Assembly: GCF_013387475.1 (NCBI RefSeq)
Contig: NZ_VWNB01000001.1
Span: 152,559-216,558, forward strand
Length of the DNA stretch: 64,000 nucleotides
Source: Mariprofundus sp. KV
GTDB lineage: Bacteria > Pseudomonadota > Zetaproteobacteria > Mariprofundales > Mariprofundaceae
Reading direction: 5' to 3'
The position numbers were made by a program, and so were the translations under genes. A model generated the notes under the pieces. The model had not been told where the DNA came from. It searched no databases and saw only the letters and a list, made by a program, of their open reading frames with translations. This document shows, one piece after another, positions 1-64,000 of this stretch (positions within the stretch are counted from its first letter, which is position 1; every line of letters begins with the position of its first letter).

Positions 1-1198
1 GGGTCTGCGAAATATGGGCCAGAAGCGCACCATGCGCCGTATTCTCCGGTGGCGCTTCTGGCTCTTCACCATGCGCCAGGGCTGCCAGGAAACGGCCTGC
101 CATCAACCCCATAGAGGCTGACTCCACATAACCCTCCACACCGGTGATCTGACCGGCAAAGAGCACGCGCGGATCAGATTTCAGACGCAGCGTGCCATCC
201 AGCAGATCGGGCGATTTGATAAAGGTGTTGCGATGCAGTGAACCGAGACGGAAGAACTCGGCGTTTTCAAGACCCGGGATCATGGTAAAAACGCGTTTCT
301 GCTCGCCATAGGTCATCTTGGTCTGGAAGCCGACCATATTCAGCAGGGAACCCATGCGATTATCACGCCTGAGCTGCACCACAGCATACGCCTTCTCACC
401 GGTTTCCGGATGATCCAGCCCAACCGGTTTCATCGGCCCGAAACGGGGCGTATCCTCACCACGCTCGGCCATCTCCTCGATCGGCATGCAGCCTTCGAAA
501 AAGGGGATATCCTCAAAATCTTTGCAAGCCACCTTCTCGGCACTGACCAGCTCAGCAATAAAGGCCTTGTACTGCTCGGCATTCATCGGGCAGTTGAGAT
601 AATCACCGGCCTCACCCTCTTCGACATTTTTGTCATAACGGTTTTTCCAGTAGCAGATATCCATATTGATCGATTCAGCATCAAGCACCGGCGCAATGGC
701 ATCAAAAAAGCAGAGGCGATCCACACCTGTAAGCTTCTGAATCTCATCGTAGAGGCCATCGGAGGTCAGGGGGCCGGAGGCGATCAACACCAGCCCCTCG
801 GCAGGAATCTCGGTCACCTCTCCCTCAATAAATTCGATCAGTGGCTCGGCACGCAACGCTGCGGTGACCATCTCGGAGAACTGCTCGCGATCCACCGCCA
901 ACGCAGTACCGGCAGGAATGCGGGATTTGTCGCCACAATCCATAATCAGCGAATCCATGCGTCGCATCTCTTCATGCAGCAGGCCCACCGCATTCTCAAG
1001 GTGATCGGCTCTGAATGTGTTGGAGCAGACCAGCTCGGCACAGTTGCCGGTGTTGTGGGCCGGTGTCATCTTCACCGGCCGCATCTCATGCAGGCGCACC
1101 GGCACGCCGCGTCTGGCCAGCTGCCATGCCGCTTCTGAACCGGCCAGTCCGGCTCCAATAATAGTTACAGTTTGAATGGATGGAGAGATATCGTTCAT
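1..1198 (-). CDS. trmFO: Methylenetetrahydrofolate--tRNA-(uracil-5-)-methyltransferase TrmFO (3' end outside window)
   Basis: FAD-dependent enzyme that makes 5-methyluridine at position 54 of tRNA using methylene-tetrahydrofolate. The visible 399 residues begin [20 protein letters not shown], with the dinucleotide-binding [10 protein letters not shown] motif at about residues 15-24. Further family blocks are visible: the [16 protein letters not shown] region, the CFFDAIAPV block and, near the cut end, [12 protein letters not shown]. The family is usually about 440 residues, so roughly 40 C-terminal residues lie before position 1. The ATG at 1198 is the natural start because the Rossmann motif follows immediately. 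Function is assigned with high certainty from family motifs. Confidence 0.95.
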
Positions 1199-1261
1199 AG
1201 GCCGATACGCTAGTCGGAAATTCGCACAAGGTCAGCGAAAGAAAGCAGCAGTATGCACCCT

Positions 1262-1306
1262 GCTCCTGGTTGTGGCTCAGGCGTACTCAGGCAAGACACC
1301 AGGAGC
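1262..1306. other. Inverted repeat upstream of trmFO
   Basis: GCTCCTGGT (1262-1270) is complementary to ACCAGGAGC (1298-1306), with a 27-nt loop that carries CTCAGGC twice. It lies between the divergent end of nfo and the start of trmFO. There is no T-tract, so a terminator role is weak; it may be a regulatory or processing hairpin. Confidence 0.35.
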
Positions 1307-1365
1307 GACGCTTAGAACACTAAATGAGTGACGAATAACGCTGCATGATTGCGGCTGAGGCGCAA

Positions 1366-2208
1366 CTACTCAATCAACGAGTAGAGCAGCTGAATCTCTT
1401 CGGGCCAAATGGTCTCATCAATCGTCTCCAGCACCATCGGGATATCGTTGAAGTGCTCACTGTTCATAATGAAGCGGAATACCTCCAGCCCCAGCTCCCC
1501 CTGCGTGAGTGAGTGGTGGCGATCCACACGTGATGCAAAGGCCGCCTTGGAGCCATTGAGGTGCATCCCACGCAGATAGTTAAAGCCAACCACTGCATCA
1601 AACTCAGAAAAAGTCCTCTCACAATCTTCAGGTGCGCGCATATCGTAACCGGCGGTAAAGGTGTGGCAGGTATCAAGGCAGACACCCACACGCGTTTTAT
1701 CTTCAACGCCATCAATAATCGCGGCCAGATGCTCGAAACGGAACCCCATATTACTGCCCTGACCACTGGTATTCTCAATCACTGCGGTCACACCTTCAGT
1801 TTGATCCAGCGCCCAGTTGATCGATTCGGCAATGCGCTTCAGGCACTCCTCTTCAGAGATCTTCTTCAGATGTGAACCGGGATGAAAATTGAGTAGCGGA
1901 AGCCCCAGCTTCTCACAGCGTTGCAGCTCATCAAGAAAAGCATGGCGCGATTTTGCCAAAGCCTCCTCTTCAGGATGACCCAGATTAATCAGGTAACTGT
2001 CATGTGGCAGCACATGTTTTGGCAGGATACCCGCTTTTTCCAGATTGGCCTTAAAGGCAGAGATACTCTCATCGGTCAGTGGTTTGGCCACCCACTGGCG
2101 CTGATTCTTGGTGAACAGCGCAAAGGCACTGGCCCCGATCTCCATCGCTCTGATTGGCGCATTTTCAACGCCTCCTGCTGCACTGGTATGGGCTCCGACA
2201 AACTTCAC
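1366..2208 (-). CDS. nfo: Deoxyribonuclease IV (AP endonuclease IV)
   Basis: Cuts the backbone 5' to abasic sites in base excision repair, using three zinc ions in a TIM barrel. With a GTG start at 2208 the protein is 280 residues and begins [13 protein letters not shown], matching the N-terminus of the family (285 residues in E. coli). An AGGAG lies 7 nt before that GTG. Metal-site blocks are present: [34 protein letters not shown] and [14 protein letters not shown] longer reading from TTG at 2265 adds 19 residues that the family lacks. The gene follows the PLP enzyme directly on the same strand. Confidence 0.95.
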
Positions 2209-2265
2209 ATCCGACTCCTGAAACAACTTCACTTCGGAGCGCAGACTAGCGAATCCCCACTGCAA

Positions 2266-3141
2266 TCACAGGCCCTTATGGCGATAGCGATCCAGCATCG
2301 TCTCATTGCCCATCAGGCCGCCGCTATGAACATAGAGTATAGCGCCTTCGATAGCATCAATATTTTGCAGCAACGTGTGCCACATATTAGCGCCGTAGAT
2401 CAGATCAAACTCGATACCCGCCTCTTTCAACTCCCGGTATAAAGCGAGAAACTCCGCATAGGGTCTGGCGAAATGATGCTTCTTCTCATTTTCCAGGATA
2501 CGCAGGTTGCGGGGCAGCTCCCCCAACATGCGCATCTGCCGGATCAGATAATCCCTGTCGCCAACGCATGCGGTAGTCAACACAGCCACATCGGGCAGGG
2601 CATGAGCAAGATAAAAGGCGGTTGTTCCCGTTCCTGAGGGTGTAACCACATGCAGCGTCTCAATACCCTGCGCCTGCTGCCACGCCTTTATCTCCCTTGC
2701 TAACACATTGATTCCAGCCTGAGCGATCGGATCGGCACCACCTTGCGGCACAAACAGTGTAGCTGCCTCAGTAGGTGTGCCGAGTGATGCAATGGCCGCA
2801 TCAAACTGTTTATGCTCCACTTCGTGCAGCTGCATACCGAGCCCCAGTGCCAACTTCAAATTCCCGGTCGGACTGGACTTAAGATGTTCCGGCACCGGCT
2901 TGCAGGTATAGTGAAAGTCCCATCCTTTTTGGTCGCAAAGTGCTGCAATGGAGAGCATGGCATTGGACTGCGTACCACCGTAAGAGACAATCCTGCGATA
3001 CCTTCGAGCTGGCGTTTGAATCAGCGTGTAGAGTTTACGGTATTTATTGCCGCTGAGTAGCGGATCGATAAGGTCATCACGTTTAACAAAAAAATCCCTG
3101 CCACGAAACAGAAAAGGGACAACAGCGGAAAGAGGCTGCAT
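2266..3141 (-). CDS. PLP-dependent ACC deaminase / D-cysteine desulfhydrase family enzyme
   Basis: Fold type II PLP enzyme of 291 residues. The Schiff-base lysine is in SGNKYRKL (about residue 32), YGGTQSNAML follows as the substrate-binding loop, and TPSGTGTTAFYLA forms the phosphate-binding Gly-rich loop. It ends with the YVHSGGLMG block typical of D-cysteine desulfhydrases. The family covers ACC deaminase, D-cysteine desulfhydrase and L-cysteate lyases, and sequence alone does not choose among them. It abuts nfo downstream and the cupin gene upstream, so the three may be co-transcribed. It is slightly shorter than DcyD (328 residues). Confidence 0.85.
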   Translation of the reverse strand: MQPLSAVVPFLFRGRDFFVKRDDLIDPLLSGNKYRKLYTLIQTPARRYRRIVSYGGTQSNAMLSIAALCDQKGWDFHYTCKPVPEHLKSSPTGNLKLALGLGMQLHEVEHKQFDAAIASLGTPTEAATLFVPQGGADPIAQAGINVLAREIKAWQQAQGIETLHVVTPSGTGTTAFYLAHALPDVAVLTTACVGDRDYLIRQMRMLGELPRNLRILENEKKHHFARPYAEFLALYRELKEAGIEFDLIYGANMWHTLLQNIDAIEGAILYVHSGGLMGNETMLDRYRHKGL

Positions 3142-3144
3142 CGC

Positions 3145-3639
3145 CTAACGCGTCAGCTTCTTAATGAGAGTCTGATGTTGCGGATACAGTGACAACAGAT
3201 GCTGACGCGTTGGCATCTCGAAATCGGCAAACTCAAAACCCGGAGCCACCGTGCAGCCAACCAGAGCAAAACCACCGCATGGCACACTTGCCCCGAACCA
3301 GTCGCCCGCTTCCACCACCTGCTGGAAAGAGTCGCCCTTTTCAGGGTTTCGCCCCAGCCGCTTTTCTAGATAGCTGCCACGCTTGTCAATCACATGCACA
3401 ACCAGCCCGTCACCATCATAGAAGTGCCACAACTCATCCTGTCTGATGCGGTGAAAGGCAGAAAACTCCTCTCCACTAAGCAGAAAATAGATACTGGTGC
3501 AGAAAGAACGAGCCCCATCGAACGCTGCTGGCAGCCCCTGTTGCGGAATCATACTGGCAGAGCGATAAATCTCTCTGTACCACCCCCCTTCCGGGTGTCT
3601 CTGCAATCCTAACGTTTCAATCCAGATATGCGGATCCAT
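3145..3639 (-). CDS. Cupin family protein (DUF985-like)
   Basis: Small beta-barrel cupin of 164 residues. Family signatures are the N-terminal LGLQRHPEGGWYREIYRS, the central TSIYFLLSGEEFSAFHRIRQDELWHF (metal-site histidines and glutamate) and the C-terminal VAPGFEFADFEM. The ATG at 3639 is preceded by GGGGAG at good spacing; an upstream in-frame start at 3699 would add about 20 residues without family support. The biochemical role of DUF985 proteins is unknown, though some bind nucleotides or sugars. It lies just upstream of, and in line with, the PLP enzyme. Confidence 0.85.
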   Translation of the reverse strand: MDPHIWIETLGLQRHPEGGWYREIYRSASMIPQQGLPAAFDGARSFCTSIYFLLSGEEFSAFHRIRQDELWHFYDGDGLVVHVIDKRGSYLEKRLGRNPEKGDSFQQVVEAGDWFGASVPCGGFALVGCTVAPGFEFADFEMPTRQHLLSLYPQHQTLIKKLTR

Positions 3640-3730
3640 CACTCCCCTTCGTCTCCATGAATAGGGTGAGACCATATGAAAATCGGGGCACCTATGCAAA
3701 ACTCCATTTGGCTGCTTTAATAACCCTGAA

Positions 3731-3760
3731 TGGCTAAAATTAACCTTTTAGCCATTTTTT
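3731..3760 (+). terminator. Orphan intrinsic-terminator-like hairpin
   Basis: A 9-bp stem, TGGCTAAAA pairing with TTTTAGCCA around a 6-nt loop, is followed by six T on the plus strand. No plus-strand gene lies upstream for more than 3 kb, so it would end only antisense or leader transcripts. It sits just before repeat R1. Confidence 0.5.
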
Positions 3761-3790
3761 CCGATAATCAGGTTACAGCCTGGCACGGAG

Positions 3791-3950
3791 TTAAGGATAC
3801 TCTGAAAAGTCAGAGTATCCGAGCAGGCTATGGATGGCCTGCCAACATCATGCACTCTAAGTGCTTGATTTTGTGAGCAAAGTAACAATGACACTTTTTC
3901 CTTTGCGTGCTGAATACCTACACGGATGTAGTTATTCAGAGCATCCTTAA
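3791..3950 (-). repeat. Multi-hairpin element R1 (reverse orientation)
   Basis: A 160-bp element bounded by near-perfect 15-bp terminal inverted repeats: TTAAGGATACTCTGA at 3791-3805 and TCAGAGCATCCTTAA at 3936-3950, with one mismatch. Internal hairpins in plus-strand order are E (GGATACTCTGA stem), A (GCAGGC/GCCTGC), B (around TGCACT), the linker GTGAGCAAAG opening hairpin C (closed by CTTTGC at 3901), and D (CTGAATA/TATTCAG). It is the reverse complement of R2 and R3 at about 90% identity. It occupies the divergent region between the cupin gene and the response regulator. Confidence 0.9.
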
Positions 3951-3974
3951 TTATAACAACTCATGGGAGCGCAG

Positions 3975-4607
3975 ATGATTTCAGTATATCTTGTTGATGA
4001 TCACACCATGGTGCGCGCCGGATTTCGTCGCCTGCTGGATACCGAAGATGACATCCACATCATCGGTGAAAAAAGCTGTGGTGAAGATGCATATCCGGAG
4101 TGTCTGGCACTGCAACCGGATGTGATCGTAGCTGATATTGCCATGCCCGGTGAAGGTGGCCTCTCATTCATTCGCAGGCTGCTGAACAAAAATGAGAGCG
4201 CCAGAGTACTGGTGATGAGCATGCATGATGATGAGACATTCGTCTCCCATGCCATTCAGCTTGGTGCCCGAGGCTACCTCAGCAAGTCGGGTGATCCGAA
4301 CGAACTGGCGCAGGCAGTGCGCGCTGTTGCCAATGGGGATAAATGGGTCTCACCGGAGATCGCCCAGCGTATGGTGTACAGTATCGGATCCGGCAATGAA
4401 TCGCCGGTTGAGATTCTGACCACACGCGAATTTGAGGTGTTTATTCTGCTCAGCGAAGGTAACAGTGTGATTGAGATCGGCAAAATCCTGCATATCAGCC
4501 CGAAAACGGTAAATGTACACAGGGCCAATCTCATGGAAAAACTGAAGGTAAAAAACACCGTTGAGCTGGCCCATATCGCGATCCGCACGCAGATGATTCA
4601 AGCCTGA
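3975..4607 (+). CDS. LuxR-family response regulator (GacA/UvrY-like)
   Basis: Two-component response regulator of 210 residues. The receiver domain starts MISVYLVDDHTMVRAG with the acidic pair at positions 8-9. The phospho-acceptor Asp is in VADIAMPGEGG (about residue 54) and the conserved Lys in YLSKSG. The C-terminal LuxR helix-turn-helix reads LTTREFEVFILLSEGNS, then ISPKTVNVHRANLMEKL. The ATG at 3975 has GGGAG upstream and matches GacA/UvrY N-termini; the ATG at 3963 adds four residues. GacA-type regulators usually control small RNAs that act on CsrA. No sensor kinase is adjacent. Confidence 0.9.
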   Translation: MISVYLVDDHTMVRAGFRRLLDTEDDIHIIGEKSCGEDAYPECLALQPDVIVADIAMPGEGGLSFIRRLLNKNESARVLVMSMHDDETFVSHAIQLGARGYLSKSGDPNELAQAVRAVANGDKWVSPEIAQRMVYSIGSGNESPVEILTTREFEVFILLSEGNSVIEIGKILHISPKTVNVHRANLMEKLKVKNTVELAHIAIRTQMIQA

Positions 4608-4679
4608 ACCGACACCTTGCAGATGGATGAATGATCACGTTTCGAAACAGGATCACGAAGGCGCTGCGATAAATTGCGC

Positions 4680-4714
4680 TTGCAGAGCGGCAGAACCTTT
4701 TCCATACTGACCAC
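4680..4714 (+). promoter_or_regulatory. Sigma-70 promoter giving a leaderless start
   Basis: TTGCAG (4680-4685), a 17-bp spacer and CATACT (4703-4708) precede the ATG at 4715 by six bases, so the predicted transcript begins at the start codon. There is no Shine-Dalgarno sequence. Confidence 0.55.
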
Positions 4715-5437
4715 ATGCACTACCTGCTTATACTCTCCCTGCTGATCCTCTCGCCTCTCTATGCTCAGGCTGAATCAACGCAACCTGCCGGCACACGCAT
4801 CACTATCTCTGCCACGGCTGAAAGAGAGCTGCCCAATGATGAGGTGGTCATCACCTACCGTGTTGAACAAGAGGGCAAGGATGCCAACGCTATACGACAG
4901 CAGGTTAACCGGGTCACCGACCTGATTCATAAGCGTCTGCAAAAAGAGGCCGCGCTGAAGATCAAAACCACCAGCCGTAACATGCAGCCGGTATGGCACT
5001 ATCCGAAAAATCAGCCACGCATCCGCACCGCCTGGCGCATGAGCCAGAGTGAAGAGATCACCAGCAGTAATCTGGAGGCAGTGCCGCAGTGGCTGGAGAC
5101 GATTGAAGGCGAAGGCGCTCAGCTCTCCAACCTGCAGTTCAGGGTAAGTCGACAGCTCTCGTTGCAAACAGAGGAGGCACTTCGGCTTCAGGCCATCAGA
5201 ACATTTCGCAGCAATGCCGTAGCACTGACCAACGGGCTGGATGCCGCCAGTTTCCGCATCATTCACCTTAACAGCAGCTCTCAGTCACCTCGCCCGGTGT
5301 TATATCGATCTGAAATGGCGATGATGGCCAAATCTTCCGATGCAGTCGCACCCTCTCTCTCTGCAGGAGAGGGAACAGTACGTATTACCGTCAATGGTGA
5401 AATCGAAATTCCATTCATTGATTTCCCGGCAAAATAA
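4715..5437 (+). CDS. SIMPL domain (DUF541) periplasmic protein
   Basis: A 240-residue exported protein. It has a hydrophobic Sec signal (HYLLILSLLILSPLYAQA, cleavage near residue 19), then a SIMPL/DUF541 domain beginning RITISATAERELPNDEVVITYRVE. It contains the typical TTSRNMQPVW, Gln-rich central segment and the final GTVRITVNGEIEIPF strand. SIMPL proteins are envelope proteins, some linked to oxidative stress; their molecular role is unclear. It follows the response regulator but appears to have its own promoter and no ribosome-binding site. Confidence 0.85.
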   Translation: MHYLLILSLLILSPLYAQAESTQPAGTRITISATAERELPNDEVVITYRVEQEGKDANAIRQQVNRVTDLIHKRLQKEAALKIKTTSRNMQPVWHYPKNQPRIRTAWRMSQSEEITSSNLEAVPQWLETIEGEGAQLSNLQFRVSRQLSLQTEEALRLQAIRTFRSNAVALTNGLDAASFRIIHLNSSSQSPRPVLYRSEMAMMAKSSDAVAPSLSAGEGTVRITVNGEIEIPFIDFPAK

Positions 5438-5521
5438 GTCACCTGCAGCAACCAGACTGACAAGCTTCGTTGTTTATGTTATTCTAACTAATAATATAGC
5501 TGTAAAACAGGGAGGGCTGGC

Positions 5522-7663
5522 TTGAAACAATCCAGAATCCTCATCGTTGAAGACCAGACCTCACTAAGGGGAGCATTTGTCCAGATTCTGGAGAATGCAG
5601 GTTTTCTCACCTGCAGTGCCGAAGGGTACGATCAGGCTATTGCCCTGATCGATTCATCCATTGATCTTGCTCTGCTCGATGTACAACTCGAAGGCCGGTC
5701 AGGCCTGGATATTCTCGCCTATATTCGCGAGAACCATCCCGATTGCCCATCCATCATGATCTCCGGCTATGCCGATAAGAAGAACACTATCGAGGCGCTG
5801 CGTCAGGGCGCTGTGGAGTACCTTGAAAAGCCCATCTCGGCGCACGAACTGGTTCATAGTATCAAGCACTGGATAGACTTTCGTGACCTGAAACAGGAGA
5901 ACCAGCGCCTGCAGGATTTTCAGGCCATCTATCAACGACTCAAGGCCAATGAAGTTCAGATACGCATGGCCAACGAACGGCTCAATTTTCTTCTCACATC
6001 AACCTCTGCCGTTATATATGCATCCGGGGTATCTGAGCAGTTCCCGACAACCTTTATCAGTGACAACATTAAACGGCTGTGCGGCTATGACGCTGAAACG
6101 TTCACCAGCCATCCGGGGTTCAGACTCGAGTGCGTCCACCCTGATGATCTTGAACATGTTCACACGGAGCTTGAGCGCGGCCTGAAACGCGGCAGCAATC
6201 GCTTTGAATATCGTTTCCAGCACAAAGATGGCCACTACTTCTGGGTAGGTGATGAGATTCGGGTTGAGCAGAATAGCAGAGGGGAGGTTGAGTTTCTCGG
6301 TTTCATTGCCGATATCAGCCAGAACAAACAGAGTGAAACAAAGATCAGGCAGATGGCCTATACCGACCTGCTCACCGGCCTGCCCAACCGCAGCCTCTAT
6401 TATGACCGCTTGAAACAGGCTATTGCACAATCGCACCGCAACAAGAGCAATATGGCCGTCCTGTTTATGGACCTGGACTACTTCAAACCTATCAATGATG
6501 AACTGGGCCATGAGTGGGGTGACAAAGCCCTCATCGAGGTGGCTACCAGGCTGCGCAGCTGCATCCGTGAGACCGATACCGTGGCGCGAATTGGTGGCGA
6601 TGAATTCAGCATGATTCTGGGTGAAATCGATTCAGAAGAGTCTGCCTGCCTGATCGCCGAAAAGGTGATCAATCAGATCCGGAAACCGATGATGCTTAAA
6701 GGCACACACTATGTGCTTGGTGTCAGTATTGGTATCAGCCTTAAACCCGCTGAGCAGAGTGATGCGGAAACCATCATGCGACTGGCTGATGATGCCATGT
6801 ATCAGGCCAAGGAGATGGGACGCAATCGCTACTGCATCTATCGCGACTCAAGTGATGGCATGCCTGATGAGCTGAATAGAGAATTAATCCTCGAAAAAGC
6901 GCTGCGGCAGGCAATCGCCAATCATGAACTGGTGATCTATTACCAGCCCAAGGTGGATCTGAAAGATGGTATCATCATCGGCACCCACGCCCTGCTGCGC
7001 TGGAATCGGGGTGATGCAGGCATGGTGCTGCCCGACCAGTTTCTGCCGCTGGCCAACAGAACAGGTCTGATCGTGCCTATAGGTGAGTGGGTACTGCGTC
7101 ATGCCTGCCTGCAGAACAGAGCATGGCAGGAGTCAGGGCTGCCCATTGTACCGGTATCGGTCAACATCACTGCCGAGCAGCTGCGCCACTCCGATTTCAG
7201 CAGGCTGGTGGCATCCATTCTTGATGAGAGCAAACTCCCTGCCGAGATGCTACAGCTGGAGATCAGCGAAAATGATCTGATGCAACACGCCTCTGGCGTT
7301 CTGCAGAGCATGAATGAGCTCAATGCGCTGGGTGTGAAAATCACCATTGATAATTTCGGTGCCGGCTTCTTCTCGCTGCAGGCGTTGAAAGCCATGCCTG
7401 TGCACGAGCTGAAGATGAACCGCTCACTCATCAATCAGATCGGGAAAAGCTGTGACAGTGGTCAGGTTGCCAATGCGATCATCGCCATGGGCCACATCCT
7501 CAACCATCAGGTGGTAGCCGAAGGCGTGGAGACAACAGAGCAGTTAAGCTTCCTGCGCGAGCATGATTCTGATGGCATGCTCGGCTACCTCTCCAGCCCG
7601 CCGGTGCCTGCCGATGAGATTATTCAACAGCTGAAAAACAGGCGCTCAATGCTTAAAGCGTGA
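5522..7663 (+). CDS. Response regulator with PAS, GGDEF and degenerate EAL domains
   Basis: A 713-residue cyclic-di-GMP signalling protein with a TTG start after GGGAGG. Domains: receiver (1-120, phospho-acceptor Asp near 53 in LLDVQLEGRSG), a short coiled linker, PAS/PAC (about 145-275, ending EFLGFIADIS), GGDEF (about 280-440) and EAL-like (about 460-705). The cyclase site GGDEF is intact near residue 357, and RETD eight residues upstream is an RxxD inhibitory site. In the EAL domain the signature reads HALLRW (E to H), IDNFGAG replaces IDDFGTG, and KMNRS replaces KIDRS. Several metal ligands are therefore lost. Likely an active cyclase with a non-catalytic EAL sensor domain. Confidence 0.93.
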   Translation: MKQSRILIVEDQTSLRGAFVQILENAGFLTCSAEGYDQAIALIDSSIDLALLDVQLEGRSGLDILAYIRENHPDCPSIMISGYADKKNTIEALRQGAVEYLEKPISAHELVHSIKHWIDFRDLKQENQRLQDFQAIYQRLKANEVQIRMANERLNFLLTSTSAVIYASGVSEQFPTTFISDNIKRLCGYDAETFTSHPGFRLECVHPDDLEHVHTELERGLKRGSNRFEYRFQHKDGHYFWVGDEIRVEQNSRGEVEFLGFIADISQNKQSETKIRQMAYTDLLTGLPNRSLYYDRLKQAIAQSHRNKSNMAVLFMDLDYFKPINDELGHEWGDKALIEVATRLRSCIRETDTVARIGGDEFSMILGEIDSEESACLIAEKVINQIRKPMMLKGTHYVLGVSIGISLKPAEQSDAETIMRLADDAMYQAKEMGRNRYCIYRDSSDGMPDELNRELILEKALRQAIANHELVIYYQPKVDLKDGIIIGTHALLRWNRGDAGMVLPDQFLPLANRTGLIVPIGEWVLRHACLQNRAWQESGLPIVPVSVNITAEQLRHSDFSRLVASILDESKLPAEMLQLEISENDLMQHASGVLQSMNELNALGVKITIDNFGAGFFSLQALKAMPVHELKMNRSLINQIGKSCDSGQVANAIIAMGHILNHQVVAEGVETTEQLSFLREHDSDGMLGYLSSPPVPADEIIQQLKNRRSMLKA

Positions 7664-7677
7664 ATCGTTGCGCATAA

Positions 7678-7703
7678 AAAAGGCGGGGAAAACCCCGCCT
7701 TTT
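7678..7703. terminator. Intrinsic terminator after the GGDEF gene
   Basis: An 11-bp stem (AAAAGGCGGGG / CCCCGCCTTTT) with an AAAA loop. The flanking A and T runs make it work in both directions between the convergent GGDEF and ppiC genes. Confidence 0.85.
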
Positions 7704-7706
7704 CAT

Positions 7707-7868
7707 ATCAGGAATGCTCTGAATAACTACATCCCTGTAGCTATTCAGCACGCAAAGGAAAAAGTGTCATTACTCCTTTGCTCACAACATCAGGCACTGA
7801 GAGTACATGATGTTGGCAGGCCATCCATAGCCTGCTCGGATACGCTGACTTGTTCAGAGTATCCTTAG
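7707..7868 (+). repeat. Multi-hairpin element R2
   Basis: Same element as R3, in the same orientation and about 93% identical. Order on the plus strand: D (CTGAATA/TATTCAG), C (GCAAAGG...CCTTTGC), linker TCACAA, B (ACATCA...TGATGT), A (GGCAGGCC...GCCTGC) and E (ending TCAGAGTATCCTTAG). The left terminal repeat has drifted. It lies between a terminator and the 3' end of a minus-strand parvulin gene. Confidence 0.9.
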
Positions 7869-7879
7869 ATCAAATACAA

Positions 7880-8158
7880 TTAGCTGCGGCTGGTAACTTC
7901 CAGAAGGTGATAACCGAACTGGGTCTGAACCGGCCCCTGCACGGTGCCAACCTCGGCAGAAAAGACCACTTTATCGAATTCGGGAACCATCATGCCAGGG
8001 CCGAATTCGCCCAGATCGCCACCATTACGACCTGACGGGCAGCTGGAATTATTGCGTGCGATTTCAGCAAAATCAGCGCCACCTTCGATAGCTGCTTTCA
8101 GTTCATTACACTTCTCTTCGGTATCCACCAGAATATGGCGGGCAGTTGCTACGGTCAT
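7880..8158 (-). CDS. Stand-alone cytoplasmic parvulin (PpiC-type peptidyl-prolyl isomerase)
   Basis: A 92-residue single-domain parvulin that isomerises peptidyl-prolyl bonds. Family blocks are ARHILV at the start, GADFAEIARNNSSCPSG in the middle, NGGDLGEFGPGMMVPEFD and the C-terminal QTQFGYHLLEV. There is no signal peptide, so it acts in the cytoplasm like E. coli PpiC (93 residues). A paralog with the same layout lies at 42206-42508. It is downstream of ogt on the same strand, 39 bp apart. Confidence 0.9.
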   Translation of the reverse strand: MTVATARHILVDTEEKCNELKAAIEGGADFAEIARNNSSCPSGRNGGDLGEFGPGMMVPEFDKVVFSAEVGTVQGPVQTQFGYHLLEVTSRS

Positions 8159-8197
8159 ATCTACTCCGTTTTTCAGATTTTTCCGGACACTAACAGC

Positions 8198-8635
8198 TTA
8201 AAAGCCACGTTCAAATTTGAGCAGTCTCTTCTTCCACTCAAGACCACAGGCGAAGCCACCCAGACCATCGCTTGCGATCACGCGATGACAGGGAATCAGG
8301 ACAGGCAGAGGATTGGCCCCCAGCGCCTGCCCCATAGCCCGCGCAGATGTGTGCAGCGTTTTGGCAAGCTCGCCATAGGTGCGCACCTCTCCGGCCGGAA
8401 CCTTTAACAGCCCCTCACGCATCATCATCTGGAAATCAGTGGCCGGCTCTGCCAATGGCGGCAGGGGAATGTTTTGACGGCTGAAGTAAGCATCCAACCA
8501 GTGCGAGACCGGATCACTGTGAGTCCTCATATCACTGGCCGCACGCTCATCCAGCCAGAGATGCAGACAGCGCTCACCATCCCACTCGTAAGAGATCGGC
8601 CCTAGAGGAGCGTCGTAGAGGTAAATCATTTTCAA
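8198..8635 (-). CDS. ogt: Methylated-DNA--protein-cysteine methyltransferase
   Basis: Suicide repair protein that moves alkyl groups from O6-alkylguanine to its own cysteine. The 145-residue protein has the acceptor-site motif IPCHRVIASDG, the helix-turn-helix-like VPAGEVRTYGELA and the arginine-finger region TSARAMGQALGANPLP. It is shorter than E. coli Ogt (171), with a reduced N-terminal domain. A start two codons later is possible. Likely co-transcribed with the downstream parvulin. Confidence 0.92.
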   Translation of the reverse strand: MKMIYLYDAPLGPISYEWDGERCLHLWLDERAASDMRTHSDPVSHWLDAYFSRQNIPLPPLAEPATDFQMMMREGLLKVPAGEVRTYGELAKTLHTSARAMGQALGANPLPVLIPCHRVIASDGLGGFACGLEWKKRLLKFERGF

Positions 8636-8718
8636 ATTCTACGCCGCATGGGAGAAGAGAACATCCATTTTAATATTCAGACTATCACTGCATCCATGCC
8701 TGCCATTAGTCTGGCCGC

Positions 8719-9135
8719 ATGGACTGGCCTCTCTTTTTCTCCGCCCTGATCTCCTCCACCCTGTTTCCCGGAGGTTCGGAAGCGCTGCTGCTCTATCGGC
8801 TGAATGAAGGCGGCAATGTTGTGGCATTGGTTTGCATCGCCACCCTCGGCAATGTGCTGGGCAGCCTGATCACCTATGGCATGGGACGGCTCGGCAATGA
8901 GGCCGTGCATAAGCGCTGGTTAAGAATCTCTGAGACACAGACTGAAAAAGCTGAACAGTGGTTTAAGAGGTATGGCAAACCATCGCTGCTGCTGGCATGG
9001 CTGCCGGTTGTTGGTGACCCACTCTGCCTGGTAGCAGGACTGATGCGTTGTGGCATCGTCCCATTTCTGATTCTGGTTTCAACAGGTAAACTGATCAGGT
9101 ATGCCGTGCTGGCACTGCCGTTTATTGAATCTTAA
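8719..9135 (+). CDS. YqaA-family (DedA-like, VTT-fold) membrane protein
   Basis: A 138-residue inner-membrane protein with about four hydrophobic segments. It begins MDWPLFFSALISSTLFPGGSEA, the conserved re-entrant loop of YqaA proteins, and has ATLGNVLGSLITYGMGR and the Arg/Gly region RYGKPSLLLAWLPVVGDP that corresponds to the second DedA motif. Members of the wider family are lipid scramblases or flippases; the function of YqaA itself is not settled. The stop overlaps the stop of the convergent downstream gene by 4 bp. Confidence 0.85.
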   Translation: MDWPLFFSALISSTLFPGGSEALLLYRLNEGGNVVALVCIATLGNVLGSLITYGMGRLGNEAVHKRWLRISETQTEKAEQWFKRYGKPSLLLAWLPVVGDPLCLVAGLMRCGIVPFLILVSTGKLIRYAVLALPFIES

Positions 9136-9575
9136 AGACCAGCCTCTCGGCGCAGCTCACTGACATACGCCATCGGCAGTTTATGCTCAATCAAACCATC
9201 AATAACAAAGCTGAGGTACTCCGGTGTGGGAGGATTAGCGGTGATCAACCGGGATTGGTAGCTCCATGCCGTCCGTTTCTCTCCTTCCAGCTCCACCTCA
9301 ATCTCAATACGCTGATACCCCGTCTCCAGACGATCGAGCTGTTTCCACTGCTTTGATTTAATCTCATACAATACGCCGTATACCTGTGCCGCCTCCTGCT
9401 GCATCAGATTGGCTTTACCGGAACCATCCTTGCCCAGTTTGTTACAGCACCAGATAAAACCATCCAGCCGGGCCATGCCGAGAGCTCTGGCTGAGGGCAC
9501 CCGAGCCAGCAACCTGCGGCTCGACATATTGGAGCCGTAGGCGAAGTAGAGATCCCGCTTGGCCTGGAAAATCAT
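9132..9575 (-). CDS. Gamma-glutamylcyclotransferase-like (AIG2/GGCT fold) protein
   Basis: A 147-residue GGCT-fold protein. The signature YFAYGSNM at residues 10-17 forms the substrate cavity, and the catalytic-type acid is probably the Glu in RLETGYQRIE. Members cleave gamma-glutamyl-amino acids to 5-oxoproline or act on gamma-glutamylamines; the substrate here is unknown. The start codon overlaps the stop of the upstream AEC transporter (ATGA), implying translational coupling and perhaps export or turnover of a related amine or acid. Confidence 0.85.
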   Translation of the reverse strand: MIFQAKRDLYFAYGSNMSSRRLLARVPSARALGMARLDGFIWCCNKLGKDGSGKANLMQQEAAQVYGVLYEIKSKQWKQLDRLETGYQRIEIEVELEGEKRTAWSYQSRLITANPPTPEYLSFVIDGLIEHKLPMAYVSELRREAGL

Positions 9576-10513
9576 GAAACCAGCTGTAGCCAGAAGGGTA
9601 GTGTTAGCAGTGAGAGCAGCGTGGTCACCGTCACCGCCTCTGCGTAGAGCGTTGTATCGAGTTTAAACCGGTCACAGATCACCAACCCCAGAACCATCGT
9701 TGGCATCGCCCCCTCAATCACTGCAGGCGCAAGCAATTTTTCCGGCAACCCAACGCCGATTGAAGCGCCCCATGCAATCAACGGCATCAGAAGCAGCTGA
9801 ATCAGCACCACCGGCAACAGCACCGGCATGCGGCCAATCCATCCAGCCTGCCAGCGCAGAGCCATACCCACAGAGAGCAGCATCAGCGGCACCACCGCCG
9901 CACCGAGTATTGACAGCGCCCTCTCCAGCCACTCTGGCATGGGCACCTGAAACAGACTCAACAGCAGCGCGCCAACAGCGGCCCACAGAGCGGGCACCTG
10001 TAGCAGTGAGGTCAGAGGATGCATGCCTTTTCCGGATGAACCGTAATAACCGGCCACCATAATGCCGACGGTAAACAGGATTGGTGTACTGGCCAGAAGA
10101 TCAAACTGGATCGCCACCATCTGCGACCACTCACCAAAGGTTTGCGTCAGCACAGGTAGTCCAAGATAGGAGAAGTTACCAAAAGCGGAGGCCAGAAGCA
10201 GTGCGCCCACTGCCCGATTGGGCGTGGCACTCTTCATAAACGCCCTGACCAGATGACCACTGGAGTAGATCAGAAATGCTGCGAGCAGAGATAGCAGAAC
10301 ACTGATCGCGGAGACCAGCGGCACCCGCACCATGTTGATATCAACCGGCACCTGCCAGAGCACATGCAGCACAAGTGCAGGCAGAAACAGCTGATAGACA
10401 GCCTTGGCAAGATGAGAGCGGATGCTCTCGGCACTGCTATCACCAAGAATCAGTCGCCAGATGATACCGGCAACCATGATGATGGCCATACCAAGAAGAA
10501 CATTAAACATCAT
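9572..10513 (-). CDS. AEC (auxin efflux carrier) family transporter
   Basis: Inner-membrane transporter of 313 residues with about ten hydrophobic helices in two repeats. The unwound-helix region NFSYLGLPVLTQTFG in the first half and EGAMPTMVLGLVICDRF in the second half are hallmarks of the AEC family. Such carriers move small organic anions (for example malate) or related solutes. Coupled by a 4-bp overlap to the GGCT-like gene. Two adjacent ATGs give the same N-terminus, MMFNVLLG or MFNVLLG. Confidence 0.87.
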   Translation of the reverse strand: MMFNVLLGMAIIMVAGIIWRLILGDSSAESIRSHLAKAVYQLFLPALVLHVLWQVPVDINMVRVPLVSAISVLLSLLAAFLIYSSGHLVRAFMKSATPNRAVGALLLASAFGNFSYLGLPVLTQTFGEWSQMVAIQFDLLASTPILFTVGIMVAGYYGSSGKGMHPLTSLLQVPALWAAVGALLLSLFQVPMPEWLERALSILGAAVVPLMLLSVGMALRWQAGWIGRMPVLLPVVLIQLLLMPLIAWGASIGVGLPEKLLAPAVIEGAMPTMVLGLVICDRFKLDTTLYAEAVTVTTLLSLLTLPFWLQLVS

Positions 10514-10608
10514 TGAACACTACATGCCAAATGAGCCCGCCTCTATTTCGCATGGAGAATGGCAGACAGGTGGGGTTTGAGTTTTCTGACAAAGGGGCCG
10601 CTGCCGAA

Positions 10609-11049
10609 TTAGACCTTGTACTGGCGCTGCAGATCACGTCTGACGTCACGCTCTTTCACATCATGGCGCTTATCGTGCATTTTTTTACCACGAGCCAGCC
10701 CGATCTCCAGCTTGGCAAAACCGCGTTCGTTGAAATAGAGCTTTAACGGCACCACCGTTAAACCCTTCTCTTTCAGCTTGCCAACCAGACGTTCCACCTC
10801 TTTTTTGTGCATCAGCAGCTGCCGGGAACGGGTGGGATCGTGCGGATTATTCATCGCCGCAGGCTTATAGGGGCTGATATGACAACCAACCAGCAACACC
10901 CGATCTTTGCGGACAATGCAGTGGGCTTCAGCCAGATTAGCCAGACCATTGCGGATAGATTTCACCTCTGGACCGGTCAGGATCATACCGGTCTCATAGG
11001 TTTCCAGAATGTGATATTCGTGCCGGGCACGTCGATTTACAATAGCCAT
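10609..11049 (-). CDS. smpB: SsrA-binding protein SmpB
   Basis: Binds tmRNA and delivers it to stalled ribosomes in trans-translation. The 146-residue protein starts MAIVNRRARHEYHILETYE and carries GPEVKSIRNG, CHISPY and RSRQLLMHKKEV. Its C-terminal basic tail KKMHDKRHDVKERD acts as the codon-anticodon mimic. No ssrA gene is visible nearby. The 95-bp gap to the AEC gene downstream shows no clear feature. Confidence 0.97.
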   Translation of the reverse strand: MAIVNRRARHEYHILETYETGMILTGPEVKSIRNGLANLAEAHCIVRKDRVLLVGCHISPYKPAAMNNPHDPTRSRQLLMHKKEVERLVGKLKEKGLTVVPLKLYFNERGFAKLEIGLARGKKMHDKRHDVKERDVRRDLQRQYKV

Positions 11050-11107
11050 GTGCGAATGCTAACCCGAATTCCTCAAGTGACCAGCACAGGAACTTAAAAA
11101 ACAATAC

Positions 11108-11291
11108 AACCCACGGACGGGTTGCCAAAATCATGCGTCATTTAAGCATGCTTTTGTGAGCAAAGGGAAAATGATGCGTGCCATCTTGGCACTTACTCTT
11201 CGAGCCGCCAGAGGCTGTCCAAACGGCTCCTGCCTTTTTGTGACACTTTTTCCTTTGCGTACTGAACTGGTGCATGGAAGCACCTGTTCAG
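11108..11291 (-). repeat. Multi-hairpin element R5 (divergent, with nested insert)
   Basis: Plus-strand order: A (AACCC/GGGTT with loop ACGGAC), B (CATGC/GCATG), the linker TTTTGTGAGCAAAGGG opening C, closed by TTTTTCCTTTGCGT about 100 bp later, and D (CTGAAC with an inner GGTGC/GCACC stem, closed by GTTCAG). The skeleton matches R1, but every stem has a different paired sequence. Hairpin C contains an extra 60-70 bp with its own stems (GTGCC/GGCAC and GAGCCG/CGGCTC). It lies between smpB and the SH3 protein gene. Confidence 0.8.
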
Positions 11292-11297
11292 ATCTAA

Positions 11298-11927
11298 TCA
11301 ATAACCACCCCAGCGTTTCTTTTTGCGCAGGCGCACATAGGGAAGCAGCAGCCCGAGCAGAACTCCGATAAGAATGGCGCCACCACCGAGCATAAACCAG
11401 CGCTGATGTGCGCTACTGGTAATGTCATCGGTCTCCTGGCGGAACTCCAGGAGCTCCTTTTTCGAGGCTTCAGCTTCGCTTTTCAGCAGCCTGTTTTCGG
11501 CGATCATCTCAGCCGCTTCTGCCGCCGTCTCCTTCAACAGTGCCAGCTCTTTCACAAGGTTGCTGTTTTCAGACTGCAGACGATTTCGCTCCCGTTCAGC
11601 CAGCACCTTCTGCTTCTTCAACTCACCCAGCTGACTCAACTCCTTCTCAAACTGCTCCAGACGATCCCGAGCCGCAGGCACCTTCATCAGATAACGGCTT
11701 AAAATCCACCCCTCTTTTCCATCCGAGCTCCTGATATGCGAGTAACCTTCGGCCGACTGCCCCAGCAACTCCACAGCTGCACCACTGGGCAGCAGCCGTA
11801 CAATTTTATGGCCTGTACTCTGACCTGCACGCATCGGAAACTTGGCCTGATCAACGATATATCGCGTCTCAGCCTGCGCACCGCCTGCAAACGCAAAGAG
11901 TAAAAAAAGTACAACTGCAATCCTCAT
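11298..11927 (-). CDS. SH3-domain envelope protein with coiled coil and C-terminal anchor (YgiM-like, TIGR04211 type)
   Basis: A 209-residue protein. It has a Sec signal (residues 1-19, ending GGAQA), a bacterial SH3 domain at about 20-85 (FPMRAGQSTGHKIVRLLPSGAAVELLG and EGWILSRYLMK), a long coiled coil (about 90-165, rich in Glu, Leu and Lys) and one transmembrane helix (WFMLGGGAILIGVLLGLLLPYV) before a basic cytoplasmic tail. This order matches the SH3-and-anchor family, presumed to bind the cell wall. E. coli YgiM has the same design. The function is unproven. Confidence 0.85.
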   Translation of the reverse strand: MRIAVVLFLLFAFAGGAQAETRYIVDQAKFPMRAGQSTGHKIVRLLPSGAAVELLGQSAEGYSHIRSSDGKEGWILSRYLMKVPAARDRLEQFEKELSQLGELKKQKVLAERERNRLQSENSNLVKELALLKETAAEAAEMIAENRLLKSEAEASKKELLEFRQETDDITSSAHQRWFMLGGGAILIGVLLGLLLPYVRLRKKKRWGGY

Positions 11928-12052
11928 AAAGCTCCGTCTCCCTCATGGATAATTCGCTGAGTATCGTGGTTTTTTACCGGAAAATCCAAGCCTTTAGCAA
12001 AGCACCCCCGTTTTCACGCAATCCCGTCACAAAATGCGTAAAAACGAGGCGC

Positions 12053-12081
12053 TTGCCGATCATTAATCCCTTCTCTACACT
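12053..12081 (+). promoter_or_regulatory. Sigma-70 promoter of the OmpA-like lipoprotein gene
   Basis: TTGCCG (12053-12058) and TACACT (12076-12081) are separated by exactly 17 bp, 30 bp upstream of the start codon. Confidence 0.6.
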
Positions 12082-12111
12082 GCTGCTTCAGGGCAAGGGA
12101 GTTTTACCAAC

Positions 12112-12756
12112 ATGAAGTTCAGATTTTTGCTGCTTTCTTTTATACTTTTGTTGTCATCGTGTAGCACGATTGAGGCTATGTTCGGGCCAGAAACCGTCCA
12201 ATCGACCCGTGGCGATGTAATGACCGAAAATGATCAGCTGGAGACAGAGATCTCTTCTCTCCGTCAGGAGCTCAAGCAGCTTGAGCAGGAGATTGCCGCC
12301 CAGAAAGCCGGTGAAGTGGCACGTCTGGAAGCTGAAGCTCAGGCAGGCATGGCCAGCAGCAGCTCTATCGCCAATGACCGTCTCTGGGTCACCGTATCCT
12401 TCCGCTCCGGTTATATGGAGCTGACCAGACAGTCTCGTAGCGCACTTAAACGCCTGGCTGAAAAGTTCCTCTCCAAACCACGCATTCAGTCACTGGATGT
12501 GCGTGGCTTTACAGATGATGAACCTATTGGCGGCTACGCCCACAACAGACACAATCCACGCCACCCCTACAAGAGCAATCTGGAGCTGAGTCAGGCTCGT
12601 GCAGACAATGTTGCCTCTGCTCTGGTCAGTGCAGGCATCCCTCAAAGCTCCACCCATGCTGAAGGTTTTGGTGCCACCAATTTCGCTGCAGATAATGCAA
12701 CAGCTGAAGGGCGCGCTAAAAACCGTCGTGTTGAGATCCATCTTGTAAAAAAATAA
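12112..12756 (+). CDS. OmpA-family lipoprotein
   Basis: A 214-residue outer-membrane lipoprotein. The signal ends in the lipobox LSSC (Cys near residue 17). A coiled-coil segment (about 40-75) follows, then an OmpA-C-like peptidoglycan-binding domain: VTVSFRSGYMELTRQSRSALKRLAE, DVRGFTDDEP, LSQARADNVASALVSAGI and the closing AKNRRVEI. It should tether the outer membrane to peptidoglycan. A sigma-70 promoter and AAGGGAG precede the ATG, and an intrinsic terminator follows the stop. Confidence 0.9.
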   Translation: MKFRFLLLSFILLLSSCSTIEAMFGPETVQSTRGDVMTENDQLETEISSLRQELKQLEQEIAAQKAGEVARLEAEAQAGMASSSSIANDRLWVTVSFRSGYMELTRQSRSALKRLAEKFLSKPRIQSLDVRGFTDDEPIGGYAHNRHNPRHPYKSNLELSQARADNVASALVSAGIPQSSTHAEGFGATNFAADNATAEGRAKNRRVEIHLVKK

Positions 12757-12776
12757 TTCCCCGGATTGACTGAGTG

Positions 12777-12803
12777 GCCCGGATAAAACCGGGCTATTTT
12801 TTT
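12777..12803 (+). terminator. Intrinsic terminator after the OmpA-like gene
   Basis: Six-base-pair stem GCCCGG/CCGGGC with loop ATAAAA, then TATTTTTTT. It separates the lipoprotein gene from the coiled-coil gene. Confidence 0.8.
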
Positions 12804-12838
12804 GCCGGAAACAGTGCTGAAACAGAGGGGAAAAAGTC

Positions 12839-13804
12839 ATGTCAGAGCAGAAACAACTAAGTGACACCATTCGTGATATCGGATTTCCGATGCTTATTGC
12901 CATCACCGCCCTGCTTCTTGTTCTCATCTCCGGTATTGTAAATTATCGTCAGAACAATCTGGCCGATATCGAAAGCGGACTAAGAGACACCAGAGATCAG
13001 CTGCAGCTGGCCAAGAATGATATCGCGGATATGAAGGTTAGAACCCTGCAGCAGCTGGTGGAGGCCGAGCTCACCATCAGAAACAGGGACAAACTGCTGG
13101 ATGAGAAGGATGAGCTAAGTGACAAACTCAGCGAAGCCAATCGCCGAATCAAGGAGCTGGAAGAGCAGGTCAGGGAGCTCGACCGTGCGCTGGAGAGCAA
13201 GAAAAACCAGCCCTCCACTGTAACAAAAAAACCGCAAGCCACAGCAAAGAAAAAAGCTACTGTAAAAGCTGAGAGCAAACCCAAACCTGCAGCAGAACGC
13301 AAGGTGGCAGCTGTGAAAAGCGCTCCTGCAGCCGATAAGAGCCCTGCCATTGAACAGGCCAATGCAGTAACTCCGACTACAGACACGGTGCCTGCGACTC
13401 AACAGCCGTTGGCTGTCGAGACCCCTCCTGTTGATATAGAGCCACAGAGCAAACAGGCTGTGACGGCTGAAAAGCCGCAACCTGCAGACGTTGCAGCTGA
13501 GGCAAAACCTTCAGAGGCTCTGGCTGATCTGGATATTTTCACACAGAATATTGCCTCATCACTACAGCAGAGTATTGGCGACACGCTGGCAAAATCGGGC
13601 TTTAAGGCCAAGTTTCCGGAAAAGCGCCAATCGATGAAAATGACCAAAGAGACCACCGTCTTCTACTATGCCAAGAGTTACAAACCTGTCGCAGAACAGC
13701 TGGTTAAAAACCTCACTGATATCACCAAAGGTAAGGTCATTCTGAGAAAAGGTGCCAGCCCATTCAGCAAGAATAAGATCATCGCTCATATCATTGCCGA
13801 GTAG
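12839..13804 (+). CDS. Membrane-anchored coiled-coil protein with Lys/Ala/Pro-rich linker
   Basis: A 321-residue protein not assigned to a named family. One N-terminal transmembrane helix (about 15-37, FPMLIAITALLLVLISGIV) is followed by a coiled coil (about 40-120). A low-complexity Lys/Ala/Pro-rich stretch (about 120-220) resembles a periplasmic spacer. A compact C-terminal domain (about 230-321) contains ETTVFYYAKSYKPVAEQLVKN and GKVILRKGASPFSK, faintly like the LytR_C fold. It may bridge inner membrane and wall; this is inference. The CoA-binding gene follows 18 bp downstream. Confidence 0.75.
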   Translation: MSEQKQLSDTIRDIGFPMLIAITALLLVLISGIVNYRQNNLADIESGLRDTRDQLQLAKNDIADMKVRTLQQLVEAELTIRNRDKLLDEKDELSDKLSEANRRIKELEEQVRELDRALESKKNQPSTVTKKPQATAKKKATVKAESKPKPAAERKVAAVKSAPAADKSPAIEQANAVTPTTDTVPATQQPLAVETPPVDIEPQSKQAVTAEKPQPADVAAEAKPSEALADLDIFTQNIASSLQQSIGDTLAKSGFKAKFPEKRQSMKMTKETTVFYYAKSYKPVAEQLVKNLTDITKGKVILRKGASPFSKNKIIAHIIAE

Positions 13805-13822
13805 CATGAGCATCTACTCTCG

Positions 13823-14239
13823 ATGAGCTGGCAGAATCCGGACGATTCAACCGTCACACGAATTCTCAGCGAGGCCAAAACAGTCGCTGTCTACGGCTGT
13901 TCATCCAAAGAGGATCGCACCAGCCATAAAATTGCCGCATTGCTGATTCAGCAGGGTTATCGTGTCTACCCTGTGCATCCGACAGCAAAAACTATTCTCG
14001 GTCAGCAGGTCTATCCCGACCTCGCCTCTATCCCCGAACATGTGGATATTGTTAATCTGTTTCGCCGGGCTGAATTTACGCCGGAGGTGGCACGACAAGC
14101 GGTGGCCATCGCAGCAGGAAGCCTCTGGCTGCAACTGGGCATTATTAATATTGAGAGCTGGAAGATCGCCACCGATGCTGGCATGGACTGCATCATGGAT
14201 CGCTGCATCGCAGTAGAGTATCAGCGGCTGATCAGGTAG
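13823..14239 (+). CDS. CoA-binding domain protein (YccU-like)
   Basis: A 138-residue Rossmann-fold CoA_binding protein like YccU. The N-terminal strand-loop TVAVYGCSSKEDRTSHKIA binds the nucleotide, then GYRVYPVHPTAKTILGQQVYPDLASIP and VDIVNLFRRAEFTPEV. The C-terminal LQLGIINIESWKIATDAGMDCIMDRCIAVEY carries the family's paired cysteines. The physiological role is unknown. It follows the coiled-coil membrane gene closely and may be transcribed with it. Confidence 0.88.
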   Translation: MSWQNPDDSTVTRILSEAKTVAVYGCSSKEDRTSHKIAALLIQQGYRVYPVHPTAKTILGQQVYPDLASIPEHVDIVNLFRRAEFTPEVARQAVAIAAGSLWLQLGIINIESWKIATDAGMDCIMDRCIAVEYQRLIR

Positions 14240-14370
14240 CTCTCAGCAGTGAGGAGATCGCTCGTCTCGCCCTCTATTGAAGCGGAGACGTGATACAAAT
14301 CATACCCGACCACGACAAACAGCCCCAGAGTTTGCTATAGTTGCAGTAACAACCTGATAAAGGAGGCTCT

Positions 14371-14922
14371 ATGAAAGCAGTTACGATTCGATTAAGCGCC
14401 CTGTTTCTGGCACTTAGCCTGTTCAGCATACCACTTACAGCCGATGCCGCGAGCAAGACAGAGATCAATGCCAAGGTCAAATCGACCATAACCACCTTCT
14501 ATTCACAGGTAAAATCAGGCAAGGAGTTGGCCAATAAAGCCGTGGCTATTCTTGTTTTCCCTGATGTGTTCAAGGCCGGTATCGGTATCGGTGGCGAATA
14601 TGGTGAAGGCGCAATGCTTGAGGGTGGCAAAACCACAGGTTATTACAGCACAGCAGCCGCATCCATCGGCTTTCAGCTTGGTGCCCAGGTGAAATCTCAG
14701 ATCATCATGTTCATGACCAAGCAGGCACTGAGAGACTTCAAGAGCAGCGAGGGCTGGAAAGCCGGCGTGGATGGCAGCGTTGCCCTGGTCACAATCGGTG
14801 CAGGTGGCGACATCGACTCCAACACAGTCAAAGACCCGATCATCGGCTTCATCTTCTCCAACAAGGGGCTGATGTACAATCTCACCTTTGAGGGTGCCAA
14901 GATCACCAAACTCGACAAATAA
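14371..14922 (+). CDS. SYLF (Ysc84-like) lipid-binding exported protein
   Basis: A 183-residue protein with a Sec signal (residues 1-26, ending ADA) and one SYLF/DUF500 domain. Visible family blocks are AVAILVFPDVFKAGIGIGGEYGEGAML, GYYSTAAASIGFQLGAQ and the alternating strand segment DGSVALVTIGAGGDIDS. SYLF proteins bind phosphoinositides in eukaryotes; bacterial members are periplasmic with unknown ligand. AAAGGAGG lies 6 nt before the ATG. Confidence 0.88.
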   Translation: MKAVTIRLSALFLALSLFSIPLTADAASKTEINAKVKSTITTFYSQVKSGKELANKAVAILVFPDVFKAGIGIGGEYGEGAMLEGGKTTGYYSTAAASIGFQLGAQVKSQIIMFMTKQALRDFKSSEGWKAGVDGSVALVTIGAGGDIDSNTVKDPIIGFIFSNKGLMYNLTFEGAKITKLDK

Positions 14923-15007
14923 CGCGAACTCGTCGGAACGCGTGCGGCTCGCACATGACAGCTGCCAGCCTGATAAGACGTGCTCGCGAAAGTCTATATC
15001 CACAAGA

Positions 15008-15042
15008 ATGACATCTATTTAATCGCTGGTTATAATCAAACC
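15008..15042 (+). promoter_or_regulatory. Near-consensus sigma-70 promoter giving a leaderless start
   Basis: ATGACA (15008-15013), a 17-bp spacer and a perfect TATAAT (15031-15036). The ATG at 15043 lies where transcription should begin, and no Shine-Dalgarno sequence fits. Confidence 0.65.
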
Positions 15043-16512
15043 ATGCGACGCTTTTTTACTACCCTGTTCTCTGGATTATTATTTGCCTCTCAAGCCATTT
15101 CAGGCCCCTATGAGGATGGCGGCATCTCGCATTACAACAATGAGAGACTTTCTACCTATCTCGCAGAAACAGCCAAGGCGGCTGGTACCGGTGATGCTGT
15201 GGGCCAATTCAATCTCGGCTATCTTTACTCCAGAGGTTTTGGTCTCCCCCAAGATCCAATGAAGGCCCTGATGTGGTTTCAGAAATCGGCCGAACAGGGC
15301 TTGGCCCGGGCACAAAATCATCTTGGGCTGGCCTATATTGAAGCACGCGGTGGTGTTTCACAAAACTACAAAGAAGCGGCCCAATGGTTCCATAAATCAG
15401 CAGCACAGGGAGACGCTGAGGGAGCCTATCTGCTTGCAGGGCTCTACTCGGAAGGGTTAGGGGTGCCGCAAAGCCATGCCAAGGCCATGAAGTGGCACCT
15501 GCGAGCTGCCGAGCAGAACCATGCCTATGCCCAGCTCTCTCTGGGGCTTCACTACAGCAAAGGGCGCGGGGTGGAGAAGAGCAAAACTCTGGCTCACATG
15601 TGGTTTGATCTGGCTGCTCAAAACGGAAGTGACCTTGCTCGTGAATACGAGCACGAACTACTCCAAACGATGTCCGGTGAAGAGATCAGAGAAGCTGAGA
15701 GGCTACGCAACAAGTGGCTCGCCGAGCATCAGAGTCTGGAAGAGCACTATTTTGCAACACGCGATATGTTCAGCAAAAAGCTTGCAACAAAAGCAGCCGC
15801 TGATGAACAGCCAGCGTTAGCGGAGCTGGAAAAGCAGATAAGAGCCATCGTGGGGACGGTCAAGGTTGAAGGGTTCCCAGGGCAGGGCCATATCAATATC
15901 AGGACTCTTAAGGCTGAACCCGGCTACGCCCAAGTTGATGGGCTCAGATTCAACTCCAACCATGGAACGCTTTTCGTCACCACAGAAAGTCTTCTTAAAC
16001 ACTACATGGCCCAGTATCCGGAACTCCCGCAGGGCTTAGTAGAGATTTCCAGAAACGAGGATTTTTATCGGCGCGTTTTTCATGCGGACGCCGGAGTCAT
16101 GCTCTATGCGGAAATACCGGTGAACCGGACGAAGGGAACCCCATTCGCACGGGCATTCCTGGGTGTCGGTGGACAAGATACGATTCCCTCCATTCCCAAT
16201 GAGCTGTTTGTTTTTGTTGTAAAGGAAAAGCAGATTCGCCTGATTAATGCCTCCTCATCTACGGAGATATCCGACATCCAACAATGCAAGAGCAAATGGG
16301 ACATCTCCCGCGCTAAGGGAGCTGATGCCCTTGCTAAGTATCATGCTTCGCAGAGTCAGGATCAGAAGGCCTATGAGGAGTATCGCCGCCAGGAAGAGGA
16401 AGGCGTTGCAGCCTATCGAGACTGTTTCATCAGAGAGACGGAAAAGCAGCCCTGGTTTGATTCCCAGAAAAATCAGGCTCACTCTTTGGTGACACGCCTG
16501 CAGAAAGAGTAG
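15043..16512 (+). CDS. Exported Sel1-repeat protein
   Basis: A 489-residue protein with a Sec signal (residues 1-20) and four or five Sel1-like repeats at about 40-200. Examples are AVGQFNLGYLYSRGFGLPQD, AQNHLGLAYIEARGGVSQN, AYLLAGLYSEGLGVPQ and AQLSLGLHYSKGRGV. The remaining 280 residues match no family I recognise; they include a folded segment around DTIPSIPNELFVFVVKEKQIR and a charged helical end. Sel1 repeats mediate protein contacts. The ATG at 15043 directly follows the signal-peptide logic; an upstream GTG at 14980 would place non-hydrophobic residues first. Confidence 0.85.
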   Translation: MRRFFTTLFSGLLFASQAISGPYEDGGISHYNNERLSTYLAETAKAAGTGDAVGQFNLGYLYSRGFGLPQDPMKALMWFQKSAEQGLARAQNHLGLAYIEARGGVSQNYKEAAQWFHKSAAQGDAEGAYLLAGLYSEGLGVPQSHAKAMKWHLRAAEQNHAYAQLSLGLHYSKGRGVEKSKTLAHMWFDLAAQNGSDLAREYEHELLQTMSGEEIREAERLRNKWLAEHQSLEEHYFATRDMFSKKLATKAAADEQPALAELEKQIRAIVGTVKVEGFPGQGHINIRTLKAEPGYAQVDGLRFNSNHGTLFVTTESLLKHYMAQYPELPQGLVEISRNEDFYRRVFHADAGVMLYAEIPVNRTKGTPFARAFLGVGGQDTIPSIPNELFVFVVKEKQIRLINASSSTEISDIQQCKSKWDISRAKGADALAKYHASQSQDQKAYEEYRRQEEEGVAAYRDCFIRETEKQPWFDSQKNQAHSLVTRLQKE

Positions 16513-16560
16513 TTCGCCACCATTACCACTAAAAGCTTCTAATTTCTTTTTTGCATCGCC

Positions 16561-16986
16561 CTAGTCCGGCTTTAACCCTGGGCTTTCCTCAACCTCTCCC
16601 TGAGCATTAATCCTGAATTTCTTGGAACTCATTTTATGGGATGCTGTGGCAGAAAAGGTTGCCGATGTACCTCCACCGTTGATAGCTATCTCCTCTCTTC
16701 CTTTCAACGGAAGAGGATCTTCTCCGTAAAGCTGTTTAAAAGCAGTTTCCTGATCGCAGAAAATATCGTTGTCATTCTCTTCCCAGAATATCACGCAACC
16801 CGTATAAAAAGACCTCAAGGCATTCTTCATATACATATTGTAAGGAGGCGGATGCGGGGTGTAATTTGGATATAAAAATACGAACATAACAAGAAGCAAC
16901 AACCCAGCCGTGCCATAAACCACTTCTCTCGCGAGTAAACCTTTAAAAGCCACAATAACCTCTATTTTTTGCTGGAACGCGGCCAT
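16561..16986 (-). CDS. Membrane-anchored protein with pilin-like ectodomain
   Basis: An unassigned 141-residue protein. One transmembrane helix (about 25-42, GTAGLLLLVMFVFLYP) is followed by a small ectodomain. The segment NALRSFYTGCVIFWEEN, a paired cysteine (FCDQET), the INGGGTSATFSATASH strands and KKFRINAQGEVEE strongly recall the C-terminal half of type IV pilins. There is no prepilin G/FTLIEL site. A GTG at 17028 would add 14 residues; neither start has a strong ribosome-binding site. It is convergent with the Sel1 gene. Confidence 0.65.
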   Translation of the reverse strand: MAAFQQKIEVIVAFKGLLAREVVYGTAGLLLLVMFVFLYPNYTPHPPPYNMYMKNALRSFYTGCVIFWEENDNDIFCDQETAFKQLYGEDPLPLKGREEIAINGGGTSATFSATASHKMSSKKFRINAQGEVEESPGLKPD

Positions 16987-17233
16987 TGCCTCATGACCTT
17001 TTCCTTGTGCAAAAAATAGCACTCCCACCTTTATTGCGCATCATCGCGGTGTCAGCTGCAATAGTTATGCGTCAGCTATTGGAGGTATATACCCACAAAT
17101 AAAATAAGTAAGGCCTAGAATTGAAGTATAATTCGAGCTAAAATAGATTACATGCATTGATTAGGAAAACCTACCGGGGGATCAGCAGCAGCCCTGAAGG
17201 CTGCGTGAACTGGATAAACGCAAGGAGGTAACG

Positions 17234-17632
17234 ATGAAAAAAGCATGGATTATGTTATCGACATTGGGAGCCATGTTGATGTTTCACTCAAATGCAATGG
17301 CCGGCGAAACAGTCATCAGTATCAACAATCAGTCTGGCATGCGACTACATGTCTATGCTGCCGGCCTAACAGAGGTGGCGCAAATGGCACCGGGAAAGTG
17401 GGCACATATTACCCTGCCCTTGAACTATCGCTATCGCGGATCAACCTTCTCCACCATGCAATTAATGGTTGTTGGTGGAGGCTCATGGACTGCGGACAGA
17501 AGCGGCTGGACCACATATGCACATATGAAAACTTGTGCCATCCATGAATTCAAAAGAAACGCCGGTAAACTTACTTGGAATATTACTGGAACGGCAATGA
17601 CCTGCAATGGTCCCCGAGGATACAGGCAATAA
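17234..17632 (+). CDS. Small secreted protein of unknown function
   Basis: A 132-residue protein with a clear Sec signal (residues 1-23, ending AMA) and a strong AAGGAGG 6 nt before the ATG. The mature part of about 109 residues is predicted beta-rich (ETVISINNQSGMRLHVYAAG, WAHITLPLNYRYRGSTF), with two cysteines (CAIHEF and MTCNG) that could form a disulfide. The opening resembles the sugar- or surface-binding beta sandwiches of some secreted toxins and lectins, but I do not recognise the family. Confidence 0.75.
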   Translation: MKKAWIMLSTLGAMLMFHSNAMAGETVISINNQSGMRLHVYAAGLTEVAQMAPGKWAHITLPLNYRYRGSTFSTMQLMVVGGGSWTADRSGWTTYAHMKTCAIHEFKRNAGKLTWNITGTAMTCNGPRGYRQ

Positions 17633-17703
17633 TCTTTTTGTCCGAACTGAATAGGGCTTTTCAATGCCTGTAGTAGAGACATGCTTAAATCCATTGGCAA
17701 TTT

Positions 17704-17732
17704 CACGTTTGGCAGAGAGCCTGCCAAACGTG
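17704..17732. terminator. Perfect 11-bp hairpin between convergent genes
   Basis: CACGTTTGGCA pairs with TGCCAAACGTG around a 7-nt loop between the stop codons of two convergent genes. There is no long T-tract on either strand, so it may be a weak bidirectional terminator or a 3'-end stabiliser. Confidence 0.5.
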
Positions 17733-17760
17733 ACTCTTTAGCAGATGCAACAAACCACGC

Positions 17761-19680
17761 TCAATACCCAAACTCTCCAGAAAGACTCCATGATGAGATC
17801 ATCTGATCCGCAGCCCCCCACTCTTTCCGATTCATTACGGAGACCAGTTTATTCGAAAAATCTGAGATAGCATTCAAAAGTACCACCTCTTTCTCTTCAG
17901 CCAGTTCGCGAATACGTTTGTTATTACTGTCATGGGCCAGTGCCAGCTCTTTCTGCTGATTAAACAACTTATCAAGCTTCGACAGATCCGCTTGAGTTGA
18001 TCCTCCAGCCTCTTTTTTCTTTGCCAGTTGTGCAGCTCCTGCATCGAGTCTGGCTCTCAACTGTTCTATTTCTTCTCCGAGTTTTTTATTTTCGGCGATC
18101 AGTTGATCAAATTCTGCGATGACCGGACCATTGTTAATCTGAGCAGCCTTGGCTTTAAGGGTGTTTAAGAAATGTTCAACACGCGCTTGATTGGGTGTAG
18201 TGCCACTTAATTCGGCTATCTTTATCAAGCCCTCCCTCTTCCCCTCTTTTGTGGTTGCCAAAAAGCTGAAAAAAGGCCCTGAAACATGGCGCAGTCTTTC
18301 AAATTGAGGCTTGATATAGTTCCTCTCTTCTTCACCTTCAACATAATAATTCAAACCATAGCGTCTTTTTCCGTCAATCTTTGTACTTCCGCTCTTAATG
18401 CTTAGTTTTTCATAAAACGGAGCATCAGGGCTGACTTGTCTGGGTAGTTCACCGCTTGAGCTAAAAGCATTCCCTTCTCGATCCACAACAAGATCCACAT
18501 GTTTCATGTATCTACATTTACCTCGACTAGACTTAAAGGCTATGTAAGAGGCCTGGGTGGTCGCTTGGCCAGGATATATTGGGGCTAGACGCTCATAGAC
18601 AAAGGGAATCACTGTCTCGCCTTTGGTGTTGATCGCTCCATGTACAAGCATGTTTTTGATCACTCCCGGACAGATTTCAACATCCATCCACTTAGCAACA
18701 GCGGCAATGGAGTCATAAAAGTCGGCGGGACTGTAAATCTTGAGACTGCCAAGCAGTGGGTTGCCTCTGTTATCTATGAAAAAGTATGTCTGTTTGTCTC
18801 CTTGTGGCTCAAGACTGACCGAGGCCATGCCACTATGAAAATTGGAACTGGCATATGTGTATCTTGGCGGGATCACCGTCTTTCCGGTTTTATCAATATA
18901 TCCCCATAGACCACTTTGATCCTGAACAGAAGTCAAAAGTGCATCATCAGTAAATCCGTTAACGCTTTTATACTTTGGTTTGACAATCACCTTGAACTGA
19001 TTGTCCATCAGCCCCCAAGATTTTCCGTCGGGAGAGTAAAAGGCGCGCTCACCTTCCATGACATGAAGGTCATGATATTCAGAGGTCAAAGCCTTGCCCT
19101 TGGCGTCTATGAACCAATACTTTTTATTATCACCCTGAACCCTTGCGACTCCATTGCTGAATGCACTGGCGTTGAGAAATGATTTGCCTATCGCCTGTTC
19201 GCCACTACTGTCGATAAAAATACTCCTCTTCTCTCCGCCCTCCACCACTTTATAAGCTCCATATCCATCATCAAAGCGGGGATTGTTGAATATCGGGCTG
19301 TGATCAGATCCGCCAAGCCGTAGAAATTTCAACTTCCCTGGTTTGATCAACTGCTTCCCATTCTGGTCATACATATGCCACCAGCCATCTTTGGCGGCCA
19401 CAATATACTTATCATTTCCGGTGGTACGAATTGAATTTTTTTCAAATTCAGCATCTAACAGTATGGAAAATGCGGGATTGTTTTTTTCAATTTGAGCAAG
19501 CGATTCCACCGCTAGTCTGGGCGGACTTTCCACTATGGTCGGGGAGGCGGCATGCAGGAATGGCGTAGTGAAAAACAGAAAACTGCCCAGTAAAAGGCAA
19601 ACACATAGGTAGGACTTCTGACACCAGGGTTGAGCTGAAGTATGAGTGAACAAACTGCTCCGAACTGCAGTTCTGGGCAT
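17761..19680 (-). CDS. Exported WG-repeat protein with C-terminal coiled coil
   Basis: A 639-residue protein. An N-terminal signal or anchor (about 22-44, SYLCVCLLLGSFLFFTTPFLHAA) is followed by several WG repeats, for example DGWWHMYDQNGKQLI, KYWFIDAKGKAL, KSWGLMDNQFKVIVKPKY and SGLWGYIDKTGKTVIPPRY. The last 150 residues form a coiled coil rich in Lys, Glu and Leu. WG repeats build beta-propeller-like binding surfaces. The ATG at 19680 has GGGAGGA upstream. It is divergent from the DUF1566 gene cluster. Confidence 0.85.
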   Translation of the reverse strand: MPRTAVRSSLFTHTSAQPWCQKSYLCVCLLLGSFLFFTTPFLHAASPTIVESPPRLAVESLAQIEKNNPAFSILLDAEFEKNSIRTTGNDKYIVAAKDGWWHMYDQNGKQLIKPGKLKFLRLGGSDHSPIFNNPRFDDGYGAYKVVEGGEKRSIFIDSSGEQAIGKSFLNASAFSNGVARVQGDNKKYWFIDAKGKALTSEYHDLHVMEGERAFYSPDGKSWGLMDNQFKVIVKPKYKSVNGFTDDALLTSVQDQSGLWGYIDKTGKTVIPPRYTYASSNFHSGMASVSLEPQGDKQTYFFIDNRGNPLLGSLKIYSPADFYDSIAAVAKWMDVEICPGVIKNMLVHGAINTKGETVIPFVYERLAPIYPGQATTQASYIAFKSSRGKCRYMKHVDLVVDREGNAFSSSGELPRQVSPDAPFYEKLSIKSGSTKIDGKRRYGLNYYVEGEEERNYIKPQFERLRHVSGPFFSFLATTKEGKREGLIKIAELSGTTPNQARVEHFLNTLKAKAAQINNGPVIAEFDQLIAENKKLGEEIEQLRARLDAGAAQLAKKKEAGGSTQADLSKLDKLFNQQKELALAHDSNNKRIRELAEEKEVVLLNAISDFSNKLVSVMNRKEWGAADQMISSWSLSGEFGY

Positions 19681-19831
19681 ATATTCCTCCCGGCAGAATG
19701 ATTGCTTATCCAGTGCAATATTCTTAATATGAGATATTATAAATTATAGAGGGCGATAAAATAAAAATCCAATAAGAAACAGAAATTACGCTCATATAGG
19801 TGAAACATATCTGTTGCACTTCAACTGAGGA

Positions 19832-20413
19832 ATGCATGGTTTGAAACGGAGAACTATTTTTTTACTGACTACGCTGTCGCTTCTGTTCTGTAGCGCAAAT
19901 GGTTTAAATGCCGGATTCTTTACCGTGGCTACGGACAGTCAGCATCAGATGACCTGGAAAGCCCCTGAAACCGGCCTCGTTTGGTACAAGCAGAGCTGCC
20001 GATCTTTTCGGGAGAGCTTTGGTGGCCCCGACGCCCTCACCCTGTTCTTTGCCAAAAGCTGGGTTTCGCATCTTAATAACAAGAAGGCCGGTGGTTACTC
20101 CGACTGGCGATTGCCGTCTGTTGAGGAGTATAAGAGCATCTTTCGGGAAGGGGCAGGGCAGGTCGTCTATGAATACCGGAGTGTGAAACCGATGCCACTC
20201 TATACTTTAGGCTACCTTCCACCCGTTGAAGGAAAGAGGCGCTATGCCTGGTCGCGTGATGGAGATGGAGAGCAGGCTGCCAGTCTTGATTTCCTCTCCG
20301 GTGAGATGAAAATGTATCCAAGAGAGCTTGATGTGACCTATGAGTTTGATGCCCTTGCAGTGCGAGGTTCCATTACTAAAGAGAAAGGAGAAAAGCATGA
20401 ACCTTCACAATAA
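19832..20413 (+). CDS. Exported DUF1566 (Lcl C-terminal-like) domain protein
   Basis: A 193-residue protein with a signal peptide (residues 1-26) and one DUF1566 domain. The hallmark is GGYSDWRLPSVEEYKSIF, and TGLVWYKQSC lies before it. DUF1566 domains occur in secreted and surface proteins such as the Legionella collagen-like adhesin Lcl. The ATG at 19832 is very close to GAGG; a TTG at 19841 in the same frame is an alternative. Its end overlaps the next gene by 17 bp, so the pair is an operon. Confidence 0.8.
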   Translation: MHGLKRRTIFLLTTLSLLFCSANGLNAGFFTVATDSQHQMTWKAPETGLVWYKQSCRSFRESFGGPDALTLFFAKSWVSHLNNKKAGGYSDWRLPSVEEYKSIFREGAGQVVYEYRSVKPMPLYTLGYLPPVEGKRRYAWSRDGDGEQAASLDFLSGEMKMYPRELDVTYEFDALAVRGSITKEKGEKHEPSQ

Positions 20414-21536
20414 TAAGTTATTTTCCACCCTCCTTTATCTCGCATGCATCATGACACTTCAATGCGCTGTAGTTACACCCTCCCATGCGGTTATGCCTGC
20501 GAAGCATTATGACGAGGCAGCCCGCGCCTCCCAAATTAAGGCAATCGCTATCGTTGAAAAAGTCGAGACGGTGGAGAAGACCAAACGCTCCACCCGTAAA
20601 CGCGTAACATTCAGGTTGGAACGCGCCCTGAGCATGAATACTCCCCAAACCTTTACCGGCACCTGTTATTCCGTTGATCACGCCTGGCAGGAGACCGGAG
20701 TGGGAGGCACCATCTATTACTATCCGCAGGAGGGTGCGAAGGTGTTGGTGACTGTAAGCAGTAACGGCAGCTTGATCACCAGCCACACAACGTTGACACC
20801 AGAGCTGGAGCAGGAGATTGCGCTCAATGGACTGCGAAATATCTCCTTTGGCATGGGAAAAGCCAGTGTGAAACCGGCGGTCAGGCAAGGCGAAGAAGAG
20901 CAGTGGTTCTCCTTTTATGCTGCAGGCAAAACAAAGGGCTTCTTTCATGCCAGCCAAAAACGCAACCGCGAACAACCCATGCTCATAGAATTCACCCATG
21001 AACTGCTGCTGGGCGAGTTGGATGGTGATCGACAGATCTATACAGCCATCACCCACTCCCGAGATGACCATACCCTGACGCCCGAATGGCTGCTCATCTC
21101 CAGTGATAGCATTACCTCTGAGAAAAGAACGCCCCTTATTAAGCGGGAAATAGGCTTCAGGCTAGATGCTTCGCAAAACACCAATGATGGTATTCTTGCA
21201 AAAGGGAAGAGTGATGCCGCAGATGTCGCAATCCCCTCTGCAACCACCACTGATTTTCTGCTCTTTTCATTGATTGAAAAAATGCCCTTTAAAAAAGGCT
21301 TCAGCAGATCTTTGAATCTCATCGAGACATTGGAGCTGCATCTGAAGAAGAATGTTGTAATCCGTTATGCGGGAAAAGACACAGACAATCAGAACCTGCA
21401 TAAATTCATAGAATCCGGTCCGGCACAGGCAACCTATTGGCTCAACAATCAGCACCGACTCATGGAAGTTCACTGGGATGGCGATAAGGTGTTCAAAAGA
21501 TCAACTCAAGCTGAAGCAATGACCACGCTTCAATAA
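20397..21536 (+). CDS. Exported protein of unknown function
   Basis: A 379-residue protein with a signal peptide (about 1-31, ending SHA) and no family I recognise. The N-terminal 110 residues look like a beta-rich domain (QIKAIAIVEKVETVE, KRVTFRLERALSM, FTGTCYSVDHAW), resembling uncharacterised domains that sense or bind in the envelope. The rest is mixed. AAAGGAG lies 6 nt before the ATG, which is inside the end of the DUF1566 gene. A longer frame from 20340 lacks a signal peptide at its start. Confidence 0.75.
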   Translation: MNLHNNKLFSTLLYLACIMTLQCAVVTPSHAVMPAKHYDEAARASQIKAIAIVEKVETVEKTKRSTRKRVTFRLERALSMNTPQTFTGTCYSVDHAWQETGVGGTIYYYPQEGAKVLVTVSSNGSLITSHTTLTPELEQEIALNGLRNISFGMGKASVKPAVRQGEEEQWFSFYAAGKTKGFFHASQKRNREQPMLIEFTHELLLGELDGDRQIYTAITHSRDDHTLTPEWLLISSDSITSEKRTPLIKREIGFRLDASQNTNDGILAKGKSDAADVAIPSATTTDFLLFSLIEKMPFKKGFSRSLNLIETLELHLKKNVVIRYAGKDTDNQNLHKFIESGPAQATYWLNNQHRLMEVHWDGDKVFKRSTQAEAMTTLQ

Positions 21537-21551
21537 AACGAGGACTCAAGT

Positions 21552-21965
21552 ATGGACAACCTATGGCCCTGGCTGATTGTGGCACTGTTTATCGGATTGA
21601 TGCTCTGGCGACAATCCAGAAAGCAGGAGATGGCATTGACTCCCGATGAGATCGTTCCTCTGCTGATCGATAATATCTCTCTTCAAATGGATCACAACAC
21701 CTTTGAGGAAGAGATGCCAAAGCGTTTAGATGAGGCTGGCATTAAGCTGATGGCCGCCACTGATGAATCGACGCGTTTCGTCTTTGATCAGCCCCGAACC
21801 AGTTGGTTTCACTGGGGTTTTTTCTATACCATTGAGATAATCGAAATCAACAAGAAGGGACTTAACCTCTCTGTCGGAATTTACCCCAAAGGGCCAAATC
21901 CACCGCGTGGATTACGTTTAAAAAAACATCTGGATCGATTTGTCGCATTGATTGCTGCTGAGTAA
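21552..21965 (+). CDS. Small membrane-anchored protein of unknown function
   Basis: A 137-residue protein with one N-terminal transmembrane helix (LWPWLIVALFIGLMLW) and a cytoplasmic-type domain of about 110 residues (DEIVPLLIDNISLQMDH, SWFHWGFFYTIEIIEIN). No known family is recognised. It starts 15 bp after the preceding exported protein, with GAGGAC upstream, and is probably the last gene of a three-gene operon. Confidence 0.7.
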   Translation: MDNLWPWLIVALFIGLMLWRQSRKQEMALTPDEIVPLLIDNISLQMDHNTFEEEMPKRLDEAGIKLMAATDESTRFVFDQPRTSWFHWGFFYTIEIIEINKKGLNLSVGIYPKGPNPPRGLRLKKHLDRFVALIAAE

Positions 21966-22050
21966 CTAATATGGAGGCGACCTTCACTGGCCCAAGCCAG
22001 CTCGCTTATTATAACTTTGAAGGCAGGTCTTCATCATTCAGGATGGCTGC

Positions 22051-23133
22051 ATGCGTATCCTGTTGCTCTCCGCCTATGATGCCGCCAGCCACCGGCAGTG
22101 GCGGTTAGGTCTTGCTGCCAACCTGCCGCAACATCAGTGGACAGTGTTAACACTGCCGGACAGGTTTTTTTCATGGCGTATCCGTGGCAATGCCCTCTCC
22201 TGGATTGCCGAACAGCAGGATCTCTTGCAGCAAACATTCGATCTGATCATCGCCACATCGATGGTGGATCTGGCCACCCTGAAGGGGCTGCAGCCCAATC
22301 TGGCAGCTATACCCAGCCTGCTCTATTTTCACGAAAACCAGTTCGCCTACCCCGAATCGGGCCATGCCCACAGCAGCGTTGAAGCGCAGATCACTTCGAT
22401 CTACAGTGCCATGGCGGCAGATCGCCTGCTGTTCAACTCAGCCTATAACCGCAAAACATTCCTGCATGGTGCAAAAGCCCTGCTGAAAAAGATGCCTGAT
22501 CACGCGCCGCTCTCCGTGATCACCGCACTGGAGGCTAAAAGCAGCGAACTCCCTGTTCCTGTTGATGATATCTGTTTCAGGCAAAAGCAAGGCTCGCCTG
22601 ATGAGCCTGTGATACTGGTCTGGAATCACCGCTGGGAGTACGACAAAGGGCCGGATCGACTACACCTGCTGTTAAAAGATCTCATGCACAGAGGCGTGGA
22701 TTTCAGAATCCATCTGCTCGGCCAGCGTTTCCGCAGATGGCCGGAAGCCTTTGATCATATAAAAGAGGTGTTTAAGGCGCAGATTCTCAGTTGGGGTTAT
22801 ATTGAGGATCGTAATGACTATCTGCAGGTACTGCAGAAATCGGATATCGTCTTCTCCACCGCCCTGCATGACTTTCAGGGGCTGGCCATGCAGGAGGCGA
22901 TCGCCTGCGGCTGCACCCCGGTTGCCCCCAACAGGCTTGCCTATCCGGAATATATTCCGGCCAACTGCCTTAGTGGCTCATATCCGGAAGATCCGGAGCA
23001 GGAGGCCTCTGCGATGGTCGAAAAAATCATTGAACTACAGACGAAACCACAACAGCTCGATATCACGCACCGCTCATGGAGCAATCTCGCTGACCGGTAT
23101 GAGATGCTACTGCACACCAGTATCAAACCCTGA
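22051..23133 (+). CDS. Glycosyltransferase of the DUF3524 / queuosine tRNA mannosyltransferase (QTMAN, GTDC1) family
   Basis: A GT-B glycosyltransferase of 360 residues. The N-terminal DUF3524 domain (about 1-165) has the family start ILLLSAYDAASHRQWRLGLA, then LYFHENQFAYPESG and RLLFNSAYNRKTFL. The C-terminal half (about 185-350) is a group-1 glycosyltransferase domain with WNHRWEYDKGPDR (nucleotide-sugar loop) and the donor-binding FQGLAMQEAIACGCTPVAP block. Vertebrate QTMAN adds mannose to queuosine-34 of tRNA-Asp. The bacterial enzyme likely glycosylates queuosine or a similar nucleoside; this is inferred from family membership. Confidence 0.88.
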   Translation: MRILLLSAYDAASHRQWRLGLAANLPQHQWTVLTLPDRFFSWRIRGNALSWIAEQQDLLQQTFDLIIATSMVDLATLKGLQPNLAAIPSLLYFHENQFAYPESGHAHSSVEAQITSIYSAMAADRLLFNSAYNRKTFLHGAKALLKKMPDHAPLSVITALEAKSSELPVPVDDICFRQKQGSPDEPVILVWNHRWEYDKGPDRLHLLLKDLMHRGVDFRIHLLGQRFRRWPEAFDHIKEVFKAQILSWGYIEDRNDYLQVLQKSDIVFSTALHDFQGLAMQEAIACGCTPVAPNRLAYPEYIPANCLSGSYPEDPEQEASAMVEKIIELQTKPQQLDITHRSWSNLADRYEMLLHTSIKP

Positions 23134-23150
23134 AAAAAGGGTTCACCGGC

Positions 23151-23708
23151 TCAGGAGATCAGGGAGATGCCTGTAAAGCTGGCATGGAACATCATCAGGC
23201 CAAAATAGGCCAGCGCGGCCACCACCAGTGCCACACCATCCTGCATCAGTGAGATCTTCTCATCACTCACCCTGGCACCACGTCGATTAGCCGTGATGAT
23301 GGTTAACTGAGAGTAGAGCAGGAAGCTTCCGAAAAGCAGCAAGGAGGCCAGATCGCCATTGGCAACCAGATGCCCCGTCGCCCAGAAGGAGACACCCCAG
23401 AGCATCGGGTGGGGCGTGATCTTTCTGAGTCTCGATTTAATGATAAATGAGACCATCGCCAGCAGAGCAAACAGCATCAGCAGCCCTGTCACATGCATAC
23501 CCCATGCTGGCGGCTCATAGATCTCGATAAAATCCGCAGCCCCTTTACCCAGCACAATCAGCACCATGCCAGCCAGGGAGATCAGCGCAAAAACAGCTTT
23601 ATAACCCTTCTCACCCAGCTTGCTGAGAAGTGAACTCCTCAGTGAAGAGCTGGCGGGCATCAGGTGTATGCCAAAGAAGATGATCAATCCGGCTATCAGA
23701 AGTTCCAT
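23151..23708 (-). CDS. NnrU-family membrane protein
   Basis: A 185-residue integral membrane protein of the NnrU family, with about six helices. It begins MELLIAGLIIFFGIHLMPAS, with a helix-1 His typical of the family. It continues YKAVFALISLAGMVLIVLG and contains TPHPMLWGVSFWATGHLVANGD, the conserved His-rich block. NnrU is required for nitrite or nitric-oxide reduction in denitrifiers, but many members lie outside denitrification loci, as here. GGGGGA upstream supports the ATG at 23708. Confidence 0.87.
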   Translation of the reverse strand: MELLIAGLIIFFGIHLMPASSSLRSSLLSKLGEKGYKAVFALISLAGMVLIVLGKGAADFIEIYEPPAWGMHVTGLLMLFALLAMVSFIIKSRLRKITPHPMLWGVSFWATGHLVANGDLASLLLFGSFLLYSQLTIITANRRGARVSDEKISLMQDGVALVVAALAYFGLMMFHASFTGISLIS

Positions 23709-23783
23709 GTTTTTCCCCCTGTTCTGTATTCCAAAGTGGAGAAAAGTTATGGTTGCCATGTTAAGGTTGAATGAAAGTTATAT

Positions 23784-23944
23784 TTAGGGACACTCTGAAT
23801 AACTACATCCGTGTAGGTATTCAGCACGCAAAGGAAAAAGTGTCATTATTCCTTTGCTAACAACATCAAGCACTTAGAGTGCATGATGTTGGCAGGCCAT
23901 CCATAGCCTGCTCGGATACTCTGACTTGTTCAGAGTATCCTTAG
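23784..23944 (+). repeat. Multi-hairpin element R3 (reference copy)
   Basis: Best-preserved copy, 161 bp. Plus-strand order: D (CTGAATA/TATTCAG), C (GCAAAGG/CCTTTGC), B (CAACATCA pairing with TGATGTTG around an inner GCACT/AGTGC stem), A (GCAGGC/GCCTGC with loop CATCCATA) and E (GGATACTCTGA pairing with TCAGAGTATCC). The ends TTAGGGACACTCTGA and TCAGAGTATCCTTAG are imperfect terminal inverted repeats. It fills the divergent gap before the rhodanese gene; that gene's ribosome-binding site starts immediately beyond it. Confidence 0.92.
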
Positions 23945-23958
23945 GATCAAGGATGACC

Positions 23959-24375
23959 ATGATGAAACCACGCCTGATTATTCTGATGACATCTATCCTC
24001 AGCCTGCTTGCAGCCTGCTCCTTTGATAGCGGGGCTGGCAGCATCACCCAGCAGCAGCTGTTAAAGCGCCTGAGCGAAGGAGAGAAGACGCTGATTCTGG
24101 ATGTGCGTACTGGCGGTGAATATGCGCAAGGTTATATCCCGGGCGCGATGCATATCGACCATCGTGAGATAGAGAGCCGCATACATGAGATCAAAACATA
24201 TAAAGATAAAACTGTCGTGGTCTACTGCCTTACCGGCATGCGCGCCTCCATGGTTGAGGCCAACCTGATTGAGGCTGGGTTCAGCAAGGTTTTTCATCTG
24301 CAGGGTGACTGGTCGGGCTGGCAGGCGGCCGGACTCCCGTTCACCGAACCGAAAGAGAAAAGTGCTCAACTGTGA
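23959..24375 (+). CDS. Rhodanese-like lipoprotein
   Basis: A 138-residue envelope lipoprotein. The signal ends with lipobox LAAC (Cys near residue 17), then a single rhodanese domain: LILDVRTGGEYAQGYIPGAMHIDH, VVVYCLTGMRAS with the active-site Cys, and VFHLQGDWSGWQAAGLP. Such proteins carry persulfide sulfur or act as sulfurtransferases in the periplasm. AAGGA lies 8 nt before the first of two adjacent ATGs. The frame extends upstream into R3, but a start there would lack the lipobox layout. Confidence 0.88.
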   Translation: MMKPRLIILMTSILSLLAACSFDSGAGSITQQQLLKRLSEGEKTLILDVRTGGEYAQGYIPGAMHIDHREIESRIHEIKTYKDKTVVVYCLTGMRASMVEANLIEAGFSKVFHLQGDWSGWQAAGLPFTEPKEKSAQL

Positions 24376-24454
24376 GTACTCAACCGCAACAATTTAGATT
24401 ATAGTTTCCCGCTTTATAGCTGGACGAATATTTCTGACTGAGAGAAGTAGCCCT

Positions 24455-26104
24455 ATGAGTTCTAATAAATACATGACAGGCAGTCTTGACCTGACCAAAC
24501 ATGATACCGGCACCGGTGCACACCGCTCACGTATACCGGTATATATGGATTTCCTGCCCCCATGTAACCACGCCTGCCCTGCTGGCGAAGATATTCAGGC
24601 CTGGCTGGCACTGGCACAGGCCGGTGAGTATGAGGCCGCCTGGCAGAAACTACTGGAGAACAACCCTTTTCCGGCCATTCACGGGCGTGTCTGTTACCAC
24701 CCGTGTGAAACCGCCTGTAATCGCAACTACACAGATGACACAGTAAGCATTCATGCTGTTGAGCGCTTTCTTGGCGACCTGGCTATGGAGAAGGGGTGGA
24801 AACCCGAATTCACCGCACCTGCCGGTGGCAAACGCGTACTGATTATCGGTGCCGGGCCATCCGGCCTCTCCGCGGCCTACCACCTGATTCGCCTTGGCCA
24901 TGAAGTGGAGATCCGTGAAGCAGGCCCGTTTGCCGGTGGTATGATCCATTTCGGTATTCCTGCTTACCGCATGCCTCGCAAGGAGCTCAATCAGGAGATT
25001 CAGCGTGTTGTGGATATGGGCGCGAAGATCGTTCTCGACTGCCGTGTCGATGATATCGAAGCAGCCAAAGCTGAGGGCGGCTTTGATGCTGTGTTCGTTG
25101 CCGTGGGCGCCCACCTGAGCAAAAACATTGAGATTCCAAGCCGTGATGCCCGCAAGATGATGGATGCGGTAAGCTTCCTGAAAAGCGTGGAACATGGTGA
25201 AGATCTGCAGCTCGGTCGCAGGGTCGCTGTTTATGGCGGCGGCAACACTGCCATGGATGCGGCACGCACAGCCAAGCGCCTTGGTGCTGAAGAGGCGGTG
25301 ATCATCTATCGCCGTGATCGCGCCAGCATGCCTGCCCACGATTTCGAAGCTGATGAAGCAATCGAAGAGGGCGTGAAGATCAACTGGCTGCGCACCATCA
25401 AAGAGATCGACTGCACCACCATGACCGTTGAGGTGATGGAGCTCGATGAAAATGGTCGTCCGCAACCAACCGGTGAGACTGAAACACTTGAGACCGATGC
25501 CCTGATTATGGCAGTAGGTCAGGATACCGACACCGGCTTCCTGAAAAAGGTGGAAGGCATTGAGTTCAACCGGGATGGCACGGTAGTGGTTGGCCCGAAT
25601 ATGATGACCGGAGCAGACGGTGTGTTTGCCGGTGGTGATATGGTGCCAAGCGAGCGCTCGGTCACTATCGCTACAGGGCATGGTAAAAAAGCGGCCCGTT
25701 ATATCGATGCCTGGCTGCGTGGTGATGCCTATGAGCCTGCCGCCAAACACCCGATTGTCGAACATGACAAACTTCAACTCTGGTACAGCACCGAAGCACC
25801 AAAACGGTCACAGGGTGAACTCTCTCCTGAACAGCGTCTGGGCGGTTTCGAAGAGATTCTGCAGGGATACAGTGAAAAAGAGGCGCTGTTTGAGGCCAAA
25901 CGCTGCCTCTCCTGCGGCAACTGTTTTGAGTGTGACGGCTGCTACGGCTCCTGCCCGGAGGATGCGATCATCAAGTTGGGTAAAGGCAAACGTTATATGT
26001 ATGACTACGACAAATGCACCGGTTGCGCCTCCTGTTTTGAGCAGTGCCCGTGCCATGCCATTGAGATGGTCAAGGAAGAGACTACAAGCACAGGTCAGGA
26101 ATAA
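24455..26104 (+). CDS. GltD-like NAD(P)H-dependent flavoprotein with C-terminal 2[4Fe-4S] ferredoxin domain
   Basis: A 549-residue oxidoreductase related to the glutamate synthase small subunit and NfnB. The N-terminal Fe-S domain carries CNHACPAGEDIQAW and CYHPCETACNR. An FAD motif (VLIIGAGPSGLSAAYHL, near residue 128) and an NAD(P) motif (RVAVYGGGNTAMDAARTA, near 250) follow. The last 70 residues hold two 4Fe-4S clusters (CLSCGNCFECDGCYGSCP and CTGCASCFEQCPC). It is directly upstream of PFOR (17 bp or less). It probably passes electrons between NAD(P)H and the ferredoxin pool of PFOR. Confidence 0.9.
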   Translation: MSSNKYMTGSLDLTKHDTGTGAHRSRIPVYMDFLPPCNHACPAGEDIQAWLALAQAGEYEAAWQKLLENNPFPAIHGRVCYHPCETACNRNYTDDTVSIHAVERFLGDLAMEKGWKPEFTAPAGGKRVLIIGAGPSGLSAAYHLIRLGHEVEIREAGPFAGGMIHFGIPAYRMPRKELNQEIQRVVDMGAKIVLDCRVDDIEAAKAEGGFDAVFVAVGAHLSKNIEIPSRDARKMMDAVSFLKSVEHGEDLQLGRRVAVYGGGNTAMDAARTAKRLGAEEAVIIYRRDRASMPAHDFEADEAIEEGVKINWLRTIKEIDCTTMTVEVMELDENGRPQPTGETETLETDALIMAVGQDTDTGFLKKVEGIEFNRDGTVVVGPNMMTGADGVFAGGDMVPSERSVTIATGHGKKAARYIDAWLRGDAYEPAAKHPIVEHDKLQLWYSTEAPKRSQGELSPEQRLGGFEEILQGYSEKEALFEAKRCLSCGNCFECDGCYGSCPEDAIIKLGKGKRYMYDYDKCTGCASCFEQCPCHAIEMVKEETTSTGQE

Positions 26105-26121
26105 GGGTGGGTAACGACACG

Positions 26122-29100
26122 ATGACTGAGAAGAATAAAGCCAAACAGATCACCTGCGATGGCGGCACCGCTGTTGCCCATATCGCCTACCGGGTCAATG
26201 AGGTCTGCTCGATCTACCCGATCACCCCCTCCTCCGATATGTCGGAGCTGTGCGATCAGTGGGCGGCTCAGGGTAAACCCAACATCTGGGGACAGGTTCC
26301 CGAAGTCATTGAGCTGCAGTCCGAGGGTGGTGCAGCCGGCACCGCGCATGGCGCGCTACAGACCGGAGCTCTGACCACCACCTTTACCGCATCGCAGGGT
26401 CTGCTGCTGATGATCCCCAACATGTACAAGATTGCCGGTGAGTTGACCTCAACGGTATTCCATATTGCAGCCCGTTCACTGGCTACGCAGGCGCTCTCGA
26501 TCTTCGGTGACCATCAGGATGTGATGGCCGCCCGCTCCACCGGTTTTGCTGTGCTCTCATCTGCCTCTGTGCAGGAGGCGCATGATGCAGCCCTGATCGC
26601 ACATGCCGCGACGCTGAAGGCGCGCGTACCGTTCATGAACTTCTTCGACGGTTTCCGCACCTCGCATGAGATCAATAAAATCAGCCTGATCTCCGATGAT
26701 CAGATCAAAGCGATGATCGATGATGAACTGGTCTTCGCCCATCGTCGCCGCGCCCTGAACCCCGATAATCCATTCATTCGCGGCACCGCACAGAATCCGG
26801 ACGTTTACTTCCAGGGTCGTGAAAGCTCCAACGCCTTCTACAATGCCGTACCCGGCATCGTACAGGATACGATGGATCAACTGGCCGGATTGACCGGTCG
26901 CCAGTACCACCTGTTTGACTACTTCGGTGCAGACGATGCAGAGCATGTGATTATTATCATGGGCTCAGGCACTGAAACGGTTGAAGAGACTATCAAGGTA
27001 CTCAATGCGCAGGGAGCCAAACTTGGCGTGATCAATGTGCGTCTGTTCCGTCCGTTCTCGCGCCAGCACCTGCTTGCGGCACTACCTGCAACAGTGAAGA
27101 AGATCGCTGTGCTTGATCGTACCAAAGAGCCGGGCGCCTATGGTGAGCCGCTCTATCAGGATGTCATGGCTGCACTCTCCGAATCGGTGATGATCGGTGA
27201 ATTGCCTGCCCTGCCAAGGGTGGTTGGTGGCCGCTACGGCCTCTCCTCCAAAGAGTTTACTCCGGCCATGGTCAAAGCTGTGTTTAATGAGCTGACCAAA
27301 GCGACGCCGAAAAACAGCTTCACCATCGGCATCAATGATGATGTGACCCATACCAGCCTTGAGTATGACAAGAGCTTTAATATTGAGCCTGCCAATGTGA
27401 CCCGTGCCCTCTTCTTCGGCCTGGGCTCCGATGGCACCGTTTCAGCCAATAAAAACAGCATCAAGATTATCGGTGAGAACACGCCGCTGAACTGTCAGGG
27501 TTATTTTGTTTACGACTCGAAAAAAGCGGGCTCACAGACCGTATCCCATCTGCGTTTTGGTGCCGATCTGATTCGCGCCCCTTACCTTGTCGATTCAGCC
27601 AACTTTATCGCCTGCCATAAAGCCACCTTTATCTCGCAGGTGGATATGCTCGATAAAGCGGCGCAGAACGCTGTGTTCCTGCTCAACAGCCCGACATCTG
27701 CAGCGCTGATCTGGGATGAGTTGCCGAAACCTGTGCAGCAGACCATTATCGATAAAAATATCGATTTCTATGTTATTGATGCCTCTACCGTAGCCCGCAA
27801 TGCAGGCATGGGTCGCCGCATCAACACCATCATGCAGACCTGCTTCTTTGCCCTCTCCGGCGTACTGCCGCGTGATGAGGCGATTGCCCAGATCAAGGTT
27901 GCCATTGAGAAGACCTATGCCCGTAAAGGCATGAATGTGGTTGAACAGAACTTTAAAGCGGTGGATGCAGCCCTTGATCACCTCTACAAGGTCGAGACAC
28001 CGACCACAGCCACCAGCCAGCACGCTATGGATCTGATGGTGCCTGCACAGGCGCCTGAGTTTATCCAGAATGTGATCGCGCCGATGCTGGCAGGCAAGGG
28101 TGATGATCTGCCGGTCTCCATGATTCCGGTGGATGGCACCTACCCTTCAGGTTCTGCGCAGTGGGAGAAGCGTAATATCTCCGACTTCGTGCCCAAGTGG
28201 GAGCCGGATGTCTGCATCCAGTGCGGCAACTGCTCATTTGTATGTCCGCACAGTGTCATTCGTGCCAAGTTCTACCATGAGGACCATCTGGAAAATGCCC
28301 ATGAGGGCTTCCCTTCCGCCCCGGTATCAGCCCGCGGCTTCCCTGAAACCCGCTATACGCTTGAGATCTATCAGGAGGATTGTACCGGCTGTGAAATGTG
28401 CGTACATGCATGCCCTGCCTTTGACCTGACCGATGAAACCAAATCAAGAAAAGCGATCAACATGACGCCAAAAGCGCCGATGCTGGAGCAGGGAATTAAG
28501 GATGTTGAGTTCTTTGAGACCCTCCCTTACAACGATCGCGGCACCATCGACTACTCATCGGTTCGTGGTGCGCAGTTCCTTGAGCCACTGTTCGAGTTCT
28601 CCGGTGCATGTTCAGGCTGTGGTGAAACCCCGTATGTGAGGCTGCTGACCCAGCTCTTCGGTCCACGTCTGCTGGTTGCCAACGCCACCGGCTGTTCCTC
28701 TATCTATGGAGGCAACCTGCCCGCCACGCCGTGGACATCGAACAAGGATGGCAGAGGCCCTGCCTGGTCCAACTCGCTGTTCGAGGACAATGCCGAGTTC
28801 GGCCTGGGCATGCGCATTGCCGCCGACCAGCACACGCACATGGCCAAGCAGCAGCTGCAGGGGCTGAGTGAATATTTCGATGCCTCATTTATCGATGAGA
28901 TCATCCATGCTGACCAGAGCATCGGCTCCGGCATCACCCAGCAGCGCGAACGCGTTGAGAAGTTGAAACTGGTACTTGAAGGCATAGATGATCCGCGTGC
29001 CAGGAACCTGCTCACCGTGGTTAACCATCTGGTTCGCCGCAGTGTCTGGCTGATTGGTGGTGATGGCTGGGCTTATGATATCGGCTCTGCCGGACTCGAT

Positions 29101-29706
29101 CATGCGCTGGCATCAGGTCGCAATATCAATGTGCTGGTACTCGATACCGAGGTCTACTCCAATACCGGTGGTCAGGCTTCGAAATCGACACCGATAGGTG
29201 CCACTGCGAAGTTCGCATCAGCTGGCAAACCGGTCGGCAAGAAGGATCTGGCACTACAGGCGATCTCCTACGGCAATGTTTACGTAGCCCGCGTTGCTAT
29301 GGGTGCCAACCCGCAGCAGACACTGCTGGCGATGCGTGAGGCCGAAGATTATCCCGGCCCATCCATTATCCTTGCCTATAGCCACTGTATCGCACACGGC
29401 ATCGATATGACGCAGGGTCTGAATCAGCAGGATATGGCAGTTGCCTCAGGCTACTGGCCACTGATTCGCTACAATCCGATGCTGCGTCAGGCTGGCAAGC
29501 GCCCATTCGTACTGGACTCGCCAACACCGACGATGAAGGTGCGCGATTACGCCTACACCGAGATGCGCTACAAACTACTGCAGCGCAGTCACCCGGAAGA
29601 GGCGGAACGTCTGATGGGTCTGGCTCAGGAGTCAGCCGATCTGCGCTGGGCCACCTATGAACACATGGCCGAGCAGGATCCTTCTGAGTTCCAGCCCATG
29701 AAGTAA
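26122..29706 (+). CDS. Pyruvate:ferredoxin (flavodoxin) oxidoreductase, single-chain
   Basis: A 1194-residue PFOR of the NifJ type that interconverts pyruvate and acetyl-CoA plus CO2 with reduced ferredoxin. Domain order: N-terminal TPP-pyrimidine domain (VCSIYPITPSSDMSE), the gamma domain with the EKR-type region, a 2[4Fe-4S] ferredoxin domain (CIQCGNCSFVCP near 697 and CTGCEMCVHACP near 754), and the TPP domain (CSGCGETPYVRL, NATGCSSIYGGNLP, GDGWAYDIG). A cysteine-rich cluster site CSGCGE is present. A GTG start at 26107 is also possible, adding five residues. Coupled to the GltD-like gene. Confidence 0.95.
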   Translation: MTEKNKAKQITCDGGTAVAHIAYRVNEVCSIYPITPSSDMSELCDQWAAQGKPNIWGQVPEVIELQSEGGAAGTAHGALQTGALTTTFTASQGLLLMIPNMYKIAGELTSTVFHIAARSLATQALSIFGDHQDVMAARSTGFAVLSSASVQEAHDAALIAHAATLKARVPFMNFFDGFRTSHEINKISLISDDQIKAMIDDELVFAHRRRALNPDNPFIRGTAQNPDVYFQGRESSNAFYNAVPGIVQDTMDQLAGLTGRQYHLFDYFGADDAEHVIIIMGSGTETVEETIKVLNAQGAKLGVINVRLFRPFSRQHLLAALPATVKKIAVLDRTKEPGAYGEPLYQDVMAALSESVMIGELPALPRVVGGRYGLSSKEFTPAMVKAVFNELTKATPKNSFTIGINDDVTHTSLEYDKSFNIEPANVTRALFFGLGSDGTVSANKNSIKIIGENTPLNCQGYFVYDSKKAGSQTVSHLRFGADLIRAPYLVDSANFIACHKATFISQVDMLDKAAQNAVFLLNSPTSAALIWDELPKPVQQTIIDKNIDFYVIDASTVARNAGMGRRINTIMQTCFFALSGVLPRDEAIAQIKVAIEKTYARKGMNVVEQNFKAVDAALDHLYKVETPTTATSQHAMDLMVPAQAPEFIQNVIAPMLAGKGDDLPVSMIPVDGTYPSGSAQWEKRNISDFVPKWEPDVCIQCGNCSFVCPHSVIRAKFYHEDHLENAHEGFPSAPVSARGFPETRYTLEIYQEDCTGCEMCVHACPAFDLTDETKSRKAINMTPKAPMLEQGIKDVEFFETLPYNDRGTIDYSSVRGAQFLEPLFEFSGACSGCGETPYVRLLTQLFGPRLLVANATGCSSIYGGNLPATPWTSNKDGRGPAWSNSLFEDNAEFGLGMRIAADQHTHMAKQQLQGLSEYFDASFIDEIIHADQSIGSGITQQRERVEKLKLVLEGIDDPRARNLLTVVNHLVRRSVWLIGGDGWAYDIGSAGLDHALASGRNINVLVLDTEVYSNTGGQASKSTPIGATAKFASAGKPVGKKDLALQAISYGNVYVARVAMGANPQQTLLAMREAEDYPGPSIILAYSHCIAHGIDMTQGLNQQDMAVASGYWPLIRYNPMLRQAGKRPFVLDSPTPTMKVRDYAYTEMRYKLLQRSHPEEAERLMGLAQESADLRWATYEHMAEQDPSEFQPMK

Positions 29707-29711
29707 CAGAG

Positions 29712-29735
29712 ATATCCCCGGCCTGCCGGGGATAT
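29712..29735. terminator. Strong hairpin after the PFOR gene
   Basis: A perfect 10-bp stem, ATATCCCCGG / CCGGGGATAT with loop CCTG, just after the PFOR stop. The following TGCTTT is a weak T-tract, so it may attenuate rather than fully end transcription into sthA. Confidence 0.6.
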
Positions 29736-29765
29736 TGCTTTAACACTGCCAGACAGGAGCGCACC

Positions 29766-31148
29766 ATGAAGTATGATTATGACATCCTGATCGTCGGATC
29801 CGGCCCTGCAGGTCAACATGCCGCCTGGCAGGCTGCTCGCATGGGCAAAAAAGCTGCGATTGTTGAGCGTAAGCCGAGCATCGGTGGCGCCGGGCTGCAG
29901 ACAGGCACCATCCCCAGCAAAGCACTGCGTGAAGCTGCCTATCTTGCCTCCAGAACAGGTGCGCAGGGTATGCGTGAAGCATCCCGTACAGCCCGTTACG
30001 GTGTCATGGCTGAGGCGGTACGACGCAAGGATATGGTCATCACCCAGCAGGAGTCGGTGATCGTAAAGAGGCTACTGAAGTCGGGGGTCAGCCTGATTCC
30101 GGGTGAAGCCTCCTTTGTTGATGCGCATACGCTGGAGGTGATGGACAGCTCTGGTGGTTCCAGACAACTGACCGCTGATATTATTCTGTTGGCCACCGGC
30201 TCCAGACCACGTCGCCCCTCGCATATCCCGTTTGATAAAAAAACGGTACTCGACTCCACCTCGATCCTCAATCTTAAAAAACTACCAAGAAGCCTTCTGG
30301 TGGTGGGTGGCGGTGTCATCGCCTGTGAGTTCGTATCGATCTTTGCTGCTCTCGGTGTTGAGGTCACTGTTGTTGATTCACATGAACAGCTGCTGGCTTA
30401 TCTCAGTGAAGATGTGGTTGGCGTTCTGGCTGAATCCTTTGAAAATATGGGTGTTGAGTTTCATATGCAGGAGCGCGTAGCTGCGATCAGTATTGAGGAG
30501 GGTCGCACGCTTACCCTGCTGGAGTCGGGCAAAAAGCTCTACTCCGAGGCAGTGCTATATGCGCTGGGTCGAGAGCCCAATTCACAGAGTCTGAACACAC
30601 CAAAGGTCGGCCTTGAGCTGGATCAGGGGTGGATCAGTGTGAATGATAATTTTCAGACCAGCACCCCCAATATCTATGCCGTAGGCGATCTGATCGGCTG
30701 GCCTGCGCTGGCCTCAACCGGCATGGAGCAGGGACGCGCTGCCGTACTGCACGCTTTTGCAGGCAAAACGCACGCCATGGCCGAGCATCTGCCGATGGCC
30801 ATTTATGCGATTCCCGAGATCTCCTGGGTCGGCAAAACCGAGAAAGAGGCGAAAAAAGAGAAGCTTGATTACGTGGTTGGGCGCGGCAACTTTAAAGAGA
30901 GCGCTCGCGGTCAGATTATCGGCGACAGCATTGGTCTGGTGAAGCTGATCGTGGATGCCAGGTCGCACAAGTTGATTGGTGTCCATATTGCCGGTGAACA
31001 TGCCAGCGAACTGATCCATACCGGCCAGCTACTGATGCATTTTAACGGCACAGTGCATGATCTGGTCAGCAATGTATTCAACTATCCGACACTGGCAGAG
31101 TGCTACAAACTTGCTGCGCTCGACTGCCTGGAGAATCTGAAACCATAA
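29766..31148 (+). CDS. sthA: Soluble pyridine nucleotide transhydrogenase SthA-like flavoprotein
   Basis: A 460-residue FAD protein of the dihydrolipoamide dehydrogenase fold. FAD site ILIVGSGPAGQHAAWQAARMG, NAD(P) site LLVVGGGVIACEFVSIFAALG, and second FAD motif PNIYAVGDLIGWPALA. The disulfide position reads GGAGLQTGTIPSKALRE: neither redox cysteine is present, which excludes a disulfide reductase and fits SthA (which keeps the TIPSKALRE end). It lets NADH and NADPH exchange reducing power, matching the adjacent redox block. Confidence 0.85.
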   Translation: MKYDYDILIVGSGPAGQHAAWQAARMGKKAAIVERKPSIGGAGLQTGTIPSKALREAAYLASRTGAQGMREASRTARYGVMAEAVRRKDMVITQQESVIVKRLLKSGVSLIPGEASFVDAHTLEVMDSSGGSRQLTADIILLATGSRPRRPSHIPFDKKTVLDSTSILNLKKLPRSLLVVGGGVIACEFVSIFAALGVEVTVVDSHEQLLAYLSEDVVGVLAESFENMGVEFHMQERVAAISIEEGRTLTLLESGKKLYSEAVLYALGREPNSQSLNTPKVGLELDQGWISVNDNFQTSTPNIYAVGDLIGWPALASTGMEQGRAAVLHAFAGKTHAMAEHLPMAIYAIPEISWVGKTEKEAKKEKLDYVVGRGNFKESARGQIIGDSIGLVKLIVDARSHKLIGVHIAGEHASELIHTGQLLMHFNGTVHDLVSNVFNYPTLAECYKLAALDCLENLKP

Positions 31149-31209
31149 GCCTTACCTGAGACAGACAAGGGGTACCATTGGGCAATCCCTGCTGTATAAT
31201 GGCCTGTCT

Positions 31210-31896
31210 ATGGAAGAGACCGTGCGCCGCACCACTGCATGGACATTGTTCATCGCACTCCTGTTTGCCCTGACCGGCAACGCGCATATCGTACTGGCCG
31301 CAGAGAAACCAGCCCAACAGCACCGTGAAACTCTGGCTGTCATGCAGATGCTCTACGGTATCGAGGTGCGTGCTGCACACCGTTTCCAGCTATTCTCAGA
31401 TCGCGCCAGCGCCGAGGGTTATGCCAGTATCGCCCATCTCTTTAAAGCCATCGCGTTCTCCGAGACCATCCATGCCGACCATTTCAAAGCGCTGATCGAA
31501 AGCCTCGGCGACAAAACTGCCACCATTGACCTCTCATCCATCAAAGTGGCATCAACCGATGACAATCTTGCATATGCCTCAACCACAGAACTGGCAGAGA
31601 TCAACAGCCAATACCCCCGCTATATCCGACGCATCGCCCCGGAAGGGCACCAGCAGGCGCAACAGTATATCGAATATGCCTGGGAGGCAGAGAAACATCA
31701 CCGCAAGCTGATCGAAGAGATGCAGAGCCAGACTGCGCGCCTTTTCAACAAAGTGCTGGCAACCTTCGGCGCAGCAGGTGGCAAACGCTACTACGTCAAT
31801 CAGACGTGTGGCACCACTGTCACCGAACTACCCGAAGATCACTGCCCGGTATGCCATATGCCGGTAGCAACCTATATCGAAGTCCCAAAGCCCTGA
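31210..31896 (+). CDS. Exported rubrerythrin-family protein with degenerate rubredoxin-like tail
   Basis: A 228-residue protein with a Sec signal (about residues 10-31, ending LAA), unusual for rubrerythrins. The diiron four-helix domain has IEVRAAHRFQLFSD, AFSETIHADHFKAL (ExxH ligands) and EYAWEAEKHHRKLIEEM. The C-terminal domain reads YYVNQTCGTT and CPVCHMP: the first cysteine of the usual CxxCG is Asn, leaving three Cys. It may scavenge peroxide or handle iron in the periplasm; this is inferred. TATAAT at 31195-31200 leaves only a few bases of leader. Confidence 0.85.
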   Translation: MEETVRRTTAWTLFIALLFALTGNAHIVLAAEKPAQQHRETLAVMQMLYGIEVRAAHRFQLFSDRASAEGYASIAHLFKAIAFSETIHADHFKALIESLGDKTATIDLSSIKVASTDDNLAYASTTELAEINSQYPRYIRRIAPEGHQQAQQYIEYAWEAEKHHRKLIEEMQSQTARLFNKVLATFGAAGGKRYYVNQTCGTTVTELPEDHCPVCHMPVATYIEVPKP

Positions 31897-31937
31897 CCTC
31901 TTCGCTCTGACAAGGAGGCACGGCAAGGCACTATTTC

Positions 31938-31952
31938 TGTTACAATAGAAGT
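31938..31952 (+). promoter_or_regulatory. Extended -10 element giving a leaderless start
   Basis: TGTTACAAT at 31938-31946 (TGn plus TACAAT) ends six bases before the ATG at 31953. No ribosome-binding site follows the expected start point. Confidence 0.5.
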
Positions 31953-32618
31953 ATGCGCAACTCATTCTCCCCCTCCCGCCTGCTGCTGCTCATCCTGCTT
32001 ATCTCTCTGCTGCTGGTCGTGGTACAGATGGAACTGGTATCACTGGTCTTTGCAAAGCTCGGACTCTCCCCTAATCAGGGCATGCTGCTTCTGCTCTTCT
32101 CTCTGATGGGCAGCCTGCTGAATCTGCCGCTGCTCTCCATCAAGGCAGAGATGCCGAAAGTCGAGATTAAAATCAATACACCGCAGGGGCTGCTGCATAT
32201 TCCGATTCCGTTTGAAGGAAAAACAGTGATTGCTGTGAATGTTGGCGGTTGTCTGATTCCACTGGTCTTCTCTGCCAGCCTGATTCATCGCTTCCCTATT
32301 CCGACCTCTGCACTTCTACTCACAACTGGCCTCTGCTCGATCATCTGCTATCTGGCCAGCCGCCCGATTCCCGGTATCGGTATCGGTATGATGCCGCTCG
32401 TCGCCCCGGTCACCGCCGCCATCATCGCCATCACCTTCGGCGGTGAATATGCCGCACCACTGGCCTACATCACCGGCACACTGGGTGTGATCATCGGCGC
32501 CGATCTGATGCACATGAAGGATATCTCCAGACTCGGCACCCCCGTCGCCTCCATCGGCGGCGCAGGCACCTTCGACGGCATCTTTCTCACCGGTATCGTT
32601 GCTGTGCTACTTACTTAG
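31953..32618 (+). CDS. DUF1614 membrane protein
   Basis: A 221-residue polytopic membrane protein of the DUF1614 family, found widely in bacteria and archaea without known function. About seven helices are visible. Family signatures are SLLNLPLLSIKAEMP, VAVNVGGCLIPL-like (AVNVGGCLIPLVFSASLI), RPIPGIGIGMMPLVAP and the C-terminal IGGAGTFDGIFLTGIVAVL. It is followed by a terminator shared with the convergent pdh operon. Confidence 0.82.
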   Translation: MRNSFSPSRLLLLILLISLLLVVVQMELVSLVFAKLGLSPNQGMLLLLFSLMGSLLNLPLLSIKAEMPKVEIKINTPQGLLHIPIPFEGKTVIAVNVGGCLIPLVFSASLIHRFPIPTSALLLTTGLCSIICYLASRPIPGIGIGMMPLVAPVTAAIIAITFGGEYAAPLAYITGTLGVIIGADLMHMKDISRLGTPVASIGGAGTFDGIFLTGIVAVLLT

Positions 32619-32641
32619 CATCCGACAATCAGCCAATAAAA

Positions 32642-32666
32642 AAGGCTCCCGAAGGAGCCTTTTTTA
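32642..32666. terminator. Bidirectional terminator between DUF1614 and lpdA
   Basis: AAGGCTCC / GGAGCCTT stem with loop CGAA, flanked by A6 and T7, between convergent genes. Confidence 0.85.
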
Positions 32667-32685
32667 TCACCATCTATCAGACAGG

Positions 32686-34527
32686 TTAGATATGAATGGC
32701 ACGATCATCGGAATCGAGCACGGATTCGTGGATCATCTCCGAGAGGGTTGGATGCGGGAACATGTGGTGTGCCAACTCTGCTTCAGTAGTCTCCAGTGTT
32801 TTGGCGACACCGAGTGAAACGATCATCTCGGTCGCTTCAGCACCGACGATGTGCGCACCCAGCAGCTCACCGGTTTCAGCATGAAAGATGGTTTTGACCA
32901 TGCCTTCAGTCTCAGCCAGACCCATCGCTTTACCGTTGGTGCCGTATGGCATGCGGCCCACTTTGTAGGGAATGCCCTCTTCTTTGCACGCGTTCTCTGT
33001 TTTACCGCATGAACCGACCTGTGGCTGGCAGTAGGTACAACCCGGTACATTACCATAATCAACAGGATGCGGATGTTTCCCGGCAATCGCCTCGACACAG
33101 ACAATGCCCTCATGGCTGGCCACGTGTGCCAGTGCAGGGGCACCAACCACGTCACCGATGGCGTAGATGCCGGGATGGTCGGTACGATACCAGTCATCCA
33201 CTGCAATGGTGTTACGCTCCACCTTCATGGCGGTATTTTCAGCACCAATGGCATCGGTATTACCGATCACGCCAACAGCAACCAGACAGACATCACCTTC
33301 AACACTTAACTGTTTGCCTTTGGACTCATACGCTACGATAGCTTTGCCATCGACATTTTTCGCCGACGATACCATCGCACCGGTAATAATCTTGATCTTC
33401 TGTTTCTTGAAGCTGCGCTCCACCACACGGGAGATCTCATGATCCTCCAGCGGCAGAATCTGATCCGCCGCTTCGATTACCGTCACATCAGAACCCATCG
33501 CGTTGTAGAAGTAGGCGAACTCCATGCCGATGGCTCCGGAGCCTATCACCACCAGCTTCTTCGGCAGGGCTGTTGGCGCCAGCGCCTGTTTGTAGGTGAT
33601 GATCACCTCGTTATCGACATCCATGCCCGGGAATGCACGCGCACGCGCACCGGTAGCCACAATCACATGTTTGGCGGTGACCTGCTTAGAGTTGCCTTCA
33701 CTATCTTTGACCATCAAGCGGTTATCCGCCTCAAATGTCGCGTAACCCTCGATATGTTCGATCTTGTTCTTCTTGAACAGGAAGCCGATACCACCATTGA
33801 GCTTGGCCGAGATGGCACGTGAACGGGCAACGGCCTTCTCCAGATCGGGATTGGCCTCAGTCACACCCAGGCCCAGCGCATCACCACTATGTTTGATGAT
33901 ATTGATCACCTCAGCGGTACGCAGCAGCGCTTTGGTTGGAATACAACCCCAGTTCAGGCAGATGCCACCAAGATGGGTCGACTCGATACAGGCGACCTTG
34001 AAACCGAGCTGGGCAGCACGAATCGCCGCCACATAACCGCCGGGGCCGGCGCCAATCACCACCAGATCATACTCGCCATCAGCATTGAACAGACCGGCAG
34101 TTTTCAGATGCAGAGCTTCCGCCTCCTCGGCATCGTGCGCTTCATGCGCTGCGATGGATGCCGGATGCAAATCAGGAGCGGATTCTGAACCCAGCTCAAC
34201 TGCCTCCTCACATTCAACCTCTTCACTGATCGCGATAGCACAATCTGCTGCCGAACCCTCTGCCCGGTAGTCATCTGCAACCTCTTCATCATCCTCACGA
34301 ATCACGGCAATCGGAGCGCCTACAGTGACAACAGAGCCTTCAGGGGCGATGATTTTGTGCAGCACTCCCTCATCGACAACCTCCATCTCCATGGTCGCTT
34401 TATCAGTCTCAATCTCGGCCATCACTTCACCGGAGATGAGTTCATCACCCTCTTTTTTCAACCAGCGGGCAATGCGCCCTTCGGTCATGGTTGGCGATAA
34501 CTGGGTCATAAAAATATCAATCGGCAT
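32686..34527 (-). CDS. lpdA: Dihydrolipoamide dehydrogenase (E3) with N-terminal lipoyl domain
   Basis: A 613-residue E3 subunit that re-oxidises lipoyl groups with NAD+. A lipoyl domain (1-80) carries ETDKATMEMEV with the lipoylated Lys. An acidic/Ala-rich linker follows, then the flavoprotein: VVIGAGPGGYVAAIRAAQLG, active-site disulfide GGICLNWGCIPTKALL, NAD motif KLVVIGSGAIGMEFAYF and the catalytic His region HMFPHPTLSEMIHESV. An unusual Cys-rich stretch (GCTYCQPQVGSCGKTENACK) replaces the common YTxPEVA segment. Last gene of the pdh operon. Confidence 0.95.
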   Translation of the reverse strand: MPIDIFMTQLSPTMTEGRIARWLKKEGDELISGEVMAEIETDKATMEMEVVDEGVLHKIIAPEGSVVTVGAPIAVIREDDEEVADDYRAEGSAADCAIAISEEVECEEAVELGSESAPDLHPASIAAHEAHDAEEAEALHLKTAGLFNADGEYDLVVIGAGPGGYVAAIRAAQLGFKVACIESTHLGGICLNWGCIPTKALLRTAEVINIIKHSGDALGLGVTEANPDLEKAVARSRAISAKLNGGIGFLFKKNKIEHIEGYATFEADNRLMVKDSEGNSKQVTAKHVIVATGARARAFPGMDVDNEVIITYKQALAPTALPKKLVVIGSGAIGMEFAYFYNAMGSDVTVIEAADQILPLEDHEISRVVERSFKKQKIKIITGAMVSSAKNVDGKAIVAYESKGKQLSVEGDVCLVAVGVIGNTDAIGAENTAMKVERNTIAVDDWYRTDHPGIYAIGDVVGAPALAHVASHEGIVCVEAIAGKHPHPVDYGNVPGCTYCQPQVGSCGKTENACKEEGIPYKVGRMPYGTNGKAMGLAETEGMVKTIFHAETGELLGAHIVGAEATEMIVSLGVAKTLETTEAELAHHMFPHPTLSEMIHESVLDSDDRAIHI

Positions 34528-34548
34528 TATAAAACCTCATAAAGAATT

Positions 34549-34618
34549 AACCACAGAGACACTAAGGCACAAAGAAGAGCGAATCATGTTTTTATGCCTC
34601 TTTGCACTTGCATGGTTC
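34549..34618. repeat. CACAGAGACAC-type repeat between lpdA and pdhC
   Basis: ACCACAGAGACAC then AAGGCACAAAG reads outward, and TGCCTCTTTGCACTTG approximates the other arm. Same family as the copies at 35930-35995 and 54926-54951. It fills most of the 95-bp intergenic gap inside the operon. Confidence 0.7.
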
Positions 34619-34622
34619 GTAT

Positions 34623-35909
34623 TTAAATAAGCGTTCCGGCAGGGCGCTCGATATGTTTCTTCAAGGCTGCCAGGAACTCAGCACCCACAGCACCATCCAC
34701 CACGCGGTGATCACAGGAGAGGGTCAGGGTCATCATCTTCCTCACCACAACCGCTCCATTTTCAACAACCGCGCGCTCATCAGTACCACCGACGGCGAGA
34801 ATCGCACCTTCGGGCGGATTTACAATAGCAGCAAACTGCTTCACACCATACATACCAAGATTGGAGATCGAGAAGGTGCCACCTGAATACTCTTCAGGCT
34901 GCAATTCACCAGCCCGTGCACGGGTTGCCAGCTCTTTTACTTCCGCAGAGATGTCGGAAATTCCCTTCTGCTCGGCAAAACGGATCACCGGAGTGATCAG
35001 ACCTCCGTCAATAGCCACCGCCACCGAGATATGGGCATGTTTATGCAGCAGGGTATCGCGATCTGTCCAGCTGGCGTTGGCAGCAGGCACATCCACCAGC
35101 GCCTTGGCAACCGCTTTAATAACAAAATCATTTACACTGAGCTTGAAGGCGCCATCAGCAGCTTCATTCAGCTGAGCCCGGAGATCCATCAAACGATCCA
35201 TGCTGACATCCACACTCAGATAGAAGTGTGGCACCTGCTGTTTGGACTCAGACAGGCGGCGGGCAATGGCCTTACGCATCATCGAATTCTCAACGCGCTC
35301 AAACTCATCCTCATGGTATGGAAGCGGACCGGCAGGCAGCGGACGCGCCGGAGGTGCTACAACGGCAGCCGTTGCGCCACCGATATTGATGCCGCGCCTG
35401 ACTGCTTTCTCAACATCTGATCGGGTAATACGGCCATTGGGACCGGTGCCTGCAATGGCCGCCAGATTAATCCCCTTCTGTTTGGCCAGTCGACGTGCCA
35501 GAGGACTGGCTTTGATACGTCCCTTGCGTGCCACAGGAGCCGGGGCCACAGGTGCAGCAACAATCTCAGCTACAGGTGCAGGGGCCTCTTCTACAGCAGT
35601 AGCCTGCGCCTCTTCTGCGGCCGGAGCAGCATCACCAGCGGCTGGTGCATAATCGGCAGCAACCTCTTCACCCTCCTCGGCAATCACGGCAATCACACTG
35701 CCGACAGGGACAGTGGCGCCTGCAGGTGAAAGGATTTTGTGCAAAACCCCTTCATCGACAACCTCCATCTCCATTGTCGCTTTATCGGTCTCCACCTCGG
35801 CCAGAATCTCTCCTGATTCCAGGGTATCACCCTCCTTCTTCAACCAGCGGGCTATTTTACCTTCGGTCATGGTTGGCGAGAGCTGAGTCATAAACAGATC
35901 AATCGGCAT
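34623..35909 (-). CDS. pdhC: Pyruvate dehydrogenase E2 (dihydrolipoamide acetyltransferase)
   Basis: A 428-residue E2 core protein. Order: one lipoyl domain (1-80, ETDKATMEMEV), an Ala/Pro/Glu linker, a peripheral subunit-binding domain (about 132-168, ASPLARRLAKQKGINLAAI), then the acyltransferase domain. The latter has catalytic DHRVVDGAVGAEFL near the end and FSISNLGMYGVKQFAAIVNPPEGAILAVG. The lipoyl domain is nearly identical to that of lpdA, a sign of internal duplication. It forms the core of the pyruvate dehydrogenase complex. Confidence 0.96.
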   Translation of the reverse strand: MPIDLFMTQLSPTMTEGKIARWLKKEGDTLESGEILAEVETDKATMEMEVVDEGVLHKILSPAGATVPVGSVIAVIAEEGEEVAADYAPAAGDAAPAAEEAQATAVEEAPAPVAEIVAAPVAPAPVARKGRIKASPLARRLAKQKGINLAAIAGTGPNGRITRSDVEKAVRRGINIGGATAAVVAPPARPLPAGPLPYHEDEFERVENSMMRKAIARRLSESKQQVPHFYLSVDVSMDRLMDLRAQLNEAADGAFKLSVNDFVIKAVAKALVDVPAANASWTDRDTLLHKHAHISVAVAIDGGLITPVIRFAEQKGISDISAEVKELATRARAGELQPEEYSGGTFSISNLGMYGVKQFAAIVNPPEGAILAVGGTDERAVVENGAVVVRKMMTLTLSCDHRVVDGAVGAEFLAALKKHIERPAGTLI

Positions 35910-35929
35910 AATTTTCCTCGAATTTTTTT

Positions 35930-35995
35930 ACCACTAAGGCACAGAGGCACAAAGAGCATACGGAAAATACTTTGTGCCTTCGTGTCTCTGTGGTG
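35930..35995. repeat. CACAGAGACAC-type inverted repeat between pdhC and pdhB
   Basis: A left arm with ACCACTAAGGCAC and GAGGCACAAAG (35930-35954) is imperfectly complementary to a right arm with CTTTGTGCCTTCG and TGTCTCTGTGGTG (35970-35995). The two arms make a hairpin of about 25 bp in the gap between pdhB and pdhC transcripts. Confidence 0.75.
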
Positions 35996-36002
35996 AGTTC
36001 CA

Positions 36003-36983
36003 TCAAGCTTTTCCGCAGGCCACACGGGCTGCTTCAACAATATCTGCCACACTTGGCAGTGCCAGCGCTTCAAGGTTGGCCGCATACGGCATCGGCACGT
36101 CTTTTCCTGTCACACGAATCACCGGCGAGTCGAGATCATCAAATCCGCGCTCCATAATACGGGCAGAGATCTCAGCGCCAATACCGGCAAAGCGCCACCC
36201 CTCTTCAACCACTACAGCGCAGTTGGTTTTGGCCACAGATCTGAGGATCGTATTCTCATCCAGCGGGCGAATGGTACGCGGGTCTATCACTTCGGCTTCA
36301 ATACCCTGCTGGGCCAGCACTCTGGCCGCCTCAAGCGCAAAACCGGTCATGCGTGAGTGCGCCACGATGGTGACATCAGAGCCGACACGTTTCACATCGG
36401 CGACACCCAGAGGAATGATGTACTCCTCATCCGGCACTTCTCCGACATCACCGTAGTTGATCTCATTTTCGATAAATACAACCGTATCATTGTCACGGAT
36501 CGACGCTTTTAACAGCCCCTTCGCATCAGCCGGATTGGATGGCATCACCACCTTCAGGCCGGGCACATTGGCCAGCCAGTTCTCCAGACTCTGCGAGTGC
36601 TGCGCACCAACACGGGCAGCAGAACCACCGGCGCCACGGAAGACCATCGGACAGCTGTACTGACCACCGGACATATACTTCATCTTGGCGGCAGCATTGA
36701 CGATCTGATCCAGTGCCAGAATGGCAAAGTTCCAGGTCATAAATTCAATCACCGGACGCAGGCCCGCCATTGAGGCACCCACGCCAAGACCGGCAAAACC
36801 GAGCTCGGTGATCGGGGTATCAATCACCCGCTTGGGGCCGAACTTCTCCAGCATGCCCTGGGATACTTTGTAGGCGCCATTATATTCAGCCACCTCTTCG
36901 CCCATCAGGAAAACGCGATCATCACGTCGCATCTCTTCACACATCGCCTGATTCAGCGCTTCTCTATAAGTAATCTTGCTCAT
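36003..36983 (-). CDS. pdhB: Pyruvate dehydrogenase E1 component, beta subunit
   Basis: A 326-residue E1-beta subunit. Family blocks are [54 protein letters not shown] and PVVEWMTWNF-like [14 protein letters not shown], then the C-terminal [17 protein letters not shown]. With E1-alpha it binds TPP and decarboxylates pyruvate. Its start codon overlaps the end of pdhA by 4 bp (ATGA), so the subunits are co-translated. Confidence 0.96.
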
Positions 36984-38032
36984 GAGTTCTCACTTCCGGG
37001 GTAGGGATAGGCGTGTTCAATAGGATCACTGTAGATATCAGTCCACAACTCTGCAGCATCGGGTTCGGGCTGCGCTTCAGCCGCCTTGCCAATGGCTGCG
37101 ACCTCTTTCTTGATATCCTTATCTTTCTGTTTGAAGTGCTCTTCAGTGGCCAGACCCGCCTCAATCATCTGAACCTGCAGACGGGCAATCGGATCACGGC
37201 CGGAACGCCACTCATCCACCTCGGCACGGGTACGATAGGTGGCCGGATCAGACATGGAGTGACCGCGATACCGGTAGGTCATCGCCTCAACCAGAATAGG
37301 ACCTTTACCTGAACGGGCATGCTCCATCGCCTCGCTCATCTTCTTCTCAAACTCCAGCACATCCATGCCATCGATCTTCATGCCGGGAATCTTGAATGAG
37401 ATGCCGCGTTTAAAGAGCTGGGTCTCTGCCGATGCACGATCCAGCGATGTACCCATGGCGTACTGGTTATTCTCAACCAGAAATACGATCGGCAACTTCC
37501 ACAGTGCCGCCATATTAAACGATTCGTAGACCGCACCCTGATTGATGCCGCCATCGCCCATAATGCAGATGGTCACACGACCATCCTCCTTGTACCAGCT
37601 GGAGAAGCCGAACCCGAGCCCGATAGGCACCTGCTCGCCAACAATGCCATTACCGCCGGCAAAGTTCTTGTCGATATCAAACATATGCATCGAGCCGCCC
37701 TTGCCTTTGACAATACCTCCGGCTTTTCCAAGCAACTCAGCCATAACCGCTGTCGGGTCTGAGCCACGCGCCAGAATATGGCCATGGTCACGGTAACTGG
37801 TCATCATATAGTCGGTAGCTTCGGCTGCATGTTGCAAACCGACGCAGACCGCCTCCTGACCATTACAGAGGTGGCAAAAACCACCGATCTTTTTCAGGCC
37901 ATAAAGCTGGCCCGCTTTCTCTTCGAAACGGCGGATAAAAAGCATCTGGTCATGCATCTCATGCAGACTCTCTTCAGAGAAGAAATGCCCGTCATGGGTG
38001 ATACCAGCTTCCGATTTCTGCTTTGCAGACAT
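36980..38032 (-). CDS. pdhA: Pyruvate dehydrogenase E1 component, alpha subunit
   Basis: A 350-residue E1-alpha subunit with a TPP-binding motif [17 protein letters not shown]...N. Other blocks are [52 protein letters not shown] and [16 protein letters not shown] (the phosphorylation-loop region). The ATG at 38032 has GGAGG four bases upstream; an earlier in-frame start at 38101 lacks family support. First gene of the pdhA-pdhB-pdhC-lpdA operon. Confidence 0.96.
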
Positions 38033-38218
38033 GGTGCCTCCGGCAATGATTGGATAGGCCAAACCGCTGTTTTCAGGCAGCAACTCAGCAAGCAGAGGCA
38101 AATGTGGGATTTAGCCTCTGCTGACAAAATCGAACACAAAATATATCCGATTCTGGCGCCCCTTCCACAGGGGACACGGCAGCCTTTACGCGTCAAAGCT
38201 AGCCTAAATGAGATGGCG

Positions 38219-38245
38219 GATGCTGCCGTCAGCATCTAACGGCAG
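38219..38245. promoter_or_regulatory. Two mutually exclusive hairpins upstream of pdhA
   Basis: GATGCTG (38219-38225) can pair with CAGCATC (38230-38236), while CTGCCGT (38223-38229) can pair instead with ACGGCAG (38239-38245). The two 7-bp stems share bases and cannot form together. Position in the 490-bp divergent gap suggests a regulatory element. Confidence 0.45.
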
Positions 38246-38273
38246 CAACCACAACCATTTTATACACTTTTAT

Positions 38274-38289
38274 TGCGATAAAGATCACA
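38274..38289. promoter_or_regulatory. CRP-like operator
   Basis: TGCGATAAAGATCACA matches the CRP consensus TGTGA-N6-TCACA with one mismatch. It lies in the divergent gap between pdhA and a gene for a cyclic-nucleotide-binding protein. The 490-bp gap holds, besides this, the double hairpin and R4. Confidence 0.4.
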
Positions 38290-38335
38290 GATTAATAGCG
38301 GCTGCAAACCATACTAAGCCATTGTTACACGCTTA

Positions 38336-38497
38336 TTAAGGATGCGCTGAACAAGTCAGAGTATCCGTGCAGGCCTTGGATGGCTTGCCACAATCCGGAA
38401 GGAGAGCCGGATTGGACGGTATCGCCGCCTTTAGGCGATCGACACGATGCCGAGAGTCAAAATCATGCACAGTAAGTGCTTGATTTTGTGAGCAATT
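38336..38497 (-). repeat. Multi-hairpin element R4 (truncated, with extra hairpins)
   Basis: Begins with the same terminal repeat as R1 (TTAAGGATGCGCTGA, one change), then E, then A (GCAGGCC...GGCTTGC). Two extra stems not seen in R1-R3 follow (CAATCCGG / CCGGATTG and GGCGAT-type pairs). B (CAAAATCATGCAC paired with GTGCTTGATTTTG) and GTGAGCAA come next, where it stops: C and D are missing. It reaches to within 25 bp of the start of the cNMP-binding gene. Confidence 0.85.
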
Positions 38498-38522
38498 AAT
38501 ATAGCACAGAAAGGAAGCCACC

Positions 38523-39284
38523 ATGTCTAAAATTGTCTCTTTCAGAAAAGGTGAATCCCTGATCAGTCAGGGCGACGAGGGGCTCGTTGCTTATCTGATT
38601 CAGAACGGCTGGGTCATGATCAACCAGAACAAAGAGGATGGCAGCACCTTTCAGGTTAAAGTCGGACCCGGTGAAATCATTGGTGAACTGGCACTTACCG
38701 GACTGGTTACCAGGCGCAGTGCATCGGCCACAGCCATTACTGACTGTGATGCTGAAGAGATTGATCGCGGCGCCCTGATCCGACTGGTCAACGGCCCGGC
38801 CAGCAAACTGACACCGGTGCTCTCGGCACTGCTCTCACGCCTGAAAAGTGCCATGGTGGATGAGAAACAGATTGATGAATGCAGGCCCGAGGATCCGGCC
38901 CATGCCGTAATTGTCGGACTCAACAGTATCTCCAGGCAGGCGCTCTGCAATCAACCCTGCACCATCTCACATCTGCCCTGGACATTCGGGGCCCATGTGC
39001 CACCGCAAAGTGTCACAGATCTGTTCCGCAACTATCAGGAGGCCGATATCCGTCTGGCCAAATCGAGCCGCCGTGTGCGTGAACAGCATATCCGCATCGA
39101 ATCGGACAACGAGCACGGCCTGCAACTGCACCTGATGCAGTATGGTGATTATTGCGAAGTCGATGAGAAACGTGTGGGATATGGTGCATCCGACACCACT
39201 GTGCCACTGGAGAGCGGTTATCATACGGTCTGCTTCGGCGATCCGGTTGATCCTTACCGCTTTGGTATTGAGGTGTTAAGTTGA
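38523..39284 (+). CDS. Cyclic nucleotide-binding domain protein with FHA-like C-terminal domain
   Basis: A 253-residue cytoplasmic protein. The first 120 residues are a cNMP-binding barrel (FRKGESLISQGDEGLVAYLIQNG, then PGEIIGELALTG, with RRSASATA in place of the usual phosphate-binding cassette). There is no helix-turn-helix. The last 100 residues resemble an FHA fold: DIRLAKSSRRVREQHIRIE recalls the vSRxH core, and LESGYHTVCFGDPVDPYRFGIEV the closing strands. It may sense a nucleotide and dock phosphothreonine partners; this is inference. AAGGAAG precedes the ATG. Confidence 0.75.
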   Translation: MSKIVSFRKGESLISQGDEGLVAYLIQNGWVMINQNKEDGSTFQVKVGPGEIIGELALTGLVTRRSASATAITDCDAEEIDRGALIRLVNGPASKLTPVLSALLSRLKSAMVDEKQIDECRPEDPAHAVIVGLNSISRQALCNQPCTISHLPWTFGAHVPPQSVTDLFRNYQEADIRLAKSSRRVREQHIRIESDNEHGLQLHLMQYGDYCEVDEKRVGYGASDTTVPLESGYHTVCFGDPVDPYRFGIEVLS

Positions 39285-39354
39285 GAAGATGCTGAATCAA
39301 TCAGCACTTCCCTGAAGAGGCCTCACCCGGCCCGTTCACCGTAAGGGGCAAGAG

Positions 39355-39720
39355 ATGAACAATGACCGCAGGCTCGTCTACTCCACAGAGAGCGGAGCGC
39401 TTGAAAAAGCCATGACCGGCAAAAAAAACAGCCGCAAGAAAAAAGCCCCGCCAACTGCCCCTGCCATCGTTAACCCTGCCAAGCAGGGCATTCGCATTCG
39501 TCGGGAGTCGAAAGGACGTGGTGGCAAAACCGTATCTATTATTGACGGGCTGCCACTGGATGAGAGTCATCTGAAAACGCTGATGAAAAAGCTCAAGGCG
39601 GCACTTGGCACCGGCGGCGCAGTCAAGAACGGCAGCCTTGAAATTCAGGGTGAGCATCGGGATAAGCTTCTGCTGCTGCTGGAAAAAGAGGGGTATAAGG
39701 CAAAGCTTTCAGGCGGTTAA
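39355..39720 (+). CDS. yciH: SUI1/YciH-family translation factor
   Basis: A 121-residue YciH/SUI1 (eIF1-like) protein with a Lys-rich N-terminal half and a C-terminal eIF1 fold. Visible blocks are IRIRRESKGRGGKTVSIIDGL, then LKTLMKKLKAALGTGGAVKNGSLEIQGEHRD and LLLLLEKEGYKAKLSGG. Bacterial YciH affects initiation fidelity in vitro. A terminator follows 48 bp after the stop. AGGGGCAAGAG precedes the ATG. Confidence 0.92.
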   Translation: MNNDRRLVYSTESGALEKAMTGKKNSRKKKAPPTAPAIVNPAKQGIRIRRESKGRGGKTVSIIDGLPLDESHLKTLMKKLKAALGTGGAVKNGSLEIQGEHRDKLLLLLEKEGYKAKLSGG

Positions 39721-39767
39721 GCAAGATTCTGCTGTCTGATGACCAATCAGCCATCATTTAGACAAAA

Positions 39768-39803
39768 GAAAAGGCGGAGTTTGCACTCTCCGCCTTTTCT
39801 TTT
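39768..39803 (+). terminator. Terminator after yciH
   Basis: GAAAAGGCGGAG pairs with CTCCGCCTTTTC, then TTTT. The flanking A-rich left arm allows use in both directions. Confidence 0.85.
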
Positions 39804-39973
39804 ATTGTGTTTGAGGACACTTATTACTGCTGCTAACAGTGTGGTAAAGTGTACAGCCTAATTTTGACAAATCCGTGACATTCCTCACAAAAAAACAGAC
39901 AGGCTTAGATTTTTTTATCGCAGCCTCAAAAAGCGGGAGATCTTCGCAAGCCCTATGACCATTCTGCCTGGCT

Positions 39974-40687
39974 TCAGAAACTCACAACCAGTGTTATAGC
40001 AGTCTCGATATCGGTGCTCTTAACCGGTGCAATCACCTTACTGTTGTGATCCACTTTCAGAGAGATTTTACTTGCGAGATGGGAGTTGATCGCATGCTGC
40101 AGGGCAGTGATCGACTCTGTTGCCCAGCCATTTTTTCCGCCTTCAGTTGAGAGATCCTGGGTAAACACGGCAGAGTCACTCACCTTCCAGTTTAGACCTG
40201 TGGCGCCACGCATGATCGCCTCATTTTTCTTGCTGTTGTTGATGAACTTGGTCTGCCTTAGACCACCACCAATCTCAGCTTTCCAGTGCAGACTGTCGGT
40301 TTTTATCAGATCGCGACCATAACCGATGGTTTCGCTGGTACGACGCCTGAAACCGGCAAAGCGATCACTCTGAAAACCGTAGCGGATAAACAGGTAGTCG
40401 CGCTCTGTGATTTTCCAGTCCTCCTGCAGACTGGCATCATAAGTTTCAGCCGTTGTCCTGTTATTATCGGTGGAGTTATTGGCGCTGCCCATAATCGTAT
40501 CGCGCAACTTGATGCCTTCATGCACAAATTTGCCTTTGGCATTGACGATAAAGGTACGGGTATTACCCGAGGTTTTCACGGCACCAAGCTCGATATTATT
40601 TTTCCAGCCGCCCGCCGTCTCCTCACAAGAAGCAGTAAAGGGGGCAAGTAGCAGCAGAGTCATCAGGGGTAAAGTGGTCTTTTTCAT
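39974..40687 (-). CDS. DUF481 outer-membrane beta-barrel protein (YdiY-like)
   Basis: A 237-residue protein with a Sec signal (1-19, TASC resembles a lipobox but a barrel protein is expected) and a DUF481 beta-barrel. Family signatures are NNIELGAVKTSGNTRT near the start, EDWKITERDYLFIRYGFQSDRFAGFRRRTSETIGYGR in the middle and the alternating C-terminal strand ending in Phe (ITLVVSF). DUF481 barrels are induced by acid in some bacteria; the function is unknown. Confidence 0.85.
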   Translation of the reverse strand: MKKTTLPLMTLLLLAPFTASCEETAGGWKNNIELGAVKTSGNTRTFIVNAKGKFVHEGIKLRDTIMGSANNSTDNNRTTAETYDASLQEDWKITERDYLFIRYGFQSDRFAGFRRRTSETIGYGRDLIKTDSLHWKAEIGGGLRQTKFINNSKKNEAIMRGATGLNWKVSDSAVFTQDLSTEGGKNGWATESITALQHAINSHLASKISLKVDHNSKVIAPVKSTDIETAITLVVSF

Positions 40688-40773
40688 GCTGCGCAGACTA
40701 TTGTCACACTTGTGAATTGCCAGCGTAAAAACTACGCATAACGTGTAAGCGCTTCTGTATTTGCAGAGGATCG

Positions 40774-40788
40774 TGCTATCGTTGCCCT
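40774..40788 (+). promoter_or_regulatory. Extended -10 promoter giving a leaderless start
   Basis: TGCTATCGT at 40774-40782 (TGn plus TATCGT) lies six bases before the ATG at 40789. Confidence 0.4.
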
Positions 40789-40977
40789 ATGACTAAGAGA
40801 AATGAGATTATCATTGATCTGGATCAGATATGTTCAGATCCGGAGGTACTGGCCAAACTGCATGAGTGCGCCAGCCTGATGGTGCAGTCCTCTAATAGTC
40901 AGGAAGTAAAAAGCGGCTATCAGATGCTGGAGATGGTGGATCAATGCATGCGCCAGCAGGAGAAGAAGGGAGAGTAG
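40789..40977 (+). CDS. Small acidic protein of unknown function (62 residues)
   Basis: Sixty-two residues, starting MTKRNEIIIDLDQICSDPEV and rich in Glu and Gln, predicted helical with three cysteines. No known family is recognised. It sits between the divergent DUF481 gene and a membrane protein gene, and its upstream sequence has no Shine-Dalgarno. It may be transcribed with the downstream genes, as only 26 bp separate it from the mini-ORF. Confidence 0.6.
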   Translation: MTKRNEIIIDLDQICSDPEVLAKLHECASLMVQSSNSQEVKSGYQMLEMVDQCMRQQEKKGE

Positions 40978-41003
40978 TGCTTCATCTGCACAAGGGAGGG
41001 GTT

Positions 41004-41036
41004 ATGGCTAGAACAGCATTGGAGCGTACCGATTGA
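41004..41036 (+). CDS. Ten-codon leader ORF overlapping the membrane-protein start
   Basis: ATG GCT AGA... encodes MARTALERTD after GGGAGGGG, the best ribosome-binding site in the area. Its stop TGA overlaps the TTG start of the membrane protein gene (41033) in a different frame. The arrangement suggests translational coupling; alternatively the membrane protein really starts elsewhere. Confidence 0.5.
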   Translation: MARTALERTD

Positions 41037-41449
41037 ACAGCGTCATGATCTCGGTCACGCTCTATCTGATTTCAGTCAACATTCTGGCCGGTGTCATCTA
41101 TATGTTCGGCCAGAAGAAGGCCGGCCTATTGTGGATCGAATATCCATTTGTCTATGCTCCGCTGATTATCTTCCAGTTCCTGATGCCCCAGTTCATGTCC
41201 ATCCCCGGTCTGGCTGAAACTGAAAACTCACTGAAATATTTTCTCTTTATGTTGCAGGGCTTCAGCTGTGGCGCTATCGGAGCGATGATCCTTTTACCCC
41301 GCTTTTTTGTACCTGCCACCACTACCATGGAGAAACTGAAGGTAACTGCCATCAGCTGCCTGGCGATGTCGATGATGTACCTGATTACCCGCTGGCTATT
41401 TTTTGAGGCACTGCGTTTTCTTCTTCCCCGCATGCATGGCGGCGGCTAA
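41033..41449 (+). CDS. Small polytopic membrane protein of unknown function
   Basis: A 138-residue protein with four predicted transmembrane helices, no family recognised. Segments: LYLISVNILAGVIYMFG, IEYPFVYAPLIIFQFLM, YFLFMLQGFSCGAIGAMILL and AISCLAMSMMYLITRW. GGAG lies 8 nt before the TTG at 41033; ATG at 41045 is an alternative that loses four residues. It is followed by the LOG gene on the same strand. Confidence 0.65.
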   Translation: MNSVMISVTLYLISVNILAGVIYMFGQKKAGLLWIEYPFVYAPLIIFQFLMPQFMSIPGLAETENSLKYFLFMLQGFSCGAIGAMILLPRFFVPATTTMEKLKVTAISCLAMSMMYLITRWLFFEALRFLLPRMHGGG

Positions 41450-41516
41450 AACCCTATAAAAATAGCTCGATTGCAGCGCTCAACTGTTCTACAATGGAAG
41501 TAGCGGAGGTTACGAT

Positions 41517-42188
41517 ATGGAAGATCTCAAAGGCTCAGAATCGTGGCGCATATTCAGAATTATCAGCGAATTCACTGAAGGTATCGACACACTCAATGAG
41601 CTCCCCTATTCGGTAACCATCTTCGGGGCTGCCCGAGCCAAACCCGGTGATATCTATTACGAAGCTACTGTGGAGATCGCCAGAAAACTGGCTGAAGAGG
41701 GTTTTGGCGTCATCTCCGGCGGTGGGCCGGGTATCATGGAGGCGGCCAACAAAGGGGCAGCCGAAGGCGGTGGCAAGTCGGTCGGCCTGAATATCACCCT
41801 GCCGGAGGAGCAGACCCCTAACCCCTACCAGAACCTCTCGATCAACTTCCGCTACTTCTTCGTGCGCAAAGTGATGTTCGTTAAATACTCTATGGGTTAC
41901 ATCTGCATGCCCGGTGGCTTTGGAACACTCGATGAGTTTTTCGAATCACTGACCCTGATGCAGACCCAGAAGGCATTTCCGCTACCACTGGTACTTTATG
42001 GTCACGCCTTCTGGAAAGATCTGCTCAGCTGGGTTGAAAACACAGTACTGGAGGCCGGTTACATCTCCAAAAATGATCTCAAGCTGGTCACCGTCACCGA
42101 CGACATCAATGAAGCCGTTGAGATCATGTGCAGACACCGCACATGGAAACTACAGCAGGTTCAGCTCGCAAAGACTCACGGTCTGTAA
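41517..42188 (+). CDS. LOG-family protein (cytokinin riboside 5'-monophosphate phosphoribohydrolase type)
   Basis: A 223-residue Rossmann-fold protein of the LOG/TIGR00730 family. The two diagnostic motifs are GGGPGIMEAANKGAAEGGG and PGGFGTLDEFFE. LOG enzymes hydrolyse nucleoside 5'-monophosphates to the base and ribose phosphate. In bacteria they also act as pyrimidine or purine nucleotide hydrolases (PpnN type). GGAGG lies upstream of the ATG. The cytokinin link is a plant finding and should not be assumed here. Confidence 0.92.
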   Translation: MEDLKGSESWRIFRIISEFTEGIDTLNELPYSVTIFGAARAKPGDIYYEATVEIARKLAEEGFGVISGGGPGIMEAANKGAAEGGGKSVGLNITLPEEQTPNPYQNLSINFRYFFVRKVMFVKYSMGYICMPGGFGTLDEFFESLTLMQTQKAFPLPLVLYGHAFWKDLLSWVENTVLEAGYISKNDLKLVTVTDDINEAVEIMCRHRTWKLQQVQLAKTHGL

Positions 42189-42205
42189 AGCCTTGTAATC
42201 GCTGC

Positions 42206-42508
42206 TTATTCAGAGCGCTCGGTGATTTCGATCAGATGGTAACCGAACTGTGTTTTTACCGGGCCATGCACCTTGTGCAGTTCGGCAGAGAAGACCACCT
42301 CGTTGAACTCTTTGACCATCTGGCGCTCACGGAAGCTTCCGAGATCACCGCCTTTTTGACCTGAAGGGCAGCTGGAGTACTGCTTTGCCACCTCAGCAAA
42401 ATCGGCACCGCTCTCAATCTCCGCCTTCAGCGCTTCACACTGCTGCAGATCTGCAACCAGAATGTGACGTGCTGATGCAGTTTTCTTCTTTCTGTTCCAA
42501 CCGAACAT
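42206..42508 (-). CDS. Stand-alone cytoplasmic parvulin, second copy
   Basis: A 100-residue parvulin, paralog of the gene at 7880-8158: both share ARHILV, GADFAE, SSCPSG, GGDLG, VFSAE and KTQFGYHLIEI. The N-terminus MFGWNRKKKTAS adds a short basic tail. No signal peptide. It is convergent with the LOG gene. Confidence 0.88.
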   Translation of the reverse strand: MFGWNRKKKTASARHILVADLQQCEALKAEIESGADFAEVAKQYSSCPSGQKGGDLGSFRERQMVKEFNEVVFSAELHKVHGPVKTQFGYHLIEITERSE

Positions 42509-42542
42509 AATAACCCCTTTTAGCTCTACTCATTTAACTTTT

Positions 42543-42672
42543 TTCGTGACGATCAAGTAGCTGTTTAATCACAAACTCTGCCACTCTTATTCGTGTTTAT
42601 TTGTGTTAATTCGTGGTTCGATTTTATGTTTTCACGTCGATCCAATAACTGTTTGATGACAAAGCCTGCCAG
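42543..42672. repeat. Repeat insertion and duplicated tcdA 3' end
   Basis: A short A/T-rich repeat of the ATTAACACAAATAAACACGA type (42588-42624) interrupts tcdA. On its right lies the coding copy of AGFVIKQLLDRREN (42631-42672). On its left (42543-42585) lies a diverged copy that reads AEFVIKQLLDRHEKS then stop in another frame. The two copies differ mainly at silent positions. Confidence 0.75.
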
Positions 42673-43362
42673 CATAAAACCGAACAGGTTCGGCATATAG
42701 GAGATCGTGCCATTCACCGCCCTGGGCAGTGCGCTCGAGTCCTTGCCAACCGGTGCCTGCGGCAGCGGTTTGATCGGAAACTCGCCGGAGAAGACCACCG
42801 GATAATCCAGTGATGCACCAGCCCGGCGCAGCTTGCGGCGCAGATTGACCGCCAGACCACAGTTGTAGGTTTTATCCAGCGTGGTGATCTCCGCCCGTGT
42901 CACATCCAGCCTGCCTCCGGCTCCCAGACTTGAGGCCACGGCAATGCCCAGCTTCTGACAAGTAGCCACCAATACCGCCTTACAGGCTACCGAATCGATG
43001 CAGTCGATCACGTAATCGAAATCACCCGCAGCTAGAAACGACTCCATATTCTCAGGGCTGAGAAAGCCGACATGGGCATTGAGCTGCATATCGGGATTGA
43101 TATCGAGAATCCTCGCCCCCATTGCCGTAGCTTTATCCTGCCCCAGCGTGGAGTGGGTACAGACCAGCTGCCGGTTCATGTTGGAGAGCCCCACCTCATC
43201 ATGATCAACAATGGTCATACGGCCAATGCCTGAGCGGGCAACCGCTTCGACAGCAGCGCCACCCACACCACCCAGACCAACAACCAGAATATGCAGGCTG
43301 GCAAGATATTCCAATCCGGCCTCACCAACGAGTATCGCGGTACGCTCCTGTGCTTGACTCAT
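42565..43362 (-). CDS. tcdA: tRNA threonylcarbamoyladenosine dehydratase TcdA-like (UBA-fold) with altered C-terminus
   Basis: A 265-residue ThiF/UBA-family enzyme (CsdL, YgdL) that cyclises t6A in tRNA using ATP. The nucleotide motif LVVGLGGVGGAAVEAVARSGIG starts near residue 26, followed by TIVDHDEVGLSNMNRQ and the SSLGAGGRLD and CGLAVNLRRKLRRAG blocks. The final VIKQLLDRRENIKS is followed by 17 residues (NHELTQINTNKSGRVCD) read from an inserted repeat. A second copy of the normal 3' end lies just downstream at 42543-42585. Overlaps tatD by 4 bp. Confidence 0.9.
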   Translation of the reverse strand: MSQAQERTAILVGEAGLEYLASLHILVVGLGGVGGAAVEAVARSGIGRMTIVDHDEVGLSNMNRQLVCTHSTLGQDKATAMGARILDINPDMQLNAHVGFLSPENMESFLAAGDFDYVIDCIDSVACKAVLVATCQKLGIAVASSLGAGGRLDVTRAEITTLDKTYNCGLAVNLRRKLRRAGASLDYPVVFSGEFPIKPLPQAPVGKDSSALPRAVNGTISYMPNLFGFMLAGFVIKQLLDRRENIKSNHELTQINTNKSGRVCD

Positions 43363-44114
43363 AATCTGAACAGCTCCCTGGCATTGTGATTACAGGTAGC
43401 GGCCAACGCCTGACTATCTGTGCTGCGAAGCGTAGCGATATGGGCAAGGATATCGATCAGAAATGCAGGTTCGTTGCGCTCACCCCGCCTGCCGGCCGGC
43501 GGCTGATCCGGCGCATCGGTCTCTAGCAGCAGTCTCTCAGCAGCGACAGCTTTAACCACAGCCTGCAGACGGGTTGCCCGCGCATGGGTAACCGAGCCGC
43601 CAAAACCGAGATAGAAACCGAGATCGATCAACTGTTCAGCCTGCTGCAGGGAGCCGGAGAAGCTGTGCACCACACCACGCAGACCGGGATAACATCTGAT
43701 CTCCCTGATCACCACATCCACCGCTTTGTAGGCGTGCACGATCACCGGCAGATCGTAGCTAAGGGCCATCTTCAGCTGTGCCCGCAACCAGTGCAATTGT
43801 AGCTGCATATCAACATCACAGAGGCCCGCATCCAGACCGCACTCACCCACGGCAACCGCACCGTCTAAAAAGCCGGGTAATCGTTGAAGGTCATCCTCAC
43901 GATGTTGATCACAGAACCAGGGGTGCAGGCCGAAGGCCGGATAGATCCGACTATCGAGCTCAGCAAGGTTTTTCAACTTCACCCAGCCGCGACTGCTGAC
44001 GGCTGGCACAACGATCTGCTCTACACCCGCCCTGCGAGCCCGTTGCAGAACTTCGACCCGATCGGAATCGAACCGCGCATCATCAAGATGACAATGGCTA
44101 TCTATGAGCAGCAT
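43359..44114 (-). CDS. tatD: TatD-family metal-dependent hydrolase
   Basis: A 251-residue TIM-barrel hydrolase of the TatD DNase family. Metal-site motifs are DSHCHLDD at residues 5-12, AVGECGLD near 95, PVIVHAYKA, VVHSFSGS and LLLETDAPD near 205. Family members are 3'-5' exonucleases or DNA repair enzymes. Starts at 44114 with the expected MLLIDSHCHLDD; overlaps tcdA by 4 bp (ATGA). Confidence 0.94.
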   Translation of the reverse strand: MLLIDSHCHLDDARFDSDRVEVLQRARRAGVEQIVVPAVSSRGWVKLKNLAELDSRIYPAFGLHPWFCDQHREDDLQRLPGFLDGAVAVGECGLDAGLCDVDMQLQLHWLRAQLKMALSYDLPVIVHAYKAVDVVIREIRCYPGLRGVVHSFSGSLQQAEQLIDLGFYLGFGGSVTHARATRLQAVVKAVAAERLLLETDAPDQPPAGRRGERNEPAFLIDILAHIATLRSTDSQALAATCNHNARELFRL

Positions 44115-44126
44115 CGACTCATACTG

Positions 44127-44873
44127 TTATTTGAAAAGCGTTTCACAACCGCGCCACGTGGCTGACTCAGGCGTCGGCCTGATGTCGGCATGCCACACCT
44201 TCTCTGCATCAAAGGCCCCGAAATCAAACAACCCCTGACACGCATCACGACCACTGCCGCCATCCATCTCATCCTGCCCGTCGCGATCAAAGAGTTGATC
44301 ATCACCATCGCCGCCATCGAGTTTGTCGTTGCCATACCAGCCGTAGAGCCTGTCATTGCCCGCATTGCCAAACAGCCTGTCGTCGCCATTCTCACCGTAG
44401 AGGGTGTCCCTGCCATCACCACCCTCAAGAAGATCATCACCGGGACCGGCACTTAAGACATCTTTACCACTGCCACCCTTGAGTGCGTCGTTACCTTTAT
44501 CGCCGGTCAGCTTGTCATTGCCGCTGCCGCCATCGAGAAGATCATCACCATCGCCACCGAACAGCTTATCATTTCCTGCTTCACCATAGAGCCGGTCATT
44601 GCCATGGCTGCCCTTGATCTGATCATCGCCATCACCGCCGCAGATCAGATCATTGCCGCCAAGGCCATTGATCTTGTCATCACCGCCCAGTCCGACAATC
44701 ACATCATCACCCTCAGTGCCGGTGATACGATCCTTTTTTTCCGTACCGATGATGGTGGCCTGCTTGCCTGCACACTGCGCTGCAAACAGCGTGGCAGGCA
44801 GGCTCATCGCTGAGATCAGCAGCAGCACTGTTGTCACAAGGGCTCTATTCATAATCTTCTCCGGCAAAAACAA
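44127..44873 (-). CDS. RTX-type calcium-binding repeat protein with Sec signal
   Basis: A 248-residue protein consisting of a Sec signal (1-26, ending AQC after LFAA) and 18 consecutive nonapeptide repeats GGxGxDxLx (for example GGDGDDLLDG, GGSGNDKLTG, GENGDDRLFG) that form a calcium-binding beta roll. The C-terminus (about 215-248, with CQGLFDFGAFDAEKVWHAD and CETLFK) is not a classic type I secretion signal. Sec export of a pure RTX stack is unusual. It lies directly after tatD on the same strand. Confidence 0.88.
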   Translation of the reverse strand: MFLPEKIMNRALVTTVLLLISAMSLPATLFAAQCAGKQATIIGTEKKDRITGTEGDDVIVGLGGDDKINGLGGNDLICGGDGDDQIKGSHGNDRLYGEAGNDKLFGGDGDDLLDGGSGNDKLTGDKGNDALKGGSGKDVLSAGPGDDLLEGGDGRDTLYGENGDDRLFGNAGNDRLYGWYGNDKLDGGDGDDQLFDRDGQDEMDGGSGRDACQGLFDFGAFDAEKVWHADIRPTPESATWRGCETLFK

Positions 44874-44917
44874 TGCGATAATATATTAAGCGTCAGGGGC
44901 AGCCCCCTTAAACAAGC

Positions 44918-45289
44918 TTAGCCTTGAGCAGCCTTCAGTCTGGCCGCTTCAGCATGCAACTCCGCCATATCCAGCGCTTTGATCTCAGCAACCAGCGCCT
45001 CAAGATCCTTCTCAGCCAGCGCTCCCGGCTCTGAGTAGAGCATCAGCCCTTCGCGAATAATCATCAGTGTGGGAATCGAGCGGATATTGAAATGGGCGCC
45101 CAGCTGCTCCTGCTCCTGGGTATTGATCTTGCCAAACAGCACATCGGGATGATTTTCAGAAACCGCTTCGAAGGTCGGGCCAAAGGCTTTGCAAGGTGCA
45201 CACCATGGCGCCCAGAAGTCGAGAATGGAGATTGCACTGCCATCCACCTCCTCTTTGATATTCTCTTTGGTAATCTCGACTGTGGCCAT
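44918..45289 (-). CDS. Thioredoxin
   Basis: A 123-residue thioredoxin with active site WCAPC (about residue 30) and cis-Pro segment IRSIPTLMIIREG. The start MATVEITKENIKEEV at 45289 has AAGGAG upstream; a longer frame from 45328 adds an unrelated 13 residues. The C-terminal extension (ALDMAELHAEAARLKAAQG) is longer than in E. coli TrxA (109). Reduces cytoplasmic disulfides. Confidence 0.93.
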   Translation of the reverse strand: MATVEITKENIKEEVDGSAISILDFWAPWCAPCKAFGPTFEAVSENHPDVLFGKINTQEQEQLGAHFNIRSIPTLMIIREGLMLYSEPGALAEKDLEALVAEIKALDMAELHAEAARLKAAQG

Positions 45290-45430
45290 CGGGCACTCCT
45301 TGGACTCTGCATCATCACTCAGGCTCACTTCGACGATCGCGAAGATTGAATCGACAAGAGATAATGCGGTGGGATCGGCCCAATATATATCGAAATGCTA
45401 ATATATCAAGGTTATGGGTGTTCAGCAGAT

Positions 45431-45465
45431 AAAAAAGGCCCCGAAGCATCAAACTTCGGGGCCTT
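45431..45465 (-). terminator. Intrinsic terminator for the TerB-like gene
   Basis: AAGGCCCCGAAG / CTTCGGGGCCTT stem with a 7-nt loop. The six A at 45431-45436 read as T-tract on the minus strand, downstream of the TerB-like gene. Confidence 0.85.
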
Positions 45466-45494
45466 GCATCCGGAGTGGAATCAAAGCCGCAGTG

Positions 45495-45980
45495 TCAGTC
45501 CACGACAGGATTATTTGTATAACGGTTGGACTGGTTGAGATCAGGATAGAGTCGCTCCTGCTTCTCTTTCAGCTCCGCCAGTGAGCAGGCTGGCACGCCG
45601 ATCAGGCCTGAGATGCGATTGATATACTGCTCTTCAAGGAATGCGATATCGCCATCGGCCATGGCAACACGCCAGAGCTTGGCAAGGATAGCAGCGCGTT
45701 CATCCACCTTATAGTTATCAACAATCTGCTTCACGACATTTTCAATGCGCAGGTCTGTACGCTCTGTGTCCTGAGCCTGCTCAATCAGCTTGTCGCTCTC
45801 TTCAGCGGAGAGATTGAAATGTTCACCAAGTACTTTGACGATCTCAGCATGCTCTTCAGCATCGATCTTTCCATCCATCGACATCATGCCAACCATCAGT
45901 TTGGTAATGGCCAGCGTCAGCTCCGGCAGCTGTTGATGTCCCTCTTCCCTGCGCCACCAACCCTGTAATGTTTTAAGCAT
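45495..45980 (-). CDS. TerB-like tellurite resistance family protein
   Basis: A 161-residue all-helical protein of the TerB/DjlA-N fold. The typical segments are ELTLAITKLMVGMMSMDGKIDAEEHAEIVKVLGEH and RAAILAKLWRVAMADGDIAFLEEQYINRISGLIGV, with paired acid motifs DGKID and DGD. Family proteins bind metals and associate with membranes in stress responses. The ATG at 45980 has GGGAGG upstream; an upstream frame adds ten residues. Confidence 0.87.
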   Translation of the reverse strand: MLKTLQGWWRREEGHQQLPELTLAITKLMVGMMSMDGKIDAEEHAEIVKVLGEHFNLSAEESDKLIEQAQDTERTDLRIENVVKQIVDNYKVDERAAILAKLWRVAMADGDIAFLEEQYINRISGLIGVPACSLAELKEKQERLYPDLNQSNRYTNNPVVD

Positions 45981-46223
45981 AAAACCTCCCTCGCTTCTTT
46001 GGCGAGCCATGTGCCAGCCATTTGACGGTAATTTCTATCGGCAAGCGTGCAACTATCTACCAACCCCACAGTCCTTTATTGCATTTTTTTGCCCGGAGCT
46101 CCCTGATCATGCATTCACAGCTGCCCCTTTACAAACTATAGCAGGTACGATGCCATAATATCGTTGATGATGAAATGATGCCAGCGATTGCCATGATGAC
46201 AACCGATCTGGCACACTGGGGCA

Positions 46224-46649
46224 ATGAAGTTATCTGCCTCCGATTTCCCCGAAGTGCCACTGCTGGAGATGCATGATGTCCACCTGCAGGAGGTGGAGAT
46301 GATCAACGCCATCTATGAGCTGATTATGGCGATTGAGAGCGGCAAGAGCAGGCGCGCCCTACTCGATGAAAAGCTCGATGAACTGCTGATCCATACGCAG
46401 GCGCATTTCGCCAATGAAGAGCGGCTGATGCTGGAGGCGAACTTTCCGCCCTATGCGATGCATCGCAATGCCCACAACCTCTTCCTGGCGGAGCTGCAAG
46501 CGGCGGTTAGCAACTGGAAACAGGAGCAGGCGATCGGCCCGATTGATCAGTTCATGCGCTTTACGCTGCCCCGCTGGATGAAGGATCACATCAGCACCAT
46601 GGATTATGTCACCGCTGGTTATCTCGCCAATCAGCTGCGCAACGAGTAG
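46224..46649 (+). CDS. Bacteriohemerythrin
   Basis: A 141-residue four-helix diiron O2-binding protein. The iron ligands are visible: H in EMHDVHLQEV, H and E in HTQAHFANEERL, HxxxH in YAMHRNAHNLFL and HxxxxD in KDHISTMD. Bacterial forms bind or sense oxygen. There is no other domain. TTGCCA and CACACT upstream suggest a promoter whose start would coincide with the ATG. It precedes selO by 15 bp. Confidence 0.92.
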   Translation: MKLSASDFPEVPLLEMHDVHLQEVEMINAIYELIMAIESGKSRRALLDEKLDELLIHTQAHFANEERLMLEANFPPYAMHRNAHNLFLAELQAAVSNWKQEQAIGPIDQFMRFTLPRWMKDHISTMDYVTAGYLANQLRNE

Positions 46650-46664
46650 CAGCGGTCTGCGATC

Positions 46665-48260
46665 TTGAAAAGGCTTGAGCAGCTCCGTTTTGACAACAGC
46701 TTTGTCAACGCCCTGCCCGGCGACCCTGAAGCGGATAACTTTCCCCGTCAGGTATTCTCAGCCTGTTATTCGCGGGTATTGCCAACAGCGGTAAGCAACC
46801 CGCAACTGCTGGCCTGCGTCAGTGAGGTCGCTGAATTGCTCGATCTCTCTGCGCTGAGTTGTGAATCGGAGCGCTTCACTGAGATCTTCTCCGGCAACCG
46901 GCTGCTTCCCGGCATGGATGCTTACGCCAGCTGTTATGGCGGCCATCAGTTCGGCCACTGGGCCGGACAGCTGGGCGACGGGCGCGCTATCAATCTCGGC
47001 GAAGTGATCAATGCCAAAGGTGAGCGCTGGAGCCTGCAGCTCAAAGGGGCCGGGCCGACCCCATACTCCCGCAATGCTGATGGCCTTGCCGTGCTGCGCT
47101 CCTCGCTGCGCGAATTCCTCTGCAGTGAAGCGATGTTTCATCTGGGGGTGCCAACAACCCGCGCCCTGAGCCTGATCACCAGCGGTGAACAGGTGAATCG
47201 CGATATCCTCTATAATGGCAATGCCGCCCCTGAACCGGGCGCAGTGCTCTGTCGAGTCGCGCCCAGCTTCATCCGCTTCGGTAATTTCCAGCTGCTCGCC
47301 TCACGCGCAGAGCTCGGGCTACTGAAGGAGCTGCTTGATTACACCATCCGCAGCGATTTCCCGCACCTTGGTGAACCCTCAATCCCGGTCTATCTGGCGT
47401 GGTTTGAAGAGGTATGCCGTTCAACGGCTGAACTGATGGTGCACTGGATGCGGGTCGGTTTTGTGCATGGGGTGATGAACACCGACAATATGTCGGTGCT
47501 TGGGCTGACCATCGATTATGGCCCCTACGGCTGGCTTGAGGGTTATGATCCGGGCTGGACACCCAACATCACCGATGCCGAGATGAAGCGCTATCGCTAT
47601 GGCAATCAGCCGCAGATCGCCTCATGGAATCTGGCCCGTCTGGCCGATGCACTGCTGCCGCTTATTGAGTCGGTTGAACCACTGCAGCAGGCGATCTCCA
47701 GCTATGCATCAACCTACGAAAAGGGCTGGCGGGTCATGATGCGCAACAAGCTCGGCCTGACCGGAGAGGTACAGGACGATGAAACCCTGATCCGCGAACT
47801 GCTGAGTATCCTGCCGCTGGTTGAGACCGATATGACCATCTTCTTCCGTCAACTCGGGACTGTCAGCACTGATAGTAATCCTGATCAGCTCAGCAATGAT
47901 CAACTGATCGCACCGCTGCTTGATGCCTATTACGACCTCGGTGCTCTTGATGCCGATTACCGCAACCGCTTTGCCGCCTGGATGCGCAGTTATATGCGGC
48001 GCATACAAGCACAGCCGCTATCAGATGCTCAACGCCGACAGCAGATGGACGCAGTGAATCCCAAATATGTGCTGCGCAACTATCTGGCCCAGCTGGCGAT
48101 CGACCAGGCTGAAGCAGGGGATAACAGCATGATCTACGAGCTGCTTGAGCTGCTGCGTCACCCCTATGATGAACAGCCTGAGAGCGAGCACTTTGCTGCC
48201 AAACGCCCGCAGTGGGCCCGCAACCGCGCCGGTTGCTCCATGCTCTCCTGTAGCTCGTGA
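46665..48260 (+). CDS. selO: SelO/YdiU-family protein adenylyltransferase
   Basis: A 531-residue pseudokinase-fold enzyme that attaches AMP to Ser, Thr or Tyr of target proteins. Family blocks are AGQLGDGRAINLGEV, LKGAGPTPYSRNADGLAVLRSSLREFLCSEAM, GVPTTRALSLI, HGVMNTDNMSVLGLTIDYGPYGWLE and PGWTPNITD. It ends SMLSCSS, like the conserved Cys-Ser-Ser end of E. coli YdiU. The start is TTG at 46665. SelO proteins are linked to redox stress, compatible with the neighbouring oxygen-binding protein. Confidence 0.93.
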   Translation: MKRLEQLRFDNSFVNALPGDPEADNFPRQVFSACYSRVLPTAVSNPQLLACVSEVAELLDLSALSCESERFTEIFSGNRLLPGMDAYASCYGGHQFGHWAGQLGDGRAINLGEVINAKGERWSLQLKGAGPTPYSRNADGLAVLRSSLREFLCSEAMFHLGVPTTRALSLITSGEQVNRDILYNGNAAPEPGAVLCRVAPSFIRFGNFQLLASRAELGLLKELLDYTIRSDFPHLGEPSIPVYLAWFEEVCRSTAELMVHWMRVGFVHGVMNTDNMSVLGLTIDYGPYGWLEGYDPGWTPNITDAEMKRYRYGNQPQIASWNLARLADALLPLIESVEPLQQAISSYASTYEKGWRVMMRNKLGLTGEVQDDETLIRELLSILPLVETDMTIFFRQLGTVSTDSNPDQLSNDQLIAPLLDAYYDLGALDADYRNRFAAWMRSYMRRIQAQPLSDAQRRQQMDAVNPKYVLRNYLAQLAIDQAEAGDNSMIYELLELLRHPYDEQPESEHFAAKRPQWARNRAGCSMLSCSS

Positions 48261-48300
48261 AGATTGAAAACAACTTGCATTCAATGCTAGTGATTAGAAG

Positions 48301-48606
48301 ATGTCATATATGGTAAAAACAACGCTGGGAAAGCTTGAGCTTCTTGAATATATCGAAAAACATAAAGCCATGACGGTTTATCAACTGGCACAGGAAACAG
48401 GCGGTAATTACAATGACATATTCGATCATGTTCGTGATCTCTCCGATGCCGGAGATCTGAAGATTCGCCATGAAACACGAAATGGGCGGCAACTATCCAT
48501 CGTCGAACACCCTTGCCATCAGCGCCTTCGTCATCTGGATGAGATGTATACCCTGAAAAGATTGCTACAGTGTTCAATCCTTCATGAAGGTTGTGACTCC
48601 AAATAA
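48301..48606 (+). CDS. Winged-helix DNA-binding protein
   Basis: A 101-residue protein with a winged HTH (about 10-70): LGKLELLEYIEKHKAMTVYQLAQETGGNYNDIFDHVRDLSDAGDLKIR. A short C-terminal helix carries two cysteines. I do not recognise a named family; it resembles small MarR/ArsR-like regulators. It is convergent with ung. The ribosome-binding site is weak. Confidence 0.7.
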   Translation: MSYMVKTTLGKLELLEYIEKHKAMTVYQLAQETGGNYNDIFDHVRDLSDAGDLKIRHETRNGRQLSIVEHPCHQRLRHLDEMYTLKRLLQCSILHEGCDSK

Positions 48607-48608
48607 GT

Positions 48609-49316
48609 CTATTCGAGATTAAACGAAAGCTGTGGCTGTTCGCTGTTCAGTGACCAGTCGACGGGGCTCTTTCCATGTTCAGTGAGATAAGCATTGGCGC
48701 TGGAAAAGTGGCGGCAGCCGAGAAAACCGCGATGGGCGGAGAATGGTGAGGGGTGGGCTGCTTTTAGAATCAGGTGGCGATCTGCATCGATCAGCTCCGC
48801 CTTGGATTGGGCAAAGTTACCCCACAGCATAAATACGATATGTTCACGTTTTTCGCTTAAGCATCTGATCACCGCATCGGTAAACTGCTCCCAGCCTCGC
48901 CCCTGATGTGAACCCGGCTTTTTCTGCTCCACCGTCATCGTGGCATTGAGTAGCAGCACCCCGGCTCTGGCCCATGCGTCGAGGCAGCCGTGATCAGCTG
49001 TTTCAAGATTCAGATCAGACTGTAGCTCTTTGTAGATATTGCGCAGTGATGGCGGAATTTTCTGCCCCGGCAGTACCGAGAAGCTCAAGCCATGCGCCTG
49101 CCCTGCACCGTGGTAGGGATCCTGCCCGAGAATCACCACCTTCACATCAGCAAAGGCGGTTGCCGCAAAAGCGGCAAAGGTATCCTCCTGTGCAGGGTAG
49201 ATGGTTTTGCCCGCCGCTCGCTCAGCATCCAGAAACAGAGAGAGATCAACGGCGTAATCCTGCTGTAGCTCACTGGCCAGATGGCTGCTCCACGATGCAG
49301 GTAACTGCAGACTCAT
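48609..49316 (-). CDS. ung: Uracil-DNA glycosylase (family 1)
   Basis: A 235-residue base-excision enzyme that removes uracil from DNA. The water-activating loop is GQDPYHGAGQAHGLSFSV (Asp catalytic, near residue 65). The DNA-intercalation loop HPSPFSAHRGFLGCRHFS is near the C-terminus, and LLLNATMTVE and MLWGNFAQSK lie between. Full length. The ATG at 49316 fits family N-termini. Confidence 0.96.
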   Translation of the reverse strand: MSLQLPASWSSHLASELQQDYAVDLSLFLDAERAAGKTIYPAQEDTFAAFAATAFADVKVVILGQDPYHGAGQAHGLSFSVLPGQKIPPSLRNIYKELQSDLNLETADHGCLDAWARAGVLLLNATMTVEQKKPGSHQGRGWEQFTDAVIRCLSEKREHIVFMLWGNFAQSKAELIDADRHLILKAAHPSPFSAHRGFLGCRHFSSANAYLTEHGKSPVDWSLNSEQPQLSFNLE

Positions 49317-49373
49317 CCAGTCTCACCCCTTGTTAAACATGATGACGGCAGCCTATGCAAAAATCCTCTTTTT

Positions 49374-49438
49374 GTCCCCCATATGGGGGACAGCAGATAT
49401 TTTTGTAGCCGTTATACTTTTGCGCAGCGATGGCGCAA
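49374..49438. other. Hairpin pair upstream of the NERD gene
   Basis: GTCCCCC / GGGGGAC with loop ATAT (49374-49391) and TTGCGC / GCGCAA with loop AGCGATG (49420-49438). They sit between ung and a short leader ORF. They have stem logic like the R elements but no R linker, so relation to that family is uncertain. Confidence 0.5.
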
Positions 49439-49500
49439 GAGGGAGCGGTGTGCAGCGCATACAACTTATGCCTGACCCAGACACGCAACAGGAGCTATCT

Positions 49501-49590
49501 ATGTTTTCAAAAGTGATTATGATCTGTTGCTGCAATGGATGCATGGGGAAGCTGGAGCTAATCACCTCCTCCGGATTAGCCTGTGATTGA
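49501..49590 (+). CDS. Cysteine-rich 29-residue leader ORF
   Basis: An ATG preceded by AGGAG at six-base spacing encodes MFSKVIMICCCNGCMGKLEL and nine further residues, with a CCC run and a fourth Cys three residues on. Its stop (49588-49590) overlaps the GTG start of the NERD gene in another frame. The NERD gene lacks its own good ribosome-binding site, so translation is probably coupled. It may be a regulatory leader or a small protein. Confidence 0.55.
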   Translation: MFSKVIMICCCNGCMGKLELITSSGLACD

Positions 49591-50380
49591 TTTCAGCACT
49601 CTGTTTTCTCAACTCTTTTCCAGCTTCTGGTGGGCGATCCCGCTGTTGGTACTTGCCGCACTGTTCAAATCGGCATGGTTCAAAGGCTTCATCGGTGAAG
49701 TGATGGTCAATATGGCCGCCCGCCTGTTTCTCAACAAAAACGATTATCACCTGATCAAAAACGTCACCATCCCGACCGAGGATGGCACCACCCAGATCGA
49801 CCACATCATCGTCTCCCGCTTCGGCGTCTTCGTGGTGGAGACCAAGAACATGAAGGGGTGGATTTTCGGCGGTGAACATCAGAAGCAGTGGACGCAGCAG
49901 ATTTTCAAGTCCAAACACAGGTTCCAGAACCCACTGCATCAGAACTACAAACACACCAAAACGCTCGAATCGGCGCTTGGGCTCCCCCATGAGAAGATGA
50001 TCTCGGTAGTCGTCTTTGTCGGCGACAGCACCTTCAAAACCGAGATGCCCGCCAACGTCACCCAGGGCGGCGGTTATATCCGCTTTATCAAATCGCACAC
50101 CAAAATCCTGCTGACCGAGTCCGAAGTGCAACAGATCATCGGCCAGATCGCCGATGGCCGCCTGAAACCCTCGATCAAAACCCATATCGAGCATGCCCGC
50201 CATGTAAAAGAGATCGTCGCAAACAAAGAAGCCGTGCAGAAATTGGATGCCAAACTCTGCCCCAAATGCGGCAGCGACATGGTGCTGCGCACCAGCAAAA
50301 AAGGCCCGGAAGCAGGTAATCAATTCTGGGGATGCTCCGCATTCCCCAAGTGCCGTACGATTGCGGCTATGGAATCATGA
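49583..50380 (+). CDS. NERD domain protein with C-terminal topoisomerase-type zinc finger
   Basis: A 265-residue protein. An N-terminal transmembrane helix (WWAIPLLVLAALF) is followed by a NERD domain (about 30-130): GEVMVNMAARLFL, TTQIDHIIVSRFGVFVVETKNMKGWIFG, with the D-ETK motif of nuclease-like folds. The C-terminus (about 225-260) is a C4 zinc finger (CPKCGSDMVLRTSKKG, FWGCSAFPKC). Proteins of this design occur in membrane- or DNA-associated processes and near defence genes; the role is unproven. GTG start. Confidence 0.85.
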   Translation: MIDFSTLFSQLFSSFWWAIPLLVLAALFKSAWFKGFIGEVMVNMAARLFLNKNDYHLIKNVTIPTEDGTTQIDHIIVSRFGVFVVETKNMKGWIFGGEHQKQWTQQIFKSKHRFQNPLHQNYKHTKTLESALGLPHEKMISVVVFVGDSTFKTEMPANVTQGGGYIRFIKSHTKILLTESEVQQIIGQIADGRLKPSIKTHIEHARHVKEIVANKEAVQKLDAKLCPKCGSDMVLRTSKKGPEAGNQFWGCSAFPKCRTIAAMES

Positions 50381-50470
50381 TGGAAGGCTGCTGGAAAAGA
50401 GAAGCGACTCCATTGGGGCCTGTTTTGATTGCCATGACACAAATCCAGTTCTATAGTGCGGGTCATCAAC

Positions 50471-50516
50471 ACCCGCCTCGCCTCTCACTGAAGCGCACTT
50501 TTGGCGGGTTTTTTTG
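50471..50516 (+). terminator. Terminator downstream of the NERD gene
   Basis: ACCCGCC at 50471-50477 pairs with GGCGGGT at 50503-50509 and a run of T follows. The loop is long (25 nt). Confidence 0.6.
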
Positions 50517-50599
50517 TGCCTGAATTACAGCCATACAACAAACCAGCCCTTAGCGGGTATAGCGGCACCTGATCTTGAATATGCATGAACAGGAGAGGG

Positions 50600-51448
50600 T
50601 CAGCTTAAGCTGGCGCGGTATTCAGTCGGTGAGAGATTGAAATTTTTCTCTACTGATCCCGATAGTGAAAATAAACGGGGATCATCCCTGAATTGGAAGA
50701 TGCGGTGCAGGTGGTAGTTCTTCGCATTCATTTCCGAGAATCTCAGTTCATTCGCCGAAAGGAAGAACGGCGAATATCTGCCGTATTTTGTTGTCTTAAC
50801 TTCGATGAATCTATCTGAGCCATCTACTTCGTAGGAGCGGATATCGAATCCAGCGCCGTCACCTTCGGTTTGGGCGACATGCTCTATCTTGTCAGCCAGC
50901 GACTCTTTCCCCTGTGAAATAAGCAGGGCGCGTTCAAAGTTGAGGGCGAATTGTTCTCCGGCATCGCCGAGGGATTTGTTGCTCGCCTCCAGTTCGAGGT
51001 AATTTGTTCGAACTTTATATGTGCGAGCCGGTTCATGAGCCTCTTTTGTCTTGGTCGCTGTTTTTAACTCCGGCGGACTTTCAAGGCGGGCCAGAATATC
51101 TGCAACCGTTGGAACTTGAACAATTGAATTCACATCTTCGCGGACTATCACTGTCAGGTCGGAATTTGCGGCCAAACGATCAAGCACGGCATCCGGCAGT
51201 AGGTTTTTCTGATAGTTACTAAACGGTTTGTAGCCGGATATAGCGGGCATGCCTAACTCATGCATGATGGCACTGATATTCATATGCTTCATCTCTATCG
51301 AACCTTTGCTGCGATTGTTGAGGCGCTGGGCTAGCTCGCGGTTATGCTGGGCCTTATTGTAGGGAATGCCTTTCAACTCCAATGCGAGCATTGAAAAGTA
51401 GTCTTCAACAATTGCTGAAACTTCAGCTTCAGACCAAGCATCAGGCAT
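50600..51448 (-). CDS. DUF3883 domain protein
   Basis: A 282-residue protein with a helical N-terminal half and a C-terminal DUF3883 domain (about 165-265). The nuclease-like core is GAGFDIRSYEVDGSDRFIEVKTTKYG (D then E-K), followed by PFFLSANELRFSEMN. DUF3883 is a PD-(D/E)XK relative found in defence systems and mobile elements. AGGA precedes the ATG. No partner gene with a defence signature is adjacent. Confidence 0.82.
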   Translation of the reverse strand: MPDAWSEAEVSAIVEDYFSMLALELKGIPYNKAQHNRELAQRLNNRSKGSIEMKHMNISAIMHELGMPAISGYKPFSNYQKNLLPDAVLDRLAANSDLTVIVREDVNSIVQVPTVADILARLESPPELKTATKTKEAHEPARTYKVRTNYLELEASNKSLGDAGEQFALNFERALLISQGKESLADKIEHVAQTEGDGAGFDIRSYEVDGSDRFIEVKTTKYGRYSPFFLSANELRFSEMNAKNYHLHRIFQFRDDPRLFSLSGSVEKNFNLSPTEYRASLS

Positions 51449-51575
51449 AATATTTTCCTGTTTGGATAACTAAGCAGTTAATTCCAATCACATCATCCAG
51501 GCTACAGGCCTCAGGTCAATAATAGGAGTATAGAATCAGCCATTCCATAAATGGAATGGCATCATGCCTGATTAA

Positions 51576-51830
51576 TTAGATCAGCTTGTTGAGTTGGGTG
51601 CCGGAGAGGGCAAGCTTGTGGATCATCTTGCCGTGGATGTCGTAGAACTCCTGCAGGGTGCGGTCAAAGGGGTTCTGATGCTGTTGCCAGCTGGTGCCGG
51701 CATAGGGGCGTACAGGTTCGGCATCGGTCTCAACCGATGCGATGTTTCTCATCTCGGCTGTAACGACCGGTGGCACCACCACTGCAGGTAGGCGATCGAC
51801 GTAAAGTGTGATTCCATCTACCATCATCAT
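51576..51830 (-). CDS. Hypothetical protein (84 residues)
   Basis: Begins MMMVDGITLYVDRLPAVVVP and ends KLALSGTQLNKLI; contains WQQHQNPFDRTLQEFYDIHGKMI. No family is recognised. The start has no good ribosome-binding site but the frame is intact and the codon use is like the neighbours. It lies before tRNA-Thr. Confidence 0.5.
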   Translation of the reverse strand: MMMVDGITLYVDRLPAVVVPPVVTAEMRNIASVETDAEPVRPYAGTSWQQHQNPFDRTLQEFYDIHGKMIHKLALSGTQLNKLI

Positions 51831-51959
51831 ATTACTATTATAGCAGAATTAGCTAAATCCCCCTATTTACAGCCCCCTTCACCCGACCAGCTTTCCATGC
51901 GTGTGCATAATCCTGCTTGATCAGCCCTTTCGGCTGCATATGATTCACGCCTGTTATCA

Positions 51960-52035
51960 GCCGGCATAGCTCAGATGGTAGAGCAGCTGATTTGTAATCA
52001 GCAGGCCACGGGTTCGATTCCTGTTGCCGGCTCCA
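51960..52035 (+). tRNA. tRNA-Thr (anticodon TGT)
   Basis: A 76-nt cloverleaf. The acceptor GCCGGCA pairs with TGCCGGC, the D-arm is GCTCAGATGGTAGAGC, the anticodon stem-loop CTGATTTGTAATCAG has TGT at the centre, and the T-arm holds GGTTCGATTCC. CCA is encoded at 52033-52035. A terminator follows at 52060. Confidence 0.97.
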
Positions 52036-52059
52036 GTTTAATCAACTGCAGTCATGAAG

Positions 52060-52084
52060 AGGGGCCCCGCGCGGGCCCCTTTTC
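52060..52084 (+). terminator. Terminator after tRNA-Thr
   Basis: AGGGGCCC and GGGCCCCT form an 8-bp stem around CGCGC, followed by TTTTC. Confidence 0.8.
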
Positions 52085-52205
52085 ATGCCCTGCTTCCCCC
52101 CCTCGCCACGCTGACCGGGCAAGCTCTGATCTGCTGCCAAACAGGCAGTGCTATCTATATCCGCAAGGCAGGCGTACTGTGTAGTGGATTAATCAGGAGT
52201 TTATC

Positions 52206-52328
52206 ATGGGCAGAGAACAGAAAGGCGGCAGAGAAGGAAAGAAAGAGGCGGCCAAATCACCTAAAGAGAAGAAAGCAGCCAAGGCTGCGAAGAAGGCTGC
52301 TAACAAAAACATCCTCGTCTCCGGCTGA
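52206..52328 (+). CDS. Small Lys/Ala-rich basic protein (40 residues)
   Basis: MGREQKGGREGKKEAAKSPK and 20 more residues, of which about a third are Lys or Arg and many Ala. AGGAG lies six bases before the ATG, and the terminator at 52351 follows the stop by 22 bp. The composition resembles histone H1-like or ribosome-associated peptides. Its compact gene with clear control signals argues for a real gene. Confidence 0.65.
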   Translation: MGREQKGGREGKKEAAKSPKEKKAAKAAKKAANKNILVSG

Positions 52329-52345
52329 ATAGCGCATAACCTTAT

Positions 52346-52392
52346 AAAAAAAGGGGAGCCGATTGGCTCCCCTTTTGCCATTTGCACCGGCA
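52346..52392. repeat. 47-bp direct repeat, copy A (contains terminator)
   Basis: Identical to 53682-53728 except for one base in the loop (T against G). The repeat includes a 10-bp stem AAGGGGAGCC / GGCTCCCCTT flanked by A7 and T4, and a further 16 bp outside the hairpin. It ends four bases from the stop codon of the nucleotidyltransferase gene and also ends the small basic gene on the other strand. Confidence 0.9.
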
Positions 52393-52396
52393 CTGG

Positions 52397-53098
52397 TTAT
52401 TGCATCGAGGCCAATGCCATAAATCTTCGCTCCAGCAGGCCATACCGTTTTTGGCTTTCACTATCTGGAGGTAGTTGCCCTGCAAGGGCCATAAACAGGT
52501 CGGAATTCTCTGACCACGCACTGAAACTGGCAGCAATAAACTCTCGTAGCGATTGTTCACTGCTGGCTATCTCATCATACAGCTCTTCACGCCCATCAAT
52601 GACAGTTACGATATCCTCGAAATCATGGCTGGCGATGAAATCTCCGCGTCCCCGCCCATGGAATGCCTCAATTTTGGTGGCAATGAAATAGGGTGCGGTT
52701 ACACGTCTTATCTGACTTCCATCGGGAAGTGTATCTTCAACAGCATGGATAATGGCACTGCTATACCAACGATTGGAGAAGCCGAGAATAGCTTCATCAG
52801 TTGGCATCAGATCCACAGTGATATCTTCGCTGCGCCAGCGGCAATGAATACCACTCTCAACATCGGGCTTGAAACCCTGATGGCGCATGGCTGATTCAAT
52901 GCTGTGAAAGTCGAGGTATGTTGCCACCTCTACTATCAGATCAACATCAATCGTGGCCCGCACATCTTCTGCTGCAGGATCACTAATCAGAAGCCCTGTT
53001 GTGCAACCACCAAGAAAAACCACCTTCTCTTTCAATGCCCCCAGGCGATTAGCAACGATACTCATCATCGCCAGATTCACATCGCGATTCAGGCCCAT
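52397..53098 (-). CDS. Nucleotidyltransferase of an AbiE-like pair
   Basis: A 233-residue nucleotidyltransferase-fold protein. The active-site block is FLGGCTTGLL, followed by ATIDVDLIVEV, with the DxD metal-binding pair. The middle carries APYFIATKIEAFHGRGRGDFIASHDFEDIV, common in AbiEii-type toxins. Together with the overlapping HTH gene it resembles a type IV toxin-antitoxin or abortive-infection pair. It overlaps the regulator by 10 bp. Function is inferred from the fold. Confidence 0.78.
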   Translation of the reverse strand: MGLNRDVNLAMMSIVANRLGALKEKVVFLGGCTTGLLISDPAAEDVRATIDVDLIVEVATYLDFHSIESAMRHQGFKPDVESGIHCRWRSEDITVDLMPTDEAILGFSNRWYSSAIIHAVEDTLPDGSQIRRVTAPYFIATKIEAFHGRGRGDFIASHDFEDIVTVIDGREELYDEIASSEQSLREFIAASFSAWSENSDLFMALAGQLPPDSESQKRYGLLERRFMALASMQ

Positions 53099-53622
53099 GC
53101 ATTCAATCTCTGCATTAACAGATTTTCTGCGATCTCCCGTTCTCTTACCCGGCCGCCCCTGATGGCATCGACAAGCGCAAGCAACTCATACAGCACGGCA
53201 TCTTTCTCTGCAGCCATCGGAACTGATCGATAGAGCGGAGAAAATGAAACACCACGCTCTTTACCCTCTGCATAGGGCCAGACGGGAGGAAACTCTCCAT
53301 CCATGATCAGTTGATCTGCTATCGGAGAAATGGCGTATGAGGTTTTCATACCGCGTACAATGGAACCATGATCCGGGGGAAATGCGTATTTCACGCCGTG
53401 AATAAGAAACTCCTCCAGAGCTTTTCTGTTAGGTTGCGGCTGCTTATCTTCTCCAAGCTGCACCAGCAGCCTTGCCCTTATAGCACGCTTAACTCCGGCA
53501 TTAATTTCCGAGGCACTCATACAGAGTTCATTGGCAAGTTGCACATAACTCCATGGCTTTCCTTTTAGCGCCACCAGTTTGAGTGCAACAATTATATCCT
53601 GTGGTTTAAGAATCATCGGCAT
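53089..53622 (-). CDS. Helix-turn-helix regulator or antitoxin of the AbiE-like pair
   Basis: A 177-residue protein with an N-terminal winged HTH (about 8-60): QDIIVALKLVALKGKPWSYVQLANELCMSASEINAGVKRAIRARLL. The rest is unassigned and ends in a short charged helix. The likely operator (53626-53646) overlaps the promoter and lies four bases beyond the start codon. Autoregulated HTH plus nucleotidyltransferase is the AbiEi-AbiEii layout. Confidence 0.75.
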   Translation of the reverse strand: MPMILKPQDIIVALKLVALKGKPWSYVQLANELCMSASEINAGVKRAIRARLLVQLGEDKQPQPNRKALEEFLIHGVKYAFPPDHGSIVRGMKTSYAISPIADQLIMDGEFPPVWPYAEGKERGVSFSPLYRSVPMAAEKDAVLYELLALVDAIRGGRVREREIAENLLMQRLNAWA

Positions 53623-53625
53623 ATG

Positions 53626-53646
53626 CTATTCGCGATTTGCGAATAG
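53626..53646. promoter_or_regulatory. Palindromic operator upstream of the AbiE-like pair
   Basis: Perfect 8-bp inverted repeat CTATTCGC-GATTT-GCGAATAG with a 5-bp spacer, only four bases before the start codon of the HTH gene. It is the best candidate for the regulator's own site. Confidence 0.65.
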
Positions 53647-53681
53647 TGCAAATCCAGAAAGGGGATGCACAGCAAACTGCA

Positions 53682-53728
53682 AAAAAAAGGGGAGCCGATG
53701 GGCTCCCCTTTTGCCATTTGCACCGGCA
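53682..53728. repeat. 47-bp direct repeat, copy B (contains terminator)
   Basis: Copy of 52346-52392. Acts as terminator for the minus-strand gene at 53750-54031: the eight A at 53681-53688 read as T-tract on that strand. Between the repeats lie exactly the HTH and nucleotidyltransferase genes. Confidence 0.9.
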
Positions 53729-53749
53729 ACTTATCAGATCATTGATCTC

Positions 53750-54031
53750 TTATTTCTCGTCTATCCAACCCTGCAGCGCTTCAACAATCTGCTTGGCCTG
53801 CTTGGCGTTGGTGATATTGAACTTGGAGCGCGGGGTGTATTCACCGTTACGCTTCTGAAAGCGGCGGATGGTGAATTTGTCCTCACCATACTCCTCTTTG
53901 GCAGCTTCCCAGTTCACATAGCGGAACATGATGGTGGTCCATGCGCCCTTGCTGAGGATCACTTTATCCAGCTGTTTGGTGGTAAGGATACCGCCCTCTT
54001 CGTAATCGATGCTTAAATCATCTGGTGTCAT
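53750..54031 (-). CDS. Hypothetical protein (93 residues)
   Basis: Starts MTPDDLSIDYEEGGILTTKQ, with GAGGGC upstream, and contains WTTIMFRYVNWEAAKEEYG and KFTIRRFQKRNGEYTPRSKFNITNAKQAKQIVEALQ. No family is recognised, although the strand-rich core looks like a small DNA- or RNA-binding fold. A start at 54100 would add 23 residues, with no ribosome-binding site. It lies downstream of nrdJb. Confidence 0.7.
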   Translation of the reverse strand: MTPDDLSIDYEEGGILTTKQLDKVILSKGAWTTIMFRYVNWEAAKEEYGEDKFTIRRFQKRNGEYTPRSKFNITNAKQAKQIVEALQGWIDEK

Positions 54032-54060
54032 AAAGCCCTCGTGGTTGATAGTTGGGGTTA

Positions 54061-54096
54061 AAAAAGGGGCGCACCCTAACGACTGCCCCCTTTTTT
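54061..54096 (-). terminator. Terminator after nrdJb
   Basis: AAAAAGGGGC pairs with GCCCC plus CTTTTTT across a 14-nt loop; the A-run at 54059-54065 serves as T-tract for the minus strand. Confidence 0.65.
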
Positions 54097-54113
54097 GCAC
54101 CCCTGGCGTTCAA

Positions 54114-54755
54114 TCAACCACATTTAGAGTCGCCGCACTCCAGGCAGCAGTTGCAGTTATCGAGCCTTACAACCGCCATCGCACCACACTTGTCACACTG
54201 CTGTCCTTTAGCAACCGCATCCGCACCCAGCTTGGCCTCAGCCTCCTGACGTTTGGCCTGCAATTCGGCGTTATTCAGCGTGCCCTCCATCATGCCGATG
54301 GAGATCAGATGCTGCTGAATCACCTCACCGATCTCGGCAACAATCGATGGCATATATTTGCCGCCACGTTTGTAGTAGCCGCCGCGCGGATCAAATACCG
54401 CTTTGAGCTCCTCCACCAGGAAGGTGATATCGCCACCCTTGCGGAAGATTGCAGAGGTGATGCGGGTAAGCGCCACGATCCACATGAAGTGCTCCATATT
54501 CTTGGAGTTGATGAACACCTCAAACGGACGCCGATGCGAGGAGCCATCCGGCTCGGTAACAATGACATCATTGATGGTGATATACATGGCGTGATCGGAG
54601 TTCGGCGTTTTGATCTTGTAGGTGCTACCCTCAAGGATATCGTCACGCTCAAGCAGCGGTGCGATATGGTGAACTGTTGCCACCTCTTTCGCCGCCTCTT
54701 CTCCGGGTTTCTTCACTTCGTAACCGGTGATTTTACTCTCAATTTTAATAGCCAT
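54114..54755 (-). CDS. nrdJb: Class II ribonucleotide reductase, C-terminal subunit (NrdJb, TSCPD domain)
   Basis: A 213-residue protein carrying the part of adenosylcobalamin-dependent RNR that is a separate chain in some bacteria (NrdJb of Pseudomonas aeruginosa, 231 residues). It has the TSCPD-domain features FEVFINSKNMEHFMWIVALTRITSAIFRKGGDITFLVEELKAVFDP and a C-terminal Cys-rich tail (CDKCGAMAV, CNCCLECGDSKC). GGAGG lies upstream of the ATG at 54755. The large subunit gene is 350 bp upstream. Confidence 0.9.
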   Translation of the reverse strand: MAIKIESKITGYEVKKPGEEAAKEVATVHHIAPLLERDDILEGSTYKIKTPNSDHAMYITINDVIVTEPDGSSHRRPFEVFINSKNMEHFMWIVALTRITSAIFRKGGDITFLVEELKAVFDPRGGYYKRGGKYMPSIVAEIGEVIQQHLISIGMMEGTLNNAELQAKRQEAEAKLGADAVAKGQQCDKCGAMAVVRLDNCNCCLECGDSKCG

Positions 54756-54925
54756 CACTTACCTCCTGCACAACCGGAGACGTTTCCGGTTCTGCCCTGA
54801 ATATTGCAGCGTATTTCCATGGTTGCCTTGCATGCCCGGACGCTGCGACCGGTATTTGCGGGTGCCCTTAACTCCGTATGAACCAGATAGAGAAGGACCA
54901 GCCAATACCCACAGATTTTTTTGCT

Positions 54926-54951
54926 CACCACAGAGACACGAAGGCACAAAG
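54926..54951. repeat. CACAGAGACACGAAG-type repeat (single arm)
   Basis: CACCACAGAGACAC then GAAGGCACAAAG, one arm only, near-identical to the arms of the 35930 repeat. It lies in the 350-bp gap between the two nrdJ genes. Confidence 0.7.
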
Positions 54952-54982
54952 AAAAACCAAACACCTGTAATATCTCTATAGC

Positions 54983-55091
54983 TGCGACACACGATGTGTC
55001 GCCAAAGATGAAAAGGGAGCTTTTCATCTTTGTGAGGCAAGGGAAAACCACGTTTTTCGCTTGCCGTTTAAGGGGGCGGGCAGGAGCCCGC
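54983..55091 (-). repeat. Multi-hairpin element R8
   Basis: Plus-strand order: A (GCGACAC/GTGTCGC), B (a perfect 12-bp stem, AAAGATGAAAAG / CTTTTCATCTTT, loop GGAG), linker GTGAG, C (GGCAAG / CTTGCC with inner AAAA/TTTT) and D (GCGGG/CCCGC). The order and linkers match R1 but the stem sequences differ. It sits in the gap between nrdJa and nrdJb. Confidence 0.8.
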
Positions 55092-55107
55092 ATCCCGGTT
55101 CAAACCA

Positions 55108-57279
55108 TCAAAACTTACCGTAATAACCTTCTTTCAAGGCATCAAAGAGGTTGGCTGCGGTATGCATCTCACCATCATACTCGATCTCTTCATTACCCTT
55201 GGCCTCAATCTCAGTGCCATCTTCAAGTTTGAACTTGTAGGTGGTGTTGGTGAGATCTTCCTCTTTCACCAGTACGCCCTGGAAGGCTTCAGGATTAAAG
55301 CGGAAGGTGGTGCAGCCTTTAAGCCCCTGCTCGTAGGCGTAGAGATAGATATCCTTGAACTCTTCATACGGGAAATCGGTCGGTACGTTGGCAGTTTTGG
55401 AGATCGACGAATCGACCCAGCGCTGGGCGGCAGCCTGAATATCGACATGCTGCTTGGGTGTAACCTCATCGGCCGAGATGAAGTAGTCCGGAAGCTTTGT
55501 CGCCTCATCATCACTGAACGGCATGGCAGCCGGATTGATCAACTCACGATAAGCGAGCATCTCAAAGCTGAACACATCCACCTTCTCTTTCGACTTCTTA
55601 CCTTCGCGAATGATGTTGCGTGCATAGTGGTGTGCAAAACTCGGCTCAATACCGTTAGAGGCGTTGTTGGCCAGAGAGAGCGAGATCGTGCCGGTCGGAG
55701 CAATTGATGAGTGGTGCGTAAAGCGGCACCCCTTCTCAATCAACGCTTCGATCATCGCCTTGTCCTCATCACTGCCGGTGGCGAGGAACTTCTGCATATA
55801 TTTGGAGTACTTGCCCCAGAGCACCTTACCGGCCAGTTTGTCGCCGATTTTGATGCCGTCATCAAGCATCTCGGGACGCTTGGACATCATCTCAGCGGTT
55901 ACCTCATACTCCTGCTCGAGAGCCGGGGCGACACCCTTCTCTTCAGCCAGCTCAAGACCTGTCTGGAAACCGGTGCGCGCCATCTCATAGGCGATCTTCT
56001 CGGTAAACTCGAGCGACTCAGCCGTGCCGTATGGCGTGCGCAGCATGGTCAGTGCGGAACCCAGTCCCAGGAAACCCATGCCATGACGGCGCTTGGAGAG
56101 AATCTCTTCGCGCTGTTTGGGCAGTGGCAGACCATTGATATCGACCACATTATCGAGCATGCGGGTGAAGATAGCGACCACCTTGCGGTAGGCTTCCCAG
56201 TCAAAGCGGGCGTTATCGGTGAAGGGGTCGCGTACAAACTTGGTCAGATTCACAGAACCGAGCAGGCAGGCACCATAGGGTGGCAGTGGCTGCTCACCAC
56301 ACGGGTTGGTGGCACGCACATCTTCACAGAACCAGTTGTTGTTCAGCTCATTGACCTCATCAATAAGGATAAAGCCGGGCTCGGCATAGTCGTAGGTGGA
56401 AGCCATGATCACATCCCAGAGGCGCTGGGCTTTCATGGTGCGGTAGACCTTGCAGGCCACATAACCACGGTCATCCCTGACCGAACCCTTCGGTGCATTG
56501 GCAACATGTTTAAAGACGATGCGGGTCTCCGGATCATCGATCTCGGTCTGGCTGGCCGGGAAGACAAGATCCCAGTCGCCATCACTCTTCACCGCCTCCA
56601 TGAAATCACGGGTAACCAGGCAGGAGAGATTAAACTGGCGCAGGCGACCATCTTCACGTTTGGCACGGATAAAGTCGGTAATATCAGGGTGAGAGATATC
56701 AAAGGTACCCATCTGAGCGCCACGACGGCCACCGGCGGAGGAGACGGTGAAACACATCTTGTCATAGATATCCATGAAGCTGAGCGGGCCGGAGGTGTAG
56801 GCGCCGGCGCCGGAAACATAGGCACCCTTCGGACGCAGGGTGGAGAACTCATAACCGATGCCGCAGCCCGCTTTCAGGGTCAGCCCCGCCTCATGCACCA
56901 TGGAGAGGATACCATCCATTGAATCGGGAACGGTGCCGGAAACCGTGCAGTTGATGGTGCTGGTCGCAGGCTTGTGTGCCTCAGCTCCTGCATTGGACAT
57001 AATACGACCGGCAGGGATCGCGCCGTTGGCCAGTGCCCATGTGAATTTCTCGAACCACTCATCACGCTTCTCTTCATCTTCAACGGCAGCCAGTGCTCTG
57101 GCTACACGCTCATAAGTCGCTTCGACATCCTCATCAACAGCGTTGTGGAACTTATCCTTGAGGCGATACTTCTTATCCCAGATATCCAGCGATGCGGGCT
57201 GAAAGGTGATATCTCCGACCCCTTTCTGCTGCGCCCCGTTAATTGATGCGACCTTCAAAGCATTACTGTTTGCGCTCAT
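55108..57279 (-). CDS. nrdJa: Class II (adenosylcobalamin-dependent) ribonucleotide reductase, catalytic subunit (NrdJa)
   Basis: A 723-residue NrdJa. It makes deoxyribonucleotides without oxygen, using vitamin B12. Visible family blocks are GRIMSNAGAEAHK, NCTVSGTVPDS, GCGIGYEFSTLRPKGA, RATNPCGEQPLPPYGACLLGSVNLTKFV, RRHGMGFLGLGSALTML and SIAPTGTISLSLANNASNGIEPSFAH. The catalytic Cys and Glu lie in the PCGE segment. A separate TSCPD chain follows downstream. The ATG at 57279 has GGGGGG upstream. Regulation: NrdR-like and DnaA boxes at 57344 and 57418. Confidence 0.95.
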   Translation of the reverse strand: MSANSNALKVASINGAQQKGVGDITFQPASLDIWDKKYRLKDKFHNAVDEDVEATYERVARALAAVEDEEKRDEWFEKFTWALANGAIPAGRIMSNAGAEAHKPATSTINCTVSGTVPDSMDGILSMVHEAGLTLKAGCGIGYEFSTLRPKGAYVSGAGAYTSGPLSFMDIYDKMCFTVSSAGGRRGAQMGTFDISHPDITDFIRAKREDGRLRQFNLSCLVTRDFMEAVKSDGDWDLVFPASQTEIDDPETRIVFKHVANAPKGSVRDDRGYVACKVYRTMKAQRLWDVIMASTYDYAEPGFILIDEVNELNNNWFCEDVRATNPCGEQPLPPYGACLLGSVNLTKFVRDPFTDNARFDWEAYRKVVAIFTRMLDNVVDINGLPLPKQREEILSKRRHGMGFLGLGSALTMLRTPYGTAESLEFTEKIAYEMARTGFQTGLELAEEKGVAPALEQEYEVTAEMMSKRPEMLDDGIKIGDKLAGKVLWGKYSKYMQKFLATGSDEDKAMIEALIEKGCRFTHHSSIAPTGTISLSLANNASNGIEPSFAHHYARNIIREGKKSKEKVDVFSFEMLAYRELINPAAMPFSDDEATKLPDYFISADEVTPKQHVDIQAAAQRWVDSSISKTANVPTDFPYEEFKDIYLYAYEQGLKGCTTFRFNPEAFQGVLVKEEDLTNTTYKFKLEDGTEIEAKGNEEIEYDGEMHTAANLFDALKEGYYGKF

Positions 57280-57343
57280 GCACTCCCCCCCGACTATAAA
57301 CCGGCAAAAGCGCCGGAAACCGAAATCTTGGCAGCGAGTGTAG

Positions 57344-57359
57344 GCACAATATCTAGGGT
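57344..57359. promoter_or_regulatory. NrdR box candidate
   Basis: GCACAATATCTAGGGT matches the NrdR box ACACTATATCTAGTGT at 13 of 16 positions (14 if W is allowed at position 5). It lies 65 bp upstream of the nrdJa start codon. The paired second box was not found. Confidence 0.6.
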
Positions 57360-57417
57360 GTCAAGCCATCTCGACACACCAACTGTAGTGTTTTAACACA
57401 CACAATCCATCCACTAC

Positions 57418-57426
57418 TTATCCACA
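57418..57426 (+). promoter_or_regulatory. Perfect DnaA box
   Basis: TTATCCACA, an exact DnaA consensus site, in the divergent gap between nrdJa and ubiE. DnaA boxes control nrd genes in E. coli. Confidence 0.6.
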
Positions 57427-57523
57427 GCTTACTCACCAGAAACAGATGAAATTCGCCAGCTTCCCTATATATATAAAGGCTTTATTTGGAGAGTAGGCAA
57501 AGGCCTGATACGATGCGCATCCC

Positions 57524-58318
57524 ATGAACGACAGAAATCAAAACATCGACACAAACACAACATCCGGTGCTGCGGAAGCTGCGACCCACTTCGGCTTTGA
57601 GACTGTAAGTGGCAGCGAGAAGGTCAACCGCGTGATGGGCGTATTCTCCTCGGTTGCCAGCCAGTACGATATTATGAACGACGTCATGAGCGGTGGCATG
57701 CACCGGCTCTGGAAACGCACCATGTTTGCCAAAGCAGCCATCGGCGCCGGCAGCAGGGTTCTCGATGTCGCCGCAGGCTCAGGCGATATCGCCATCGGGC
57801 TGGCCAAAAAGATGGGGCCGACCGGCCGCGTTGTGCTGACTGATCTTAACGGCCCGATGCTCGCTGAAGGTGCACGCCGGGTCATTGATGAGGGACTACT
57901 GCCGGGGCGTGCTGACTGCATCCAGTCTGATGGCACCAGCCTCGCCTTTGCCGACAACTCGTTTGACTGTGTCACCATCGCCTTCGGTATCCGCAACTTC
58001 CTCGATATTGAGGCAGGGCTGGCCGAGTTCTACCGCATCCTTAAACCCGGCGGCCAGTTTATGTGCCTGGAGTTCTCACGCCCCACACTGCCCGGCCTTG
58101 ATGTGATCTATGACGCCTACTCGTTCAATGTTATCCCGCTGATGGGTGAGAAAATCACCGGTGACCGCGAATCCTACCAGTATCTGGTTGAGTCGATCCG
58201 CCGCTTCCCCGATCAGGAGCGCTTTGCCAAGCTGATCCGCAAAGCCGGATTTGATCTGGTCAAATATGATAACCTCACCGGCGGCATCGTCGCCCTGCAC
58301 CGTGGATACAAATTGTGA
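57524..58318 (+). CDS. ubiE: Demethylmenaquinone / ubiquinone methyltransferase UbiE
   Basis: A 264-residue SAM-dependent C-methyltransferase of ubiquinone and menaquinone synthesis. Motif I LDVAAGSGDIAIGLAKK and the UbiE segments FSSVASQYDIMNDVMSGGMHRLWKR, SFDCVTIAFGIRNF, LEFSRPTLPG and NLTGGIVALHRGYKL are present. TACGAT with an upstream TG lies nine bases before the ATG, so the leader may be very short. It heads the ubiE-ubiJ-ubiB set. Confidence 0.96.
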   Translation: MNDRNQNIDTNTTSGAAEAATHFGFETVSGSEKVNRVMGVFSSVASQYDIMNDVMSGGMHRLWKRTMFAKAAIGAGSRVLDVAAGSGDIAIGLAKKMGPTGRVVLTDLNGPMLAEGARRVIDEGLLPGRADCIQSDGTSLAFADNSFDCVTIAFGIRNFLDIEAGLAEFYRILKPGGQFMCLEFSRPTLPGLDVIYDAYSFNVIPLMGEKITGDRESYQYLVESIRRFPDQERFAKLIRKAGFDLVKYDNLTGGIVALHRGYKL

Positions 58319-58351
58319 GACACGGACTCGGAGCATCCTGCCTTCGTCCTT

Positions 58352-58575
58352 TAACGCCATATGAAGAGCGCGGTCTTCATATGGCTTACGGCGCATTGCG
58401 CCGCCATACATCCATGTATGGAGAATTGCAGATTCTGTCACGGAGGGTGCGCAAATCATGAGTGAAACAACCAACCCGCACATGGAAGTGCGGCGGGCAA
58501 GCGCATGCGAGCCCGTAAGCGAATTGAAAACCACGTTTTTCAATTTGCATGCAAGCTCGAGGCATGGATGCCGCA
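58352..58575. repeat. Multi-hairpin region R6 (two R-like elements)
   Basis: Dense stem-loops between ubiE and ubiJ. The first half (58356-58422) has an 11-bp stem CCATATGAAGA / TCTTCATATGG, then CGGCGC/GCGCCG and CCATAC/GTATGG with loop ATCCAT. The second half (58485-58575) has GCAC/GTGC, ATTG/CAAT around AAAACCACGTTTTT and GGCAT/ATGCC. The shared AAAACCACGTTTTT segment and the loop words match R8 and R3. Confidence 0.7.
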
Positions 58576-58595
58576 GAGCGGATCAATCAATGAAT

Positions 58596-58609
58596 GAGGC
58601 AACAGCCTC
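58596..58609 (+). promoter_or_regulatory. Hairpin abutting the ubiJ start codon
   Basis: GAGGC-AACA-GCCTC ends directly before the ATG at 58610 and includes the only plausible ribosome-binding bases (TGAGG). If it forms it would hide the start region. Confidence 0.45.
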
Positions 58610-59272
58610 ATGAGTGTGATGTTTTTACCATTAAGGCTGATTCCGGTACCGGTGCAGTGTGTGGTGATGACCACAGTGCTGGAGCTGGTCTTCTCGCGTG
58701 ATGCCAGCCTTAAGCCCTATCTGGCCGACCTTGAAGGACGCGTTTTCCGCATCCATGTCTCTGATACCAATGCCATCATGTTTCTCGGTTTTTCACGTGG
58801 CAAGGCGTGGGTTCACTCCACCTTTGATGGTGAACCCAATGTGCGTCTGGCTGGTACCACTGCAGGCTTTGCCCGCATGTGTTTTGCCCATGAGGATCCC
58901 GATGAACTGGTCTTTCAGCAGGTGTTGAAACTCTCCGGCGACTCCGATGCCATGCTGCGTTTTAAGAAGCTGTTTGCTGCTGCCGATCTGGATTGGGAGC
59001 GCGAGCTGCGCGCCTCATTCGGTGACTTCTTCGGCACCCGTGTCGCCAGGGCTGCTCACGCACTGGTTGCCGCCGAACAGAAGCTGGCCGACGGCACCAA
59101 ACAGATGTTGCAGAACAATCTGCAGTCGATGGATATCCCTGATGCCGCACGTCTGCAGCAGTGGCAGGCAGGTGTTGAGCGCTTCTCACATCAGATCAGC
59201 AAGCTTAAAGGGCGGGTTACCCGCGCTGAACACAGGTTAGAGCATCTCTGCGAAGAGAAGAGCGAAGCCTGA
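58610..59272 (+). CDS. ubiJ: Ubiquinone biosynthesis accessory factor UbiJ
   Basis: A 220-residue SCP2-fold lipid-binding protein that organises the Ubi enzyme complex with UbiK. The sterol-carrier domain (about 25-110) contains ASLKPYLADLEGRVFRIHVSD, VRLAGTTAGFARMCF and LVFQQVLKLSGDSDAMLRFKKLFAAADLDWE. The C-terminal half is a helical coiled region (EQKLADGTKQMLQNNLQS, KLKGRVTRAEHRLEHL). It sits between ubiE and ubiB, the standard order. Confidence 0.93.
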   Translation: MSVMFLPLRLIPVPVQCVVMTTVLELVFSRDASLKPYLADLEGRVFRIHVSDTNAIMFLGFSRGKAWVHSTFDGEPNVRLAGTTAGFARMCFAHEDPDELVFQQVLKLSGDSDAMLRFKKLFAAADLDWERELRASFGDFFGTRVARAAHALVAAEQKLADGTKQMLQNNLQSMDIPDAARLQQWQAGVERFSHQISKLKGRVTRAEHRLEHLCEEKSEA

Positions 59273-59285
59273 TGCCAATACCTGC

Positions 59286-60893
59286 GTGATAAAACTACCC
59301 TCCAACCTGCGCCGCAATCTGCGCCTGATGCGCATCGGCCACATTCTGGCCAGTCACGGCATGGCCGCTCTGGCTGTACGCATGCGCCTGTTCTACCCCT
59401 ATGTCTGGCTGGTTCAGCTCTTCCGTGGCGATGACCTGCCCAAGGATCTCGGCACGCAGATTCGACTGGTACTGGAGGAGCTTGGCCCCACCTTTATCAA
59501 GTTCGGACAGATGCTCTCCACACGTGTTGATCTACTGCCGCTTGAGGTGGCACTGGAGCTGAAGAAACTACAGGACGATGTACCTCCGGAGCCGTTTGAG
59601 AAGGTGCGCCGCGTTATCGAGCAGAGCTTTAAGAGGCCGCTCACCGGTGAACATGGTGTCTATGCGACCTTTGATGAGACCCCTGTTGCTGCCGCATCTA
59701 TCGCTCAGGTTCACTTTGCAGAGCTGGCCGATGGTCGTCAGGTGGCCGTTAAGGTTCGCCGTGATCATATCAGCCGCACCATTGAATCGGATCTCTCAAT
59801 TCTCAAGCTGCTGGCTAGCCTTTTCCACCGCTACTTCCCTGAATACCATCGCCTGAAAGCACCACAGGTGATTGAGGAGTTCGCGATCACCATCCGTGGT
59901 GAGCTGAACCTGCGCGCTGAAGCTGCTCACGCCAGCCGCTTTGCCGAAAACTTTGCCGAAGTAGAGGGGGTACGTGTACCTGAAGTACTGTGGGACTACA
60001 CCCAGACCGAGGTACTGACCACCGAACGCATCTGCGGCACCCCGATTGATGAGAAGGCGAAGCTGGAAGCGGCGGGCCATGACTGCCTGAAACTGTGCGA
60101 ACGGGCCGCCACCCAGTTTTTCCGCATGGTATTCACCGATGGTTACTTCCATGCCGATATGCATCCGGGCAACATCTTTGTCGGTGATAACGGCGACATC
60201 ATCTTTATCGATTTCGGCATTGTGGGCAGACTTGATATCAAATCGCGCCGTTATATTGCCGGTATGCTGCTGGCTTTTCTGCAGGAGGATTACCGTCGCG
60301 CCGCCGAGGTGCATGTTGAGGCCGGGTATGTACCAGCCAATACCGACATCTCCGCCTTTGAGGATGCCCTGCGTGAGATCGCCGTGCCAATCTTTAACCG
60401 CCCCCTGGGTGACATCTCCATTGCCGAGCTTCTCCTCTCGATGTTTGCGGTAACCGAACGCTTCAAGATGGAGACGCAACCACAACTGCTGCTGCTGCAG
60501 AAGACGATGGTGGTGATCGAAGGGGTGGCTCGCGAACTGGCCGATCAGGCCAATATCTGGATGCTGGCACGGCCGATGATCACGGAGTGGATGACGCGCC
60601 ACATGGGCCCGATCGGCAAGGCTGAAGCCGTTGGCGAAGAGATTCGTGACCAGCTGCATGACTGGATGCGACTGCCGGCCAAGATTGATGGCGTGCTCTC
60701 CCGCATTGAGGAGGGCAAGGTCACCTTCAACAGTGAGCCCTCACGCCTCTCTGCACTGATCGGCGCGATGCTCTCTGCCGGTGGTGGTGGCTGGCTGGCC
60801 TGGAGTCTCGCCAGCGACGCGGGAACCGGCATACTGCTGCTTGCAGGCGCAGTGACGGGGCTTGGTATGCTGCTCGCCATCAGCCGCAGTTAA
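59286..60893 (+). CDS. ubiB: UbiB atypical kinase/ATPase
   Basis: A 535-residue ABC1/UbiB family protein of ubiquinone biosynthesis with two C-terminal transmembrane helices. The KxGQ motif (FIKFGQMLSTRVD), the Ala-rich loop PVAAASIAQVHFAELADGRQVAVKV, ExD-like and the DFG-like IDFGIVGRL triad are all present. HADMHPGNIFV is the catalytic block. GTG start at 59286, 13 bp after ubiJ. The final helices read GGWLAWSLASDAGTGILLLAGAV. Confidence 0.96.
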   Translation: MIKLPSNLRRNLRLMRIGHILASHGMAALAVRMRLFYPYVWLVQLFRGDDLPKDLGTQIRLVLEELGPTFIKFGQMLSTRVDLLPLEVALELKKLQDDVPPEPFEKVRRVIEQSFKRPLTGEHGVYATFDETPVAAASIAQVHFAELADGRQVAVKVRRDHISRTIESDLSILKLLASLFHRYFPEYHRLKAPQVIEEFAITIRGELNLRAEAAHASRFAENFAEVEGVRVPEVLWDYTQTEVLTTERICGTPIDEKAKLEAAGHDCLKLCERAATQFFRMVFTDGYFHADMHPGNIFVGDNGDIIFIDFGIVGRLDIKSRRYIAGMLLAFLQEDYRRAAEVHVEAGYVPANTDISAFEDALREIAVPIFNRPLGDISIAELLLSMFAVTERFKMETQPQLLLLQKTMVVIEGVARELADQANIWMLARPMITEWMTRHMGPIGKAEAVGEEIRDQLHDWMRLPAKIDGVLSRIEEGKVTFNSEPSRLSALIGAMLSAGGGGWLAWSLASDAGTGILLLAGAVTGLGMLLAISRS

Positions 60894-60901
60894 TCACGGT
60901 T

Positions 60902-60929
60902 TTGTGCTTTTCTCTGTTTCGTCTATACT
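60902..60929 (+). promoter_or_regulatory. Sigma-70 promoter of metK
   Basis: TTGTGC (60902-60907), 16-bp spacer and TATACT (60924-60929), followed by a leader with a ribosome-binding site AGGA before the ATG at 60985. Confidence 0.55.
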
Positions 60930-60984
60930 CCGCCGCAATGTTTCCCCGGCTTAAACTATACTCCAACTACAGGGCAGGAAATTC

Positions 60985-62154
60985 ATGAGCAATAATTTTG
61001 TATTTACATCCGAATCGGTCTCCGAGGGTCACCCGGACAAGGTTGCTGACCGCATCTCCGACAGCGTTCTGGATGCCATTCTCGAGCAGGACAAATATGC
61101 ACGTGTAGCGTGTGAAACGCTTGTGACTACAGGCCTGGCTCTGATTGCCGGTGAGATCACCACAACTGCAGTACTCGATTATCAGGATATCGTGCGCAGT
61201 GCGATCAAGGATATCGGTTACAACTCATCCGCGATGGGTTTTGACTGGGAGTCATGTTCTGTGCTGGTCAGTCTCGATAAGCAGTCGCCTGATATCGCCA
61301 TGGGCGTGAATGTCGGAGAAGGACTCGATCTTGATCAGGGTGCAGGCGATCAGGGGCTGATGTTCGGATACGCAACCAACGAAACCGAGGTGTTGATGCC
61401 AACCCCGATCCACCTCTCTCATCTGCTGGTGGCCAAACAGGCTGATGTTCGCAAGTCGGGCAAACTCAACTTCCTGCGGCCGGATGCCAAATCACAGGTC
61501 ACGGTTCGTTATGAGAACTACAAACCTGTCGCCATTGATGCAGTTGTACTCTCCACCCAGCATAATCCGGATGTAAGCCACAAGGATCTCTCTGAAGCGA
61601 TCATGGAAGAGGTGATCAATCCAATCCTCGGCGATACCGGTCTGCTGCATGCAGGCACCGCTTACCACATCAATCCAACCGGTCGCTTTGTGATCGGTGG
61701 CCCTGTAGGCGATTGCGGTGTAACCGGTCGCAAGATTATCGTTGATACCTACGGCGGGTTCGGCCATCACGGTGGCGGCGCCTTCTCCGGTAAAGATCCA
61801 ACAAAGGTTGACCGCTCTGCATGTTACATGATGCGTTATGTTGCCAAGAATATCGTTGCTGCCGGCCTTGCTGACCGCTGCGAAGTGCAGGTGGCCTATG
61901 CTATCGGTGTAGCACACCCTCTCTCTGTCATGGTCAACACCTTCGGCACAGGCAAGATTGATGACAGCAGACTGGCTGATATCGTGAGTGAAGTGTTTGA
62001 TCTGCGTCCGAAGGGCATTGTGCAGACACTTGATCTGCTGCGTCCAATCTACGCACAGACCGCTGCTTACGGTCACTTTGGCCGCGAACTGCCGGACTTC
62101 ACCTGGGAGAAGACCGACAAAGTGGACGCCATCAAGGCTGCCGCCGGGGTTTAA
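60985..62154 (+). CDS. metK: S-adenosylmethionine synthetase
   Basis: A 389-residue enzyme that makes SAM from methionine and ATP. Signature blocks are [21 protein letters not shown], the catalytic [16 protein letters not shown], and the flexible-loop and phosphate-binding region [28 protein letters not shown]. Full length with AGGAAATTC upstream. The following R7 element and riboswitch separate it from ahcY. Confidence 0.97.
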
Positions 62155-62159
62155 TTGAA

Positions 62160-62275
62160 AGCCGGATAAATGCATCGTGCATTTCCCGGCTAACGCAAAG
62201 CCAAAAACGTCGTTTTGACTTTGCTCACAAAACAGAGTGCCAAGCACTCTGTTTTGGCACCCATCCATAGGTGCG
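62160..62275 (+). repeat. Multi-hairpin element R7
   Basis: Same order as R3: D (AGCCGG/CCGGCT with an inner ATGCA/TGCAT), ACGCAAAG opening C (GCAAAG / CTTTGC with inner CAAAA/TTTTG), the linker TCACA, B (a perfect 12-bp stem AAAACAGAGTGC / GCACTCTGTTTT) and A (GGCACC / GGTGC with loop CATCCATA). All stems differ in sequence from R3; the linkers do not. Confidence 0.9.
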
Positions 62276-62345
62276 GGAGCAGATTCACAACCGACTTTGA
62301 CCAGGATAAACAAACCGGCCACCTTTGTGTGGTCGATTTGCTTCC

Positions 62346-62413
62346 AGACTGAGGAGCACTGCAGTGCCGCAAAGCGGTACCAGGCTCAGTCGAAAAATGT
62401 TCAACGGTGCTCA
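62346..62413 (+). ncRNA. S-adenosylhomocysteine (SAH) riboswitch
   Basis: Matches the ahcY-type SAH riboswitch. P1 is GACTGAG (62347-62353) with CTCAGTC (62385-62391). The conserved GAGGAGCACTGC, a variable P2 (GTGCCGC ... GCGGTACC) and CCAGGCTC are all present. The pseudoknot helix forms between GAGCAC (62354-62359) and GTGCTC (62407-62412). A to G differences from known examples keep pairing. High SAH should turn on ahcY; this is established for the class. Confidence 0.93.
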
Positions 62414-62468
62414 TATTTTTATGCCCGGTTTGTTGCAACGCAGCCGGGCAAGCCATAGGAGTATGAGA

Positions 62469-63875
62469 ATGTCTGATTTTACCGATTACAAAGTAGCAGA
62501 TATGTCCCCGGCAACCATTGCCTGGGGTCGCAAAGAGCTGACCATCGCCGAGACTGAAATGCCGGGCCTGATGGTGACCCGCGAAAAGTATGCGGCATCC
62601 CAGCCACTGAAGGGCGCCCGCATTGCAGGCAGCCTGCATATGACCATCCAGACCGGCGTGTTGATTGAAACACTGACCGCGCTGGGCGCTGAAGTGCGCT
62701 GGGCATCATGCAACATCTACTCTACACAGGACCACGCTGCTGCAGCCATTGCTGCTGAAGGTATTCCGGTTTTTGCCCATAAGGGCGAGACACTAGATGA
62801 GTACTGGGAGTTCTGCCACAACATCATGGAGTGGCATGACGGTGGCACACCAAACATGATCCTTGATGATGGTGGCGACGCCACGACCCTGCTGGTGCTT
62901 GGTGCCAAAGCGGAGAAGGATGCATCTGTACTGGATAATCCGGGCTCCGAAGAGGAGGTGGCTCTGTTCGCATCGATCAAGAAACGTCTGGCCACGCAGC
63001 CCGGCTACTACACCAGCCGTCGTGATGCGATTCGCGGCGTAACCGAAGAGACCACCACCGGTGTTCACCGTCTGTATCAGATGTTCGAGCGTGGCGAGCT
63101 GCCGTTCCCTGCGATCAACGTGAACGACTCTGTGACCAAATCCAAATTCGACAACCTCTACGGCTGCCGCGAGTCACTGCTGGACGGCATCAAGCGCGCA
63201 ACCGATGTCATGATTGCAGGCAAAATCTGCGTCGTGCTCGGTTACGGTGATGTCGGCAAGGGCTGTGCACAGGCGTTCCGTGGCATGGGTGCCACCACCT
63301 GGGTGACCGAGATCGATCCGATCTGCGCACTGCAGGCTGCGATGGAAGGCTACCGTGTTGTAAATATGGACGAAGCATGCGCCCTGGGTGATATCTTTGT
63401 TACCACCACAGGCAACTACCACGTCATCACCCACGACCACATGGCAGCGATGAAGGATCAGTCCATCGTCTGCAACATCGGCCACTTCGACAATGAGATC
63501 GATGTTGCCAGTCTGAAGAAATATGAGTGGGACAATGTTAAACCACAGGTGGATCAGATCATCTTCCCTGATGGCAAGCGCATCACGCTGCTGGCAGAGG
63601 GTCGTCTGGTGAACTTGGGCTGTGGCACGGGCCATCCAAGTTTCGTGATGTCCAACTCCTTCACCAACCAGACGCTGGCGCAGATCGAGCTGTTCACACA
63701 GACCGGTGAGTACAAGAATGAAGTGTACACCCTGCCGAAGAAACTGGACGAAGAGGTGGCGCGTCTGCATCTTGCCAAGGTTGGTGTGAACCTGACCCCG
63801 CTTTCGCAGGAACAGGCTGACTATATCGGCGTACCTGTAGAGGGTCCGTACAAGCCAAACCACTACCGTTATTAA
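62469..63875 (+). CDS. ahcY: Adenosylhomocysteinase
   Basis: A 468-residue SAH hydrolase that clears SAH to adenosine and homocysteine. It begins [20 protein letters not shown]. It has [34 protein letters not shown], the NAD-binding [17 protein letters not shown] and the C-terminal [32 protein letters not shown]. The ATG at 62469 is seven bases after TAGGAG; the ATG at 62463 is too close. Longer starts would run through the riboswitch. Completes the SAM cycle with metK. Confidence 0.97.
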
Positions 63876-63939
63876 TCGTGGCCCGGGTGTTCGCATCCGG
63901 ATAAAGTAGTCATACAACAGCATAAGGAGGGTAGCAGCT

Positions 63940-64000
63940 ATGGATACAAAAACGTCTCTGTTAGCCGCTACCCTTTTTGCTTTTGTGCTGGTTAACAACA
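63940..64000 (+). CDS. Start of a secreted protein (truncated by window end)
   Basis: AAGGAGG (63924-63930) precedes the ATG and the first 20 residues (MDTKTSLLAATLFAFVLVNN) are a typical signal peptide core. It follows ahcY by 64 bp on the same strand. The product cannot be identified. Confidence 0.6.
   Translation, partial: MDTKTSLLAATLFAFVLVNN

Follow-up and report, generated by a model that had tools for sequence, protein, structure and literature searches.

An IS5-type MITE family of Proteobacteria carries a conserved, covarying hairpin fold with GGA loops that may act as a CsrA-binding RNA

The window analysed here is a 64,000-nucleotide stretch of the genome of Mariprofundus sp. KV (Zetaproteobacteria; contig NZ_VWNB01000001.1, positions 152,559 to 216,558), and all coordinates below are positions in it. 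The focal element occupies 161 nt, including both copies of its target-site duplication. On its minus strand, called the RNA strand in what follows, it comprises five hairpins in the order E'-A'-B'-C'-D'. Its features are:

23784..23944, RNA strand minus: focal MITE, 161 nt with both target-duplication copies
23784..23787, no strand: target-site duplication TTAG, copy 1 (from the sequence and the YTAR statistics of the family)
23788..23798, plus: terminal inverted repeat (TIR) GGACACTCTGA, pairs with 23930-23940
23795..23824, minus: hairpin D', CUGAAUACCUACACGGAUGUAGUUAUUCAG, GGA in the loop (plus-strand TCC 23808-23810)
23828..23857, minus: hairpin C', family loop type AAAAC(S)(R)CGCUUUU
23861..23891, minus: hairpin B', inner loop often GUAA-like
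23892..23911, minus: hairpin A', GCAGGCUAUGGAUGGCCUGC, loop AUGGAU with GGA (plus-strand TCC 23900-23902)
23914..23940, minus: hairpin E', made of the TIR and its inner inverted copy, at the 5' end of the RNA strand
23930..23940, minus: TIR GGATACTCTGA (minus-strand reading)
23941..23944, no strand: target-site duplication TTAG, copy 2 (from the sequence and the empty site)

Folding of the focal copy yielded all five hairpins, with z scores of -9.5 as RNA and -11.9 as DNA, and none of 200 shuffled sequences was equally stable. The arms of E' form 11 perfect base pairs. D', which in the focal copy reads CUACACGGAUGUAG, takes its base from the inner stretch of the second TIR. Both E' and this base change along with the TIRs, from which they are made, and the E' design recurs in other genomes with other TIRs.

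Including the focal element, ten related elements built of several hairpins lie in the window; eight had been listed before this analysis and two were added by a covariance model. The nine others are:

3792..3950, plus: full MITE copy TTAA...TTAA, 95% identity to the focal copy, RNA strand plus
7709..7868, minus: full MITE copy, 95% identity to the focal copy, target duplication decayed to TCAG/TTAG
11106..11291, plus: older copy with an insertion within hairpin C'
38059..38175, minus: older divergent copy, TIR not recognisable (covariance model, 70.8 bits)
38337..38495, plus: partial copy retaining E', A' and B', the last preceded by a hairpin-rich insert; C' and D' lost
54984..55098, plus: older copy, previously listed as R8 (covariance model, 86.1 bits)
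58323..58422, minus: decayed copy, newly found (covariance model, 47 bits)
58475..58579, plus: decayed copy, newly found (covariance model, 49.6 bits)
62162..62274, minus: older copy, previously listed as R7 (covariance model, 84.9 bits)

In the copy at 54984..55098 the A' loop reads ACGAU, having lost one G, and the D' loop AGGA is retained. Beyond the window, the 2.53-Mb genome contains 26 matches by DNA similarity and 54 covariance-model matches at E <= 0.05, some of the latter being weak second hits on the opposite strand of copies already counted; the alignment within this genome comprises 14 near full-length copies.

Several other features were noticed alongside these elements. The inserts in the copies at 11106-11291 (inside C') and 38337-38495 (at the A'/B' boundary) are foreign and hairpin-rich, and might represent another small mobile element. 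The copy at 62162-62274 is followed 71 nt downstream by a SAH riboswitch (62345-62419). An unrelated intergenic motif, the repeat ACCACAGAGACAC(T/G)AAGGCACAAAGAA, occurs at 34550-34586 and 54927-54963, the second copy stopping 20 nt short of the element at 54984. A terminator-like 47-nt repeat (52346-52392 and 53682-53728; 98% identity) has 1.3 kb between its copies, and a 263-nt repeat (34268-34530 and 35650-35912; 78% identity) marks the starts of two adjacent minus-strand ORFs that are likely paralogues. In M. erugo (G002; L106, L096, L102), MITEs form head-to-tail tandem arrays of two to three copies with one common junction resembling a target duplication.

The termini identify the focal family as non-autonomous IS5-type MITEs, a nature that the original prediction, which described the hairpin array and its covarying stems, had missed. 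Full-length copies have GGAWRCTCTGA...TCAGAGYATCC as their terminal inverted repeats, and on both sides of them stands a direct repeat of 4 bp, YTAR, which is the target duplication of IS5 (PMC10359306). YTAR is present at the element flank in 56 of the 67 copies with this TIR type, and in 45 of these 67 the identical 4-mer lies on the other side at exactly the expected offset, compared with 0-2 copies at other offsets. Moreover, the insertion site is empty in the closest relative (G001), where the two flanks meet precisely at a single TTAG with no element.

Autonomous IS5-family elements with the same ends were found in two distant host genomes. In G036, an IS5-family transposase (NCBIfam NF033581) adjoins matching TIRs and YTAR; the IS has the ends CAGGGTGCTGAAA(AAGTC) and duplications TTAG or CTAG, and its TIR is near-identical to that of the MITEs of this genome, which end in CAGGCTGCTGAAA / GACTTTTTCAGCATCCTG. 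In G135, CAGGCTGTTGAAAT is common to IS and MITE, and the 13-nt TIR of the MITE, CAGGCTGTTGAAA, is present in identical form at the IS ends. In the window's own genome we found no autonomous IS5-family element with matching ends, and among the examined PF01609 loci and contig-end fragments of Mariprofundus there was no IS5 transposase with GGAWGC.CTGA ends. The focal family thus resembles other IS5-family MITEs in being short and multi-copy, in lacking an ORF, and in having TIRs, YTAR duplications and autonomous counterparts. It differs from them in its covarying four-hairpin RNA cargo, which is kept across unrelated TIRs and is absent from the IS5 elements themselves: the covariance model R2 does not match the autonomous IS copies of G036 and G135, and the same four-hairpin core lies between unrelated TIRs in different bacterial families.

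The fold and its covariation were assessed against shuffles and against slid-pair controls, the slid versions retaining the relatedness of the copies. In a structure-blind MAFFT alignment of 16 copies, both sides had changed in 31 of 43 pairs with 92% of cells paired, a result reached by none of 500 shuffles. In 45 divergent copies from many species, double changes occurred in 402 cells, with 93% of cells paired, and the covariation score was 0.604, whereas shuffles scored 0.175 and slid structures 0.07-0.09; no shuffle matched the observed covariation, and the slid versions paired just 33-43% of cells. This second alignment was fitted to the covariance model and is therefore biased towards the structure. 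By hairpin, covariation in the 45 copies involves 7 of 8 pairs in A', 11 of 12 in B' (95.6% of cells paired), 10 of 11 in C' (94.9% of cells paired) and 12 of 12 in D'. Between distant genomes nearly all stem letters differ, with hairpin order, loops and a short linker of the UGAGC type kept. We conclude that covariation this strong across several proteobacterial families makes it very likely that the folded form is under selection.

These data bear directly on the original prediction. Its statement that at least eight elements have a common hairpin order holds, as do the sequences it quoted for stems B and C, the covariation of the stems far beyond chance and the inference of selection on the folded form. 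It would have been refuted by a lack of covariation or by stems broken through drift, neither of which was observed, as 40 of the 43 pairs had changed on both sides in the 45 copies. Two points are corrected: the hairpins had been read on the non-RNA strand and hence in another order, and the elements named hairpin E and base of D belong to the terminal inverted repeats.

It might be argued that these are ordinary MITEs and that their hairpins are a mere by-product of the terminal repeats; MITE transcripts in general do form stable stem–loops (PMC10969869). Against this, A', B' and C' are interior hairpins unrelated to the TIRs, yet 28 of their 31 pairs covary, and the four-hairpin core remains constant despite unrelated TIRs in different bacterial families. 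We consider this explanation very unlikely.

Whether the selected molecule is RNA or single-stranded DNA had been left open, and here the two strands make different predictions because a G-U pair, which is tolerated in RNA, corresponds to an A-C mismatch on the other strand. Each hairpin was folded under a strand-symmetric scheme that scores G-U and A-C alike. On the RNA strand, G-U exceeded A-C by 71 to 27 in 38 representatives of <80% identity and by 73 to 29 in 43 representatives, with 24 of 32 informative representatives favouring G-U and 8 favouring A-C (p = 0.007). At the strictest redundancy cut (<65% identity) the ratio was 7 to 2 for G-U and significance was lost (p = 0.18). The asymmetry resides mostly in B' and C'. 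Given this excess, the functional molecule is most likely an RNA of minus-strand sense for the focal copy rather than single-stranded DNA.

The competing DNA-level explanation is that cruciforms or lagging-strand hairpins are required for IS5 transposition or excision. In its favour, the TIRs supply E' and the base of D', which vary with them, and the arms also fold as single-stranded DNA. However, if DNA were the functional form, G-U should not exceed A-C; moreover, A', B' and C' are distant from the ends, and the autonomous IS copies of both G036 and G135 do without the hairpin array. We therefore regard this explanation as very unlikely.

How such an RNA would be made is a matter of inference, as we have no transcription data. 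In the focal region we found no sigma-70-like or consensus promoter and no terminator for an independent sRNA, a search that does not cover other sigma factors; the only match resembling a terminator falls within B'. Sense orientation with neighbouring genes was not enriched (28 of 63 copies for the 5' gene), copies were slightly rarer upstream of co-directional genes (23 of 63, p = 0.04), and orientation relative to genes in these 63 copies gave no evidence for a role in 3' or 5' UTRs. As the element has no obvious promoter and its copies do not favour the sense orientation relative to their neighbours, any transcription in vivo probably occurs, as a rule, by read-through from outside.

The loops of the outer hairpins A' and D' contain a conserved GGA, which the original prediction had missed because it read the other strand. 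GGA is present in A' in 36 of 43 representatives and in D' in 36 of 43, with 35 (A') and 34 (D') of the 43 having it in the terminal loop. The extended motif CA(N)GGANG occurs in A' in 23 of 43 and in D' in 26 of 43 representatives, compared with an average of 0.5 in shuffled hairpins; in the same 43 representatives it was found neither in B', nor in C', nor on the other strand. The SELEX consensus of CsrA is RUACARGGAUGU with GGA in the hairpin loop of most ligands, and the loops of CsrB read CAGGA(U/A/C)G (PMC7652899). The focal D' sequence UACACGGAUGUA matches this consensus save for the base before GGA. The two GGA loops are ~90 nt apart, which exceeds the reported upper bound of 63 nt for bridging by a CsrA dimer (PMC7652899); the intervening hairpins shorten the path. 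In the absence of binding data, we infer from the loops that the RNA binds CsrA/RsmA, a reading we hold to be the better one by a modest margin.

The distribution of the element is associated with that of csrA. In one sample of 398 genomes of Pseudomonadota, 50 carry the element and 219 have csrA. The two co-occur: csrA was found in 48 of 50 element-bearing compared with 171 of 348 element-free genomes and, at a completeness of >=90%, in 31 of 31 compared with 139 of 307. The two element-bearing genomes without csrA are incomplete MAGs (G227 and G275; 74 and 69% complete). This association is partly confounded by phylogeny; less so is the comparison within the window's own family, in which 36 of 59 csrA-positive and 2 of 15 csrA-negative genomes contain the element (p = 0.001). 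Outside the window's order, matches occur in eight families, two of them weak (G259, G396), and csrA is present in all. The window's own genome has two csrA genes. Searches of viral contigs with a single exact pattern, and of phages and plasmids by blastn with single copies, returned no match.

Match numbers, which may count some opposite-strand matches, reach at least ~149 in the 1.8-Mb genome G026, 92 in G029 and 75 in G137; M. erugo P3 has ~65 model matches. As a separate observation, the 4.8-Mb genome G135 carries nine csrA-like genes alongside ~12 element copies.

Covariation could also be mimicked without selection on structure, by template-switch correction of quasi-palindromes combined with bursts from master copies. 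Quasi-palindrome correction is a known mutational process at inverted repeats, and the copies here are repeated and many are young. Such correction, however, gives no reason for G-U over A-C or for tracking of csrA, nor does it account for the retention of GGA loops, linkers and hairpin order between proteobacterial families whose stems differ in every letter. We judge it very unlikely; similarly, the possibility raised by the original prediction that the elements are copied by a structure-recognising process is not needed and fails on the conserved loops, the strand asymmetry and the csrA association.

No copy in the window matched an Rfam family at gathering threshold, in agreement with the earlier view that no named class has this layout. 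Below threshold, the RNA strand of the whole element matched RsmW (L222; 30.0 bits, cut-off 52) and rsmX (L193; 20.9 bits, cut-off 56), both members of Rfam clan CL00106, and the best subthreshold match of L193 was to TD-2 RNA (RF03162; 29.3 bits, cut-off 48.7), with the middle part unaligned. We treat these matches as leads and not as membership. Similarly to the CsrB, CsrC, RsmX, RsmY, RsmZ and RsmW sRNAs, the element has GGA hairpin loops in a CA(N)GGANG context and a length of ~120 nt; unlike them, it is mobile and multi-copy, has no promoter of its own that we could see, scores below the Rfam gathering thresholds, and has two GGA hairpins flanking two non-GGA hairpins. TD-2 has a 5' hairpin with the loop AUGGAU and a 3' hairpin CUGAAAA...GGAU...UUUUCAG, comparable to A' and D', but its middle does not align with B'-C'.

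Two further RNAs with similar loops, TwoAYGGAY (RF01731) and the reverse complement of Bacillaceae-1, have been proposed to bind CsrA (PMC4333381). They share with the element two hairpin loops of the AYGGAY type and the same functional proposal, and differ from it in layout. TwoAYGGAY, considered on account of these loops, gave no match to L193 in a permissive 261-base scan with E up to 5, and none in any other copy scanned. The ERIC repeats of enterobacteria are likewise MITE-like and intergenic with structure at the RNA level, and hairpin B' has a short similarity to them, GTAAGTGACTG...TGAGCG. Homology suspected on this ground was rejected, as the covariance models R1 and R2 do not match the ERIC copy L200. 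In G029 (L109-L118), hairpin B' CAGGA..GUAAGUGACUG...AAGCGAA resembles part of ERIC (AAGTAAGTGACTGGGGTGAGCG), which the covariance models likewise miss.

A structured mobile RNA might instead serve a partner other than CsrA, such as a ProQ- or Hfq-like protein, an RNase, the ribosome or another RNA, or it might stabilise or insulate mRNAs. CsrA alone leaves the conservation of the B' and C' loops and of the linker unexplained, and B' and C' hold most of the G-U asymmetry. Conversely, CA(N)GGANG is confined to both outer hairpins and to one strand, the element is associated with csrA, and RsmW and rsmX are among the best Rfam matches of the RNA strand. We find a non-CsrA partner unlikely.

Altogether, we favour, with moderate confidence, a model in which the mobile MITE family carries a CsrA-binding RNA as its conserved cargo. 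The MITE nature with host-matched ends, the covarying fold, its strand, the conserved GGA loops and the co-occurrence with csrA rest on the data above; binding, transcription and effect are all inferred. According to this model, resident IS5-family transposases would recognise host-matched TIRs and move the MITEs, leaving a YTAR duplication, and the conserved internal cargo would be a structured RNA of ~116 nt encoded on the strand opposite to the one first described. Once a copy is transcribed, its RNA would fold in the order E'-A'-B'-C'-D', and the outer hairpins A' and D' would expose loop GGA for binding by host CsrA/RsmA. The outcome may be titration of CsrA in the manner of CsrB and Rsm RNAs, or control by CsrA of the transcript that bears the copy; titration as the effect is an inference towards which we remain slightly sceptical. 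A gain for the element itself, for example less harm to host transcripts, is possible and untested. It is tempting to speculate further that a widespread proteobacterial mobile family captured or evolved a CsrA-binding RNA that is selected while transposase partners switch, with its copies, tens to ~150 per genome, serving as a distributed CsrA sponge or as portable CsrA operators, such that a selfish element tunes the global post-transcriptional regulator of its host. We offer this bolder reading tentatively, as one that may well prove wrong.

Bacterial MITEs are mostly seen as inert remnants that arose from insertion sequences by deletion. In the MITE family described here, the terminal repeats track the resident transposase, yet the RNA fold stays constant over several proteobacterial families, and a covariance model for the MITE RNA is ready for use in tests. 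To our knowledge, no CsrB-type RNA has been described in Zetaproteobacteria, which gain a candidate CsrA antagonist. Should CsrA bind this RNA, binding sites for a global regulator would be spread by a transposable element, comparable to the spread of regulatory elements by eukaryotic transposons, and copy number would directly shift the availability of CsrA.
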